Source: a virus | Direction: 5' to 3' (one strand) | IMG/VR virus record: IMGVR_UViG_3300030090_001253 | Span: 1-44,838 of that record | DNA: 44,838 nt | Shown here: one piece after another, positions 1-44,838 of the stretch | Layout: each line of letters opens with the position of its first letter | How positions within the stretch are numbered: the first letter of the stretch is position 1 | The notes under the pieces: model-generated | Told to the model about the DNA's origin: nothing | What the model saw: only the letters and a program-made list of their open reading frames with translations | The model's database searches: none | Program-made: the position numbers and the translations under genes

Positions 1-2
1 AA

Positions 3-425
3 GCCACTGACGGCAATCGGATAGACGGCCTCGTTAAAGGCACCGTAATGACTAACCTAGACCAGATGGCTGAGTGGACGAAAGACGGTGTGACAGAAGA
101 CAACGAACAGTTGAACTGTATGGCCGTGTCGTCTGTCGAAGGTGATGCAAACGTGGCTGGTGTATTTGTCAACTGGGATGATGATGACAAGGATTACACC
201 GCTGACATGAATGTCGCAATGACCGGTGATATGGTCATACGCATTGCACAAGACACAACAGTAGCACGAGGCGACTTGCTGATGTCAGCCGGTGATGGCA
301 CTGCCAAGCCGCAAGATGATGATATCGTTCGCAGCAAGACGATTGCGAAGGTCACTAGCACTAATAAATCACACACTTACGATGACGGCAGCTATCTCGT
401 ACCATGCGTTTTGATGGCCTGTTAG
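3..425 (+). CDS. Tail fibre protein, C-terminal part (5'-truncated by window edge)
   Basis: The reading frame is open to the left edge, so the ATG at 48 is an internal Met and not the start. The visible 140 residues match the C-terminal domain of the fibre at 3486-5558: both contain a DQM-x2-W element, a GVF-x-W-D segment, a V-x2-GDLL turn, GDGTAK, QDDDI-x-RSKTI-x-KVT, and a DGSY-x-VPC end. This domain probably forms the distal, receptor-facing or trimer-capping end of a fibre; that role is inferred from position. The next fibre gene starts 9 bases downstream after an AGGAG ribosome-binding site. Confidence 0.8.
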   Translation, partial: ATDGNRIDGLVKGTVMTNLDQMAEWTKDGVTEDNEQLNCMAVSSVEGDANVAGVFVNWDDDDKDYTADMNVAMTGDMVIRIAQDTTVARGDLLMSAGDGTAKPQDDDIVRSKTIAKVTSTNKSHTYDDGSYLVPCVLMAC

Positions 426-434
426 GAGAAGTAA

Positions 435-782
435 ATGCCATACATAGGTAAGACACCATCACAAGCTACTAGAGCTAGGTATTATCTCACTGCCAGCGGG
501 GGTGAAACCTCGATATCTGGCAGCATGACGGTTGGTGGTACGCTTACCTTTACGGATGGCAACTTTGTAGATGTGTCAGTAAACGGTGTAGCACTGGTTG
601 CTGGTACAGATTACAACACCAACACCGCTAACACGATTGCTGGTTTGTCTGCACTGACTGCAAACGACCAAGTAGAGATCATTGTCTACGATACGTTTAG
701 TGTGTTTAGCGGCGATGTGGATAGTGATTTCTCTGTGGGTGGTAATCTGAGTGTTACTGGCACCTCCACTCTTACTGGCGCA
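435..782 (+). repeat. Fibre head module, copy 1
   Basis: Gap-free match to 3486-3833 (constant offset of 3051 bases). Most differences fall in third codon positions, so this is an old duplication kept under protein-level selection rather than a recent copy. Confidence 0.8.
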
Positions 783-1748
783 GTTACAGCGAGCGGTGGT
801 GCAACTTTATCTTCGTCATCGTCTGGTGAGTTCAACGCTCTTACAATCAGTCAAGCTGACAACACAAGCGGCAACGAAAGCCGTATTCGTTTTAAGCGAA
901 CTACAGACGCCGGTTCAGACCGTGAGGTAGCGGCAATCGTCGCTGACCGGCTGGGGGGTAATGATACCGATTTAGTTTTTGAAACCAACACAGATGGTTC
1001 TGATGGTTCAGTTGAAAAGATGCGTCTCAGCCATCTTGGCATTTTGTCTATAGACCAAATATTTGGTCTTGGAGACACAGATACAGGGTTGGCACTTGGG
1101 GCAAATGGTTCAGACATTCTTCAGCTTTACACGGGTAACAGTGAAAGGGCTAGAATAGATGACAATGGAAACTTGCTTGTAGGCGTCACCTCTGCCGCTT
1201 TGTCGGCAAACACAGGTGTTCAAGCTGCTGGTCCTATTGAAAGCAATCACAGCTTACGCGCGGAAAGTAATAGTATTGCTGTAAATATCGGCAACGACGG
1301 TGGCACTGCCGTTGTGGGTGCGGCAACCAATCATGGTTTAAATTTATTTAGTAACAACACTACAAGGCTCCAACTTACTAACGATGGTGTTTTAGGCAAC
1401 TTCAATGGCCGTAATTCTGCGGGAATTATAAGCAGCAAAACAAGTATTACAGTAGATGATGACTCGTCAGTTACCATTGTCGATGCTTCTGCATCACAAA
1501 TAGCTGGGCGTGGAATGTTATTGATTTATGAAACATCTGGTGGCTCTGGAGGTACATTCACCGCAGGATTTAATTCTGCCACTCTACTGAACACAACGAA
1601 CTATTTTGGAACAGGTGCAGACTTTGTTGTGGGAGATACTGACAATAATTTTTGTGTAATCGTAAGTGGACACGAGATTACTTTCAAAAACAGGATTGGT
1701 TCATCCAGAGCCTTTCATATTCAATTTATAGGCGCTGGCATTACCTAA
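435..1748 (+). CDS. Tail fibre protein, shuffled-module family
   Basis: A 437-residue protein rich in Gly, Ser, Thr and Asn with beta-repeat texture, as in trimeric phage fibres. Residues 1-116 begin with MPYIGKTPSQ and carry a VGGTLTF / VNGVALVAGTDYN segment that is colinear and gap-free with the N-terminus of the fibre at 3486. This shared head probably docks on the tail. Residues from about 320 (SAGIISSKTSITVDDDSS, GGSGGTFTAGF, FHIQFIGAGIT) form a different C-terminal domain with no S74 chaperone. The start follows GGAGAAGTAA. Lies first among the four complete fibre genes and is followed by a small partner gene. Receptor specificity cannot be read from sequence. Confidence 0.75.
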   Translation: MPYIGKTPSQATRARYYLTASGGETSISGSMTVGGTLTFTDGNFVDVSVNGVALVAGTDYNTNTANTIAGLSALTANDQVEIIVYDTFSVFSGDVDSDFSVGGNLSVTGTSTLTGAVTASGGATLSSSSSGEFNALTISQADNTSGNESRIRFKRTTDAGSDREVAAIVADRLGGNDTDLVFETNTDGSDGSVEKMRLSHLGILSIDQIFGLGDTDTGLALGANGSDILQLYTGNSERARIDDNGNLLVGVTSAALSANTGVQAAGPIESNHSLRAESNSIAVNIGNDGGTAVVGAATNHGLNLFSNNTTRLQLTNDGVLGNFNGRNSAGIISSKTSITVDDDSSVTIVDASASQIAGRGMLLIYETSGGSGGTFTAGFNSATLLNTTNYFGTGADFVVGDTDNNFCVIVSGHEITFKNRIGSSRAFHIQFIGAGIT

Positions 1749-1758
1749 GGAGAAAGAC

Positions 1759-2007
1759 ATGTCCATCACATACACCGTGGATAAATTTTATGATGAAGAT
1801 GGTGACAAAGTAGTGGGATTGCTTTGCACAGATGCTGACGGGAATGCTTTCATTACCGACAAACGCATCAAACTCGTAGATGGCACAAGCAATGAAAGTT
1901 ATGTCAAACAAGCATACGATGCCTCAAAGGCTGCGATTGATAAGTGGGCTGCGCAGTTTGATGTTAAGGGAAAAACTTTTGACCCTTCTGACAATTCGTT
2001 GTCTTGA
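1759..2007 (+). CDS. Small conserved protein between fibre genes
   Basis: An 82-residue acidic protein beginning MSITYTVDKFYDEDGDKVVG, with a likely beta N-terminal half and a helical segment near residues 48-66 (SYVKQAYDASKAAIDKW). It follows a GGAGAAAGAC ribosome-binding site 10 bases after the fibre at 435 and is followed at once by the next fibre. I do not recognise a family. Its position between fibre genes suggests a fibre-assembly chaperone or a small tail component; this is inference from context only. Confidence 0.6.
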   Translation: MSITYTVDKFYDEDGDKVVGLLCTDADGNAFITDKRIKLVDGTSNESYVKQAYDASKAAIDKWAAQFDVKGKTFDPSDNSLS

Positions 2008-2022
2008 TATAGGAGAACGAGT

Positions 2023-3261
2023 ATGCCATACATAGGTAAAGAACCAAAAACCATTACGACCATATCGGATCTCACTGCTACAGGCACCACCGCACTCACG
2101 GGCAACGCAACGGCAGCGGGTACGCTAGATGTCACTGGTGCAATCACATCATCTGCTGGCGCAACAATCACTACCGCTGACAATACCGCGCAACTAACGC
2201 TGACATCTACAGATGCAGATGCTAATGCTGGACCTGTTTTAGACTTGGTGCGAGACTCTGGTAGCCCTGCTGATAGTGACAACACAGGAACAATTGTATT
2301 TAAAGCAGATGATGATGGGGGTAACTCTACAGAGTTTGCTAAAATCGAAACCTCAATTATAGATGCAAGCAACACAACAGAAGATGGTCGTCTTCTAATC
2401 AGAACAATGACTGCTGGCACAGCCACTTCTAGGTTAGATTTTACCAACACAGAAACAGTATTTAACGACAGCAGTATAGATGTAGACTTCCGTGTTGAGT
2501 CTGATAGCAGAACACACATGCTCTTCGTTGATTCTAGTGCAGATGCGGTAGGCATAGGGACTTCGTCACCGAATGTTACACTACATGTTTTTGGGTCATC
2601 TGCGGAAGTTGCTATTGATGACACTGGCGCAGAACCTAAGGTGCGTTTTAGAGATAACGGCTCTACCCGTGCGTTGCTTAAGGTAGACAGTAGCAACAAT
2701 ATGGAATTTCATACTGGCCCTGATGGTTCTACTGCAGAAAAAATGACGCTTTTATCCAGTGGCAATTTTTTACTAGGCAAAACTGCTGAAAACATTGGAA
2801 CTGCTGGTGTGGAACTTGGAGCCTCTGGTTATGTTCAGGCAACAAGAGACGGCACCACACTTTATCTAAACCGTTTGTCGGATGGTCAACTAGCTTTCTT
2901 TGGTCGTTCGGGAACAGAACGAGGCAGTATTGATGTCAGCACATCTGGCACAACCTACAACACCACGTCAGACATCAGACTCAAGCAAGACATCGAACCC
3001 CTAGAAGCCACCGACAAGCTGATGGCTATGAACCCTGTCAGCTACGCTTGGAAGGAAGACCCAAATGGCCCACGCAGCATGGGCTTCATTGCACAAGAGA
3101 TGAAAGAGATTGTGCCAGATGCTGTGTCTGTTGATGACAGTGAAGAAAAGATGATGAGTATGGACTATGGGCGTATCACCCCAATCTTGGTATCTGCTTT
3201 ACAGGATGCACACAGAAAAATTGAAGAGTTAGAAACCCGTTTGGCGGCATTAGAAAGCTAG
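2023..3261 (+). CDS. Tail fibre protein with C-terminal Peptidase_S74 chaperone domain
   Basis: A 412-residue fibre. Residues 1-45 are a short head (MPYIGKEPK) plus a threonine/glycine repeat segment. Residues about 47-180 match residues about 242-380 of the fibre at 3486. Residues 316-412 are an intramolecular chaperone of the S74/endosialidase type: SDIRLK gives the Ser316-Lys321 pair that performs self-cleavage in this family, followed by the MGFIAQE-type motif and a C-terminal coiled coil (ILVSALQDAHRKIEELETR). In the family the chaperone drives trimerisation of the beta-helical fibre and then releases itself. The start follows TAGGAGAACGAGT. Both catalytic residues are present, so cleavage is expected. 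Confidence 0.88.
   Translation: MPYIGKEPKTITTISDLTATGTTALTGNATAAGTLDVTGAITSSAGATITTADNTAQLTLTSTDADANAGPVLDLVRDSGSPADSDNTGTIVFKADDDGGNSTEFAKIETSIIDASNTTEDGRLLIRTMTAGTATSRLDFTNTETVFNDSSIDVDFRVESDSRTHMLFVDSSADAVGIGTSSPNVTLHVFGSSAEVAIDDTGAEPKVRFRDNGSTRALLKVDSSNNMEFHTGPDGSTAEKMTLLSSGNFLLGKTAENIGTAGVELGASGYVQATRDGTTLYLNRLSDGQLAFFGRSGTERGSIDVSTSGTTYNTTSDIRLKQDIEPLEATDKLMAMNPVSYAWKEDPNGPRSMGFIAQEMKEIVPDAVSVDDSEEKMMSMDYGRITPILVSALQDAHRKIEELETRLAALES
2164..2560 (+). repeat. Fibre middle module, copy 1
   Basis: Protein-level match to 4213-4600: TITTADNT-x-QL-x-L-x-STDAD, LRD/VRDS-x-SPA-SD, then ETVFN-x-DS-x-DVDFRVESD. A stretch of 28 identical bases is shared between 2477-2504 and 4522-4549, longer than the average divergence of the modules would predict. 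Confidence 0.75.
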
Positions 3262-3270
3262 GAGAATAAA

Positions 3271-3486
3271 TTGACACAGAACATAATTACAATAGACGGC
3301 AAAGAATACAAGCCAGAAGACATGGACGAAAAGCAGACGTATTTGATTAGTCAGATTCGTTCTTGCCAAAACAAAGCTGCGAACATTCGCTTTGAACTCG
3401 ACCAAGTACAAGCTGCACAGAATGTATTCATTAATGAACTTATCAAATCAGTGCAACCTGAAGGGGTAGAAGCAGAGGTAGGATAA
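3271..3486 (+). CDS. Small conserved phage protein, TTG start
   Basis: A 71-residue protein beginning (M)TQNIITIDGKEYKPEDM, then a helical region from about residue 22 to 60 (QTYLISQIRSCQNKAANIRF and onward). It starts with TTG at 3271, preceded by GGAGAATAAA; no in-frame ATG fits. It resembles the small 'TIDGKEY'-type phage proteins found beside tail genes, which have a short beta hairpin followed by a helix; function unknown. Its stop overlaps the start of the next fibre as TAATG, so the two are translationally coupled, which suggests a role linked to that fibre. Confidence 0.7.
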   Translation: MTQNIITIDGKEYKPEDMDEKQTYLISQIRSCQNKAANIRFELDQVQAAQNVFINELIKSVQPEGVEAEVG

Positions 3487-3833
3487 TGCCATATTTAGGT
3501 AAGACACCCTCGCAAGCAACTCGCAAGCGATACTACAAAACAGCCAGCGGTAGTGAGACATCTATTTCTGGCACCATGACTGTTGGTGGTACTCTTACCT
3601 TTACTGACGGTGAGTTTGTTGATGTGTCAGTCAACGGTGTAGCACTAGTTGCTGGTACAGACTATAACACAGACACTGCTAACACAATTGCTGGCCTGTC
3701 TGCCCTGTCTGCGAACGACCAAGTAGAGATTGTTGTCTACGACACGTTTAGTGTGTTCAGTGGCGATGTAGACAGCAACATGAGTGTGGGCGGTAATCTA
3801 AGTGTTACTGGCACCACTGCACTTACAGGTAAT
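3486..3833 (+). repeat. Fibre head module, copy 2
   Basis: Second copy of the module at 435-782, colinear without gaps and differing mainly at synonymous sites. Confidence 0.8.
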
Positions 3834-5558
3834 GCAACAGCAGCAGGTACGTTAGGTGTTACTGGCGTAGTAACTGCAAATGCTGGGGTGGTTGTAGATA
3901 ACATCACGATTGACGGCACAGAAATTGACCTTAGTTCTGGTAACTTAACAATTGATGTGGCTGGTCAAATTATTCTTGATGCTGACACTCAAGGCTCTGG
4001 TAATGGTGTTTTGCTGAAAGATGGTGGAACACTGTATGGGTCATTTTTTAGAAGTAGCAGTGATTTACATATTAAATCTGAAGCCTCAGATGAAGACATG
4101 CTATTCATGGGTAATGATGGTGGCACAGAAATAACAGCCCTTACTTTAGATATGTCTGCTGCTGGGGCTGCTGCGTTCAACGCTGGCGCGACTTTTGCAG
4201 ACACTTGCACAATTACCACTGCTGACAACACCTCACAGCTTATCTTAAAATCTACAGATGCTGACGATTCTGGTGGCCCCGGATTTGATTTGCTTAGAGA
4301 CAGTAGCAGTCCTGCTAACAGTGATGATATTGGATACATAAGATTTCGTGCAAAAAACAGTAACGGTGATGAACACACTTACGGTTTTTTTCAAGCTAAA
4401 GCACTTACTGTAACTGATGGAAGTGAAGATGGCGGTATTGAATTGCTTATGAATAAAGGCGGTTCAAATCGTAGCAGAATGGAGGTTCTTGCTGGCGAAA
4501 CAGTATTTAACGAAGACAGCGTAGATGTAGACTTCCGTGTTGAGTCTGACCTTCAAATGGCAGCATTTTTTGTAGAGGGTTCAACGGGCAACATTAGTAT
4601 TGGTCATAACACGCCCATCCTTGACTCATCTATAGCTGGCACATCTGTTCCCAGCGGCACTAAATATGTTCATGTAAATGATGGTGATGGAGCAGTAATT
4701 AAACTTACTGACCCTGCTGATAGTGCCAATCGTGGCGCACAGTTTGCCATCATTAACACTACAGCTTTTCTTAACAACTGTGAAAGTGGCGGCTTAATAC
4801 TTGGGTCTGGTAACACAGGCGTAATGACGATATCAGGCAGTCAAGATACTGCATTTTTCCGTAGTGGTGGTGTGGTTGTAACTGTTAACAGAGGCAGCGA
4901 TGATGGTACTTTAGTAAACTTTCAACAAGCAAGTACCTCAGAAGGAAATATTTCAGTATCTGGAAACACTGTTTCTTACAATGCTTTTAGTGGTTCTCAC
5001 TGGTCACGACTAGCAGACAACTCCAAACCCACAATACTGCGAGGCACTGTTATAGAAACTATCGACCAAATGTGTACGTGGTATCAGGCAGAGTACACAT
5101 ACAATGGTGAGGACAAAAGTGAGTCAATAGCGTTACCAGCAGGTAAGTCTGTTGGAGACACTTTTACATACGAAACAACCACACTTGACCCGAATGAAAA
5201 AATTACTGTTACTGCAAAAATTGTAGAGGCTACTGATGTAAAACACTCTATGTGTAAGATATCAGATACCGCTGATAGCAAGAAAGTTTATGGTGTATTC
5301 CTTGATTGGGATAACGATGAGGTTGATGAAGTTAACGACATGTACGTTTGTGCGGTTGGTACGAACCTAGTTCGTGTCCACAAGGACGTTACAGTAGAAG
5401 CAGGTGATTTGCTGTCGTCAAACGGTGACGGCACCGCAAAGGTACAGGACGATGACATCATTCGTAGCAAGACCATTGGTAAAGTTACAGCGGCTGTAAA
5501 ACAAGAAACATACAGCGATGGCAGCTACACGGTTCCGTGTGCGCTGTACTGTGGTTAG
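3486..5558 (+). CDS. Large chimeric tail fibre protein
   Basis: A 690-residue fibre made of three modules seen elsewhere in the window. Residues 1-116 match the head of the fibre at 435. Residues about 242-380 match the middle of the fibre at 2023. Residues about 515-690 match the truncated fibre at the left edge, with the same DQM-x2-W, GDLL-x-S and DGTAK-x-QDDDI-x-RSKTI elements. The remainder is low-complexity beta-repeat sequence. No S74 domain is present, so folding must use another cap, probably the shared C-terminal domain. Start ATG overlaps the upstream stop (TAATG). The mosaic structure indicates recombination between fibre genes. Confidence 0.8.
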   Translation: MPYLGKTPSQATRKRYYKTASGSETSISGTMTVGGTLTFTDGEFVDVSVNGVALVAGTDYNTDTANTIAGLSALSANDQVEIVVYDTFSVFSGDVDSNMSVGGNLSVTGTTALTGNATAAGTLGVTGVVTANAGVVVDNITIDGTEIDLSSGNLTIDVAGQIILDADTQGSGNGVLLKDGGTLYGSFFRSSSDLHIKSEASDEDMLFMGNDGGTEITALTLDMSAAGAAAFNAGATFADTCTITTADNTSQLILKSTDADDSGGPGFDLLRDSSSPANSDDIGYIRFRAKNSNGDEHTYGFFQAKALTVTDGSEDGGIELLMNKGGSNRSRMEVLAGETVFNEDSVDVDFRVESDLQMAAFFVEGSTGNISIGHNTPILDSSIAGTSVPSGTKYVHVNDGDGAVIKLTDPADSANRGAQFAIINTTAFLNNCESGGLILGSGNTGVMTISGSQDTAFFRSGGVVVTVNRGSDDGTLVNFQQASTSEGNISVSGNTVSYNAFSGSHWSRLADNSKPTILRGTVIETIDQMCTWYQAEYTYNGEDKSESIALPAGKSVGDTFTYETTTLDPNEKITVTAKIVEATDVKHSMCKISDTADSKKVYGVFLDWDNDEVDEVNDMYVCAVGTNLVRVHKDVTVEAGDLLSSNGDGTAKVQDDDIIRSKTIGKVTAAVKQETYSDGSYTVPCALYCG
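4213..4600 (+). repeat. Fibre middle module, copy 2
   Basis: Second copy of the module at 2164-2560, including the 28 identical bases at 4522-4549. Confidence 0.75.
5038..5558 (+). repeat. Fibre C-terminal module, copy 2
   Basis: Encodes the same domain as the truncated fibre at 3-425. The conserved tail QDDDI-x-RSKTI-x-KVT to the DGSY-x-VPC end aligns directly. Confidence 0.75.
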
Positions 5559-5567
5559 GGGTAAAGG

Positions 5568-6932
5568 ATGACACGAGCAAGAGATTTAGCTGATTTATTT
5601 ACTGGCGTAGATATAGCTGGCAATGTAACAGCGACAGGCACAGTTGAACCTGCGGGTGATACTGCTGCTGGTGATAACGCTGCGATTGGCTTTACTAGTG
5701 CAGAGGGGCTTATCCTAACAGGGCAGGGTAGTACCAGCGACATCACCGTAAAGAACGATGCGGATGCCACAGTGTTTACTGTGCCTACTGGTACGGATGA
5801 TATTTCGTTTCCAGATAACGCTGCTATATTGATGGGTGCGAGTAATGATTTAAAAATATTCCATAATGGTAGCAATTCTCAGATAAATGACCTTTCTACT
5901 GGAAACCTCCAGCTTCTTAGTAACGGTGCTGGCGTTGATATTTTAAAAACTGACGGGGAAGTGATGGCTAAATTCATCACTGACGGTGCGGTTGAACTAT
6001 ATCACGACAATACAAAGAAGGTAGAAACCTCCTCATCTGGCGCAACAATCGTTGGTAAACTTGATGTTGGTTCTGCTGGTGCTTCTGGTGGAACTGCTGG
6101 TGAGGTTGCTTTTGGTGGTGTGGGCGGCAGCATTGACGGTTTTCGTATACATAACACAGACGGCAACTATTTAGAATTTCGCCCGTCTAGCACCGATGCG
6201 CCAATTGTGCTAACAAACACAGGAAATTTGGGTATAAACACTACGTCACCATCAAGAAAATTGGAATTGAACAATGGTGCAACAGGGTCATTCGTTACTT
6301 TTACAGACGGCGTTGCAACTAATTTTACTTTCAAAACAGATGGAAGCAACGTAGGCACTTTTGGCACTGAAGCTGGAAGCACACACTTGGCGTTTATGGC
6401 GTCAGGAACTGAACAGATGAGAATTTCTACTGGTGGGAATATCCGTTTTTTCCAGACAGGCTCAGACAGTCCGGGTCTTGGCAATACCACCACCGGACAT
6501 GCTTTTCAGAACGGTGGCATCGTAACTTTTAGTAGTGCATCTGGCTATGTGAGCATTAACAGAAATGGTGATGGAACTAGGATGCAGTTTAATAACTCTG
6601 GTAATACTAGAGGCACGATTACTGTTACAGGTACAACCACTGCTTACAACACATCATCTGACCGTCGTCTAAAGTCTAACATCCAAGATGCCGCATCTGC
6701 CTCATCCAAAATTGATGCCATGAAAGTGCGTCAGTTTGATTGGACTGAAGATGGCAAGCATCAAGACTACGGAATGATTGCACAAGAGTTGCAGCCCATA
6801 GAACCACTTGCTGTTTCAGGTAGTGAAGATAGCACTGATATGATGGGTGTGGATTACAGCAAACTCGTCCCGATGTTAATTAAAGAAATTCAAGAATTAC
6901 GTAGTCGCGTGGCTGCGTTAGAAGCTAGTTAA
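5568..6932 (+). CDS. Tail fibre protein with C-terminal Peptidase_S74 domain
   Basis: A 454-residue fibre with a different head (MTRARDLADLFTGVDIAGN), common among marine phage fibres. The middle contains beta-repeat segments (LKIFHNGSNSQIND, VELYHDNTKKVETSSSG). Residues 364-454 are an S74 chaperone: SDRRLK provides the Ser364-Lys369 self-cleavage pair, followed by DYGMIAQEL and a terminal coiled coil (LIKEIQELRSRVAALEAS). Family knowledge: the domain trimerises the fibre and is cut off. The start follows GGGGTAAAGG. It shares the chaperone type but not the head with the fibre at 2023, so it may be a separate appendage. Confidence 0.87.
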   Translation: MTRARDLADLFTGVDIAGNVTATGTVEPAGDTAAGDNAAIGFTSAEGLILTGQGSTSDITVKNDADATVFTVPTGTDDISFPDNAAILMGASNDLKIFHNGSNSQINDLSTGNLQLLSNGAGVDILKTDGEVMAKFITDGAVELYHDNTKKVETSSSGATIVGKLDVGSAGASGGTAGEVAFGGVGGSIDGFRIHNTDGNYLEFRPSSTDAPIVLTNTGNLGINTTSPSRKLELNNGATGSFVTFTDGVATNFTFKTDGSNVGTFGTEAGSTHLAFMASGTEQMRISTGGNIRFFQTGSDSPGLGNTTTGHAFQNGGIVTFSSASGYVSINRNGDGTRMQFNNSGNTRGTITVTGTTTAYNTSSDRRLKSNIQDAASASSKIDAMKVRQFDWTEDGKHQDYGMIAQELQPIEPLAVSGSEDSTDMMGVDYSKLVPMLIKEIQELRSRVAALEAS

Positions 6933-6944
6933 TAGGAGTAAACG

Positions 6945-7292
6945 ATGGCAACGACAATGACATTTGAATACCCACAGCTAGACCGTGTTGCCAAAGAGGG
7001 CGACAAGGTTGATGTTGTTCAAACAATACACTGGAGAGTAAACTGTGTTAGTGACAGTGATAAAGACGCTGACGGTAATTACTTAACAGCAACCATGTAC
7101 GGCTCAGTCGCCACTCCTATGGAAGAGGGTGCATCTTTTGTAGCATACAACTCAATCACCAAAGACTGGTGTAAGTCAAGGGTCTTGGCTAGTATGGGCA
7201 AGACAGAAGAGGAACTGAAAGCTGCGCTTGACGCAAATATTGCAGAACAGAAGACACCATCAATCCTCACCGGAACACCATCTAGCTGGTAG
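6945..7292 (+). CDS. Small conserved protein following tail fibre
   Basis: A 115-residue protein. It begins with a beta-rich domain containing VVQTIHWRVN and ATMYGSV, then a helical segment (DWCKSRVLASMGKTEEELKA) and a short tail ending GTPSSW. This layout (HWR core, helix, and a terminal Pro/Trp tail) is typical of a small protein that follows fibre genes in many phages; its biochemical role is unknown to me. The start has a good GGAGTAAACG ribosome-binding site. It probably contributes to fibre assembly or attachment. Confidence 0.65.
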   Translation: MATTMTFEYPQLDRVAKEGDKVDVVQTIHWRVNCVSDSDKDADGNYLTATMYGSVATPMEEGASFVAYNSITKDWCKSRVLASMGKTEEELKAALDANIAEQKTPSILTGTPSSW

Positions 7293-7297
7293 TGTAG

Positions 7298-7498
7298 ATG
7301 AAGCTGACAATGGAACCCGTACTTAAAACACAGATGGAACTGGAAGCACACGAAAAAGAGTGCGCTATCCGGTATGCCGCTGTGCAAGAGAAGCTAGAGG
7401 GTCTAGATAAGCGTATGTGGCGGCTGGAGGCGTTGATTATGGCATCTACGATGGGCGTGGTGGCGATGATCGTTACGATGCTGTTGAAGTTGGGGTAA
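7298..7498 (+). CDS. Small C-terminally membrane-anchored protein, XhlA/holin-like
   Basis: A 66-residue protein. Residues 8-45 are charged and helical with a heptad feel (EAHEKECAIRYAAVQEKLEG, LDKRMWRLE). Residues 46-64 are one transmembrane helix (ALIMASTMGVVAMIVTMLL). This matches the layout of XhlA-type phage lysis accessory proteins: a cytoplasmic coiled coil followed by a C-terminal membrane anchor. No endolysin gene is recognisable next to it, so a lysis role is uncertain. It could instead be a membrane component used in DNA ejection, given that internal virion protein genes follow. Confidence 0.55.
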   Translation: MKLTMEPVLKTQMELEAHEKECAIRYAAVQEKLEGLDKRMWRLEALIMASTMGVVAMIVTMLLKLG

Positions 7499-7502
7499 TA
7501 CT

Positions 7503-9329
7503 GTGGCAACCCTTGCAGACCTTCAAAAACAAATTGCAAACTTGCAAAAACAGGCTGATAGTCAGCGGTACACATCTTATGACAGAATTAACAGAGAGGG
7601 AGATTATAAAGGCACTATTCAAGTTGACCTTGATAAAGCTATAAGCAATATAGATAGACGTAACCTACCACAGTTACCATCAACTATGGCTGCATATGGT
7701 AAGACTAAATCAGAATTAGCTAGACTACAAAAGCAATACGCAAATATGCAAAAGCAAACAGCGTCACAGCCCCAACAACCTGCCTTTACTGGGATCAAGC
7801 CGGGGGTTGGTGTTGATTTGTTAACAGGTCAAACAATAAGTACTCCACAAACATTTAATTATACATATGAACAAGCCGTGGCTGCAAATGCTACCCGTGT
7901 TGTAAAATCGCCAGCGCAACAAGCAGCTATTGATGCAGCACTTGCACGTGGCCCTTCTACTGGAGCAAACAATATGATACCAGCACAACCACCCCTTGTA
8001 CAAACATCAACAGAAGAATTGGCTAAAAAGGCCACATCTCCTACAGATGTAACTGTAACTCCTGTTACTCAAACCGTTCAACCAACGGAAGTTATTGACA
8101 GAGATCAAGGCTTAACATCTCCAGCCCCGACAGTTACTCCAAAGACGATAGATCCCGCTAGTGTGGGGCAGGTTGCTGCACCTGCCGCATCAGAAGGATT
8201 GGGCGTTGTGGGCAGCACCACGCTGTCTTCTCCACAAATAAAAAATGCTGTTATTGAGGGGGCCAAGTCTACTCTATCCGTTAACGATCTCGTAGATCTG
8301 GATGACATATCTACTGCTACTTTATCTTCTGAGGCATTTGCAAACGCTGCCACAGCAGAATTAGATGAGAGGGGCACTGTAAAGTACCAGCTTTCTGAAT
8401 TGTTTGCGGGTATAGAGGACGGCAAGCCTCTTCCTCCGTGGGCATCCCCCGCTGTCAGAAAAGTTTCAGCTATCATGCAGCAACGCGGTCTAGGGGCGTC
8501 GAGCATGGCGGCAGCAGCGGTTACTCAGGCTGTTATGGAGTCAGGCATATCGATTGCTTCGCAAGATGCAAAGATGTATGCTTCCCTGCAGTTTAAAAAC
8601 TTAGACAACCAACAACAAGCTGCTCTACAAAATGCGTTGCAAACGGCTACTCTGGACAGGCAAAATGCGGACGCTAGAACTAGGGGCGCAATATCCAATG
8701 CACAAGCTCTCTTGTCCATAGATTTAAAGGAATTAGATGCCCAACAACAGTCGAACGCTCTCAAGTTTAACGCGATTACAAAGGCCGCTCTTACAGATGC
8801 TGCCGCTGAAAACGCTACACAACAAATCAACGCAAAGAATGAGATACAGGTAGAAGAGTTTTTTGCTGAGTTGACCACACAAATAGATGCAGCCAACATA
8901 GCCCGTGATGTGGCAATTCGTCAGTATAATATTAGTCAAGAAAATGCGTATGCTGAGTTTAATGCAAACATGATGGATCAACGCGATAAGTTCAATGCGA
9001 ACATGAAGTTTGCTATAGATCAGTCTAATGTGCAGTGGAGAAGGCAGATCAACACTGCCAATACCGCCGTGCAAAATGAAACAAACAGGATAAACGTGCA
9101 AAATATGTACAACGCTTCGCAGACTGCCCTGAATCAGTTGTGGCAACAATACAGAGATAATGCTACATTTAATTTTACGGCATCAGAAAGTAAACAAGCA
9201 CGAGATCACGAAATGGCTATTGTAGCTTTAGAAGTCGCTGCTACGGAAAAAGCTTACAGCGATGCACAAAAGACTAGCATAGCTAACAACGTCATAAAAG
9301 TCATAGGTAATTGGGGGAGCAGGCCATAA
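7503..9329 (+). CDS. Internal virion protein-like, Gln/Ala-rich coiled coil
   Basis: A 608-residue protein with a GTG start at 7503. Residues 1-25 and 80-95 are Gln/Lys-rich helices (LADLQKQIANLQKQ). Residues 125-280 are Pro/Thr-rich and probably disordered. Residues about 320-608 are a long alanine/glutamine/asparagine-rich helical region (TAKAALTDAAAENATQQINA-like composition). This composition, together with its place before 994- and 1699-residue virion proteins, resembles the T7 gp14-gp15-gp16 arrangement, so I infer an ejection or internal core protein. No enzymatic motif is seen. The last codon overlaps the next ATG as TAATG. Confidence 0.55.
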   Translation: MATLADLQKQIANLQKQADSQRYTSYDRINREGDYKGTIQVDLDKAISNIDRRNLPQLPSTMAAYGKTKSELARLQKQYANMQKQTASQPQQPAFTGIKPGVGVDLLTGQTISTPQTFNYTYEQAVAANATRVVKSPAQQAAIDAALARGPSTGANNMIPAQPPLVQTSTEELAKKATSPTDVTVTPVTQTVQPTEVIDRDQGLTSPAPTVTPKTIDPASVGQVAAPAASEGLGVVGSTTLSSPQIKNAVIEGAKSTLSVNDLVDLDDISTATLSSEAFANAATAELDERGTVKYQLSELFAGIEDGKPLPPWASPAVRKVSAIMQQRGLGASSMAAAAVTQAVMESGISIASQDAKMYASLQFKNLDNQQQAALQNALQTATLDRQNADARTRGAISNAQALLSIDLKELDAQQQSNALKFNAITKAALTDAAAENATQQINAKNEIQVEEFFAELTTQIDAANIARDVAIRQYNISQENAYAEFNANMMDQRDKFNANMKFAIDQSNVQWRRQINTANTAVQNETNRINVQNMYNASQTALNQLWQQYRDNATFNFTASESKQARDHEMAIVALEVAATEKAYSDAQKTSIANNVIKVIGNWGSRP

Positions 9330-9724
9330 TGTTTGATTTTCCTACTAGTATAAAGGACGCATTCACAGTAATTAAAACGGGAGCTAGAGTTTTAAGTGCG
9401 TTGTCTCCCAAAGAAAAAGAAACACGGGGGTTTATGGAAACAATTCCTAAGTTTGATTTTGGATCGGACTTGAAATCCACTTCCCTGCAAATGCGTAATA
9501 TGGACCCGATTCAACAACTTCCACCAAGCATTCAAAATGCGTACAGGTACATGGCAAACAATGTAGCTAGAGACGTGAATTTAAGACAGATACAAGAGTC
9601 GAGTATGCCAGCACGAAGAACAGCTAAAATAGCAAGTGTGAAGCCTACCATAACTGCGAGTGATTCTACTATCAGACTAGGCGGCAAGCAAACAATACGC
9701 ACATCTGGCGTTATGAAACTTTAG
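9329..9724 (+). CDS. Hypothetical virion-associated protein
   Basis: A 131-residue basic protein beginning MFDFPTSIKDAFTVIKTGAR. The ATG at 9329 overlaps the upstream stop (TAATG) and has GGGGGAG upstream; a TTG 18 bases earlier is less likely. Residues 35-60 contain two short FDFG/LQMRNMD segments and the rest is polar, without domains I recognise. Its place between large internal-protein genes suggests a small structural or connector role. Confidence 0.55.
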   Translation: MFDFPTSIKDAFTVIKTGARVLSALSPKEKETRGFMETIPKFDFGSDLKSTSLQMRNMDPIQQLPPSIQNAYRYMANNVARDVNLRQIQESSMPARRTAKIASVKPTITASDSTIRLGGKQTIRTSGVMKL

Positions 9725-9734
9725 GATAACAGAT

Positions 9735-10328
9735 ATGTTTCAAGGCGAAGGTAAAAAATTTCGTAGGGGCGCAATAGAAAACCGGGATAGGTTTGGTAGG
9801 GCTGTTCCCGGCATATCCTTGACTACGGATAACACAAAGTGGCCGTGGGGCAATCCCCCGGACGATGTAGATGTGAACACTGTCTTGGATAAGGCTGCAG
9901 GTAGACTAGAGGAAGATCCTGTATTTAGACAGGAGATGTTAAAGCTTATGTTTGCGGGTGTTTCTATAGAACATATCGTAGAGACTTGGGTTATAGACAA
10001 CTTTGAAAACGGAAGATTTAGCCTAGATGTTGGTCTTTTGGCGAAGGGACCACTAGGCGTGTACCTTGCTTATGTAGCGGAACAAGAAAATATACCGTAC
10101 CGCATGTTCGAACGTGACGACCCAGAAGCAGATAAACGCATAGACGATGAAACATACTTCGAACTTATGAAAACAAACAATCCTGCTATGTTCCAGAAGA
10201 TCAGAGAAGCAGCAAATAAAGTGGTTAGGGATGGTGTATCTGCTGTCGAAAAACGACAAAAAGTTGCACAAGAACCACAGCCAGAACCAGAGGGATTTAT
10301 GAACGAGGAGGTTCAAGATGCTAGATAA
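9735..10328 (+). CDS. Hypothetical virion-associated protein
   Basis: A 197-residue protein, basic at the N-terminus (GEGKKFRRGAIENRDRFGR) and acidic at the C-terminus. Residues 48-105 look like a helical core (VLDKAAGRLEEDPVFRQEML, VSIEHIVETWVIDNF), then a helical segment and a Gln/Pro/Glu-rich tail (QEPQPEPEGFMNEEV). The 3' end overlaps the next gene by 11 bases. I recognise no family; co-transcription with the large virion genes suggests a minor capsid or tail protein. Confidence 0.55.
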   Translation: MFQGEGKKFRRGAIENRDRFGRAVPGISLTTDNTKWPWGNPPDDVDVNTVLDKAAGRLEEDPVFRQEMLKLMFAGVSIEHIVETWVIDNFENGRFSLDVGLLAKGPLGVYLAYVAEQENIPYRMFERDDPEADKRIDDETYFELMKTNNPAMFQKIREAANKVVRDGVSAVEKRQKVAQEPQPEPEGFMNEEVQDAR

Positions 10329-13302
10329 AATTCTTAGCAGCCCTGAATTGACGGGTGTTCTTACCGGACTTCTGGATATGACTGTTGCTGGGCAAGAAGA
10401 AACTGCACGGAAAAAACAGGCGGAAGAACAGGCGCAAATTGACTGGAATCTTTTTGCAAAGAAAGAAGCCTACAAGAACACTGCTGCTGCTAGTGCTGCT
10501 GCCAATGCTGCCTTCATAAAGTCTATCCAAGACGGAGGTCCAAACTTAGCGAAAGCTATGCTTTCTCTTCCAAACTCTGGAGAGTACGCTGCTATGTATC
10601 AATACCTGCGTGGCGGTGGTGTGGGTAATTCTTTGCTCCCAGCGGAGCTTACAGCTATACAGGCTGTTGCTCTACAAGATCCGAAATTCAGCGAAACACA
10701 AAAAGAAATGCTGACGATTGCCAGAGATGACCCTGCTGCCGCAAAAAACCTTCTTAACGATGAATCTTTAATAGATATTATCTACGAAAAAGCTGAAGGT
10801 GGCGCAGATGAACAACAGAGCTACACTCCTTTTGGGGCACTTATAGCCGCAAATGTTACAAAGGGATTGAGCGGTGATCAACAAAGAACAATAGCAGAAA
10901 TACAGGGCAGTGATAACCCCGTAGAACGGGCGAAACAAATAATGGATGCGTATGCTGTCGGCAGTGACATGCGGATTGTCTTAGATGCAATCGTACGTGC
11001 CCCGGTACAAAGAAAATATGAGCCAATTAGTGACGCTACATTTACACAGTTACAAGCTGCTGCAAAGGACGCACCTAAAGGTCAAGTAGGATCAGTGCTA
11101 GAACAAATTGACCAAGCGAAAGCCCTGATAAATAAGCAATTTATAGTAATAGGTGATGACGGGAAAGAAACACAGGGCGAACTAAGTCCCGAAGCAGCCC
11201 TAGACTTGCTTAGACTAAACACGATGCAACAAGCGTACGGGACACGAGATGCTCCTGACGATATTCTAAAATTGTTTCAAAGCGCGGTGGAGCATATTAA
11301 AGGATTAACAGGTAGCGAAACCGAAAGAAGAGTAGCAGCAAAGAGTGTGCTGCCACAACTGACTGCTGCTATTGGAAAGCTAGAGTCTGGGGGTATGGAT
11401 GTTGAAGATGTAAGTCCTGAAGTAGCGATAATTTACAACACAATTCAGGGTATCGCACAGACCACAGAAAAGCTAGACAAGAACATAGTTTCGTTTACCG
11501 ATAACAGCGGCAAGACAGTCATGGACGTAGATGACAATCGCCTTTTAAGTGCTCGTTCTAAAGTAGATAAGATAAATAGAAAACCTGACTTGTCCGCTAC
11601 ATACGAGGGTATGTCGCCAGAATCAAAAGCACAGTTTGAGGCACTCGTTACAAGCAGGATTACGGAACACGTACAAAAACAAAGAGAACAGAAAACAATT
11701 ACCGATGTGGGAGGTAGGACAGTAACCAGCGGCGGATTAGTTGATGACTACAGATTGATATTCCCAGAACTGTACAAGCTGCCCTTTGTTAAGGACCATC
11801 TGCACACCACACTTGGAGTTCCCAAAAGCGGAGAAGTGTTCAATCAGAAGGGCACACTCGTAGGGCAAGACCAAACGAACGTGGCTACAGATCAGATACG
11901 TTACTCAAATGGTGTTGTCCTAAATCTTCCTAAAGCAGCCAAGTTTGCAGAAAGAAGGGGAGTGTCACTGTTCGAACTAATCAATGGTAATGACATGTAC
12001 CACGACATGATAGACGCCAGTGATATGGGGAATCACGACAGATTGTTCGAAGCTGCTCTGGTCTTACAGGAGTCAGGGTTATTTAACAAACTAGAGACAG
12101 CCCCTCTCAGTGAACAATCCTACAGAGACATAGGATTTACGCTCATACGTTTAGGTGTTACCGATCCCGCGAAACAAGCTGATGTTATATCTGCAGTTAT
12201 GCGAGATAATGTTCCAGATAATTTTAAACCTGTGGCTGGAAAAATTGGCGTTCCTACGCAAGATTACATGGACTATTTAGCAACTGAGATAGGACAAGAA
12301 ATAAACTTAAAAACCTTGAGTAATACCAGTGAAGCAGATAAACAATTTTTACGTAACGTAAACTCTGCCCTAGCTCAGATGAATCAGTTTGGAAACGATC
12401 AGTCAGCCCTCATACGTGGGTTCCAAACGAAGTATCTAGAACTGATAGGACACAAGGATGGGTTTCTAAAAACCGTAGCTGGTGCTTTCAGTTTGGATGA
12501 CACCGCTTTGGGCGACTTCATACGCATGGAAGATATGCAAAATACAGAGTATGTCAACAGCTCCCAAAACAGAGACGGCGTACTCAACGCAGCACAACAG
12601 CACATAAACAATCATCTAGAACGAGTGGCTACTCTCCGGGGAGCAGATACTCAATTCCTAGAAGCACAAGCAAAGTTAGCATCGTTACAGGTAACGCTGG
12701 CGTACTCCTTCGCTAAGACTATGGACCCAAGCGGTAGAATATCTGAACGTGACTTCCAAGCCGCGTTGAGTGCAGTGGCAGGAAGTATATTCAGTCCGAA
12801 AGTTGTGAGTGAAGCCCTGTTGAGGAGTTTTGGAAGAAGAGCGGAACAAAACATAGTTAGAAAAGATCAAACATTTCGCTCCATCATGTCCTTCCTAGAT
12901 GGCGACAGCTTTAGGGGTCCGACAAAGAAAGAGTTGCAGAGAGTTAGGGCGATAAAACACATACGTCCTATACAACGAAATCTGGAGGCCCAAGCAAACA
13001 TCGAAAGGTACAGGATATCTTTGGCAGAAATGGGCAGCATAGACAGACTAACAGGGGGACCAGATAGTCCCTACGATATAGCTCCTGCCAATGACTTGGG
13101 GCAGGGAGCATTCGGAAGCGAGAATGGTATGGGGCAGGATGTATACACTGTCAGACGACGCATATACGGCACTAATGCTAGTTATCCATTTGGACGACTA
13201 GATCCGTCTAGAGAAATATATGTATTTAGGGACGGCACACTTTTGAGCAGAAAACAAATTCAACAGCTTCGCAATATGACCACAACCGGGAATGTAGTTT
13301 AA
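10318..13302 (+). CDS. Large internal virion protein-like (gp15-like position)
   Basis: A 994-residue, mostly helical protein with Ala-rich stretches near residues 25-70. No Walker, nuclease or lytic motif is visible. The length and position between a 608-residue coiled-coil protein and a 1699-residue protein match the T7 order of ejection proteins gp14, gp15 and gp16; homology itself is not demonstrable here. The C-terminal 60 residues are Gly/Tyr/Arg-rich (VYTVRRRIYGTNASYPFGR) and look like an interaction tail. Start ATG has GAGGAGG upstream. It ends with TAATG overlapping the next start. Confidence 0.55.
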   Translation: MLDKILSSPELTGVLTGLLDMTVAGQEETARKKQAEEQAQIDWNLFAKKEAYKNTAAASAAANAAFIKSIQDGGPNLAKAMLSLPNSGEYAAMYQYLRGGGVGNSLLPAELTAIQAVALQDPKFSETQKEMLTIARDDPAAAKNLLNDESLIDIIYEKAEGGADEQQSYTPFGALIAANVTKGLSGDQQRTIAEIQGSDNPVERAKQIMDAYAVGSDMRIVLDAIVRAPVQRKYEPISDATFTQLQAAAKDAPKGQVGSVLEQIDQAKALINKQFIVIGDDGKETQGELSPEAALDLLRLNTMQQAYGTRDAPDDILKLFQSAVEHIKGLTGSETERRVAAKSVLPQLTAAIGKLESGGMDVEDVSPEVAIIYNTIQGIAQTTEKLDKNIVSFTDNSGKTVMDVDDNRLLSARSKVDKINRKPDLSATYEGMSPESKAQFEALVTSRITEHVQKQREQKTITDVGGRTVTSGGLVDDYRLIFPELYKLPFVKDHLHTTLGVPKSGEVFNQKGTLVGQDQTNVATDQIRYSNGVVLNLPKAAKFAERRGVSLFELINGNDMYHDMIDASDMGNHDRLFEAALVLQESGLFNKLETAPLSEQSYRDIGFTLIRLGVTDPAKQADVISAVMRDNVPDNFKPVAGKIGVPTQDYMDYLATEIGQEINLKTLSNTSEADKQFLRNVNSALAQMNQFGNDQSALIRGFQTKYLELIGHKDGFLKTVAGAFSLDDTALGDFIRMEDMQNTEYVNSSQNRDGVLNAAQQHINNHLERVATLRGADTQFLEAQAKLASLQVTLAYSFAKTMDPSGRISERDFQAALSAVAGSIFSPKVVSEALLRSFGRRAEQNIVRKDQTFRSIMSFLDGDSFRGPTKKELQRVRAIKHIRPIQRNLEAQANIERYRISLAEMGSIDRLTGGPDSPYDIAPANDLGQGAFGSENGMGQDVYTVRRRIYGTNASYPFGRLDPSREIYVFRDGTLLSRKQIQQLRNMTTTGNVV

Positions 13303-16300
13303 TGACAGCGCAAACCATATTTGGTATAGGCCAGAAGGCTCCTCCTCCAGAGGCTGAACAGGCACGTAAAACAATAGGGATGTTTCCTGACGCTACAGGA
13401 CAACGCACTCTAACACAGTCTGAGTTCATAGCAAGTATGCGTCCGGGCGTAGAAGATATGCAACTTGCTCCAGATCAAGAGCGTTTCGATGCTACTTTCG
13501 AAAAGATATTGAGTGGAGAGATAGACGGTCAAACCATCTTCTCCCAGCCCCTGTTTAAAAAACAAGAAAATTATGACAGGACAAAAGCAGCGTACGCGGC
13601 ACAAAAAGGGGGAACATCTACTCCTGACGATGACGCATTCCTAGAAATGATTAGGAACAGTAGTGCCCGTCGTCTATTTGATTACTATACAGGAACCACT
13701 CAAGGAGCTAGAGCAGCAACGGGTATAGTCTTCACTCCTACACTGCCTTTAGATAGAACAACTGGCGAGGTTATTCTTCCTGAAGGGGCACCGGATCTGA
13801 CACAAAGACAGAAAAATAGGTTAACACGACAGGCAGAGGACGCCCAAAGTCTCAGCGAGTTTTTGCAGGGTAAAACGAACTTGCCTACAGACCCTAGAGT
13901 CTTAGATGCAGTATACGCTACATTTGACGGATCTCAGTCTAGAACATTTGCCGAAAGAATATATAGCTTGGGATCAGCTACAGTTGAGGCAGGTGGATAC
14001 TGGGCACCCATAGCCTCGCAGTGGTTCGTTGGTTTAGGAGAAAACAATGAGATGTTTTCCTTGCCAGAGGATCTAGACAGTAAAGGCGAAAGACAAGTAG
14101 CCCTGCGTAAATTCAGAGCCAGCCAAGACTGGTTGAAAAATCGTAGGCAAGTAGTAGAGGGTATGCTCAGAGATCATTTACGGGCTACTATGGGGGACCA
14201 AGCGTACGAAGAAGCATACGGAAAGAAGATCACCCTAGACGATGGGACAGAGATGTTTGAAACAGAACTGATTTCTGACAGTTTTGCTGAACAAATATCA
14301 GAACAAATGTTCGACATGCAGGATTGGAAGTTCCAATTAGCTGCATTTATGGGCGAAAATATCATAGCGTACAACGCTTTGAAGCGACCATTCCAAGCAG
14401 TGAAAGGCGCAATTCGCATAGGAAGGCAAATAAAACACGGCCCGAATGATGTGCCATTCAGTCTTATGAATGCAGACCAAAGAATCATAGCAATAAACCA
14501 AGTCTCTCGTTCTAAAGGGTTATCCGCTACAGCAGCGGCATCCGCTCTCATAGAGGAGGAGAAAGCATTCAAGGTATTTGCAGGACTTCGTAAAAAGTTT
14601 TTATTGGGAACAACGCAACGACAACTGGCAGCCCGTGAGATGAACGAACTCAAGGGGGATGGCCTGTTAAAAATACGGTCACTACAGACTCAGATTGGTT
14701 TGATAGGGACAGGAAGTGGTCGTAACACAGCAGCAAACGTAGCAAAATTAAAAGGCTTACGGGCTGAACTTCGTCTAGAACTGGACAGACAGAACTGGAG
14801 AATGGTTCAGAGTATGTATCCGGGGGCTATGGAACTTGGTATCAATCCTGTATTTGACAGCGTAGTAGCGATAGCTCAATACGCGGGTAGGCAGAAATTT
14901 GGTCCTATAGGAGAACTTATGGGAGCAGGGGGTATAATAGGTTCCTATGGAGTGTACAAGACGTTTAGCTTGTCAGACTATGGCACGGCACCTCTGATTA
15001 GGAGTGTAGCGGGATTTGCTCAGAACACTGCGTATAGAGCCAAAGAAGCTACAGAGAGCCTAGTTAATTTGGGCTTTTCTCTTGCCACATTTAGTGCGAG
15101 GGCGTTGACAGGCGATCCTACCATATCAGCAAGTGCGAGAGGATTCTTGATAAATCCCAACATACGTGCGTATCTGAAACTTACGGATTCGCAAAAGAAC
15201 AGCTTACCTAAAGGCATAAATCAAAAGTTGTTACAGTTCACAGAGGGTTTGAAAGCTTTCAACCCCGAAGCACAAGAAATGATAATAAAGAACTTAGACC
15301 AAAGTTTCACCGACATAAGGAACATAGCAAGCTCAATACCTGAAAACTTGATGATGCCTAGCGCAACAGATCCGACAAAGATGGTAAACGTGCGGAATCA
15401 AGTGCAAAAGTCACTGGCTTTAGGTTTCGGGGAAATGTCAGGAACTAATTTCTACATAGCAGCAGCTAAAGTAGAACCTAACAGAATAACTCCCTCAAAG
15501 GTTTTACTGAGTGTAGATAACTCCATAAGAGCAGCAGTCGCTAACCAAGTGGCTACCAGAGAAAGACAAGCTACTTTGTCTGCTTCTATAGACTCCTTCA
15601 ACGCTACTATGCTGGGATTGAAGAAGGTAGCAGATGACCCCAAACAGGCTATAGAAACAAGACAAGCTGCAACCGTAGCAGGAGCTAGACTAGAAAATCT
15701 GTCTCAGATGTTTGCAGATAGTCAGACTATGCTTGCAAGAGAGGCAGAAATACTCGCTCAAAATCATGCTGAGTTGGTAAATTCTGTTTTGAACAGATTG
15801 AAGAATCCCTTGAACAGAGAAGAATTACACGAGGCGGTGATGTCAGGCACCGTTCGTGATGCACTTGAGTTACTACGAAGAACTCAAAGGAGCGTTCTCC
15901 CTGAAAGTGCCCAGCCTTCTGTTGTCAAACAGGATTTCATAGATCAGAAAATCCTAGAGGCAATGTCTGTAGACGAACAAATAAATACTTTAAATCAGGC
16001 CTTGTTAAAGTTTAACGAGTCTATGAAGATTGGACAGTTTACTCAAGCTATTCTAAAAAGCCAAGACGATACGATCTTGAGTCTAAACAAACTCAATCAC
16101 GAACAGCACGATCAAATTATTAAAGCAGCCTACGATAAGATTCCATCAGAAGAGAACATAGAGGTAAATGTTGGAGTTACTCAGTTGTTGTCTGCATTTA
16201 AGGCCATGCGTGTGGACAAGGAAGCTAGTGTTGCAACTTTAGCAAACCCTTCAATTTTGCCATCACTAGGGGGAAGAGTAGGGACTAAACTTCTAGAAGC

Positions 16301-18401
16301 TCTGCAGCGCGGCTCTAGGAATGGCTTAAGAAGAACATTCTCTGACCCTAAGTTCTTAGAAGAATTTAGTGCAGCGTACGGAGGAGACAGACAATTTACT
16401 ACAGCAGATGAAGTGATAGAATACTTTAAGCTGGAGCACTACGGCGATAGAGTCCGTGCGGATGGAAGAAAATACACTGAAATGATGGGAGTAACAAGCA
16501 AGGAAGATATCACAGACTTGCACCTTATGTTGTTTATGATAGATGATGCGGAACTGTCCAGTCTCACTTCTGGCAAATTAAACTTTGTTGTGAGTGCTGA
16601 AGACTTGGAAAGTCTTCGTCAAGGAATGAGTATTCTCAGAAATAGCACCAACGAAGATTCTAGAAATTTGGGAAAGGCAGTCATAGACATAATAGATAAT
16701 GAAATATTTCCTACGTGGGGAAACACTCTAGATGTAGAGGCCTACAACGATGTTATACGGGCACGTACACTTGCAAGATTGTCCTTCGAATCTTATGAAA
16801 GAAGCACGATAGGAGCAGCCTTAGATAAAATGGTAGCAGGTCAAGATAACTTGATAGGGGCACCGGACTTGACTGTAAGGCCGTCATCCACTGTTATAGA
16901 TCCCTTGTTCGATGCAATAATGAGGGGTGATGCAAAATCTATATCCGTGATAGATCTACAACTAGACAGACTAAAAGCTACCTTCGCTCCGATGATCTCT
17001 ACTCTTCCCGAAAATGTCTTAGTCAAAGGGCAGGACGGTAGATTCATACAACCAGACACCGATCAAATACGAAAGATGGTGGGAAGGGAGATGGATGAAA
17101 AAACTTACAACATCATAAGCTCTCTCCTCAACGCCAAATTAAGACAGGCATCTATAGGCAAATCTCCATATCAAGGCTACAACAACTTCCTAAATGCTCT
17201 AGCTAGAAATATGGAGGACAATACTCTTCCTCGTGTGGGCAAGGAGGATTTACCTGCAGCCATGCCGATTCCCCCTGAGTACAACGGCAATTTGACAAAT
17301 TACATGCAAGCTATAATGGATAACTCCGCTGTCATCGTAAACGGAGAACAAAAGTTTTTGTTAGATCCATTCAACAACATGATAGCTGCAGACATTACAG
17401 AGGTAGTCAACGCTAATCAAAGTCTACAGAGGGCGCATTTTGGTTGGATAGAAACAGCTAAAGAGCTTGAAATAGAATTTGGTGGTCTAGCAGCAGCGCA
17501 AGAAAAAATAACAAACAGAATATATGCTGCATCTGGCATAGGAGAGAAGGCGTCAGGAAGTGGGTTCTATAAAATTTTGATGGATGACAGTCCTAACAGT
17601 GTAAAAAACTATTTAGATCTTGTGAGATCCCCCGGATTTATAAGTCGAGCAGGAGAAGGAGTTACTGATGACACAGTGACAGAGGCACTACAAGCTCTAG
17701 TCTCAGAGACATTAAGACATGTAGGTGATGCGTCTTCGTCTGGAGACACTGTTAGATTATTCGACGGTTTGAATGTTCCAGTAGAGTCATACAAAGATCC
17801 CTTCGCTGCATACGAACTTATAACAGAAGCCATAGAAGGAACTACAAGTCGTGGTAGAAAATTTGCTGCGCTTGCAGAAGAGGCTGGTATATCTATTATC
17901 GGAACAAAAGATTCTCCGTCTCAGTTACAAACTCTGCAGTCTGTATACCGATACGGAACCATGCTGGGAGGGTCTAGTTACTACGATCAAATAATTAAGG
18001 GCAGAGCCAAGTTCGACGAAACAGCCCAGATGACTAAAGCTACAAAAGGCTTCACCCTAGACAACGCTCTGTCTAAGGCGTTTAACATAGCTCGTGGCAT
18101 GGTCAGTCCACAATTCGTAGCTGCCGACATAGCACTTAGGTATGCTGCCATATCCGGTGGAAGAGCGTTGGAGGTAATACTGAATGACTCAAGAGTTTCA
18201 GAGATAATCTACAACGTGCTTAACGATGTAGACAAAGTTGTAGAGTCTGACGCTGTGTTTCTATCCAAGCAGATAGCTAAGTCTCTAGCGGGTGACCCTT
18301 CATTCTCTGAATACGTCAAGGCTCAAGAATTTGATGTAGACTCTATAGAGTATGCCCGACAGTTTTATGAAAACATAGGCATAAATATACAAGCACCATA
18401 G
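13302..18401 (+). CDS. Giant virion protein, probable DNA-ejection protein (gp16-like position)
   Basis: A 1699-residue protein, the longest gene in the window. It is predominantly helical and polar, with a few hydrophobic patches (for example ELMGAGGIIGSYGVYKTF near residue 540-560). The C-terminal region near residue 1590-1620 contains SKAFNIARGMVSPQFVAADI followed by ALRYAA, a segment type I associate with the C-termini of very large marine phage virion proteins. I see no lysozyme or transglycosylase catalytic motif such as the ES of soluble lytic transglycosylases. T7 gp16 carries such a domain, so if this is its functional counterpart the peptidoglycan activity is elsewhere or unrecognised. 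Start overlaps the previous stop. Confidence 0.55.
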   Translation: MTAQTIFGIGQKAPPPEAEQARKTIGMFPDATGQRTLTQSEFIASMRPGVEDMQLAPDQERFDATFEKILSGEIDGQTIFSQPLFKKQENYDRTKAAYAAQKGGTSTPDDDAFLEMIRNSSARRLFDYYTGTTQGARAATGIVFTPTLPLDRTTGEVILPEGAPDLTQRQKNRLTRQAEDAQSLSEFLQGKTNLPTDPRVLDAVYATFDGSQSRTFAERIYSLGSATVEAGGYWAPIASQWFVGLGENNEMFSLPEDLDSKGERQVALRKFRASQDWLKNRRQVVEGMLRDHLRATMGDQAYEEAYGKKITLDDGTEMFETELISDSFAEQISEQMFDMQDWKFQLAAFMGENIIAYNALKRPFQAVKGAIRIGRQIKHGPNDVPFSLMNADQRIIAINQVSRSKGLSATAAASALIEEEKAFKVFAGLRKKFLLGTTQRQLAAREMNELKGDGLLKIRSLQTQIGLIGTGSGRNTAANVAKLKGLRAELRLELDRQNWRMVQSMYPGAMELGINPVFDSVVAIAQYAGRQKFGPIGELMGAGGIIGSYGVYKTFSLSDYGTAPLIRSVAGFAQNTAYRAKEATESLVNLGFSLATFSARALTGDPTISASARGFLINPNIRAYLKLTDSQKNSLPKGINQKLLQFTEGLKAFNPEAQEMIIKNLDQSFTDIRNIASSIPENLMMPSATDPTKMVNVRNQVQKSLALGFGEMSGTNFYIAAAKVEPNRITPSKVLLSVDNSIRAAVANQVATRERQATLSASIDSFNATMLGLKKVADDPKQAIETRQAATVAGARLENLSQMFADSQTMLAREAEILAQNHAELVNSVLNRLKNPLNREELHEAVMSGTVRDALELLRRTQRSVLPESAQPSVVKQDFIDQKILEAMSVDEQINTLNQALLKFNESMKIGQFTQAILKSQDDTILSLNKLNHEQHDQIIKAAYDKIPSEENIEVNVGVTQLLSAFKAMRVDKEASVATLANPSILPSLGGRVGTKLLEALQRGSRNGLRRTFSDPKFLEEFSAAYGGDRQFTTADEVIEYFKLEHYGDRVRADGRKYTEMMGVTSKEDITDLHLMLFMIDDAELSSLTSGKLNFVVSAEDLESLRQGMSILRNSTNEDSRNLGKAVIDIIDNEIFPTWGNTLDVEAYNDVIRARTLARLSFESYERSTIGAALDKMVAGQDNLIGAPDLTVRPSSTVIDPLFDAIMRGDAKSISVIDLQLDRLKATFAPMISTLPENVLVKGQDGRFIQPDTDQIRKMVGREMDEKTYNIISSLLNAKLRQASIGKSPYQGYNNFLNALARNMEDNTLPRVGKEDLPAAMPIPPEYNGNLTNYMQAIMDNSAVIVNGEQKFLLDPFNNMIAADITEVVNANQSLQRAHFGWIETAKELEIEFGGLAAAQEKITNRIYAASGIGEKASGSGFYKILMDDSPNSVKNYLDLVRSPGFISRAGEGVTDDTVTEALQALVSETLRHVGDASSSGDTVRLFDGLNVPVESYKDPFAAYELITEAIEGTTSRGRKFAALAEEAGISIIGTKDSPSQLQTLQSVYRYGTMLGGSSYYDQIIKGRAKFDETAQMTKATKGFTLDNALSKAFNIARGMVSPQFVAADIALRYAAISGGRALEVILNDSRVSEIIYNVLNDVDKVVESDAVFLSKQIAKSLAGDPSFSEYVKAQEFDVDSIEYARQFYENIGINIQAP

Positions 18402-18413
18402 CAGGAGATAACT

Positions 18414-18608
18414 ATGAAAACCTATATGAATGGACCCAGAAAAAACATGATGTATGGCGGTATGCCAAACAGAAAGCCTATGATGGGCACGGATATGAGA
18501 ATGGGAATGAAAAAGGGCGGTAAGTTTGGCATGTTAAGTGTCAACGCTGGCGTAGACAATAATCCGAAACCTACTCTTGCTGATAAGATTGTAGGGGCTA
18601 CAAAGTAG
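18414..18608 (+). CDS. Small Met/Gly/Lys-rich basic protein
   Basis: A 64-residue protein of extreme composition: residues 1-45 are rich in Met, Gly, Lys and Arg (MMYGGMPNRKPMMGTDMRMG), followed by a more ordinary tail (PKPTLADKIVGATK). Short Gly/Met-rich proteins of this kind are frequent beside head and tail genes of marine phages; function unknown. Good GGAGATAACT ribosome-binding site. It is the last gene of the rightward late unit and converges with the minus-strand operon 2 bases beyond its stop. Confidence 0.6.
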   Translation: MKTYMNGPRKNMMYGGMPNRKPMMGTDMRMGMKKGGKFGMLSVNAGVDNNPKPTLADKIVGATK

Positions 18609-18610
18609 TT

Positions 18611-18826
18611 CTACACATACCTAGACGACTTATCCATAATTTCTTTCGACATAGAACTTAGGTAACGAACAAGAGATGCGATAGAGTGTGCGCCGTCATA
18701 CTCAGGCAATCCTTTGTTTATTACTTTTTCTAGTTCTTCTGGGTTTATGCAATCGGACAGAAGTTCTACCTTCCCGTCTTGCAACAAGTTCGCTTCGAAC
18801 TTAAATAGAAATGCTTTTTTTGACAT
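18611..18826 (-). CDS. Hypothetical protein, end of replication operon
   Basis: A 71-residue acidic protein (MSKKAFLFKFEANLLQDGKV...). The first 20 residues look like two beta strands and the rest like helices (CINPEELEKVINKG, IASLVRYLSSMSKEIMDK). Its start lies inside the upstream nuclease-like gene (26-base overlap), as is typical for this operon. Function unknown. Confidence 0.6.
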   Translation of the reverse strand: MSKKAFLFKFEANLLQDGKVELLSDCINPEELEKVINKGLPEYDGAHSIASLVRYLSSMSKEIMDKSSRYV

Positions 18827-19289
18827 CAGATAACTCGCTTATTGGAAGGTTGTAGCAGTCAGCCTTGAACTCAAAGCTGTTTGCGGGATCTATATCGCCC
18901 CGCTTATATTTAGTTGCCTTCGCATAAAAATCTGATTTGGATATCTCACCTAATATCCACGCTTGTGACATGTTAATCAAGATGCGGACAAACACGTAGT
19001 TGTCGCACTCTTGTGTGGCCCCATGTGCAGCCACTGAACAGTCATAGTGTGGATGGGGACGTGTGTTGCAGCGTTTCGTTTTCACATCGATGCGCTCCCC
19101 GTCCCTAACTAAATCGTAGTCGTACGTGTTAGCCTCTGTGGCCCCCGTAAGATCTGCTACAATCACCTCACCAATCGCGCCCACAACATGACTCTTACTG
19201 CCTGTTATGCTGCCCTGTAGATTACCTACTTGGGCAGCTTTCTTTTTTGCGCGATTGATTATCTCAGGTGTTATAGCAACTTGTATCAC
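18801..19289 (-). CDS. Putative PD-(D/E)XK endonuclease-like protein
   Basis: A 162-residue protein. GAIGEVIVADLTGA places Glu41 in a helix as in restriction-like nucleases; acidic residues follow at 57-59, and RIDVKTK provides the Asp68-x-Lys70 core. After it come a His/Cys-rich stretch (RPHPHYDCSVAAHG) and a strand (NYVFVRILI). This order of E, D and D-x-K fits the PD-(D/E)XK fold, so a DNA nuclease is likely; the substrate is unknown. Overlaps the membrane-protein gene upstream by 4 bases (ATGA-type). Confidence 0.6.
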   Translation of the reverse strand: MIQVAITPEIINRAKKKAAQVGNLQGSITGSKSHVVGAIGEVIVADLTGATEANTYDYDLVRDGERIDVKTKRCNTRPHPHYDCSVAAHGATQECDNYVFVRILINMSQAWILGEISKSDFYAKATKYKRGDIDPANSFEFKADCYNLPISELSDVKKSISI

Positions 19290-19579
19290 TCGTGTTCTCC
19301 ATTACCACTCCTCCCTAACGGGCCGAAGTATTGTGGCCTTCGTCTTGCAGTTTCGAATGTACCCACAGTGACTGCGACACCAGCTATGAGTAACACATGG
19401 AGTATGGCACTCACACCAAAAACCACGATAGATCCTATCGACATAGAGAATATGATACACCACATCCACGCAAGTATCTGCATGATGAGATGTCGTGTGT
19501 TTAGGTCAGGTATGTTACTCAAGGGATTATACCTGTTGTCCATAACCGCGTTCCAAGCGTCGTACACAAGCCTTAACAT
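19286..19579 (-). CDS. Small two-helix membrane protein
   Basis: A protein of about 97 residues from the ATG at 19579 (a GTG at 19591 is an alternative that would overlap the reductase). A short amphipathic start (MLRLVYDAWNAVMDNRYNPL) precedes two transmembrane helices: MQILAWMWCIIFSMSIGSIV and FGVSAILHVLLIAGVAVTVG, then a basic tail. Similar small membrane proteins lie beside nucleotide-metabolism genes in marine phages; a holin-like role is possible but not shown. It follows the reductase stop by one base. Confidence 0.6.
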   Translation of the reverse strand: MLRLVYDAWNAVMDNRYNPLSNIPDLNTRHLIMQILAWMWCIIFSMSIGSIVVFGVSAILHVLLIAGVAVTVGTFETARRRPQYFGPLGRSGNGEHE

Positions 19580-19580
19580 A

Positions 19581-21509
19581 TCACGCCGCACTCAGGTCCA
19601 CGACTTCACACACACCCGCTGTACAAGCTAATTCACGCGATCCAGTGGTGTTGTCTTCTCGTTCGAAGTCAGTGAGCCGTGACCAGTCTAGATTTACGTA
19701 CGTCATACGATCCTTCCATTCGATGTAGTCATCAGGCTCTATGTCTTGATATGGTGCCTGTTGATACGTGTGATCGGAGAACGGCAAGAACGACACACCG
19801 GACGCTACATCGAAGTTCTCGTACACCCACGCACCTACTTCCATCCATTCATCCTCCTTGACGGTGACAGTGATGGACGGCTTGTGCTCACACCAGTGTA
19901 TGGCGTATGTCTTCCACAGTTCAAGCTGCTCTATAGCAGTTGTATCTGTACGCATGACAGCACCCTCTGGTGACTTCATAGGAAACGAGAACACCGTCAC
20001 TGACTCTGGCTTCATCACGTCACGTTCCGCTGGCACACCGGAGTCTACAAGAAACTGTGTGAGCGGATCTTTTGAGTCTCCACGCACAGTGCGTATGTAG
20101 TATTCGCTGTGTCTAGCGTGTATACCGCTTGCTGCGTCCACTAGCTGAGACACAGTGCCCGACGGCTTGACACAAGTAATGGCACTGCTTTGTGGGATTC
20201 CTAGAGTCTGGGCATACTGTCGATTCGTTTCTATCGCTGTGTCGCGCATTTTTTCTAGCCAGATTTTGGAGTCTACGTTCTTCGATAAAACGGAGTGATC
20301 CATAATACCAGTTAAAGACACGCCCAATAGTCTTTCTTCCTCTGTGTTGTCTTTCCATACTTTCCTCAAATACTTGAAGTCAGTGAGGGTGGACTGTATC
20401 GTTCCCAAGATGGTAGCTAGACGCACCTTACGCTCTAGGGTCTTGAGTGTATCGTGTTCACGCACCACCACTTCTGACAGGTTACAAAATTGGTATGGGC
20501 GCAAGATAATCTCACTGCAGGGGTTGGTGCCCCACATATGTCCTGCCTCACGTCGTCCGTTGCGAGAAACCTGTTTGTCTGCAGCCTCACGGTTGAAGAT
20601 ACCACGCTCTCCTGACTTGGAGTCGTACAGGGCAAGCCACTCACGCATAAACGTGCCCATTTCTGGCTTACACTTGTAAGCTACAGAATTGTTGGCTAGA
20701 GCACGTTGTCCTTCGTGCTCCCACCATTGCCCTGACTTAGCGTGTGCCATCTGATCATCATTCAGATTCGACAAGCTAATCAGCGCAGAGCGGCGCACTC
20801 CCCCTACGACTACAACCTCTCCCACCTTGCACATAAGATCGTGACACTCAATAGGATATAGTCTGCGCCCCTTTGCTTTCTTAAATGTTTCTATCGTAAA
20901 ATTAAACAAGTCTACTAGAGGCTGTGGTCCGGATGCACGGCCTCCCATAATCTTCAAACGTGCACCAGCAGGACGCACACCATCCACGTTGTATTGCGGA
21001 ACTTGCCCTGCGTAGAGTAGAGCAATCAACTCACGATACGCCTTTGCCCATCCCGGCTTGCTATCTGCTACGTTGATCACTGTGTTCGACTTACTAAAGT
21101 TGTCCGACACTATGGGTAGCTTCTCTACATTCTCACGCTCTACAGAAAACCCTACGCCTGTGCCACACATCAAGATATACATACACTCATCGAACGCACG
21201 AGGGCTGTCTACAGGAATGTAGCTGCAGTTGTAGCCACAGATATTGTCTCGTGCTAGAGCGGGACCAGCGGTCATCATAGCCCTCATAGACGGCATGATC
21301 TCAAGATTGAGGATAGCCTCACGCAAGTCTTCTACGTCACTGTCAGGAAGAACGTAGTCGAACTTGTCCTTCAAATGATCTGACATAAACCCTATGTAAC
21401 GATCTACGGTTTCATCGAAGTTCTCACGTCGTCCTTCATCTTCTATCCAACGGGCATAGCGTGACTTGTGTATAAACTCTTGGTAAGGAGTGGGTAACAA
21501 ATTATTCAT
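19581..21509 (-). CDS. nrdJ: Adenosylcobalamin-dependent (class II) ribonucleotide reductase
   Basis: A 642-residue monomeric-type class II reductase, which makes deoxynucleotides from ribonucleotides using a cobalamin-generated thiyl radical, with no separate small subunit and no oxygen requirement. NPCSEI gives Asn329, radical Cys331 and Glu333; the paired redox cysteines are Cys95 (in GYNCSY) and Cys342 (in PYQFCNLSE). The C-terminal CTAGVC (Cys629, Cys634) matches the CxxxxC shuttle of the Lactobacillus leichmannii enzyme. Shorter than that enzyme (739 residues). It lies in the replication operon and supplies dNTPs for phage DNA synthesis; the host must provide adenosylcobalamin. Confidence 0.93.
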   Translation of the reverse strand: MNNLLPTPYQEFIHKSRYARWIEDEGRRENFDETVDRYIGFMSDHLKDKFDYVLPDSDVEDLREAILNLEIMPSMRAMMTAGPALARDNICGYNCSYIPVDSPRAFDECMYILMCGTGVGFSVERENVEKLPIVSDNFSKSNTVINVADSKPGWAKAYRELIALLYAGQVPQYNVDGVRPAGARLKIMGGRASGPQPLVDLFNFTIETFKKAKGRRLYPIECHDLMCKVGEVVVVGGVRRSALISLSNLNDDQMAHAKSGQWWEHEGQRALANNSVAYKCKPEMGTFMREWLALYDSKSGERGIFNREAADKQVSRNGRREAGHMWGTNPCSEIILRPYQFCNLSEVVVREHDTLKTLERKVRLATILGTIQSTLTDFKYLRKVWKDNTEEERLLGVSLTGIMDHSVLSKNVDSKIWLEKMRDTAIETNRQYAQTLGIPQSSAITCVKPSGTVSQLVDAASGIHARHSEYYIRTVRGDSKDPLTQFLVDSGVPAERDVMKPESVTVFSFPMKSPEGAVMRTDTTAIEQLELWKTYAIHWCEHKPSITVTVKEDEWMEVGAWVYENFDVASGVSFLPFSDHTYQQAPYQDIEPDDYIEWKDRMTYVNLDWSRLTDFEREDNTTGSRELACTAGVCEVVDLSAA

Positions 21510-21768
21510 CTTCTTGTCCTTCTTTTGCTTTGATTAGTCTGTCGAGGTAGAACTGCGCTTTCTTGAGATCTTCGATTCCATTTTTGTATCGGTATCTCCA
21601 GAGGTATTTGATGATGTTTCCTTGCAGGTAATATTCGTAGCCATTGTCTGTCGCCGCCGCGATTGCATCAAGGCATTCGATACCTGCTTGATTGTAGTGT
21701 GACGGGTTATTGACGTTATCAACCAACTCTCCATTTATCCGCTGTTTCATATACTCTTCATGTCTCAT
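21502..21768 (-). CDS. DUF3310 family protein
   Basis: An 88-residue protein with the two hallmarks of DUF3310: an N-terminal NPSHY motif (residues 21-25) followed by GIECLDAI, and the segment YYLQGNIIKYLWRYRYKNG with EDLKKAQFYLDRLI (residues 46-79). The family is widespread in phages and sometimes labelled nucleotide kinase-like, though its activity is not established. Here it sits directly upstream of the ribonucleotide reductase (8-base overlap), which fits a nucleotide-metabolism link. Confidence 0.88.
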   Translation of the reverse strand: MRHEEYMKQRINGELVDNVNNPSHYNQAGIECLDAIAAATDNGYEYYLQGNIIKYLWRYRYKNGIEDLKKAQFYLDRLIKAKEGQEDE

Positions 21769-22097
21769 TGCTTTTTCCCGAAGTCTATCTTAATTACATT
21801 TGTGCCGTTTTCTCGACTGATGTCGGGACTATTTGTGGCCTCTGCTATAGATTCCCTCACGTGTTCGTGGGCTAATCTTGACATACCTGCAGCGGTAACT
21901 CTATCAAAATCTGATTCGATAAGTTCCATGATACCGTTGAGAACTATAGTGCCAGCTTCAAAGTATTGAGAGTCATCATCGTCCGTCGTATCGTAAGCTG
22001 TTATAGAAAATGATTCATCATCTAGTTTATTAAGTATGACGTACCACCTGTTGGGTAAGAGACTTGCTTTCTCTAGTTGTTTATCATCAATCTTCAT
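21765..22097 (-). CDS. Hypothetical acidic protein
   Basis: A 110-residue acidic protein beginning MKIDDKQLEKASLLPNRWYV. The first half looks like beta strands (WYVILNKL, SFSITAYDTTDDDDSQYFEA), the second like helices. No family recognised. It overlaps the DUF3310 gene by 4 bases (ATGA) and the resolvase upstream by 11 bases, so it belongs to the replication operon. Confidence 0.6.
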   Translation of the reverse strand: MKIDDKQLEKASLLPNRWYVILNKLDDESFSITAYDTTDDDDSQYFEAGTIVLNGIMELIESDFDRVTAAGMSRLAHEHVRESIAEATNSPDISRENGTNVIKIDFGKKQ

Positions 22098-22569
22098 CTT
22101 TTAACCACTCCTCCGGAACTGCGCCTTCAGCCCATTCGAATCCGTGTTTATCTGCCCACATACCATACGTAGTTTTACTGCCTCTGTATATTTTATTTTT
22201 AGAATTAAGAAATACTATACGTATATCGTGATCAGGATATTGCTCCTTTACAAGCTGCATCTTCACTCTGTCACCCTTGTCAAAGTAACCTTTTGCTTCG
22301 ATAAATATTTTTTGATTAGGCAAATAAAAGTCTGGGGTGTACGTTCTTGGCTTGGGTACATAAGTTAATCTTGTTGACTCGTACTCGTAAGGCACAGACT
22401 TTCTAGCCAACGACTTAGCCATGTTCAGTTCAAAGTTAGACCTAAATTGTGACCTCTTCACAGTCGCATTCCTATCGACCCCATTCTTTTTAGCACGTAC
22501 CCTGCGACCTTTGGGGATTGTTTTTCTAGGATAGAAAGTTCGTTTGTCAAGTGGATCAATGGGACGCAT
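22087..22569 (-). CDS. T7 endonuclease I-type Holliday junction resolvase
   Basis: A 160-residue nuclease resembling phage T7 gp3, which cuts four-way and branched DNA to debranch replicating concatemers. The catalytic set is conserved: Glu47 (SNFELNMAKSL), Asp80 (YTPDFYLP), Glu91 and Lys93 (FIEAKGYF), equivalent to T7 Glu20, Asp55, Glu65 and Lys67. The family pattern of VKEQYPDHDIRIVF, GSKTTYGMWADKHGF and a terminal EEWLK is also present. A basic extension (residues 1-35, KGRRVRAKKNG) precedes the domain. The start at 22569 has a strong AGGAG 7 bases upstream, giving a 112-base overlap with the preceding gene. Confidence 0.9.
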   Translation of the reverse strand: MRPIDPLDKRTFYPRKTIPKGRRVRAKKNGVDRNATVKRSQFRSNFELNMAKSLARKSVPYEYESTRLTYVPKPRTYTPDFYLPNQKIFIEAKGYFDKGDRVKMQLVKEQYPDHDIRIVFLNSKNKIYRGSKTTYGMWADKHGFEWAEGAVPEEWLKDED

Positions 22570-22838
22570 ACGTTGGCTCCTGATTGTGACACTCTAGATA
22601 TCTTAGATAGTTCCGATTCTAGATGCAATATATCTCGCTTCTCTGTGTGAAAGGACAGGGTTCCTGTATTGCTGTGGTTTTCACGCAAGCACATAGGTAA
22701 GCCTCGTTGACTTTGTCTGATGTATACTAACTTTCTGTCCCCGCCTTCGCCTCTAGATGACTCTATATAGACGTGATATAGGTCAGGGTTCATGTCCATT
22801 AGATCTACTTCGTAGTCTCTAACGAATAGGTATGGCAT
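22458..22838 (-). CDS. Hypothetical protein overlapping the resolvase
   Basis: A 126-residue protein beginning MPYLFVRDYEVDLMDMNPDL. Residues 1-55 look like alternating strands, residues 70-120 like strands and helices. It starts one base after the nuclease stop. Its last 37 codons overlap the resolvase in another frame, so one or both ends may be under weak constraint. No family recognised. Confidence 0.55.
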   Translation of the reverse strand: MPYLFVRDYEVDLMDMNPDLYHVYIESSRGEGGDRKLVYIRQSQRGLPMCLRENHSNTGTLSFHTEKRDILHLESELSKISRVSQSGANVCVPLIHLTNELSILEKQSPKVAGYVLKRMGSIGMRL

Positions 22839-22839
22839 A

Positions 22840-23727
22840 TCATAGTTCCCTCTTCTTGAGCCGTGTGTACCAAACTAGTGGGGGGAACTTAGCTTTCGAT
22901 GTAACCTTACCGTGTATCTCAGCTTTAGGCCAGCAGTGAAACTTGTGCCCACAGAATCCACACGGCTTAGGCATAAGTTTATTACCCGTGCGAACTATGC
23001 CACCATCCTTATACGTTTCGAACTCTTCTGGAAAAGGCTTGAAAGGCTTCGACTTTGGGTTTGTCAAAAACTTGACACGTTCTTCAGCGTCTGCCATGTA
23101 TTTGACACGGTCTTCATCTTGCCACTCTGGGGCATCGACCACAGCAATCTGCCCACCAGATTTGTTTATGACGATCCAACCCCCAAACGGCATGTTCATA
23201 GCAGTGGCGTACAAGTACCCCTGCATTACGTAGCCAAACGGATCATCCTCTTTTATAGAGTCGTAGCCACCGAATCCGAACTTGTGCTTGAAAGCCCAGT
23301 CACTAGCGGACTTGATGTCCCACACTTTCTCGACACCGAACTCATCCCGTATGATAACGTCGAGAGTGCCCCGTATCTTGTGACCAGCTATTTCCAGTTC
23401 TACTTCTTTTTGGAAGTCAACGATATCTATACCAGCTTCGCGCATGATACACATCAGCATAGCTTCTGATAGATCACCGAACCAAAAACGAAGTGGAGCG
23501 TTGTAGGGTAGTTCTTCTTTGTGTCCATCCCTTTCTAGGATTTGTTGACACAAGTGTCTACCTAAACCAGACATACGTATTCGATATGTTCTGTCGTCCT
23601 TAGATATTTGTTTGGCTGCGGACTCTTTGCAGTCTTTTGTGAACTGCGCCAAACTAGACAGGGAGACATTTACGTCCCCCTGCCCAACTTTATTTAGATA
23701 GTCTTGGAGTTTAACCAGAAGCAGCAT
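22840..23727 (-). CDS. RecB/Cas4-type PD-(D/E)XK exonuclease with probable iron-sulfur cysteines
   Basis: A 295-residue nuclease (start ATG 23727; a TTG at 23745 is less likely). Motifs in order: Glu88 in FGDLSEAML, Asp123 in RGTLDVI, and Asp137-Ile-Lys139 in VWDIKSAS, the RecB-family core, then YVMQGYLYA, the QxxxY-type motif. Four cysteines follow the Cas4/AddB iron-staple layout: one upstream (Cys60, in RHLCQQIL) and C-x2-C-x5-C near the C-terminus (Cys256, 259, 265). It probably degrades or resects DNA ends during replication, recombination or host genome breakdown. It overlaps the upstream gene by 17 bases. Confidence 0.82.
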   Translation of the reverse strand: MLLLVKLQDYLNKVGQGDVNVSLSSLAQFTKDCKESAAKQISKDDRTYRIRMSGLGRHLCQQILERDGHKEELPYNAPLRFWFGDLSEAMLMCIMREAGIDIVDFQKEVELEIAGHKIRGTLDVIIRDEFGVEKVWDIKSASDWAFKHKFGFGGYDSIKEDDPFGYVMQGYLYATAMNMPFGGWIVINKSGGQIAVVDAPEWQDEDRVKYMADAEERVKFLTNPKSKPFKPFPEEFETYKDGGIVRTGNKLMPKPCGFCGHKFHCWPKAEIHGKVTSKAKFPPLVWYTRLKKREL

Positions 23728-24586
23728 TACTGAACTCAGCGGCAAGATCTATGTCGTCACCGCTAGAGATCAGCTTTACAGCCTCACGATGTTCACCCAT
23801 AACCGTATCGTTGTGGGCTTTGATTGTATCAGCGAAGTTAGCCATCAAATCCTTGTCGTGATCAGTCAAGGTCTTAACGACACCAGCAGAGGAAGGAACA
23901 GGAGTCCAATAAGTTACACTACCCTTCTTCTGTTTGCTTGTAGTCAACTTCATCTCAGTCAGGACCATCAGCTTATTCTGTTTCGCAAGCGACGAAACGA
24001 AATCAGCAATAGGCTTGAAGCCTGACCGTTTGAAGTACGCCACAACTGGCTCATTCACCACATCTACAGGCGTACCGTCTGCTTCACGAAAAGCACCACT
24101 GATATGCCCGTACATCACCTGATTACAGACAACTGCACGACTCGACAAGTATCGCGGATCATCTTTGTCTAGGGCGTTCTCTTCATCCCTCGACAAACGA
24201 CCACACTTATCACCGCCCTCAGTGTCTGGAAAAGCACCTCCGAAGGAAGTCTTTTGGATAGACTTACACGAGAAGCCACCCTTACCTTCATTCAACTCTG
24301 CATCCCACATACTATACTCAAAGGTACGTATCAGAGTTCGCAAGACAACTTCCGATGCGTAGACGAACCTGCCATCTAGATACATCTTCCAATCCCCTCG
24401 TTTGAGGTTCATGCCATCTTCTGTTTCTTGATCGTAGTTTATACTGAGTCGCGGCAGCCCAACCTTTTCGGATGACGTGGTCCCTTGACCAGTAACTTTC
24501 ATAATCTCAGTTATGTCCTCTGAGGTCATAGCTGACACTATGCTGTCGAGATCCTTTTCAACTTCCAACACTTCTGTCCCTAACAT
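23711..24586 (-). CDS. Putative single-stranded DNA-binding protein
   Basis: A 291-residue protein. ATG 24586 has AGGAG at ideal distance, whereas ATG 24592 lies too close to it. No catalytic motif is seen. The central region (residues 45-210) looks beta-rich with aromatic and basic residues (RGDWKMYLDGRFVY, VVCNQVMYGHIS, VVAYFKRSGFKPI); the C-terminal end is acidic then small (GDDIDLAAEFSNAASG). Position between polymerase and exonuclease is where related phages encode a DNA-binding protein of the gp2.5 type. The assignment rests mainly on context and is tentative. Confidence 0.45.
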   Translation of the reverse strand: MLGTEVLEVEKDLDSIVSAMTSEDITEIMKVTGQGTTSSEKVGLPRLSINYDQETEDGMNLKRGDWKMYLDGRFVYASEVVLRTLIRTFEYSMWDAELNEGKGGFSCKSIQKTSFGGAFPDTEGGDKCGRLSRDEENALDKDDPRYLSSRAVVCNQVMYGHISGAFREADGTPVDVVNEPVVAYFKRSGFKPIADFVSSLAKQNKLMVLTEMKLTTSKQKKGSVTYWTPVPSSAGVVKTLTDHDKDLMANFADTIKAHNDTVMGEHREAVKLISSGDDIDLAAEFSNAASG

Positions 24587-24620
24587 ATCCATCTCCTGTT
24601 TCTAGGGTTGTAGAATGATA

Positions 24621-26159
24621 TTACAAATCGACTTCTTGTAAGTCAAGCCAATTATCGCCCATTTTTATTTCGATGCCGACAGGCATATCATAAGTCACGT
24701 TGTAACGACGATTCGTTTCGTACGGCAAACACAGCATGGCCTCCTTCATCAGCTTGATACAGATGTCTATTTCGCTTGGGTGTGCATCGATAACAATCGA
24801 ATCGTGCACGGTGTTACATATCACAGACTGTAAGTTATTTTCTGCGAAGAATCCGTCGAGTTCGACTAGAGCGATAGGTAACAGATCCGCTGTAGCGAAC
24901 CCCTGTACGGGATAGTTACAGATGTTAGTGCGATATGTAGCCGTTCCGTACTGTGTCCACCGCGCATCAGGGAAAGCATACTGCCTCCCACTTGGAAGGG
25001 TGATTACGCGCTTTTCTACGGCCTCTCGCTGGAGGTAATCGTGCCAGTTGGTTACCCCCTCATACTTATCCTTGAAGGCTCTGTAGTAGCGTTGTTGGTC
25101 CTCTGTGCCCGTAGTGCCACCATAAAGTGGTTTGAAGGTATGTGCCTTCGCTTCTTGACGAGAACAGCCTATCACGCTAGCAGTGTAGCTGTGCACATCT
25201 GTGCCCTGTCCTACATCGATATACACCTGACTGTCTCTCGCAAGAAACCCTGCTACCCTGAACTCCAGTTGCGAGTAATCGCCTTCGATAATCTTGCCGC
25301 CTTGAAAGCGACTCTCGACAACCTTCCTGATCTCAAATGTGTTACCTCGTGGCATATTTTGAAAGTTAGGATTGCGGCTCGAAAGGCGACCCGTCGCCGT
25401 AACACACTGCATAAATTCAGGATGTATGAATCCCTTGTCGTCCACATTGTTTTTCATACCCTCTACAAAAGTTCCTAAGTACATCCGGAGTGCGTTGTAT
25501 CTGACGTACGCATCTGCGAACTCACGAGCGGGACCGCTGAGTGTGTCTCGTATCTCAGCTAGAGTCTCCTTGTCCGTCTTGAATCCTGCCGATGCAACGT
25601 CACGCACGTTACGTGGTATTATCTTAAACCCAGCAACCTGTCCCGTTGAGTGATAGATCACACCCTTGCCACTGCATTGTTTACACACACGCAAAACTTT
25701 GCTTGGTGTGCCGTTTTTACGTACGGGACGCACACGACCAAAGCCTAGACAAGTCGGACACCGTTGTCCCTCTGTCTTGAAGATGATATCTGTTTTGCTA
25801 CTTACGTGTGCCTTGAAGTCCTTCTTGGTCATGCGAGTGCGCTGCTTGGGTTTCATCGTAGCCCCACGCTGCTCCATGCCCAAGTTAAAAACAGCAGACC
25901 ACGTGTTCTTGTCTTTGACCTTGCGGGAATATAAGAGCATGGACCTGTCGTCAGGACTGGTTAGACTGACAGGTGTGTCACCCATAGCCTCACGAGCCAT
26001 GTCGTTGAGGCGCAACTCTAGCGCATCTAACTCATCCTGATACTGTCGTTCTATCTCTGCGAGTGTCTCTAAATTTACACGCAGTCCGTTGCGTTCAATA
26101 CGCGACAGTGTGTTAGCCATCTCAAACGATAGGCGTAGTGTTGGTACCAAATTGCTCAC
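24621..26159 (-). CDS. Family A DNA polymerase with embedded DnaJ-type zinc module
   Basis: A 512-residue replicative polymerase domain. Motif A is DYSQLEFR (residues 294-301); motif B is R334-x3-K338-x3-F342-x3-Y346-G; motif C is VHDSIVID (His452, Asp453). The residue equivalent to E. coli Pol I Phe762 is Phe342. Residues 134-165 hold two CxxCxGxG-type units (CPTCLGFG at 134-141 and CKQCSGKG at 159-166), the DnaJ central-domain insertion known from SAR116 phage HMO-2011. The proofreading exonuclease is encoded by the separate upstream gene. The start is GTG 26159 with AAGGA 7 bases upstream, inside the exonuclease 3' end (38-base overlap). Confidence 0.93.
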   Translation of the reverse strand: MSNLVPTLRLSFEMANTLSRIERNGLRVNLETLAEIERQYQDELDALELRLNDMAREAMGDTPVSLTSPDDRSMLLYSRKVKDKNTWSAVFNLGMEQRGATMKPKQRTRMTKKDFKAHVSSKTDIIFKTEGQRCPTCLGFGRVRPVRKNGTPSKVLRVCKQCSGKGVIYHSTGQVAGFKIIPRNVRDVASAGFKTDKETLAEIRDTLSGPAREFADAYVRYNALRMYLGTFVEGMKNNVDDKGFIHPEFMQCVTATGRLSSRNPNFQNMPRGNTFEIRKVVESRFQGGKIIEGDYSQLEFRVAGFLARDSQVYIDVGQGTDVHSYTASVIGCSRQEAKAHTFKPLYGGTTGTEDQQRYYRAFKDKYEGVTNWHDYLQREAVEKRVITLPSGRQYAFPDARWTQYGTATYRTNICNYPVQGFATADLLPIALVELDGFFAENNLQSVICNTVHDSIVIDAHPSEIDICIKLMKEAMLCLPYETNRRYNVTYDMPVGIEIKMGDNWLDLQEVDL

Positions 26160-26703
26160 TGTAGATTCCTTCGAATGTTGTGCCTAGCACGTCGAGTTGT
26201 TTGTACGCTATCTCTTCTGTAGCCGCAACATCAGATGTGCCGTACTCTTTGATTATCTCCCACGGTATCTCATAAAACGTCTTACCCTCGTCCAGATACG
26301 GCTGAACAAGGTCTTTCTCTTTTTGCACCGTGTTATACTTTTTTGCAAGAGCAGCAAGTCCAAGAGGCCATCTCCGCGCTTTCGATAGAACATACTCTGT
26401 AACCATAGTATCATAGATAAAACCCTCATATACAAATCCACAGTCTCGTATCCACTGCAGATCAAACTTTATGTTTTGTCCGACAAGCACAGTTGCGTAA
26501 TTCAACGCAGTCTGAAAGTCTTGTGCCGCGCTTGGTGTAGGCGGCTCAGTCTCATGGTAGTAGCAATCGTAGAACACTTGCTCTTCGTCAGACCACTTGT
26601 AACCTATTGAAACTAAACGATTACCAAAGTAGGGCAAAGCAGTCGTGCCCCCCGATGGTTTGTGTGTGTGGGTTGTCTCCACATCGAACGTCAAGACATT
26701 CAC
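26122..26703 (-). CDS. DNA polymerase-associated 3'-5' exonuclease
   Basis: A 193-residue DnaQ/Pol I-type proofreading exonuclease. Exo I is FDVETT (Asp7, Glu9), Exo II is NIKFDLQW (Asp81), and Exo III is Y154-x3-D158 (EYGTSDVAA). GTG 26703 is preferred as start: GGAGGAG lies 5-6 bases upstream and it overlaps the preceding TGA as GTGA; an ATG at 26718 would bury that ribosome-binding site inside the gene. It ends 38 bases inside the polymerase gene in another frame. In many phages these domains form one chain; here they would form two polypeptides that probably associate. Confidence 0.85.
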   Translation of the reverse strand: MNVLTFDVETTHTHKPSGGTTALPYFGNRLVSIGYKWSDEEQVFYDCYYHETEPPTPSAAQDFQTALNYATVLVGQNIKFDLQWIRDCGFVYEGFIYDTMVTEYVLSKARRWPLGLAALAKKYNTVQKEKDLVQPYLDEGKTFYEIPWEIIKEYGTSDVAATEEIAYKQLDVLGTTFEGIYSEQFGTNTTPIV

Positions 26704-26849
26704 TCCATCTCCTCCCACCGCTTCGTTGCGAAATATCGTGCGAGTGTAGCTATAGACTCTGCGTTCAGTTGTGGATACTTCTTCTCCAGACGATGATACT
26801 CTTCATCGTATAGGTTCTCTTTGATCTCTTCGTTTTGGTGATTGCTCAT
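26700..26849 (-). CDS. Small helical protein, 49 residues
   Basis: Starts with ATG 26849, one base after the stop of the membrane peptide gene, and ends TGA overlapping the exonuclease GTG. The product begins MSNHQNEEIKENLYDEEYHR and continues with LEKKYPQL and SIATLARYFATKRWEEME, a charged helical protein. It fills the gap between neighbours exactly, uses overlaps like the rest of the operon, and is therefore likely real. Function unknown; a small accessory to the polymerase or helicase is possible. Confidence 0.6.
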   Translation of the reverse strand: MSNHQNEEIKENLYDEEYHRLEKKYPQLNAESIATLARYFATKRWEEME

Positions 26850-26850
26850 G

Positions 26851-26964
26851 TCATGCCCTGTTAAATAATGAAAATAAAAGAATCACGCCCATAATCATAA
26901 GCAGAGATTCCCCGTTTGAATTTACAATAAAAGTGAGTCCTAAATATAGCGGTAGTAACATCAT
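26851..26964 (-). CDS. Tiny hydrophobic membrane peptide, 37 residues
   Basis: ATG 26964 overlaps the helicase stop (TGATG), and the TGA stop is followed one base later by the next ATG. The product begins MMLLPLYLGLTFIVN, has a short polar SNGES turn, and continues with a second hydrophobic helix (LLMIMGVILLFSLF). Two hydrophobic helices around a polar hinge suggest a hairpin membrane peptide. Its tight coupling in both directions within the replication operon supports that it is expressed. No homologue recognised. Confidence 0.55.
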   Translation of the reverse strand: MMLLPLYLGLTFIVNSNGESLLMIMGVILLFSLFNRA

Positions 26965-28193
26965 CAGTAGTACACTCCTCGTTGTATGTCTATGTTAGCA
27001 TCTATCGGCCCGTGCCATCCGTTTATTTTATTCTTGGATATGCAAATGTGTCTTACCACATTGTCAACATCACTCGCCCCCGTCTTGCCTATACCAATGA
27101 TCATATCAGCTTCACCAGCCTTACCCGTTTTCGAATTGTCCATCATGTTGTAGTCGATGAACAGACGATCATGTCCATCGTTACTTGCTTGACTGACAGC
27201 CCACACAAGGCACTTGTTACGTTTAGCTATCTCCCGTGCGTTCACGTAAGTCTCCTTGAGTCGCTCGTCACCCCTGTTGTATTCACCCGACACACGAAAT
27301 TTGTCAAGCTGATCACAGAACATAATGTCGGGCTTGTTAAGTTTGGCGTACGAATCTACCTCTTCGATGCTCATGCCAATAGCCATCATCACATCCAGAT
27401 TAGGTTCTATCAATTCTAGACTAATCGGTATGTACTTCTGCTTGTTGTCCTCAAGTTCTTTGCGAGTTATACCGAAGTACGACTGTATCAAGCGTAACTT
27501 GATGCGTTCTGCTGGCTCCTCGTTAGCCCAGTATACCACTTTGTATCCTGCCCTGATGTAACTAGCGGCAAGAAAGCAACAGAAGGTAGTCTTGCCCACC
27601 TCCGGACGAGCAAAGATGATACCCAAGTTACCTCTGTCCATGCCCTCCACACGCTCGTTAATCAGGTTGAACTCAAAAGGGAAGTCGGGTTCTCCCCCGT
27701 GATCCTCAAGCAATTCACCCAAGTCTGCCGTAATCTTTTCGTATGTCGTGCGGTCAGACATACGCCCATCCTCTATGTCCTCAATCAAGGACCGTAACTC
27801 ACCGAAGTCTTCACTTTCGCCTGTAAATATCTCTATGGCTTTCTCGCCGATGATTCGCGCACGGTCACGCAGCCAGAAGTTACGCACCATGTCCATGTGC
27901 ATCTCTGTGTTGGCAGGGTTACCACAGTCTAGACTAAGGATCAGTTCTTGTGACTTCTCCCGCGAACTGTCAGGCATGGCTGGGTTGCGGTCATTAAATA
28001 GCACAGATAGTTCACCCACTGTGATATCGTTCTCGTATTTCGTGTGCGAGTGAACGATAACGTCGAACACGTCACGCATCTCACGGCTGAACATATCGCG
28101 GTTGACGATGTTCAGTACCTCCGAAAAGAATTTGTGGTTGAGGCAGAAGCCCAATATCTGTTTATCGATTGATATAGGATCGTATGAAGTCAT
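26964..28193 (-). CDS. DnaB-like replicative helicase
   Basis: A 409-residue RecA-fold hexameric helicase. Residues 1-110 resemble the DnaB N-terminal helical domain. GNLGIIFARPEVGKTT contains the Walker A (ARPEVGKTT, residues 195-203), and DIMFCDQLDKF is the Walker B region; VWAVSQASNDG and KAGEADMIIGIGKTG correspond to DnaB motifs H3-H4. It unwinds DNA ahead of the phage polymerase, loading next to the primase encoded just upstream. The two genes overlap by 32 bases in different frames, so helicase and primase are separate proteins, unlike the fused T7 gp4. Confidence 0.9.
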   Translation of the reverse strand: MTSYDPISIDKQILGFCLNHKFFSEVLNIVNRDMFSREMRDVFDVIVHSHTKYENDITVGELSVLFNDRNPAMPDSSREKSQELILSLDCGNPANTEMHMDMVRNFWLRDRARIIGEKAIEIFTGESEDFGELRSLIEDIEDGRMSDRTTYEKITADLGELLEDHGGEPDFPFEFNLINERVEGMDRGNLGIIFARPEVGKTTFCCFLAASYIRAGYKVVYWANEEPAERIKLRLIQSYFGITRKELEDNKQKYIPISLELIEPNLDVMMAIGMSIEEVDSYAKLNKPDIMFCDQLDKFRVSGEYNRGDERLKETYVNAREIAKRNKCLVWAVSQASNDGHDRLFIDYNMMDNSKTGKAGEADMIIGIGKTGASDVDNVVRHICISKNKINGWHGPIDANIDIQRGVYY

Positions 28194-28977
28194 CCCGTTC
28201 GTCCTTGTCCATGTTTTTCAAATCAGTTCTCAGTATCATCATCTTTGTCGGTGCAACACTACGTAAGACACGAACCATGTCAACAGCTTTGTCAGTGGCA
28301 TCCTTGTCGAGTGCTACAAAAAAGTTCGGGTAATTAGACAGTGTAGCTAAGTGTTGGGGTAATAAACTTGTCCCCATCAGTGCTACTCCGGTAACAATAT
28401 TACTTATTGCACACGCACTTGCACAATCCTCTACCACAACAGCAGTGCTATGATGTCCACATACGAAGGGATAGTGGCTAGTTCCGTAACGATACCATTT
28501 AGGATTTCTGCCATTTAGTGACCTTCCTGTTGCATCTACAACTCTATTGCCATGTTTCACGAGAAACACTGCTCTGTTTCGCTTGAAATCAAAGCGTATA
28601 TCAACTCGTCCAGCCAAGTACGCATCGTACGCATTGACTCGTTTGACGTACGTTTCAGCATCTAAGCTACGAGAAACACTGACAAATGTATCCGGTATCT
28701 CGTAAGTGTTACTAGTACGGGATGAGGAGGGCGTGGCGGTCTTCAAGGACCGCGCCCGACTCAACGCCTTCTTAGCGTGTTCTCGTGACAAGGTAACACC
28801 AGTGCGTCCCGACACATTACAGTCTGCGTGGAAGCAGTGCCACATACGGTTGAGTCCATCATCTGTAACGCTGAAGGTGTTCTTCTTACCACACACGGGG
28901 CAGTCTGATCTGTATTTTGTCAGGCTAGGAAACTCCAAGCCCTCGACATACCCCTGTAACCAGTTCGGTGATTTCAT
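28162..28977 (-). CDS. DNA primase, zinc-binding and Toprim domains
   Basis: A 271-residue primase that lays RNA primers for phage replication. ATG 28977 is chosen because GGGGGA lies upstream at a suitable distance; a GTG at 29010 would coincide with the promoter's -10 region. Residues 26-53 are a zinc motif (CPVC at 26-29; C48-x4-C53). The Toprim core follows: VVVEDCASACAI supplies the conserved Glu, and FFVALDKDATDKA supplies the D-x-D. First gene of the leftward operon, whose promoter lies at 29010-29038. Confidence 0.87.
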   Translation of the reverse strand: MKSPNWLQGYVEGLEFPSLTKYRSDCPVCGKKNTFSVTDDGLNRMWHCFHADCNVSGRTGVTLSREHAKKALSRARSLKTATPSSSRTSNTYEIPDTFVSVSRSLDAETYVKRVNAYDAYLAGRVDIRFDFKRNRAVFLVKHGNRVVDATGRSLNGRNPKWYRYGTSHYPFVCGHHSTAVVVEDCASACAISNIVTGVALMGTSLLPQHLATLSNYPNFFVALDKDATDKAVDMVRVLRSVAPTKMMILRTDLKNMDKDERDDFIRSYINR

Positions 28978-28990
28978 GTCAGTCCCCCGT

Positions 28991-29003
28991 TTGTCAAAGA
29001 CAA
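28991..29003. promoter_or_regulatory. Perfect palindrome at leftward transcription start
   Basis: TTGTC-AAA-GACAA, a 5-bp perfect inverted repeat. It lies at the predicted first bases of the leftward replication transcript, so it may be an operator or a 5' RNA hairpin. Confidence 0.5.
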
Positions 29004-29009
29004 TGAGCA

Positions 29010-29038
29010 CAGATAATCCATACGAATAATCTTGTCAA
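29010..29038 (-). promoter_or_regulatory. Sigma70-like promoter of the replication operon
   Basis: On the minus strand: TTGACA, a 17-base spacer, then TATCTG. Predicted start near 29003, about 26 bases before the primase ATG. The perfect -35 and canonical spacing support it. Confidence 0.65.
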
Positions 29039-29053
29039 CTGCATTTTTTTGTT

Positions 29054-29090
29054 GACCAGTCTTGACAACTGGTCTACACCAATAAGGATA
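29054..29090 (+). promoter_or_regulatory. Rightward early promoter with -35 inside an inverted repeat
   Basis: GACCAGT (29054-29060) and ACTGGTC (29068-29074) form a perfect 7-bp inverted repeat whose 7-base centre holds the TTGACA -35 (29062-29067). A weak -10 (AGGATA) lies 17 bases later at 29085-29090. A protein bound to the repeat would cover the -35, so this is probably an operator for the early genes. Confidence 0.55.
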
Positions 29091-29114
29091 CTAACCTTTA
29101 GGGATTATATTATT

Positions 29115-29258
29115 ATGAAAAAAGTTAATAAAATTAATCCCATAGCTAAGTTATTACCTAAGTTTGGTAAACGTGTTGTAGAAGACAAACGTAACAAACA
29201 AAAGGATAAACAAGCTAAGAAAGATATAGAAGATGGCAAGACCTTTCAAGATCGTTGA
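29115..29258 (+). CDS. Small lysine-rich protein
   Basis: A 47-residue, strongly basic protein (MKKVNKINPIAKLLPKFGKR...), with the second half almost entirely charged (DKRNKQKDKQAKKDIEDGK). The ATG at 29115 is the start; the frame is open upstream but lies in the promoter region. It could bind nucleic acid. The 3' end overlaps the ribbon-helix-helix gene by 26 bases. Confidence 0.55.
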   Translation: MKKVNKINPIAKLLPKFGKRVVEDKRNKQKDKQAKKDIEDGKTFQDR

Positions 29259-29445
29259 ACCTACTAAGACATACAATCTGTTACTAAAGACAGAACAGTA
29301 TGACAGATTAGCTGCTGTATCTAGTAAGATGCAAAAGACTAGTCGTGAACAAGTAGCTGTAGCAGACTTGATACGAGATGCTATAGATGTGTATTTGGAG
29401 GCATTAGAAGATGAAGTGGATTCTGATCTTCCTGACGAGCGTTAA
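29233..29445 (+). CDS. Ribbon-helix-helix-like DNA-binding protein
   Basis: A 70-residue protein laid out like CopG/Arc regulators: a beta strand near residues 13-17 (TYNLLLK), helix A (TEQYDRLAAVSSKMQ), a turn with TSREQVAVADL, and helix B (IRDAIDVYLEALEDE), ending acidic. Such proteins dimerise and insert the paired strand into the major groove. Because the gene follows the 29.05 kb divergent promoters and their palindromes, it may repress them; that is inference. Confidence 0.65.
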   Translation: MARPFKIVEPTKTYNLLLKTEQYDRLAAVSSKMQKTSREQVAVADLIRDAIDVYLEALEDEVDSDLPDER

Positions 29446-29614
29446 CGGTGAAATATCCGTAGAGGTTGTAGATACTTATGCCCACATGGCTGAGTGTTAC
29501 TACGAGAAGACCATACGTGACTGGGATATTGTCACCGTAAATGAAAAACTTGTGTGTTTTCCTATAGGGGGGGAGGATGAAGAAAAGTTTGAAGACCAAA
29601 CCGTTGGAGATTGA
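29411..29614 (+). CDS. Hypothetical small early protein
   Basis: A 67-residue protein with a hydrophobic start (MKWILIFLTSVNGEISVEVV) and an acidic end. The N-terminus could be a short membrane or export segment, or simply beta strands. ATG 29411 has GGAGG upstream and overlaps the previous gene by 35 bases. No family recognised. Confidence 0.55.
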   Translation: MKWILIFLTSVNGEISVEVVDTYAHMAECYYEKTIRDWDIVTVNEKLVCFPIGGEDEEKFEDQTVGD

Positions 29615-29834
29615 TATTGTCAATCGTTGGAGGTGGGAGGTTGTCGCTCCTGTATCCTCTGTGCGTATCGGAGAGACAAACAAAGAACATGTCAAAAGCA
29701 AACAGAAGCTAGACTATCTACGTCTTGTCACTGTGTACGTCGGAAAAAATAGGGACGACTGTAAAAAGTGGCTTGACGCTAATCATCCGCGTCTGGTAAA
29801 ACTAGGCATTCCTTACGAGGTTGGTAGATCGTAA
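29577..29834 (+). CDS. Hypothetical small early protein
   Basis: An 85-residue basic protein (MKKSLKTKPLEIDIVNRWRW...), with strands in the middle and a helix near residues 60-70 (RDDCKKWLDANHP). It overlaps the previous gene by 38 bases after a very purine-rich GGGGGGGAGG. It is the last gene before a strong terminator. No family recognised. Confidence 0.55.
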   Translation: MKKSLKTKPLEIDIVNRWRWEVVAPVSSVRIGETNKEHVKSKQKLDYLRLVTVYVGKNRDDCKKWLDANHPRLVKLGIPYEVGRS

Positions 29835-29859
29835 GGGACTCCTTCGTTGTTGTGGGAAG

Positions 29860-29896
29860 CGGGGCTGGGATTTATTTCTTGGCCCCGTTTTTTTTT
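29860..29896 (+). terminator. Rho-independent terminator
   Basis: CGGGGC (29860-29865) pairs with GCCCCG (29882-29887), followed by nine T residues. It ends the first early unit (29115-29834). Confidence 0.8.
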
Positions 29897-29899
29897 GTG

Positions 29900-29928
29900 T
29901 TGACACCCTCATTGGTTACCTGTATGGC
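29900..29928 (+). promoter_or_regulatory. Sigma70-like promoter after the terminator
   Basis: TTGACA, a 17-base spacer, then TATGGC (weak -10). It starts a second early unit at about 29935. An imperfect inverted repeat (TTGGTTAC near 29914, GTACCAA near 29935) overlaps it. Confidence 0.5.
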
Positions 29929-29961
29929 TTATGTGTACCAACCAACAGGAAGGATTGAAAG

Positions 29962-30189
29962 ATGCACATCAAACAAGAAGACCGCAGGAAGTTACTCAAG
30001 ATCACCAACCAACTCAGGAATATTGTCTATTACATTGATGATTGCCGTGACGTAGAAGTATCGCAGTTAAGACAGATGGATGATATGATATATACTCTAT
30101 ATACCATTTTTAATTTTAAGCCGCCAAAAGATAAGGACGGCAAAACAAAGGCGTGGGCTGATTGGGTATTCGGGGAGGACGTGAAATGA
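29962..30189 (+). CDS. Hypothetical small early protein
   Basis: A 75-residue helical protein (MHIKQEDRRKLLKITNQLRN, then a helix around VSQLRQMDDMIYTLYTIF) with a basic, Trp-containing tail. Good AGGAAGGA ribosome-binding site. First gene of the second early unit. Its stop overlaps the next start as ATGA. No family recognised. Confidence 0.6.
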   Translation: MHIKQEDRRKLLKITNQLRNIVYYIDDCRDVEVSQLRQMDDMIYTLYTIFNFKPPKDKDGKTKAWADWVFGEDVK

Positions 30190-30365
30190 ACGCAACATCG
30201 TCACTGCTTGAACGCCGTAAAACAGCCAGACACGTCTTGGCTATCATGGACGAGATAGATTACCTCGACATGATCATCGAACCACAAGACTGTGGACACA
30301 AGATCACAACACGTAATCTTCTGCGCGACCACGTGGAAGCTATCTTGAAGGAGATGGAAAAATGA
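30186..30365 (+). CDS. Hypothetical small early protein
   Basis: A 59-residue, mostly helical protein (MNATSSLLERRKTARHVLAI...). ATG 30186 sits in an ATGA overlap with the previous stop and has GGGGAGGA upstream, which decides the start over an earlier in-frame candidate at 30162. Ends in ATGA overlap with the next gene. Function unknown. Confidence 0.6.
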   Translation: MNATSSLLERRKTARHVLAIMDEIDYLDMIIEPQDCGHKITTRNLLRDHVEAILKEMEK

Positions 30366-30721
30366 GTAAGCTATGGCAAGCCACAGTGTGTGTGGAGTAC
30401 ACATTTGAGTGTGAGGGTAACGACTATGATGCGGCACATGAAGACGCTGTTCATATACCGTGGGACAGTGATAATATGTCTTCGTGGAATATACACCTCA
30501 AACAAAAGAGGGAGGAAAATCAAGCATCATTTGTCCAGTCCCTAGAACACTGGGCTAATTGGTTTAAAAGTAGCGATGATGACTTTGCCGATGAAATTGT
30601 TTATCTTCTAGAGGACAAAGCACATGACGTGAGGGAAGACATGAAGCTGGTCAGCAAGATGCGGAATGATGCCAGAGCCAAATGTCAGGCCGCACACAGT
30701 GAGGAGACAGCCGATGCTTGA
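30362..30721 (+). CDS. Hypothetical acidic early protein
   Basis: A 119-residue acidic protein. The N-terminus has beta character (LWQATVCVEYTFECEGNDYD) followed by AAHEDAV, a pattern shared with the protein at 30714 (RVVLTVKQDYEFFVTAEDAD, GAVEEA). The C-terminal half is helical. The shared strand-acid-turn-helix start suggests a common small domain. Start is an ATGA overlap; the stop overlaps the next ATG. Confidence 0.6.
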   Translation: MSKLWQATVCVEYTFECEGNDYDAAHEDAVHIPWDSDNMSSWNIHLKQKREENQASFVQSLEHWANWFKSSDDDFADEIVYLLEDKAHDVREDMKLVSKMRNDARAKCQAAHSEETADA

Positions 30722-30887
30722 CCGAACCTATCGCGTAGTGTTAACAGTCAAACAGGATTACGAGTTTTTTGTCACCGCAGAAGACGCAGACGGTGCCGTA
30801 GAAGAGGCGTGTTGCAAAGAACTAGAAGATGGCCTGATGATAAACGACAACTATGAGTGTGAGTGTTTAACGGTGGAGGTGCAGTGA
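30714..30887 (+). CDS. Hypothetical small acidic protein
   Basis: A 57-residue protein (MLDRTYRVVLTVKQDYEFFV...). The ATG at 30714, after GAGGAG, is preferred over an ATG at 30666, which would overlap the preceding gene by 56 bases. It has a strand pair, an AEDADGAVEEA helix start and a final strand (ECECLTVEV), the layout of a small alpha/beta domain. The stop overlaps the next start (TGATG). Confidence 0.58.
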   Translation: MLDRTYRVVLTVKQDYEFFVTAEDADGAVEEACCKELEDGLMINDNYECECLTVEVQ

Positions 30888-31048
30888 TGGGTAGAGTCAA
30901 GGACTGGATGATTGAGATGCAAGAGGACGCCACAGAAATGTCACGCGATGAGTGGATGACAAAGCACGGCGAATCCGTTATCGAAGTTTACGACGATGTG
31001 CATCGTGCCATACAGGGTGACTTGTTTGAGGACGATGATGGGCCGTGA
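30887..31048 (+). CDS. Hypothetical small acidic protein
   Basis: A 53-residue acidic helical protein (MGRVKDWMIEMQEDATEMSR...) ending LFEDDDGP. ATG 30887 overlaps the upstream TGA and has GGTGGAGG upstream; its stop overlaps the GTG of the next gene. No family recognised. Confidence 0.58.
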   Translation: MGRVKDWMIEMQEDATEMSRDEWMTKHGESVIEVYDDVHRAIQGDLFEDDDGP

Positions 31049-31257
31049 CAAATACACAACGCCAAATATCAAACGCTGACAAATGCCAAACGCCAAACGC
31101 CAAACGCACAACGCTATCATGGGAGTATGTGTGTAACAGATGCGGGGAGCCAGCGATGATAACCACGGGGGGTGCAGGGTATCTGTGCCCCTCTTGTGGT
31201 TTGGAGCATTTGAAAAGGCAAGATAAATTAGTTATTGACCCCGATAACTGGCGGTGA
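31045..31257 (+). CDS. Small zinc-ribbon protein
   Basis: A 70-residue protein from GTG 31045 (GTGA overlap). Residues 1-24 are polar and encoded by near-tandem 7-base repeats, so they look recently expanded. Residues 25-55 form a zinc ribbon: WEYVCNRC (Cys30, Cys33) and YLCPSCG (Cys48, Cys51). Such ribbons bind nucleic acid or proteins. It is the last gene of this early unit. Confidence 0.6.
   Translation: MTNTQRQISNADKCQTPNAKRTTLSWEYVCNRCGEPAMITTGGAGYLCPSCGLEHLKRQDKLVIDPDNWR
31085..31105 (+). repeat. Three tandem 7-base repeats (GCCAAAC)
   Basis: Three exact copies at 31085, 31092 and 31099, flanked from about 31059 to 31112 by degenerate versions (GCCAAAT, CAAACGC, ACAACGC). Unit length 7 shifts the reading frame at each copy. 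Confidence 0.75.
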
Positions 31258-31259
31258 TA

Positions 31260-31293
31260 GGTTCCCGTTATTGTTTGTAACGACGAAGGAACC
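31260..31293 (+). promoter_or_regulatory. Leader hairpin covering a ribosome-binding site
   Basis: GGTTCC-CGTTA (31260-31270) pairs with TAACG (31278-31282) and GGAACC (31288-31293), with a small internal loop. The right arm contains the AAGGA Shine-Dalgarno for ATG 31300, so folding would hide it. Confidence 0.6.
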
Positions 31294-31299
31294 GAACCA

Positions 31300-31560
31300 A
31301 TGAAAAAACGTATACACATAAACCAACACGTTATTCGTGCCAACAAAAAGAACGGGACCAGTGACCCGTGTATCACTGTTAAAACTAGCAAGCGCAATGT
31401 TTATGCTCATCGTGTAGATATTTTTGGCGAGTCTAGTGTTATTTATTCTCCGGACAAACCGTTGTCTTGTGGCGCGAAAGTGTGGCTGGAAACTGATGCG
31501 CCAGTCTCGTGCCAGTGTGCTGATAGTGTCGTTTTAATGAGCGGGGTTTACAGTAAATGA
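31300..31560 (+). CDS. Conserved phage protein, unknown function
   Basis: An 86-residue basic protein starting MKKRIHINQHVIRANKKNG, followed by ITVKTSKRNVYAHRV, a strand, and YSPDKPLSCGAKVWLET. I recognise this as a common short phage protein family, beta-rich throughout, with no known activity. Its translation may be controlled by the hairpin in its leader. The last codons overlap the next ATG (ATGA). Confidence 0.65.
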   Translation: MKKRIHINQHVIRANKKNGTSDPCITVKTSKRNVYAHRVDIFGESSVIYSPDKPLSCGAKVWLETDAPVSCQCADSVVLMSGVYSK

Positions 31561-32171
31561 AACGCCCGACAAAACTATCCCAGCCCAAAATGATCAGTAA
31601 CATAACACACTGCTACCTCGACGCTACGCCAGAACAGATTGCGGGTGGAATGGCTTGGTATGGTAACGCCTACGATGCGGCATATGATATCGGCGTAAAA
31701 TATGACGTGCCAGTGTATATCGTTGTTGCTGTTATTTCTGCATTGTCACCTAACAACAAGTGGACGCGGAATATTGTCAACGCCGATGCTTTAGTCGGTG
31801 CCTTTCTTCGCGGTGATGATATTGATTCGGTGAAAGTGTGCACCTACCACAAAATGAAAAATAAAGCTTGGGACATTCTCGCGGTCAAGCCCGACTATGA
31901 CGGGGCAAAAAGGATGCTCAAGGGACAAAAAATAACTTCGTTCTTTTGTGACATCATGGGCGAGTTCAACGTGACAATCGATGGTCACGCAAGAAACATT
32001 GCGTATAACGAGCGTATCGGCCTAACTGATGATCGAACCAACATTGGTGTCCGTGAATATCGCGGGCTTCAAGATGCGTACAAGGATGCCGCGCAACAAC
32101 TGGATATGATGCCATACCAACTACAGGCTGTTACTTGGCGGGTCTGGCGGGATCGGTACGGGATTACATGA
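31557..32171 (+). CDS. Conserved phage protein, HhH-GPD glycosylase-like features
   Basis: A 204-residue helical protein of a family common in actinobacterial and marine phages. Signature parts: VVAVISALSPNNKWTRNIVN, VCTYHKMKNKAWDIL, GQKITSFFCDIM, VTIDGHARNIAY, and QLQAVTWRVWR. The helical repeat with GxKxxxFxxxI followed by a conserved Asp-Gly-His is reminiscent of HhH-GPD base-excision folds, but catalytic identity is not established. It might act on modified or foreign DNA. Start overlaps the previous stop as ATGA. Confidence 0.6.
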   Translation: MKRPTKLSQPKMISNITHCYLDATPEQIAGGMAWYGNAYDAAYDIGVKYDVPVYIVVAVISALSPNNKWTRNIVNADALVGAFLRGDDIDSVKVCTYHKMKNKAWDILAVKPDYDGAKRMLKGQKITSFFCDIMGEFNVTIDGHARNIAYNERIGLTDDRTNIGVREYRGLQDAYKDAAQQLDMMPYQLQAVTWRVWRDRYGIT

Positions 32172-32307
32172 CAAAACGTCAACGCCAAAATTGCCACGCT
32201 AAGTTTTGGGGATTGCCTAGATGTTTCTGTCCATTGGTTCGGGGGCAGGGTGACGGGGTGATCGGATCGGCAGCGAGTCGCGGGGCTAGTCGATCATTTT
32301 CGGGTGC

Positions 32308-32356
32308 GACAAAAAAGTTTTGTCCACCTGTTCAACAACTAGCATCTGTGTGCTAG
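32308..32356 (+). promoter_or_regulatory. Two perfect inverted repeats upstream of the DUF932 gene
   Basis: GACAAAA/TTTTGTC (32308-32324, 3-base centre) and CTAGCA/TGCTAG (32339-32356, 6-base centre). They lie in the 245-base gap between genes, where I see no convincing -35/-10 pair. Likely operators or leader hairpins. Confidence 0.5.
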
Positions 32357-32416
32357 TGTTCAGGGACTCGCAGCCAGTCGGCAGCGGGACAACAACCAAG
32401 AAGGGAATAAAAAATC

Positions 32417-33430
32417 ATGCTTGATTTAGTACCACAACGGGCGGTGGATTCCGCCGATATTAACGATCGGGTCGTACAGGTCCGACACAAAGACATTGAC
32501 GACGTTAGCCTATACGAACGCTTTGGACAAATCCGTCGGGTTCCGATTGAGGCATTGACCAGCACACTAGACAAGACCCCATCTGGCGAAATTATACGGG
32601 AAATTGTCCAACCGACCCGCATGGATGGTTTCCACGCATTGCAGAACTGGGCGACGGGTGCGCTGCTCAATGTCAGGCCAGTCAGCAAAACTTATGCCCT
32701 TGTTCCCCACGATGAGCTTTTTGCACAACAGGCTGAGATATTGCGAGATAGCAATATTCCCTTAGATGATGTTGATGTTCTAGATCGGATCTATGAACAA
32801 GGGGCGCGGGTTCACCGAACAATCCACTTCAACGATATGCAAAGCCAGCACGACACTAGGTCAGGCCAGCCGGATGTGGTGCGCTGCAGGATGGACATAT
32901 TTAATTCTGTAGACATGTCTTGGGCTTTCCAGATATTCAGCGGTGCATATCGTGACTTATGTCGTAACACGCTAGTGTTCGGCGGGGAAAAGGCCTACCA
33001 CCAGCGGCGGGTTCATAGGGGTGCTTTGTCACCGGAAGCTATGATCGAAAAGGCGACGATGGGCTTGGATATGTGGCAAAACCAAAAGGAACAGATGCGC
33101 TTGTGGCGTAAATCCCCACTAACTGATCGGGCTTTTGCTGGCATCCTCAAGGATACGATCTGCAAGAAAAACACGAAGGCTGCAGCAGTCGATGAGAACT
33201 TGTCGGTGAACGAACGACGCCTAAACTGGATGCTTGAAAGATTCAGTGAGGAAAAGAAGGAATTGGGGTCAACCTTGTGGGCTGGGTTCAATGCCTTGAC
33301 GCATTGGTCTACGCATTTACCAGATGCGCGGGATCAAGGTCGTAACGAGTGCAAGCGATATGCTAGAGCGGATCAGGTTCGGCAGATTGTCGATGGGGCT
33401 GCTTGGCGCAATCTAGAACTGGCGGCATGA
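32417..33430 (+). CDS. DUF932 family phage/plasmid protein
   Basis: A 337-residue protein of the DUF932 type. Recognisable core: TYALVPHDELFAQQAEIL, a strand-helix region, then VRCRMDIFNSVDMSWAFQIF followed by SGAYRDLCRNTLVFGG, the family's most conserved stretch. The C-terminal part is helical and basic. DUF932 proteins occur on phages and plasmids and are of unknown function. Start follows AAGGGA. It stands alone between inverted repeats and a tiny membrane peptide, and may be transcribed as a separate early unit. Confidence 0.82.
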   Translation: MLDLVPQRAVDSADINDRVVQVRHKDIDDVSLYERFGQIRRVPIEALTSTLDKTPSGEIIREIVQPTRMDGFHALQNWATGALLNVRPVSKTYALVPHDELFAQQAEILRDSNIPLDDVDVLDRIYEQGARVHRTIHFNDMQSQHDTRSGQPDVVRCRMDIFNSVDMSWAFQIFSGAYRDLCRNTLVFGGEKAYHQRRVHRGALSPEAMIEKATMGLDMWQNQKEQMRLWRKSPLTDRAFAGILKDTICKKNTKAAAVDENLSVNERRLNWMLERFSEEKKELGSTLWAGFNALTHWSTHLPDARDQGRNECKRYARADQVRQIVDGAAWRNLELAA

Positions 33431-33431
33431 T

Positions 33432-33515
33432 ATGGGCGATTTCGAAGGGCCGTATCTGCTTTACAAGACGCTAGTTATAATCGCAGTCATTTTACTGTTG
33501 ATCATCATTTTATAA
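33432..33515 (+). CDS. Tiny single-helix membrane peptide, 27 residues
   Basis: ATG 33432 lies one base after the DUF932 stop, and the frame ends TAA at 33515. The product is MGDFEGPYLLYK followed by TLVIIAVILLLIIIL, one strong transmembrane helix after an acidic head. GGCGG 7 bases upstream could serve as a weak ribosome-binding site. Such peptides are common in phages as small membrane effectors. Expression is not proven. Confidence 0.45.
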   Translation: MGDFEGPYLLYKTLVIIAVILLLIIIL

Positions 33516-33529
33516 AAGGGAACAAAACG

Positions 33530-34027
33530 ATGGACAAACTACCTACAAACCTAATGAACCAACTCAAAGATCTTCACGACAATTTCGAAGATTACTTCCG
33601 ACGCAGTGAGCGGGATCGGGTGCTCAAGGCTTTGCGCAGCGGCGGCTTGCCGCAAGACTACCAGCATCAAGGGGTCACGATAGATCAGGACAGCGGCGCG
33701 AGGTATCTCGCTACTGGTAATGACACCGATATGCACGGCAACCCACTAGCAGTCGATCATAAGATCGCAGGTAAAACCAAATCTGGCTGGGTCAAACTAT
33801 CGGCGAATGATGTGAAAATTCTTGGCTATTTAGAAAAGGGTTTCATCGCTGTTCCGACTCTTGCGGGTGTTATGGGATTTACGCGCCAGTCTATCCATGC
33901 GGCTATGTGGCGTCTTAAGCAGCACGGCCACGAGATCGAAGCACGGCCAACGGGCAAGCGTAAACATGGCTATGATAAGATCTATCGGATTAAATCGGCA
34001 TCTAACAAGGATGTTGCCAGCGGATAA
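33530..34027 (+). CDS. Putative winged-helix DNA-binding protein
   Basis: A 165-residue basic protein. Residues 1-45 are helical (LMNQLKDLHDNFEDYFRRSE). Residues about 92-155 look like a winged helix: LSANDVKILGYLEKGFIAVP, TLAGVMGFTRQSIHAAMWRL as the helix-turn-helix, and a basic wing (GKRKHGYDKIYRI). It probably regulates phage or host transcription. Start has AAGGGAACAAAACG upstream. A strong hairpin follows in the gap after it. Confidence 0.6.
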   Translation: MDKLPTNLMNQLKDLHDNFEDYFRRSERDRVLKALRSGGLPQDYQHQGVTIDQDSGARYLATGNDTDMHGNPLAVDHKIAGKTKSGWVKLSANDVKILGYLEKGFIAVPTLAGVMGFTRQSIHAAMWRLKQHGHEIEARPTGKRKHGYDKIYRIKSASNKDVASG

Positions 34028-34047
34028 GATCTGTGCTTTAACGATGG

Positions 34048-34067
34048 GGCGGGTGCTTTTACCCGCC
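34048..34067 (+). promoter_or_regulatory. Strong GC hairpin between genes
   Basis: GGCGGGT-GCTTTT-ACCCGCC, a perfect 7-bp stem without a T tail. It may stabilise mRNA ends or be processed, giving unequal expression of the genes on either side. Confidence 0.6.
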
Positions 34068-34090
34068 TCAAACAACAGGAAGGAATAGTT

Positions 34091-34318
34091 ATGAAAACCA
34101 CACTTTTGAAGCCTGAGCTTTCGAACCAAGAAGCAAAAGACATGATCGTAATTACCGAGAAAGAGGCGCGGACCATTCGCGCTTTGGTTACCAGTATCAG
34201 CAACCAGCTTTCGGCACTTGATCATGTTTTGGACTCTATTGGGGTTGAGTCTTGGGTGTCTAGCGAACATCCTCGTACACTGGCAAACTACAAGTTTACG
34301 ATCAAAAACGAGGATTAA
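34091..34318 (+). CDS. Hypothetical small early protein
   Basis: A 75-residue protein. Residues 20-52 are a helix (ITEKEARTIRALVTSISNQL and SALDHVLDSIG), followed by a polar end. Good AGGAAGGA ribosome-binding site in a CAACAGGAAGGA context also seen before the gene at 29962. It is the last gene before a terminator. Function unknown. Confidence 0.55.
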   Translation: MKTTLLKPELSNQEAKDMIVITEKEARTIRALVTSISNQLSALDHVLDSIGVESWVSSEHPRTLANYKFTIKNED

Positions 34319-34366
34319 CTGTTACCCTGCGCGGGGGGCTAATACCGCGCTTCTCCCTCCAACTGG

Positions 34367-34395
34367 CCTCCGACATAGTGTCGGGGGTCTTTTTT
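34367..34395 (+). terminator. Rho-independent terminator
   Basis: CTCCGACA (34368-34375) pairs with TGTCGGGG (34379-34386, one G-T pair), then a run of six T. A second stem, GCGCGG/CCGCGC, lies just before it (about 34329-34350). Ends the early region. Confidence 0.78.
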
Positions 34396-34795
34396 GTGGG
34401 CGAACCTAGAATATAGATCAGCGGCTTGTTATCGCGGGATATATCGGCGGTGGATTGTTTCGGTGTTGCTGTGCCTCTTGCGGTCTAGACCATCCTCTAA
34501 ATTTAAAGACATGACAAATGGACACGCGGGTGCGCGGGTGCGGGTGCATGTGTGAGTTATGCAAAGGGTTTTATATTTGGGGATCAGTTCCGGTGCACCC
34601 TTGGCGATCAATGATGGGGGGATTTGCAGGTGTATTAGTACCAGATCGGTATTGATTTGGGGTGGCAAGTTTGGATGCCCTGTAATCGTTGCCCCAAGCC
34701 AATTATCTAAAAATATATTTATCTGTTTTGTGTAGGCTACCAGAGGGCCACCCCACCCCCTAGTACATGTGCTAGCAATCTCGCCATCAATTTAC

Positions 34796-34824
34796 TTGAC
34801 AGGAGTTATCGATACAGCTAAAAG
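34796..34824 (+). promoter_or_regulatory. Sigma70-like rightward promoter
   Basis: TTGACA (34796-34801), 17-base spacer, TAAAAG (34819-34824). Predicted start near 34831, at the left arm of a leader hairpin. Confidence 0.5.
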
Positions 34825-34829
34825 TAGTG

Positions 34830-34862
34830 TGTAGGGAGAAGCCCCGGAGAATCATCCCTACA
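34830..34862 (+). promoter_or_regulatory. Leader hairpin, perfect 8-bp stem
   Basis: TGTAGGGA (34830-34837) and TCCCTACA (34855-34862) with a 17-base loop containing GGAG. It would sit at the very 5' end of the transcript from the promoter at 34796. Confidence 0.6.
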
Positions 34863-34892
34863 TATGGATGTATCCCGGCGGGGGGTACCCCG

Positions 34893-34921
34893 ATTGTACA
34901 TACGTACATCGAAATTGTCAA
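34893..34921 (-). promoter_or_regulatory. Strong sigma70-like leftward promoter
   Basis: On the minus strand TTGACA (34921-34916), 17-base spacer, TACAAT (34898-34893): close to consensus. No gene lies downstream on that strand for at least 480 bases, so the product may be a noncoding RNA. Confidence 0.6.
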
Positions 34922-34939
34922 GCCCAAATTATTTTTTTC

Positions 34940-34968
34940 TTGACTTATACGATACGTATCCCCATAAT
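34940..34968 (+). promoter_or_regulatory. Sigma70-like promoter of the packaging/late genes
   Basis: TTGACT (34940-34945), 17-base spacer, CATAAT (34963-34968). The spacer contains the perfect palindrome GATACGTATC (34951-34960), a likely operator. Downstream an 8-bp inverted repeat, TTCGAAAT/ATTTCGAA (34984-35014), would form a leader hairpin before the gene at 35090. Confidence 0.6.
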
Positions 34969-35089
34969 AGGTGCGTAGGTTGGTTCGAAATTAGCACATC
35001 TCCCCGATTTCGAAACATATTTTGTAAAAAGCGAGCTTGTGGCTACACGAACTCACACCTACATCACCTAAAAAAACGAAAGAACGACT

Positions 35090-35290
35090 ATGTACACAGC
35101 GATGTTGCTGCTTTGCTCTATGTATTCTCCCGGAGAGTGCATACAAGCAACAGACAGCAAGGGTCCGTACCCTACAGAAGAAGAGTGTCAAGTACGAATA
35201 GAGGAAATGGCGACAGATACACGCCTTCTTTTTCCGTATTTGATCACTGCTGGCACCCGTTGTGCGTACGATGGTGGTGAAAGTACGTAA
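35090..35290 (+). CDS. Small cysteine-containing, possibly exported protein
   Basis: A 66-residue protein with a short hydrophobic start (MYTAMLLLCSMY) and four cysteines (9, 17, 33, 58). The segment PYPTEEECQVRIEEM followed by AGTRCAY is typical of a short phage protein family in which the cysteines probably pair outside the cytoplasm. It is first in the late unit, just before terminase. No recognised function; a superinfection or envelope role is possible. Confidence 0.55.
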   Translation: MYTAMLLLCSMYSPGECIQATDSKGPYPTEEECQVRIEEMATDTRLLFPYLITAGTRCAYDGGEST

Positions 35291-35293
35291 ATT

Positions 35294-35698
35294 ATGAACC
35301 TTTTACCTCAACCACGCACCAAAAAGCGTGAACTAACCGAAAAACAGACCAAATTCCTCGACATCCTGTTCGAAAACGGTGGTCAGGTGACCAAAGCAGC
35401 CGTAGATGCAGGGTATTCGGAGGGATCTGCAGGTTGGTTACGCAAAAACCTAGCTGATGAGATAGTCGAACGCACAAAAGACGTACTCTCTATGAACGCA
35501 TTTAAGGCCGCTACACGCCTTGTAGACACTATAGACAACCCTGCCCCCGAACGAGGTGATGACCTGCGCCTCAAGGCCGCTGAGAGCCTCTTAAATCGTG
35601 TAGGAGTACGTCAAGCAGAGACAATAAACCACAATGTAACGGCTATGCACGGCGTGGTCTTGTTACCACCGAAGAAAGAGGTCGTGATCGATGGCTAA
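35294..35698 (+). CDS. terS: Terminase small subunit
   Basis: A 134-residue protein. Residues 14-45 form the helix-turn-helix typical of small terminases (LTEKQTKFLDILFENGGQVT, KAAVDAGYSEGSA), followed by a helical oligomerisation region (DDLRLKAAESLLNRVGV) and a short beta tail. It recognises phage DNA and regulates packaging by the large subunit, whose gene is 264 bases downstream. Start lies 3 bases after the preceding stop region. Confidence 0.82.
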   Translation: MNLLPQPRTKKRELTEKQTKFLDILFENGGQVTKAAVDAGYSEGSAGWLRKNLADEIVERTKDVLSMNAFKAATRLVDTIDNPAPERGDDLRLKAAESLLNRVGVRQAETINHNVTAMHGVVLLPPKKEVVIDG

Positions 35699-35954
35699 CC
35701 CGATGCAATCAATGAAGACAACAAAGAAAGTAGTCGAGGCACCCGCACTCAGAGAGAAGATGGGCGTCCTAGACTTCGAAGGTAAACTGATCCCACTCAA
35801 CGACGCTAAAAGAAGGCTGATGAACGAAGCCTCTAAGCTAGGCTTAGATGACATGGAGGGAGCAGGATACGTGAGGGACATGCTGTCGAAACTTGGCTAC
35901 AAGACGAGTGAGTCGAAGGGTCGTGCAGCAGGAGGAAGCGTGGAGAAGCCGTAG
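35691..35954 (+). CDS. Hypothetical protein between terminase subunits
   Basis: An 87-residue basic protein (MANPMQSMKTTKKVVEAPAL...), helical in residues 38-70 (LNDAKRRLMNEASKLGLDDM, VRDMLSKLGY), ending in a Ser/Gly/Lys tail. It overlaps the small terminase by 8 bases and abuts the large terminase start. It may act in packaging; no family recognised. Confidence 0.6.
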   Translation: MANPMQSMKTTKKVVEAPALREKMGVLDFEGKLIPLNDAKRRLMNEASKLGLDDMEGAGYVRDMLSKLGYKTSESKGRAAGGSVEKP

Positions 35955-37625
35955 ATGGCAGGTCGTCCCAAGAAAGACCCCAACGCTCCCAAAGCTACGT
36001 ACCACCTGTCCAAGCGGGAACTTGCCCGTCGTGCCGCCCAAAAGAAACTTACAGCAGCCAAGAAGAGTGCAGAGAAGGTAACCAAACGAGCGGAGGGAAA
36101 GCGTAAGTATGCTAAGAAGATTGCGACTAGCATGGGCAAAGTTGAAAATGCCCTCAACGCCAAAGCTACCACAGTTATCGATCAGGGGGATCTTGCCGAT
36201 CTGCCCCCTCCGGTCACTGACCTCGTCGAAGATGCAGAAGTTATATTCAAGCCTAACGACGGTCCCCAAGAAGATTTCCTGTCTGCTGGCGAACGTGACG
36301 TTCTTTACGGAGGGGCCGCCGGGGGAGGCAAAAGTTTTGCGCTTCTTGCGGACCCGCTACGTTATTGTCACAATCCTAACCATCGTGGTCTACTCCTGCG
36401 CCGTACTCTTGATGAGTTAACCGAACTTATAGACAAGTCACGCCAGCTATACGTCAAAGCGTTTCCCGGTGCGAAGTTTCGTGAGTCGAAGTCTACGTGG
36501 CACTTCCCGTCTGGTGCTACGATCTGGTTCACCTACCTCGACAAAGACAAAGACGTAACCCGCTTTCAAGGACAAGCATTCAACTGGATAGGTATCGATG
36601 AAATCACACAATACCCCACTCCTTATGTCTGGGACTACTTGCGTTCTCGCCTTCGCACTACTGATCCTGAACTCCAGCAACACTTGTACATGCGCTGCAC
36701 TGCCAACCCGGGGGGAGTGGGAGGTTGGTGGGTCAAGAAAACCTACATAGAGGGAGTCGAACCCAACAAGGCATTCCCTGCCTTCGACATAGAAACAAAG
36801 AATAACTTCTTGTGGCCCGACGGTCACGAAAAAGCGGGGCAACCTCTCTTCTACCGCAAGTTCGTTCCTGCACGTTTGACTGACAATCCGTACCTCATGG
36901 CGGACGGACAGTACGAAGCGATGCTCAGATCGCTACCAGAAGTCGAACGCAAAAGACTCCTAGAGGGTGACTGGGACGTAGCGGAGGGAGCAGCCTTCCC
37001 AGAGTTCTCTCGTGAAAAGCACGTTGTAGAGCCATTCGAACTTCCGACGAATTGGCCCCGGATACGAATGGCGGACTACGGTTACGCTGCACCATCGTGT
37101 GTTCTGTGGGGCGCAATCGATTGGGACAACAACATCTGGATCTACAGAGAGTTATATCAAAAACACTTGACAGCAGAAGAGTTAGCTGCTAAAATACTAA
37201 AAGCTGAACAACTAGATCCTCTACCGCATTACACGGTCCTTGACTCGTCTTGCTGGAACAAGACAGGTTTTGGGCCTTCAATCGCAGAAGTGATGATGAG
37301 GGCGGGTGTGAGGTGGACGCCTTCAGATAGAAACCGCATACAGGGCAAGATGGAGATACACCGTCGTTTAGCTGATGATTCATACACAAAAGAACCACGC
37401 CTACGCTTCTTTTCTTCTTGTCAGAATATTATCAAACAGATTGCGGGTATACCCTTGTCTAAAACAAACAGTGAAGACGTAGACACAAAGGCTGAAGATC
37501 ACGCATACGACGCTCTGCGCTACGGAATGATGACACGCATGAGCGGATACGCTTCGATACACCAACAGTTGCACTCCATAAAGAATCAGGTGCATCAAGT
37601 ACAAGATGAGGTCTTTGGCTACTAA
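35955..37625 (+). CDS. terL: Terminase large subunit
   Basis: A 556-residue packaging motor. Residues 119-127 are Walker A (GGAAGGGKS); FNWIGIDEI is Walker B with the catalytic Glu; MRCTANPGG is the coupling motif. The C-terminal RNase H-type nuclease shows Asp in MADYGYAAPS, Asp in VLDSSCW, and Asp in AEDHAYDALRYG. It cuts concatemeric DNA and pumps it into the prohead through the portal. The first 55 residues are a Lys/Arg/Ala-rich extension with an AT-hook-like GRPKK at 3-7. Stop overlaps the next ATG (TAATG). Confidence 0.93.
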   Translation: MAGRPKKDPNAPKATYHLSKRELARRAAQKKLTAAKKSAEKVTKRAEGKRKYAKKIATSMGKVENALNAKATTVIDQGDLADLPPPVTDLVEDAEVIFKPNDGPQEDFLSAGERDVLYGGAAGGGKSFALLADPLRYCHNPNHRGLLLRRTLDELTELIDKSRQLYVKAFPGAKFRESKSTWHFPSGATIWFTYLDKDKDVTRFQGQAFNWIGIDEITQYPTPYVWDYLRSRLRTTDPELQQHLYMRCTANPGGVGGWWVKKTYIEGVEPNKAFPAFDIETKNNFLWPDGHEKAGQPLFYRKFVPARLTDNPYLMADGQYEAMLRSLPEVERKRLLEGDWDVAEGAAFPEFSREKHVVEPFELPTNWPRIRMADYGYAAPSCVLWGAIDWDNNIWIYRELYQKHLTAEELAAKILKAEQLDPLPHYTVLDSSCWNKTGFGPSIAEVMMRAGVRWTPSDRNRIQGKMEIHRRLADDSYTKEPRLRFFSSCQNIIKQIAGIPLSKTNSEDVDTKAEDHAYDALRYGMMTRMSGYASIHQQLHSIKNQVHQVQDEVFGY

Positions 37626-39556
37626 TGGCTGCTGGAACTCCCCCATATATAATAGAACAAACTGATTATGATCCTAGAACTATAACTCTGGGTGACTTTA
37701 TTAAACTGTATGAAACTGAATCTACTGAGGTGGGCGGTAGAAAAAATAGCACGTGGGGAAACAAGATACGTAAAAATGCGGTATACAAAGACCTTCTTAA
37801 TGAACCTGTAATCAACATACTAGATGCTACAAAACAAATAGACGGAAAGAACATCTACAAAGCAGCACAAGATGCTGTAAAAGAAGCAAAAGGTGATTTT
37901 CAAAGTAAACTACGTACCATAGAAAACAACATCCTTCCAAAAATTAAAGAAATTCAAGCAAGGGAAGGTATTGATTTAAGTAAATTCACGTCTCTGACTG
38001 ACACAGTTCCCAAGATACGAACTGCTGGCGCAAAGAAGACTGCAACTACGCAGTTTGATAGCAATAAGATGGGAGATCTTATCGCAAATCTAGAGGATCA
38101 CGTCAAGAAGAATCCTAAAGATCGCCCAGCAGCAAATGCAATTTTATTACTGTTAGAGATGGGGGCACGTCCCAGCCTACCCACAGAAATTATTAGCACT
38201 GACTATGTTGAAACTACTGTAACTCCAGAATCAGAAATGTTGGGGGTAGGAATTAAAAACGATGGCCTACACATTCCAGCAGAAAGAAAGGGTGTAAAGA
38301 GACAAGCAGGGGGACAAACTCCTAACGTGCAACCATTCAACGCTCCCTTGTCCCAGAGGGCAATAACCATTCTTCAAGACCAAAGCAGATACAACTCAGA
38401 GAACTTTGGTGACAACAGAAGATTAGATAACTTTTTTCAAGTTGAAAATGCAGACGGCACCCTCAGACCTTTAGATTTAGACAAAGATGTAAACCCACTC
38501 TTAAAAATAGTCACACCCTCCGGCACGGTTAGAAAATTAAAGGATGGAAAGTTTGTACCAACAGACGATCCTCTCACATCTAAAAACTTCAGAACTATCT
38601 GGACGAACATTGCTAACAATGCCCTAAACGACCAAGCTAAAATTGCTGCCTTACAGTCTCGTGACGTAGGTACAAACACAGGCTCTGTTGCTGTTTACTT
38701 AGGACAAGCTGGAGACTACCAACCTGCAGCCGTAGCTGACTTAAATGAAATCAGTAGAAAGTCTTGGGGACTATACACTCTGAGAAACGAAGTGGGTAAA
38801 GAAGAATTTACAAAAGGTAATCTACTTTCTACTTCCACCTTTTTGTTCGACACATCCGAAAACGAAAGAAGCTACGAAGTATTCGGTAGAGGTCAAGCTG
38901 CTAACGTGCCCATCCAAGTCGGAGGATTCTCTGCGCCAAGAGCGGATGTAGACCAGCAAGTCAAAAGAGAAGCGGCCCAGACTGAAGACCCAGAGCAACG
39001 AGGAAGAGTCAGTGACTTTTTAAATAGGTTCTTTCTTGGATCTATAGTCACAGGACTGGGCGTCGAAGTCGCTACATCTGATGACCCCTTGATGACAACA
39101 GCAGCCCTCGCAGGAGAGGAAGCCAGAGACGAAACCATATACCAAGCGGCAAAGACTGTCCTCCCTCCTCAAGCTAGAATTGTTGCCGAAGCTGCCCCTA
39201 TGATTCTAGGAGCAACTGCGACCCAACAAGACCTTACGCCACACGAATTAGAGGCTATGAATATACAAGCAGAGGCACAGTTTAAACGACAACAGAGAAG
39301 AGACGCTAGGCTTGAAGAGGCAATGTCTGCAGCAGGAGGAAGCCCACCAGCAGAGGGCGGCGAAGAAATACTCACACCATACTCTACGATGGTTGACGAG
39401 GCATTAAGAGACTCCGCTATGCCTACAGAGATTGTCACTGAACAAGACAGAATAAATAGAATGGAAGAAATAGTAACCCAAGACGCAGGGTTTATGAACA
39501 GGGATGAAGCCCCTATGCCACAACAAGCTAGGCAAGATAGCTTCGCAAACTTTTAA
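37625..39556 (+). CDS. Tyrosine-recombinase-like protein of unknown role in the head-gene operon
   Basis: A 643-residue protein. Residues 20-120 resemble a core-binding helical domain (TLGDFIKLYETES, KNIYKAAQDAVKEA). Residues 165-365 follow the order of a tyrosine recombinase catalytic domain: AILLLLEMGARPSLPTEI (box I, Arg182), a strand region with AERKGVKR, PLSQRAITIL, FRTIWTNIANNAL, then LQSRDVGTNTG (Arg346) and VYLGQ where box II usually has H-x2-R and LGH. The His positions are Leu and Gln, so activity is doubtful. Residues 400-643 are unrelated, acidic and Gln-rich. It lies between terminase and portal. Confidence 0.5.
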   Translation: MAAGTPPYIIEQTDYDPRTITLGDFIKLYETESTEVGGRKNSTWGNKIRKNAVYKDLLNEPVINILDATKQIDGKNIYKAAQDAVKEAKGDFQSKLRTIENNILPKIKEIQAREGIDLSKFTSLTDTVPKIRTAGAKKTATTQFDSNKMGDLIANLEDHVKKNPKDRPAANAILLLLEMGARPSLPTEIISTDYVETTVTPESEMLGVGIKNDGLHIPAERKGVKRQAGGQTPNVQPFNAPLSQRAITILQDQSRYNSENFGDNRRLDNFFQVENADGTLRPLDLDKDVNPLLKIVTPSGTVRKLKDGKFVPTDDPLTSKNFRTIWTNIANNALNDQAKIAALQSRDVGTNTGSVAVYLGQAGDYQPAAVADLNEISRKSWGLYTLRNEVGKEEFTKGNLLSTSTFLFDTSENERSYEVFGRGQAANVPIQVGGFSAPRADVDQQVKREAAQTEDPEQRGRVSDFLNRFFLGSIVTGLGVEVATSDDPLMTTAALAGEEARDETIYQAAKTVLPPQARIVAEAAPMILGATATQQDLTPHELEAMNIQAEAQFKRQQRRDARLEEAMSAAGGSPPAEGGEEILTPYSTMVDEALRDSAMPTEIVTEQDRINRMEEIVTQDAGFMNRDEAPMPQQARQDSFANF

Positions 39557-39574
39557 ACAGCCCCGGAGGAACCG

Positions 39575-39808
39575 ATGGCAAACAAAACCACTGGAAACTA
39601 CAACTTTGGTGAATCATACATTATGAATGCAGACAAAGTGTCTGTAGACAACGATGAAGGTGCATCTACACTCTACCGTGAGGGTCTTGAGTTTGACACT
39701 CGCGCTCAAACAGGAGTGTTGACTGAAGACATGCCAAAGAAACAAACCAAGACGACTATTGATCCGTCATTTGACACAATGGCTGAAGACAGAAATTACT
39801 TTAGCTAG
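39575..39808 (+). CDS. Hypothetical small protein upstream of portal
   Basis: A 77-residue acidic, polar protein (MANKTTGNYNFGESYIMNAD...), ending TMAEDRNYFS. No hydrophobic core or known motif; likely extended or disordered. It has a strong GGAGGAACCG ribosome-binding site, suggesting high expression. Its place just before the portal suggests a small head protein. Confidence 0.6.
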   Translation: MANKTTGNYNFGESYIMNADKVSVDNDEGASTLYREGLEFDTRAQTGVLTEDMPKKQTKTTIDPSFDTMAEDRNYFS

Positions 39809-39820
39809 AAAGTAACATCT

Positions 39821-41944
39821 ATGGAAGATAGGTTTTTAGAACCTGCCAGCGATGAGCAGATTGACGTAGCGTCCCCTGAAGATCAGATGCCAAACTTAGC
39901 CGCATACATTCGCGGCAAGTTTGAGGATTCTGAAAACGGAAGGTACGCATACGAACAACGATGGCTACAGGCGTACAAGAATTTTCGTGGTATCTACGAC
40001 TCCACTACTCAGTTTAGAGATAGTGAAAGATCTAAGGTATTCATAAAGATTACTAAGACTAAGGTTTTGGCTGCATATGGACAGATAGTAGATATCTTGT
40101 TTGCAAACAAAAAGTTTCCCATAGTCGTAGAGTCAACTCCTGTTCCAGAGGGTGTGGCTGAATTTGCTCATATGCAAACTCCCCTAGATAGTGTGATTCA
40201 ACCAGAAACCCCAACAGATCCTTACGGGTTCGATGGAGATGGTAGAGAACTACCCCCCGGTGCAACACAAGCACAAGAACCTAAACACTTCTTGGGTGCG
40301 TACTCTAAGAACATGGAAAATGCTCCTGTGGTAGAGGGTAGGGCATTGGCGGGGGAGCCGCAAATATCTCCCGCACAAAAATCTGCTCTAGAATGTGAAA
40401 AGATTATACACGATCAGCTTATCGACACAAATGCGGTAACTGTCATACGTAAAAGCATCTTTGAATCTGCTTTACTTGGCACAGGAGTCGTAAAAGGTCC
40501 GATGAATATGTACAAGCGTATTCATAGGTGGGAAACTGATGACAGTGGAGAGCGTACATACAACCCTTATGAAAAGGTTGTACCAAGAATAGAACACGTT
40601 TCTATTTGGGATTTCTATCCTGATCCGTCCGCTGTCAACATCGATGACTGTGAATACGTGATACAACGTCATCGAATGAGTCGGCAACAGGTTCGTAGCC
40701 TTCTTATGATGCCACATTTTAGACAAGAAGAAATAGAAGCCACTCTAGCTGAAGGGCCAAACTACGAGGATAAATACTACGAAGACACCATCAGACAGGA
40801 TGAGACTGAGGCGTATTACAACGAAAATCGTTTTGAAGTCCTAGAATATTGGGGCGTAATCGATGCGTATATGGCAGAAGCCGTTGGCATGGATACGGAG
40901 GATATACCTGATGAGTTTTCACAGGTACAGATTAATGCGTGGATATGTGGTAACAACGTACTACGATGTGTAATCAATCCATTTACACCTAGTCGTATAC
41001 CGTTCTTCGCTCTTCCATACGAAATCAACCCATACCAAATCTGGGGCGTTGGTGTGGCAGAGAACATGGAAGACGCACAGATGCTGATGAACGGTCATGT
41101 TCGTATGGCGATAGATAACCTCGCTCTTGCAGGTAACTTAGTATTCGATGTAGACGAAGCATCTCTCGTACCCGGACAAAACATGGATATCTTTCCCGGC
41201 AAGATATTCCGCCGCCAGTCAGGGGTCACCGGAACAGCCGTAAATGGCCTCAAGTTTCCGAACACGGCTGGTGAAAATATACAGATGTATCAAATCAGTC
41301 GCCAACTTGCAGACGAAGAAACTGGCCTTCCCTCTATCATGCACGGTCAAACTGGCGTTAGTGGCACGGGCAGAACAGCAGCAGGTTTATCTATGCTTAT
41401 GGGCAGTGCTAGTTTGTCCATGAAGACTGTAGTTAAAAATGTAGACGATCATCTTCTAAAGCCGTTAGGAGAATCTTATTACCAATGGAATATGCAGTTT
41501 AATGACACCATGACTGATCTCAAAGGAGATCTAGAAATAAAACCTCGTGGTGTGGCTGCGGTGATGCAAAAGGAAGTGCGTAGTCAAAGACTGATAGGTC
41601 TTTTACAAACTGTTGCCAATCCTATGCTTGCTCCGTTCATCAAGATACCAAACCTTATGCGAGAGTTAGCCATATCACAAGACATAGATCCAGACAGTCT
41701 AGTCAATGATGTAAACGAAGCGCAGATTTATGCTCAAATGCTACAGGGAATGATGCAAGATGCTCAACAAAGATCAGGCGAGGCAGGTGGCTCACCTCGT
41801 GAACAATCAGAAGGCGTGGGAGGGGCTGGAGACGTACCTCAACAGCCTCAAGGAAATGACGGTGAAAGCCCTGACGGTAGCACAATCGGAGTCGGAACTG
41901 CGCCAACTGCAGGGGAAGCTGGTTTTACTGGAAACCTTACTTAA
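39821..41944 (+). CDS. Portal protein
   Basis: A 707-residue protein matching podovirus-type head-tail connector portals in position (after terminase, before scaffold and capsid) and texture. The N-terminal region (YEQRWLQAYKNFRGIYDS, FIKITKTKVLAAYGQIVDIL), the WDFYPDPSA and QRHRMSRQQVRSL segments, and the helical GRTAAGLSMLMGSASLSMKT are typical of marine phage portals. It forms the dodecameric ring through which terminase packs DNA. The last 60 residues are Gly/Gln/Ser/Pro-rich and low in complexity, and this part overlaps another gene in a different frame. Confidence 0.82.
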   Translation: MEDRFLEPASDEQIDVASPEDQMPNLAAYIRGKFEDSENGRYAYEQRWLQAYKNFRGIYDSTTQFRDSERSKVFIKITKTKVLAAYGQIVDILFANKKFPIVVESTPVPEGVAEFAHMQTPLDSVIQPETPTDPYGFDGDGRELPPGATQAQEPKHFLGAYSKNMENAPVVEGRALAGEPQISPAQKSALECEKIIHDQLIDTNAVTVIRKSIFESALLGTGVVKGPMNMYKRIHRWETDDSGERTYNPYEKVVPRIEHVSIWDFYPDPSAVNIDDCEYVIQRHRMSRQQVRSLLMMPHFRQEEIEATLAEGPNYEDKYYEDTIRQDETEAYYNENRFEVLEYWGVIDAYMAEAVGMDTEDIPDEFSQVQINAWICGNNVLRCVINPFTPSRIPFFALPYEINPYQIWGVGVAENMEDAQMLMNGHVRMAIDNLALAGNLVFDVDEASLVPGQNMDIFPGKIFRRQSGVTGTAVNGLKFPNTAGENIQMYQISRQLADEETGLPSIMHGQTGVSGTGRTAAGLSMLMGSASLSMKTVVKNVDDHLLKPLGESYYQWNMQFNDTMTDLKGDLEIKPRGVAAVMQKEVRSQRLIGLLQTVANPMLAPFIKIPNLMRELAISQDIDPDSLVNDVNEAQIYAQMLQGMMQDAQQRSGEAGGSPREQSEGVGGAGDVPQQPQGNDGESPDGSTIGVGTAPTAGEAGFTGNLT

Positions 41945-41984
41945 ATTAAAAGAAAGTCACACAGCAGTTTTGAAGGTGAATTAG
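41760..41984 (+). CDS. Small helical protein overlapping the portal 3' end
   Basis: A 74-residue protein in a different frame from the portal, overlapping its last 185 bases. The sequence (MLNKDQARQVAHLVNNQKAW, then LETYLNSLKEMTVKAL, SESELRQLQGKLVLLETLL) looks like a well-formed helical protein of the kind often encoded just after phage portals. The overlapped portal tail is low complexity, which suggests this frame is the constrained one. It may be a portal-associated or head-completion factor. The next gene starts two bases after its stop. Confidence 0.65.
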   Translation: MLNKDQARQVAHLVNNQKAWEGLETYLNSLKEMTVKALTVAQSESELRQLQGKLVLLETLLKLKESHTAVLKVN

Positions 41985-41986
41985 AT

Positions 41987-43738
41987 ATGGGATATAATTT
42001 TTACGCTGGATCTGGGACTAGCCCGTGGATAAACTGGTATATGCCCCAACCTGTTCAACCCACATCTCCTACTGATCCCGATCCAAATCTAGATCCTGAT
42101 CCCACTCCAATTTTGCCAATAGTTTCTGATCCCGATCCATTTAATATTCGGGGGGAGCGTGGGCAGGACGACCCAGCAAGCTCAACCGATCCCGTAAGAG
42201 CAACCAGAAACATCATGGCTAAAACTCTGGGCGGGGGCATGAAAAACAACATTGGTTTCATAGACCCCGGAAGCATAAATTTTAACAGCTTTGATGAGTA
42301 CCTAACAGCGAAGGGCATACCAGATAGAAGCGGGGTATTTTCTGGCGTAAGCTTAGAGGGAACAGAGTTCGCTGACACTAGGATGGTGGAGGGTCCGCTA
42401 GGACAACTTAACAGAAACATCCCTAAACACGGGTTTTTTGGCTTTATGGCGTCTGTGTCGTTGGGGCAAGAGTTCGACGCTCTGGGTAAGATAAAACAAG
42501 CCCATGCCAACAACCCCGATCCTGCCGATCCCTTTGAAAACGGTGTGGCTTTCACCGTCGGGGATATCGTTATCTACAGAGAACCCGGATCAAACTTGTA
42601 TAAGGGGTATGATTCGTTGGGCATAAATCAAGAAACAGCACGGGGATTGGGTGATTTAGTTGTTGGAAGAGAAATTGGAAGTCAAATAATGCAAGGCAAC
42701 ACTATTCTCGATCACTTTGGGTCTGACCCCATAAACGATCCGGATGTACTTAAAGGAATTGCTGACACAGCAATACTGACCACGACAAACGGTGGATGGG
42801 CATTGGACGGTTCATTCAACTTCAAGGGAAGAAAAACTTCAGCAGGACGTGGAATAGATAACAAAGATCTAGCAAATAGGGTTTTTAAAGGAAACGAATC
42901 TATAGCTAGGCAGTGGAGAAACACATCTAGCTCTAAAAAGAATGCCTCTGCTATTGAAAGACTTGCTGACTTACAATACTTCATGGATGTTTCTCAGGGT
43001 GTGTCAGCATTAGATGCGGCTTCAACAAGAACACAAACTATAACTTCTAGAATAAAGCCGGGAGGCAGCTACTCTCCTGACATTGCAAAGCCGAAAGTCA
43101 CTACAACGACTCCGGGCGGCCCCGCTCCTGCAAAACCAGTTGCACAAGATCCTGAAAAGGGTTCTGGAGATCCTTCTTCAGAGGATAAATATGGAGGTAT
43201 AGAGGCTGGTGGTCCTCTAGGCGGCGGTTACGGAGGCTACAACCCGACTCCCGGAGGACGAGCTATGGGAGGCCGTGCTGGCTACAATCTAGGTGGCGTC
43301 AAAGACGACGACATGATCATATCCGAAGAGGAGGCACGTAACGGAACGGATGAATCAGGATTTATAGTCCGACCACCATCTGAGGTTAGCGATGAAAAGT
43401 CTATAGCTGATGACTATACTCTTGAAGCAAAGGATGAGGACTTTATCATAAACAAGTCTGCGGTTGACATTGCAGGGCAGATGGATATCGCCCGAATGAT
43501 TAACGATGCTGAAGACTATTTACGTCGGACAGGAAGAGGTAATCCTGAAAGAGACGAAAAACAAGGAGAGACATCTAAGATAAATGTATCTGCAGGGGAA
43601 GTTCGTATACGCAAAGAACTAGCAGAAGTCATAGGCTACGATGTCCTTCGTAAAATAAATAATAGAGGAAGACCCGCTACAGAGAAAAAGATACAAGACT
43701 CTAAGCAGCAAGGATTCCTAGAAAGACCTATGGTATAA
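41987..43738 (+). CDS. Head-associated protein with conserved C-terminal domain
   Basis: A 583-residue protein. Residues 20-55 are Pro/Asp-repetitive (SPTDPDPNLDPDPTPILPIV). Residues 60-350 are a globular region I cannot assign. Residues 350-430 are a Gly/Pro/Thr-rich linker (GGGYGGYNPTPGGRAMGGRA). Residues about 455-583 are a domain seen in marine phage head regions: DEDFIINKSAVDIAG, INDAEDYLRRTG, VSAGEVRIRKELAEVIGYDV and INNRG. It lies between portal and scaffold, so it is probably a virion protein. Confidence 0.55.
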   Translation: MGYNFYAGSGTSPWINWYMPQPVQPTSPTDPDPNLDPDPTPILPIVSDPDPFNIRGERGQDDPASSTDPVRATRNIMAKTLGGGMKNNIGFIDPGSINFNSFDEYLTAKGIPDRSGVFSGVSLEGTEFADTRMVEGPLGQLNRNIPKHGFFGFMASVSLGQEFDALGKIKQAHANNPDPADPFENGVAFTVGDIVIYREPGSNLYKGYDSLGINQETARGLGDLVVGREIGSQIMQGNTILDHFGSDPINDPDVLKGIADTAILTTTNGGWALDGSFNFKGRKTSAGRGIDNKDLANRVFKGNESIARQWRNTSSSKKNASAIERLADLQYFMDVSQGVSALDAASTRTQTITSRIKPGGSYSPDIAKPKVTTTTPGGPAPAKPVAQDPEKGSGDPSSEDKYGGIEAGGPLGGGYGGYNPTPGGRAMGGRAGYNLGGVKDDDMIISEEEARNGTDESGFIVRPPSEVSDEKSIADDYTLEAKDEDFIINKSAVDIAGQMDIARMINDAEDYLRRTGRGNPERDEKQGETSKINVSAGEVRIRKELAEVIGYDVLRKINNRGRPATEKKIQDSKQQGFLERPMV

Positions 43739-43826
43739 GAATTCGTTAGCTACCCGTAAATTACGGCCCTGACGCAACCGGAGCGGCTACCCACAGCCAA
43801 GTGGCCCCGCAAGTGAGGTAAACAAA
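43739..43826 (+). promoter_or_regulatory. Possible structured leader before scaffold gene
   Basis: 88 bases with two GCTACCC copies (43750-43756, 43788-43794), a CCGTAA-A-TTACGG near-palindrome, and a CCAC/GTGG stem closed by CGG/CCG. Much more structured than other gaps in this operon; may be an RNA element controlling scaffold and capsid expression. Confidence 0.4.
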
Positions 43827-44720
43827 ATGGCAAAAAAAGTACGTGGCGTAAGAGCCAACAAACCAAACGATTCCTTCGGGACCATCAATAGCGATACTTT
43901 GTACAAAGGCAACTATCGTGAAGAAGTCTACAAAGACGAAGACGAAGAAAACACTGAAGAGGAAGTAGAAGCACAAGATGCGAACCCTGATGAAGAATCA
44001 GCCACTTCGCAAGAAAACGATGAAACTTTTGCTACGAAGACTGAATCTACAGAGCCTGACTACAAGAAACGATATGATGATCTCAAGCGTCATTACGATA
44101 CAAAATTGGCAGAGTGGAAATCAGAAAAGGAAACTTACCTGAACAAAATGATGTCAAGTGAGCCTGTATCAATGTCTGACTCTACTAACATAGGACAGTT
44201 CAAAGAACAGTATCCAGAAATGTATGATGCTATCCATCAAATATCTTCTTCGAACTCTGAAGCACGAGTGAAGAATCTTGAGGGAGAACTAGAAGAAATC
44301 AAAAAACGGGAGAAAAATCTTGAAAAGCAAAAAGCTTACGAAGAACTCCTACGTCTGCAACCCGACTTTGATGATATCAAAAAGTCAGAAGAGTTTACGG
44401 AATGGCTTCAAAACCAACCTAAATCTATTTCTGATGGGGTGTACGATAATGCTACAGATGCTCGTTGGGCAAGTCGTGTAGTTGATTTGTACAAAGCAGA
44501 TACTGGTTTGACAAAAACTCCAAAGAGGGCTGTTTCCAAAAAGAAAGATGCTGCTATGTCAGTGTCTAAGGGATCAGCCAGAGAAGTTGCCTCTACCAAA
44601 GTAGAAGGTAAAATTTGGAAAGCTTCAGAAATCCGTAGTCTCAAGCCGTGGGAGTTTGAAAAGCTAGAAAGCGAATTGGACATCGCACGTCAAGAGGGAC
44701 GGATAGACCCTAACAACTAA
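43827..44720 (+). CDS. Scaffolding protein
   Basis: A 297-residue, highly charged helical protein directly before the major capsid gene, as scaffolds are. Residues 30-75 are very acidic (EDEENTEEEVEAQDANPDEE); residues 80-115 and 150-180 are coiled coil (LEGELEEIKKREKNLEKQKA); the C-terminal end is basic then helical (LKPWEFEKLESELDIARQEG, RIDPNN), a typical scaffold terminus that contacts capsid protein. It directs prohead assembly and exits before DNA packaging. GAGG ribosome-binding site. Confidence 0.8.
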   Translation: MAKKVRGVRANKPNDSFGTINSDTLYKGNYREEVYKDEDEENTEEEVEAQDANPDEESATSQENDETFATKTESTEPDYKKRYDDLKRHYDTKLAEWKSEKETYLNKMMSSEPVSMSDSTNIGQFKEQYPEMYDAIHQISSSNSEARVKNLEGELEEIKKREKNLEKQKAYEELLRLQPDFDDIKKSEEFTEWLQNQPKSISDGVYDNATDARWASRVVDLYKADTGLTKTPKRAVSKKKDAAMSVSKGSAREVASTKVEGKIWKASEIRSLKPWEFEKLESELDIARQEGRIDPNN

Positions 44721-44746
44721 CCTCATAGAAGAAGAGGAAAGAACCA

Positions 44747-44838
44747 ATGGCATTTGGTACCGCTGCAGGTTATGGTAACCTGCCCTCCGGTAATTTTGCA
44801 CCGGAGATTTTTAGCCAAAAAGTCCTCAAGTTCTTCCG
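44747..44838 (+). CDS. Major capsid protein, N-terminal fragment
   Basis: ATG 44747 follows GAAGAGGAAAG. The 30 visible residues, beginning MAFGTAAGYGNLPSGNFAP and continuing with EIFSQKVLKFF, match the start of T7-like marine phage capsid proteins. The gene runs off the right edge. Position after the scaffold supports the call. Confidence 0.8.
   Translation, partial: MAFGTAAGYGNLPSGNFAPEIFSQKVLKFF

Follow-up and report, generated by a model that had tools for sequence, protein, structure and literature searches.

The 44.8-kb stretch of DNA analysed here (hereafter the window) is the record of a marine virus of bacteria. Its replication genes (a DNA polymerase in two ORFs, a helicase, a primase, a ribonucleotide reductase and an endonuclease) are those of an HMO-2011-kind podovirus, and its nearest isolates by large terminase subunit (TerL), at ~50–55% identity, are Pelagibacter and Roseobacter phages, the same group being returned by the portal. 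TerL is followed by a 643-residue ORF that was confirmed as real and whose ATG shares one base with the TerL stop codon (TAATG), next by an ORF of 77 residues and finally by a portal of the SU10 type [Table 1]. The location of the 643-residue product between large terminase and portal, which an earlier reading made from the sequence only had pointed out, was thus confirmed. Neither a second copy of the recombinase encoded by this ORF nor a tRNA was found in the window. The 77-residue ORF, whose product ends in AEDRNYFS, is retained in relatives (L001, L022, L089 and L090) whether or not they carry the recombinase.

Three further observations concern other parts of the window. The DNA polymerase is split into overlapping ORFs on the minus strand (24621–26718), an exonuclease part (26122–26718) and a polymerase part (24621–26159), both of which match PHROG_17 over neighbouring profile ranges; a frameshift, a split gene and an assembly error are all possible. 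Genes of the tail-fibre region have repeated 5′ ends (434–733 versus 3485–3784; 300 nucleotides, 80% identical), and a 24-nucleotide start is common to three of them (starts at 435, 2023 and 3486). Finally, a DUF932 protein is encoded at 32417–33430 (PF06067, E=3.5e-20).

Table 1 Features of the TerL–portal region, with positions given in the window and residues numbered in the 643-residue protein
Feature	Position	Strand	Basis
Terminase large subunit (TerL)	35955..37625	+	PHROG_979, E=1.4e-59
Tyrosine recombinase, 643 aa, with acidic C-terminal extension	37625..39556	+	ORF, homology, fold
N-terminal helical domain, residues ~20–135, in core-binding position	37682..38029	+	AlphaFold helices H22-35 to H89-114
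Catalytic domain, residues ~140–400	38042..38824	+	AlphaFold; top 21 PDB matches, every one a tyrosine recombinase
Arg182, box I arginine (GARP)	38168..38170	+	77/77 homologues
Lys225, beta-hairpin lysine	38297..38299	+	67/77 homologues
K320-N-F-R323, HxxR box, His replaced by Lys	38582..38593	+	R323 in 76/76 homologues reaching the column
L-Q-S-R346, LGH box, His replaced by Arg	38651..38662	+	Arg in 42/76, His in 33/76 homologues reaching the column
Tyr358, predicted nucleophile	38696..38698	+	74/76 homologues reaching the column; model helix 351–359
Acidic, largely disordered C-terminal extension, residues 431–643	38915..39553	+	AlphaFold model, charge count
Conserved small ORF, 77 aa, in the recombinase–portal gap	39575..39808	+	Similar ORFs in L001, L022, L089, L090
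Portal protein, SU10 type	39821..41944	+	PF23899, E=1.6e-25; PHROG_332, E=1.5e-78

Fold, homology and active-site residues of the 643-residue protein

AlphaFold yielded a confident model of the core of the protein (mean pLDDT of 86.7 over residues 1–430), and the best 21 matches in a fold search of this model against the PDB were all tyrosine recombinases. The full-length model gave the same picture. Taken individually, the matches were modest (best E=0.007) and their TM-scores low, perhaps because the arrangement of the domains differs from that in DNA-bound structures. The sequence-only reading had proposed a core-binding domain followed by a recombinase catalytic domain; this was supported over residues ~20–400, and the tyrosine-recombinase fold was obtained in the interval (residues 160–380) in which it had been expected.

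On its own, the window protein matched no Pfam family and no PHROG integrase, and produced no score over the curated cut-off of PF00589 (Phage_integrase). Its relatives and integrases were sought among 50,697 phage records and none was found, nor did the core types of L036 and L053 match anything when searched against phages. The relatives that we identified are metagenomic viral contigs, many of them fragmentary and some sampled twice, the sample consisting of relatives from viral contigs together with 80 contigs fetched through their TerL. An ORF of 500–970 residues separates TerL from portal in almost every contig of the clade, and 81 of 83 TerL–portal products were joined in one BLAST cluster. 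PF00589 was matched by 24 of 77 homologues (E<=0.01), and a PHROG integrase by 40 of the 77 sampled products on their own; a member of an outer branch (L097) scored 105.9 bits against Phage_integrase and displays all of the canonical boxes. Subfamilies were linked by stepwise HMM searches with decoys, hhalign of the subfamily alignments being uninformative. An HMM built from the close relatives of the window protein matched the entire core of L027 (E=4e-60), L072 (E=2e-50), L022 and L078, while the best reversed decoy against this HMM gave E=0.43. L072 in turn matched the PHROG_1 integrase (E=8.8e-15) and L027 matched PHROG_216 (E=8e-10). Searched against solved structures, a profile of all 77 homologues retrieved a XerC-like protein (E=4e-11) and XerD (E=2e-7), and also Tn1549 Int. 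The link between the window protein and integrases, running as it does through stepwise intermediates, is by these sequence comparisons independent of any single alignment. On account of the fold and of this stepwise homology, rather than of the histidines considered below, the product of the window ORF is almost certainly a tyrosine recombinase.

The register of the catalytic motifs was set by an alignment of the 77 homologues, in which the mean column identity of the family is 12%. Read in this register, the window copy harbors the box I arginine, the beta-hairpin lysine, the HxxR arginine and the tyrosine nucleophile that mark the superfamily, and is devoid of the HxxR histidine (K320) and of a histidine or tryptophan in the LGH box (R346). 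Most homologues have S, K, Y, T or A at the first of these two positions; the arginine that the window copy presents at the second is unusual. The catalytic histidines are the less constant positions among tyrosine recombinases. Despite the low mean column identity, R182, R323, R/H346 and Y358 are retained in 97–100% of the family, a pattern which, judging from the alignment, exceeds chance by far.

The motifs on which the sequence-only reading was built (GARP with Arg182, LQSRD with Arg346, and VYLGQ) are all present in the protein, and the usual histidines are indeed replaced in the window copy. The assignment of the boxes, however, was shifted by one motif: the alignment identifies KNFR323 as the HxxR box and LQSR346 as the LGH box, and the VYLGQ segment, formerly equated with the LGH box, holds the putative nucleophile Y358. 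It is because the boxes were read one motif too late that the protein had appeared degenerate and lacking a conserved tyrosine. In fact, the column of Y358 is nearly invariably Tyr, the Arg-Lys-Arg-Tyr set is kept, and dN/dS ratios of 0.007–0.19 over the core, calculated from close pairs of relatives, indicate strong purifying selection on the core in these relatives. The window copy is likely to be catalytically competent, a rating that we make no firmer because both histidines are replaced.

Slot occupancy, core replacement and the acidic tail

All 106 complete TerL–portal intervals from contigs whose TerL is at least 73% identical to that of the window contained an ORF of at least 450 residues. 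At 60–73% TerL identity, the presence of the slot ORF was patchy, nine intervals having it and two being without. In a second, independent sample, drawn through a different core type, every contig of sufficient length had TerL upstream of the recombinase and the portal downstream of it, TerL either adjoining the recombinase directly or lying within reach of a longer recombinase N-terminus. The embedding of the gene in the packaging/head operon, another element of the sequence-only reading, was thus borne out and is conserved across the clade. In the isolates inspected, the TerL–portal interval was empty or occupied by small ORFs only, and that of HTVC103P, HTVC115P and HTVC033P contained no recombinase. 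The same slot of outer relatives accommodates an FAD oxidoreductase in RHph_N3_19, a GDSL lipase in phiM6 and an HNH-like protein in MW202701. The occurrence of unrelated enzymes at this site (L007, L008 and L010) suggests that it is a general slot for accessory genes.

Among 44 pairs of genomes with TerL C-termini at least 95% identical, 30 had recombinase cores of less than 32% identity, against a background from reversed sequences with a mean of 23% and a 95th percentile of 28%. The DNA of L060 and L061, for example, is 99.1% identical through position +4 of the start codon, is without similarity over the core and regains 93% identity 200 nucleotides before the stop codon, so that the last 60 residues of the two proteins are 98% identical and their cores show background identity. 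The nearest TerL relatives of the window (L076, L023, L024 and L025) carry four other core clusters, and the distribution of 24 core clusters over 69 genomes cannot be explained with fewer than 45 changes when mapped on the TerL tree. As judged from these genome comparisons, cassette exchange affects the recombinase core, with TerL and in many cases the tail remaining in place. Since the exchanged block of L060 and L061 consists of the ORF alone, any attachment site linked to the allele must be located either within the ORF itself or at some other place in the genome. Wholesale exchange of the working half of the protein suggests a replaceable tool with an ever-changing target.

Other origins of the pattern were considered and rejected. 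Assembly chimaeras as its main cause are opposed by the recurrence of the clusters in many independent contigs, by junctions that are always in frame and by divergence that begins at the start codon. A recombination site at the end of TerL that would allow self-exchange was not supported, third codon positions there being hardly more conserved than in the rest of TerL, nor were invertible segments, no long inverted repeats being tied to the recombinase gene.

The acidic C-terminal extension described in the sequence-only reading was confirmed: it comprises ~210 residues, is mostly unstructured in the AlphaFold model, includes a single long helix (539–570) as well as a mildly hydrophobic stretch, and bears a net charge of −19 (counted from ~20 residues past Tyr358 to the end) versus +1 for the core. 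A C-terminal extension was found in all complete members (n=69), with a median of 263 residues beyond the Tyr region, and was nearly always acidic (median net charge of −11, versus +4 for the core); an Ala/Gly-rich, mildly hydrophobic segment is frequent in these tails. The tail follows phage lineage more closely than core type and tends to stay within a lineage when the core changes (L024, L025, L030, L076 and L080), an exception being the tails of the window and L076, which are 28% identical. Such constancy could simply be due to DNA similarity outside the exchanged block. Converse mosaics were also seen, L049/L068 and L097/L098 having near-identical cores and differing tails (56% and 17% identity, respectively).

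Proposed function and alternatives

The best overall explanation, which we put forward tentatively, is that of a late-made, probably virion-associated recombinase of changing specificity that is probably still catalytic. The N-terminal ~400 residues would provide the DNA-binding and catalytic core and the C-terminal ~210 residues an acidic, mostly disordered extension. The enzyme would be made late, together with TerL, would be attached by its tail to the virion or to a packaging component, and would act on DNA either in the course of packaging or as soon as the DNA has been ejected into the next cell, the target site differing between alleles. An association with the virion or packaging machinery, favored because of the operon position and the tail, is possible yet not quite probable, and we infer late expression and virion association from gene order and the tail only. 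Whether an allele-specific target is the reason for the swapping, as core exchange leads us to favor, appears evenly balanced. More doubtful is a specific form of this explanation, in which a virion-carried, exchangeable, site-specific recombinase would be loaded via its acidic tail and delivered along with the DNA, and would act on a host, prophage or rival-element site in the next cell or on the phage's own genome; alleles would then be swapped as targets or counter-defences vary.

An ordinary temperate-phage integrase that chances to sit in the packaging operon, and whose swaps alter the attachment site, is unlikely but a serious rival. Temperate-phage integrases do undergo exchange, which counts in its favor, and the protein is the sole tyrosine recombinase detected in near-complete records; in four records of 54–56 kb, neither a second one nor an HTH_3 repressor was found by searches that miss divergent proteins. 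Some HMO-2011-type phages are, moreover, temperate, and CRP-3 integrates (PMC9038755). However, the known int of HMO-2011-type phages, likewise a tyrosine recombinase and the presumed lysogeny integrase of these related phages, differs from the window recombinase in sitting upstream of the replication module (PMC9038755, PMC8528129). That neither an HTH_3 repressor nor a tRNA was found further argues against an ordinary integrase, as do a pattern-limited search of 84,980 bacterial and archaeal genomes that returned no TerL of the clade and the failure to find prophages of the clade in bacterial genomes. No recombination site or attP was identified for the window recombinase, and the swapped DNA consists of the ORF only, with no adjacent attP changing alongside.

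The position in a late operon, adjoining TerL, and the preserved catalytic residues would also suit a Cre/Xer-like resolvase acting on genome multimers or assisting concatemer processing for packaging, the role proposed for phiCbK gp143 (PMC3556154). This second serious rival we deem quite unlikely, as it leaves unexplained the exchange of cores between almost identical phages, and outer relatives with the same TerL and portal manage without the protein. Like the window protein, gp143 is a tyrosine recombinase, and phiCbK is not known to be temperate; gp143 differs from the window recombinase in having 208 residues, in being restricted to a catalytic core and in belonging to the replication module (PMC3556154). 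The proposal of the sequence-only reading, a recombinase fold retained purely for a structural, DNA-binding role and devoid of catalysis, is in keeping with the location, with the replaced histidines of the window copy and with a structural family member, baculovirus VLF-1 (PMC3649998), but is improbable given that Tyr358 (74/76) and both arginines (all homologues reaching the columns) persist at 12% mean identity, retention of the nucleophile being unexpected under a purely structural role.

The window recombinase resembles Cre, lambda Int, XerD and Tn1549 Int (PF00589) in its fold, box order and Arg-Lys-Arg-Tyr set. Unlike PF00589 integrases, it has both histidines replaced, a 210-residue acidic C-terminal extension, a TerL–portal location and a hypervariable core. 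A recombinase serving as a virion component, considered new in the sequence-only reading, has a precedent in VLF-1 of baculoviruses and bracoviruses, a virion component of the tyrosine-recombinase family whose Tyr is needed for infectious virus; these are insect viruses, and the accessible text reports no allele swapping (PMC3649998). Neither VLF-1 nor phiCbK gp143 is described with a TerL–portal slot, an acidic tail or swapping. To judge by the open-access literature and the collections searched, the phage slot, the acidic tail and the swapping of cassettes are apparently new; an earlier mention of the locus may exist in a supplement.

Few marine viruses are more abundant than HMO-2011-type phages; no identifiable lysogeny genes were reported in subgroups IV–X, and members without an identified lysogeny gene have been regarded as potentially obligate lytic (PMC9038755). 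If the present clade belongs to the HMO-2011-type phages without identified lysogeny genes, these would possess a recombinase that escapes ordinary annotation, the window copy itself matching no family. The locus makes the question of a lytic or temperate lifestyle testable and supplies no fewer than 24 divergent clusters of recombinases, all from a single site. Wholesale replacement in a fixed slot of otherwise near-identical phages amounts to a natural experiment on the forces behind recombinase specificity.

Follow-up and report, generated by a model that had tools for sequence, protein, structure and literature searches.

Gene organisation at the portal locus

The analysed stretch of DNA, called the window in the following, comprised 44,838 bases, the whole of the IMG/VR virus record IMGVR_UViG_3300030090_001253. 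It contained a gene for an SU10/P22-like portal protein, which scored 90.1 bits against the Pfam model SU10_portal (PF23899; gathering cut-off 30) and matched phrog_332 at 1.5e-78. The portal was 49% identical to that of HMO-2011 and the terminase large subunit (TerL) was 56% identical over residues 90-530, in keeping with membership of the HMO-2011-type group. An ORF of 74 amino acids that shares 185 nt with the portal gene in another frame had been described in an earlier note on this DNA and was exactly reproduced from the ORF list. The portal product in the overlap was seen in translation to be rich in Gly, Gln, Ser and Pro, as also described there. The following features were located.

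35955..37625, + strand: TerL gene, used as tree marker, matching the annotated TerL of named phages (e.g. CRP-2 position)
39821..41944, + strand: portal protein gene, 707 aa
41745..41749, + strand: AGGGA, a possible weak ribosome-binding stretch 5' of the nested ATG
41760..41984, + strand: nested small gene with ATG start, 74 aa, product predicted to be helical
41760..41944, + strand: dual-coding overlap of 185 nt, small frame at +1 relative to the portal frame
41882..41935, + strand: portal tail motif TIGVGTAPTAGEAGFTGN, common to phages without a gene beneath it
41910..41915, + strand: codons for Q51-G52 of the small protein, where the portal reads A-G-E
41987..43738, + strand: next gene of the ORF list, 583 aa, with its ATG 2 nt past the small-gene stop

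The 583-aa gene at 41987..43738 had no family match in PHROG or Pfam. Among relatives, length and sequence of the gene following the small gene were highly variable (ORFs of the window, L004 and L080), and a KINNRG-like stretch near its end was retained in all three.

Conservation of the nested gene

Relatives were collected by eight IMG/VR scans with the portals of the window, HTVC033P, HTVC104P, HMO-2011, CRP-235, CHOED, Y3 and Slicky01, and 28 regions of named phages were added. HTVC103P came after the counts and stands outside them. After exclusion of 38 identical portals, of L503, which was the window again, and of loci in which the portal lacked a stop before the contig end, the final set consisted of 552 different portals, each with its stop. 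Of these, 526 had a small-gene homologue at their end, as detected by a profile that was built up from the 74-aa protein of the window alone. These homologues were reached by the profile search alone; a tblastn search of the phage collection with the 74-aa protein returned nothing, though homologues were present.

In portals nearest to the window, HTVC033P, HTVC104P or HTVC115P, here called nested-type, the gene was kept in 351 of 352 cases. The sole exception, L068, is a contig that stops 10 nt past the portal stop. All 351 nested genes started with ATG and all lay in frame +1. Stop codons in the small frame of close relatives, which the earlier note had named as evidence against the gene, were thus absent. 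Portals without a small-gene match numbered 26 and were one nested-type portal (the contig end), three of HMO-2011 type with at most 131 nt of downstream sequence, 17 of CRP-235 type, two of Slicky01 type and three of the outgroup. The 17 CRP-235-type loci lie between L367 and L419, and the 420 nt searched near their portal ends gave no match to the small gene. In some of them the gene may have been lost, moved or changed beyond recognition; in at least L408, the sequence after the portal is short.

The nested gene was missing from the annotation of all four pelagiphage records, HTVC033P (L082), HTVC115P (L085), HTVC104P (L086) and HTVC103P (L639), with the ORF present in each. The small gene with intermediate overlap, described below, was likewise unannotated in the CRP-1 and CRP-345 records. 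HTVC115P carries an annotated Lys/Gly-rich ORF of 45 aa directly after the portal and downstream of the nested gene (L085 3640-3777).

The nested ATG was preceded by a ribosome-binding-like match (4 bases or more) in 67% of the window clade (there of the AGGA type) and in 98-100% of the HTVC104P and HTVC115P clades, compared with 12-13% of other out-of-frame ATGs (12% in the control for the window clade) and just 4% of the HTVC033P clade. Expression would proceed by internal initiation within the portal cistron at the nested ATG, followed by coupling to the next gene.

Selection on the two reading frames

Synonymous change in the portal frame was strongly suppressed within the overlap. Between the same sequence pairs of the window clade, the portal synonymous rate fell from 0.588 in the body to 0.068 before the motif and 0.023 in the motif. 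The corresponding rates were 0.475 and 0.157/0.117 in the HTVC033P clade, 0.367 and 0.087/0.102 in the HTVC104P clade and 0.666 and 0.165/0.155 in the HTVC115P clade. Overall, the drop inside the overlap was 3- to 26-fold. Portal tails without a nested gene dropped less, from 0.456 to 0.270/0.193 in the CRP-235 type and from 0.672 to 0.505/0.276 in the HMO type.

Small-frame dN/dS, of the kind proposed as a check in the earlier note, had intervals below 1 in all four nested clades (0.48, 0.53, 0.37 and 0.57) and was 1.38 in the non-overlapping CRP-235 tails. Under the non-overlapped portal body, the same frame gave 0.72-0.76 through codon-position effects, and in two of the four clades, HTVC033P and HTVC115P, the small-frame interval overlaps this range. 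In the motif of the window clade the portal was constrained too, with changes silent in the small frame and non-silent in the portal at 0.033 compared with 0.148 before the motif. Of the two products of the overlap, the small protein is under the tighter constraint. The low-complexity tail of the portal is not a free linker, since both coding frames limit its sequence.

The open frame by itself was weak and unremarkable evidence, since 98 of 2000 synonymous-codon shuffles of the portal also gave an ATG ORF of at least 74 aa overlapping the portal end by at least 150 nt. An untranslated ORF, arising by accident because Gly/Pro-rich codons rarely give stops in the +1 frame, could draw on this count and on the 15 of 59 separate CRP-235 tails that are also open in that frame. 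It is hardly credible in view of the retention in 351 of 352 portals with an invariable ATG, the 3- to 26-fold loss of portal synonymous change and the homology to independent genes. Conservation and the loss of synonymous change put the nested ORF far beyond chance, and a chance open frame was rejected on these two grounds. Judged from sequence, by its conservation, the selection in the overlap and its homology to non-overlapping versions, the 74-aa ORF is a genuine gene.

Read in the portal frame, the overlap followed genome codon usage (r 0.53-0.64); read in the small frame, it departed from it (r -0.05 to -0.42). A newcomer frame usually departs from genome codon usage, so that this pattern is the usual sign of an older portal frame. 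Gly, Pro and Ala codons put G/C on the third positions of the small frame, and composition may explain the result.

The small protein and its family

The impression that the second frame encodes a folded protein agreed with the structure prediction. AlphaFold2, run with 89 aligned sequences, predicted a fully helical bundle of four helices with a mean pLDDT of 94.6 and a pTM of 0.78. Residues Q51 and G52 were invariant in 110 of 110 aligned members. Searches with 110 members gave no fitting model for the family in Pfam, PHROG or NCBIfam. Weak single-protein matches to the phrog_373 anti-repressor (0.0082) and INTS2 (0.0065) were taken as chance helix matches. In the PDB, sequence matches were limited to short segments of designed helical repeats and to unrelated helices, and Foldseek found nothing below E 1.8. 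Foldseek against BFVD detected uncharacterised phage proteins of 70-76 aa, with best TM values of 0.86/0.91; judging by length, two of these matches might be the small proteins of RHph_N3_19 and CHOED, although this is a guess.

In CHOED, MQM1 and Slicky01, the small gene sits between the portal and the gene preceding the coat protein, and in StenR_269 between the portal and the scaffold. This constant place beside portal and scaffold or coat genes suggests a role in head or portal assembly, with the small protein acting as a helper of portal/procapsid assembly. Its family is old and has no name as yet; the members are small helical proteins whose genes directly follow that of the portal in SU10/HMO-2011-related phages.

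Overlap states and the age of the small gene

The 526 homologues fell into 351 nested genes (overlap 170-219 nt), 80 intermediate ones (50-99 nt) and 95 separate ones (at most 40 nt). Nested and separate small proteins were homologous over 71 columns (E 1.6e-17, hhalign), and this full-length homology together with the position at the portal 3' end (526 of 552) unites them in one family. In L083 and 78 other loci of HMO-2011, CRP-345 or CRP-1 type, the portal continues past the tail motif and covers about the first 53-95 nt of the small gene, in frame +1. The portal synonymous rate of HMO-type phages was 0.093 where the start of the small gene is overlapped, compared with 0.668 in the body, so the intermediate overlap is real too. 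In the CRP-235 type, portal and small gene are set apart by an extra ORF of 54 aa, CRP3_gp38 (L096 3576-3740 and related loci), and the small gene of such loci starts about 156 nt past the portal end.

Outside these groups, the small gene follows the portal with an overlap of 0 or 1-4 nt in Y3-type phages, StenR_269 and ctsTn925, whose portals have no Gly-rich tail. The portals of these outgroup phages were only about 25% identical, and the homology of their small genes was modest (E 2e-4 to 4e-3 at Z=1000). In the outgroup phage Rollin, an upstream start would make an overlap of 77 nt. Presence of the gene with next to no overlap and no such tail in these phages indicates, on sequence grounds, that the small gene is probably older than the overlap. 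Gamma phages showed a short, GFTGN-like portal end with a Gly/Pro-rich tail and no overlap, which means that the final residues of the motif may have existed before the overlap. If the portal frame was the later one, outgroups should combine the gene with a tail-less portal; Y3-type phages do so, but in the gamma phages a tail that resembles the motif in part occurs with no overlap.

These outgroups also bear on the opposite direction, in which the small gene is the newcomer, overprinted in the +1 frame of an old Gly/Pro-rich tail and later copied downstream elsewhere. The codon usage of the overlap, which fits the genome in the portal frame only and departs from it in the small frame as expected of de novo overprinting, speaks for such a history, as do the gamma portals that already possess a Gly/Pro-rich tail. 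It is nevertheless quite improbable, as homologues stand behind distant, tail-less portals with next to no overlap and the small protein is more constrained than the portal in the overlap. Nor is the small protein limited to phages with the overlap, since 95 of 526 homologues overlap by at most 40 nt.

The portal tail among relatives

Shorter portals, expected in relatives by the earlier note, were not found. In HMO-2011, the CRP phages of Roseobacter and the Rhizobium phages, portal length is similar (702-716 aa), and the tail carries the same motif, beneath which there is no second gene. A tail profile of 24 columns was built from 24 non-redundant sequences out of 146 tails from 148 alpha phages, and at most 40 sampled loci per clade were scored with it. 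This profile of the separate HMO/CRP/Rhizobium state gave 30.4 bits on the nested tails of the window clade, 43.2 bits on HTVC033P and 34.5 bits on HTVC115P. The tails of the HTVC104P clade reached just 8.3 bits, and shuffled tails scored about -14 to -17 bits (-14 for the window clade). HTVC033P and HMO-2011 matched over some 24 residues. Homology of the tails and of the small proteins means that both products are apart in one lineage and superposed in another. The register was constant in the four nested clades, with portal G-[E/Q] over small-protein Q-G in 347 of 349 genes with the site. The Gly/Pro-rich tail would be a flexible arm and its last 24 or so residues a conserved binding motif.

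Phylogeny and history of the overlap

In a TerL tree of 26 phages rooted on gamma phages, the HTVC104P/HTVC115P clade branched first and the separate alpha phages grouped with the window and HTVC033P clades (99/98). A single clade of all nested phages was rejected by TerL (p 0.00925) and by TerL and portal combined (24 phages, p 0.0395). The portal tree alone rejected neither an all-nested clade (AU p 0.541) nor an all-separate clade (p 0.574). The small-protein tree, with 72 columns only, placed the separate alpha genes of HMO, CRP and Rhizobium phages inside the nested ones (SH-aLRT 84-88) and the gamma genes with the outgroup, except for one gamma and one outgroup row that fell inside.

A history in which the separate state is ancestral and the nested phages form one derived clade would require that the portal lost its old tail, entered the small gene and re-evolved the motif by selection. 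The undecided portal tree leaves room for it, and the gamma phages, set off in both the TerL and the small-protein tree, have the separate state with a short GFTGN-like end. It is unlikely, given that the tail match between HTVC033P and HMO-2011 is too long for simple convergence, that TerL rejects the nested clade (p 0.009) and that the separate alpha small genes branch within the nested ones.

The best overall explanation, and a fairly likely one, is an old gene that was overrun once by the portal, with the two frames later separated in one lineage and both products kept. The overlap itself seems to have arisen once. According to the phylogeny and the constant register, the portal frame would have been extended by about 190 nt into the small gene in the common ancestor of the window clade and the pelagiphage clades, after which portal tail and small protein would have been read from the same DNA. 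The overlap was probably undone later in one branch with both proteins kept. Descent of the separate alpha phages from nested ancestors is supported by the tail homology, TerL and the small-protein tree, and in the lineage to HMO-2011 and the Roseobacter CRP and Rhizobium/Sinorhizobium phages the two frames would have come apart, most simply by a short tandem duplication. One duplication can split superposed sequences, whereas two independent sequences can hardly be superposed. No relic of the small frame was detected under the separate tails (-7.7, compared with -4.1 for synonymous shuffles), no trace of the tail was found in separate small genes, and none of the loci searched held two copies. 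With no relic in either direction and no two-copy locus, the duplication is inferred.

The proposal of the earlier note, that the portal tail was extended into an older downstream gene, thus stood in part. Outgroups with the gene and without the tail support the age of the gene, and as regards the distant origin the note was probably right that the portal overran an older gene. The picture of short portals in relatives and an extended one here was wrong as stated. An overlap that is old and was later resolved in one lineage fits the data, and the absence of shorter portals is put down to a whole lineage that seems to have given up the overlap and retained the tail. The chances are about even that a conserved portal part was born as an alternative reading of an older gene and was later released in the HMO-2011/Roseobacter/Rhizobium lineage, the constrained tail being a fossil of the overlap.

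Comparison with known systems

Overlapping genes have been studied mostly at their gain, and the undoing of a long overlap with survival of both proteins is seldom testable. If true, the history favoured here would be a natural case of an overlap that was gained and then undone without loss of either product. Overlaps of about 190, 53-95 and about 0 nt occur side by side in one abundant group of marine phages, and each of these three states is represented by many sequences and by cultured members. What an overlap costs, how constraint is released and in which order the events took place thus become measurable. The head module of pelagiphages gains a conserved, unannotated small gene. The literature search returned no paper on the overlap of portal and small gene.

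The type III secretion co-chaperones PscE/EscE (PDB 2uwj, 7y6b) are likewise small and helical, with about 70 residues. They were the best VIA-align match (Z 7.0, rmsd 3.0, 68 aligned), with a Z within the helical-bundle background and Foldseek E values of at least 1.8, and the structure comparison with VIA-align and Foldseek against the PDB gave no evidence of kinship with the small protein. The HMO-2011-type marine phages (PMC9038755) have portal and TerL homologous to those of the window. Several of them carry the small gene as an annotated hypothetical protein behind the portal, and the two genes share about 0 to 74 nt. The window and pelagiphage clades differ from them in that the gene is nested by about 190 nt in the portal, and this nesting goes unmentioned in the parts of PMC9038755 consulted. 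In overlapping C-terminal extensions, as probably here, the end of a gene enters its neighbour in another frame and a new C-terminal part is made from the DNA of an older gene. The present case differs in that it concerns dsDNA podovirus-like phages of about 45-55 kb and that relatives carry the same tail motif without a gene beneath it.
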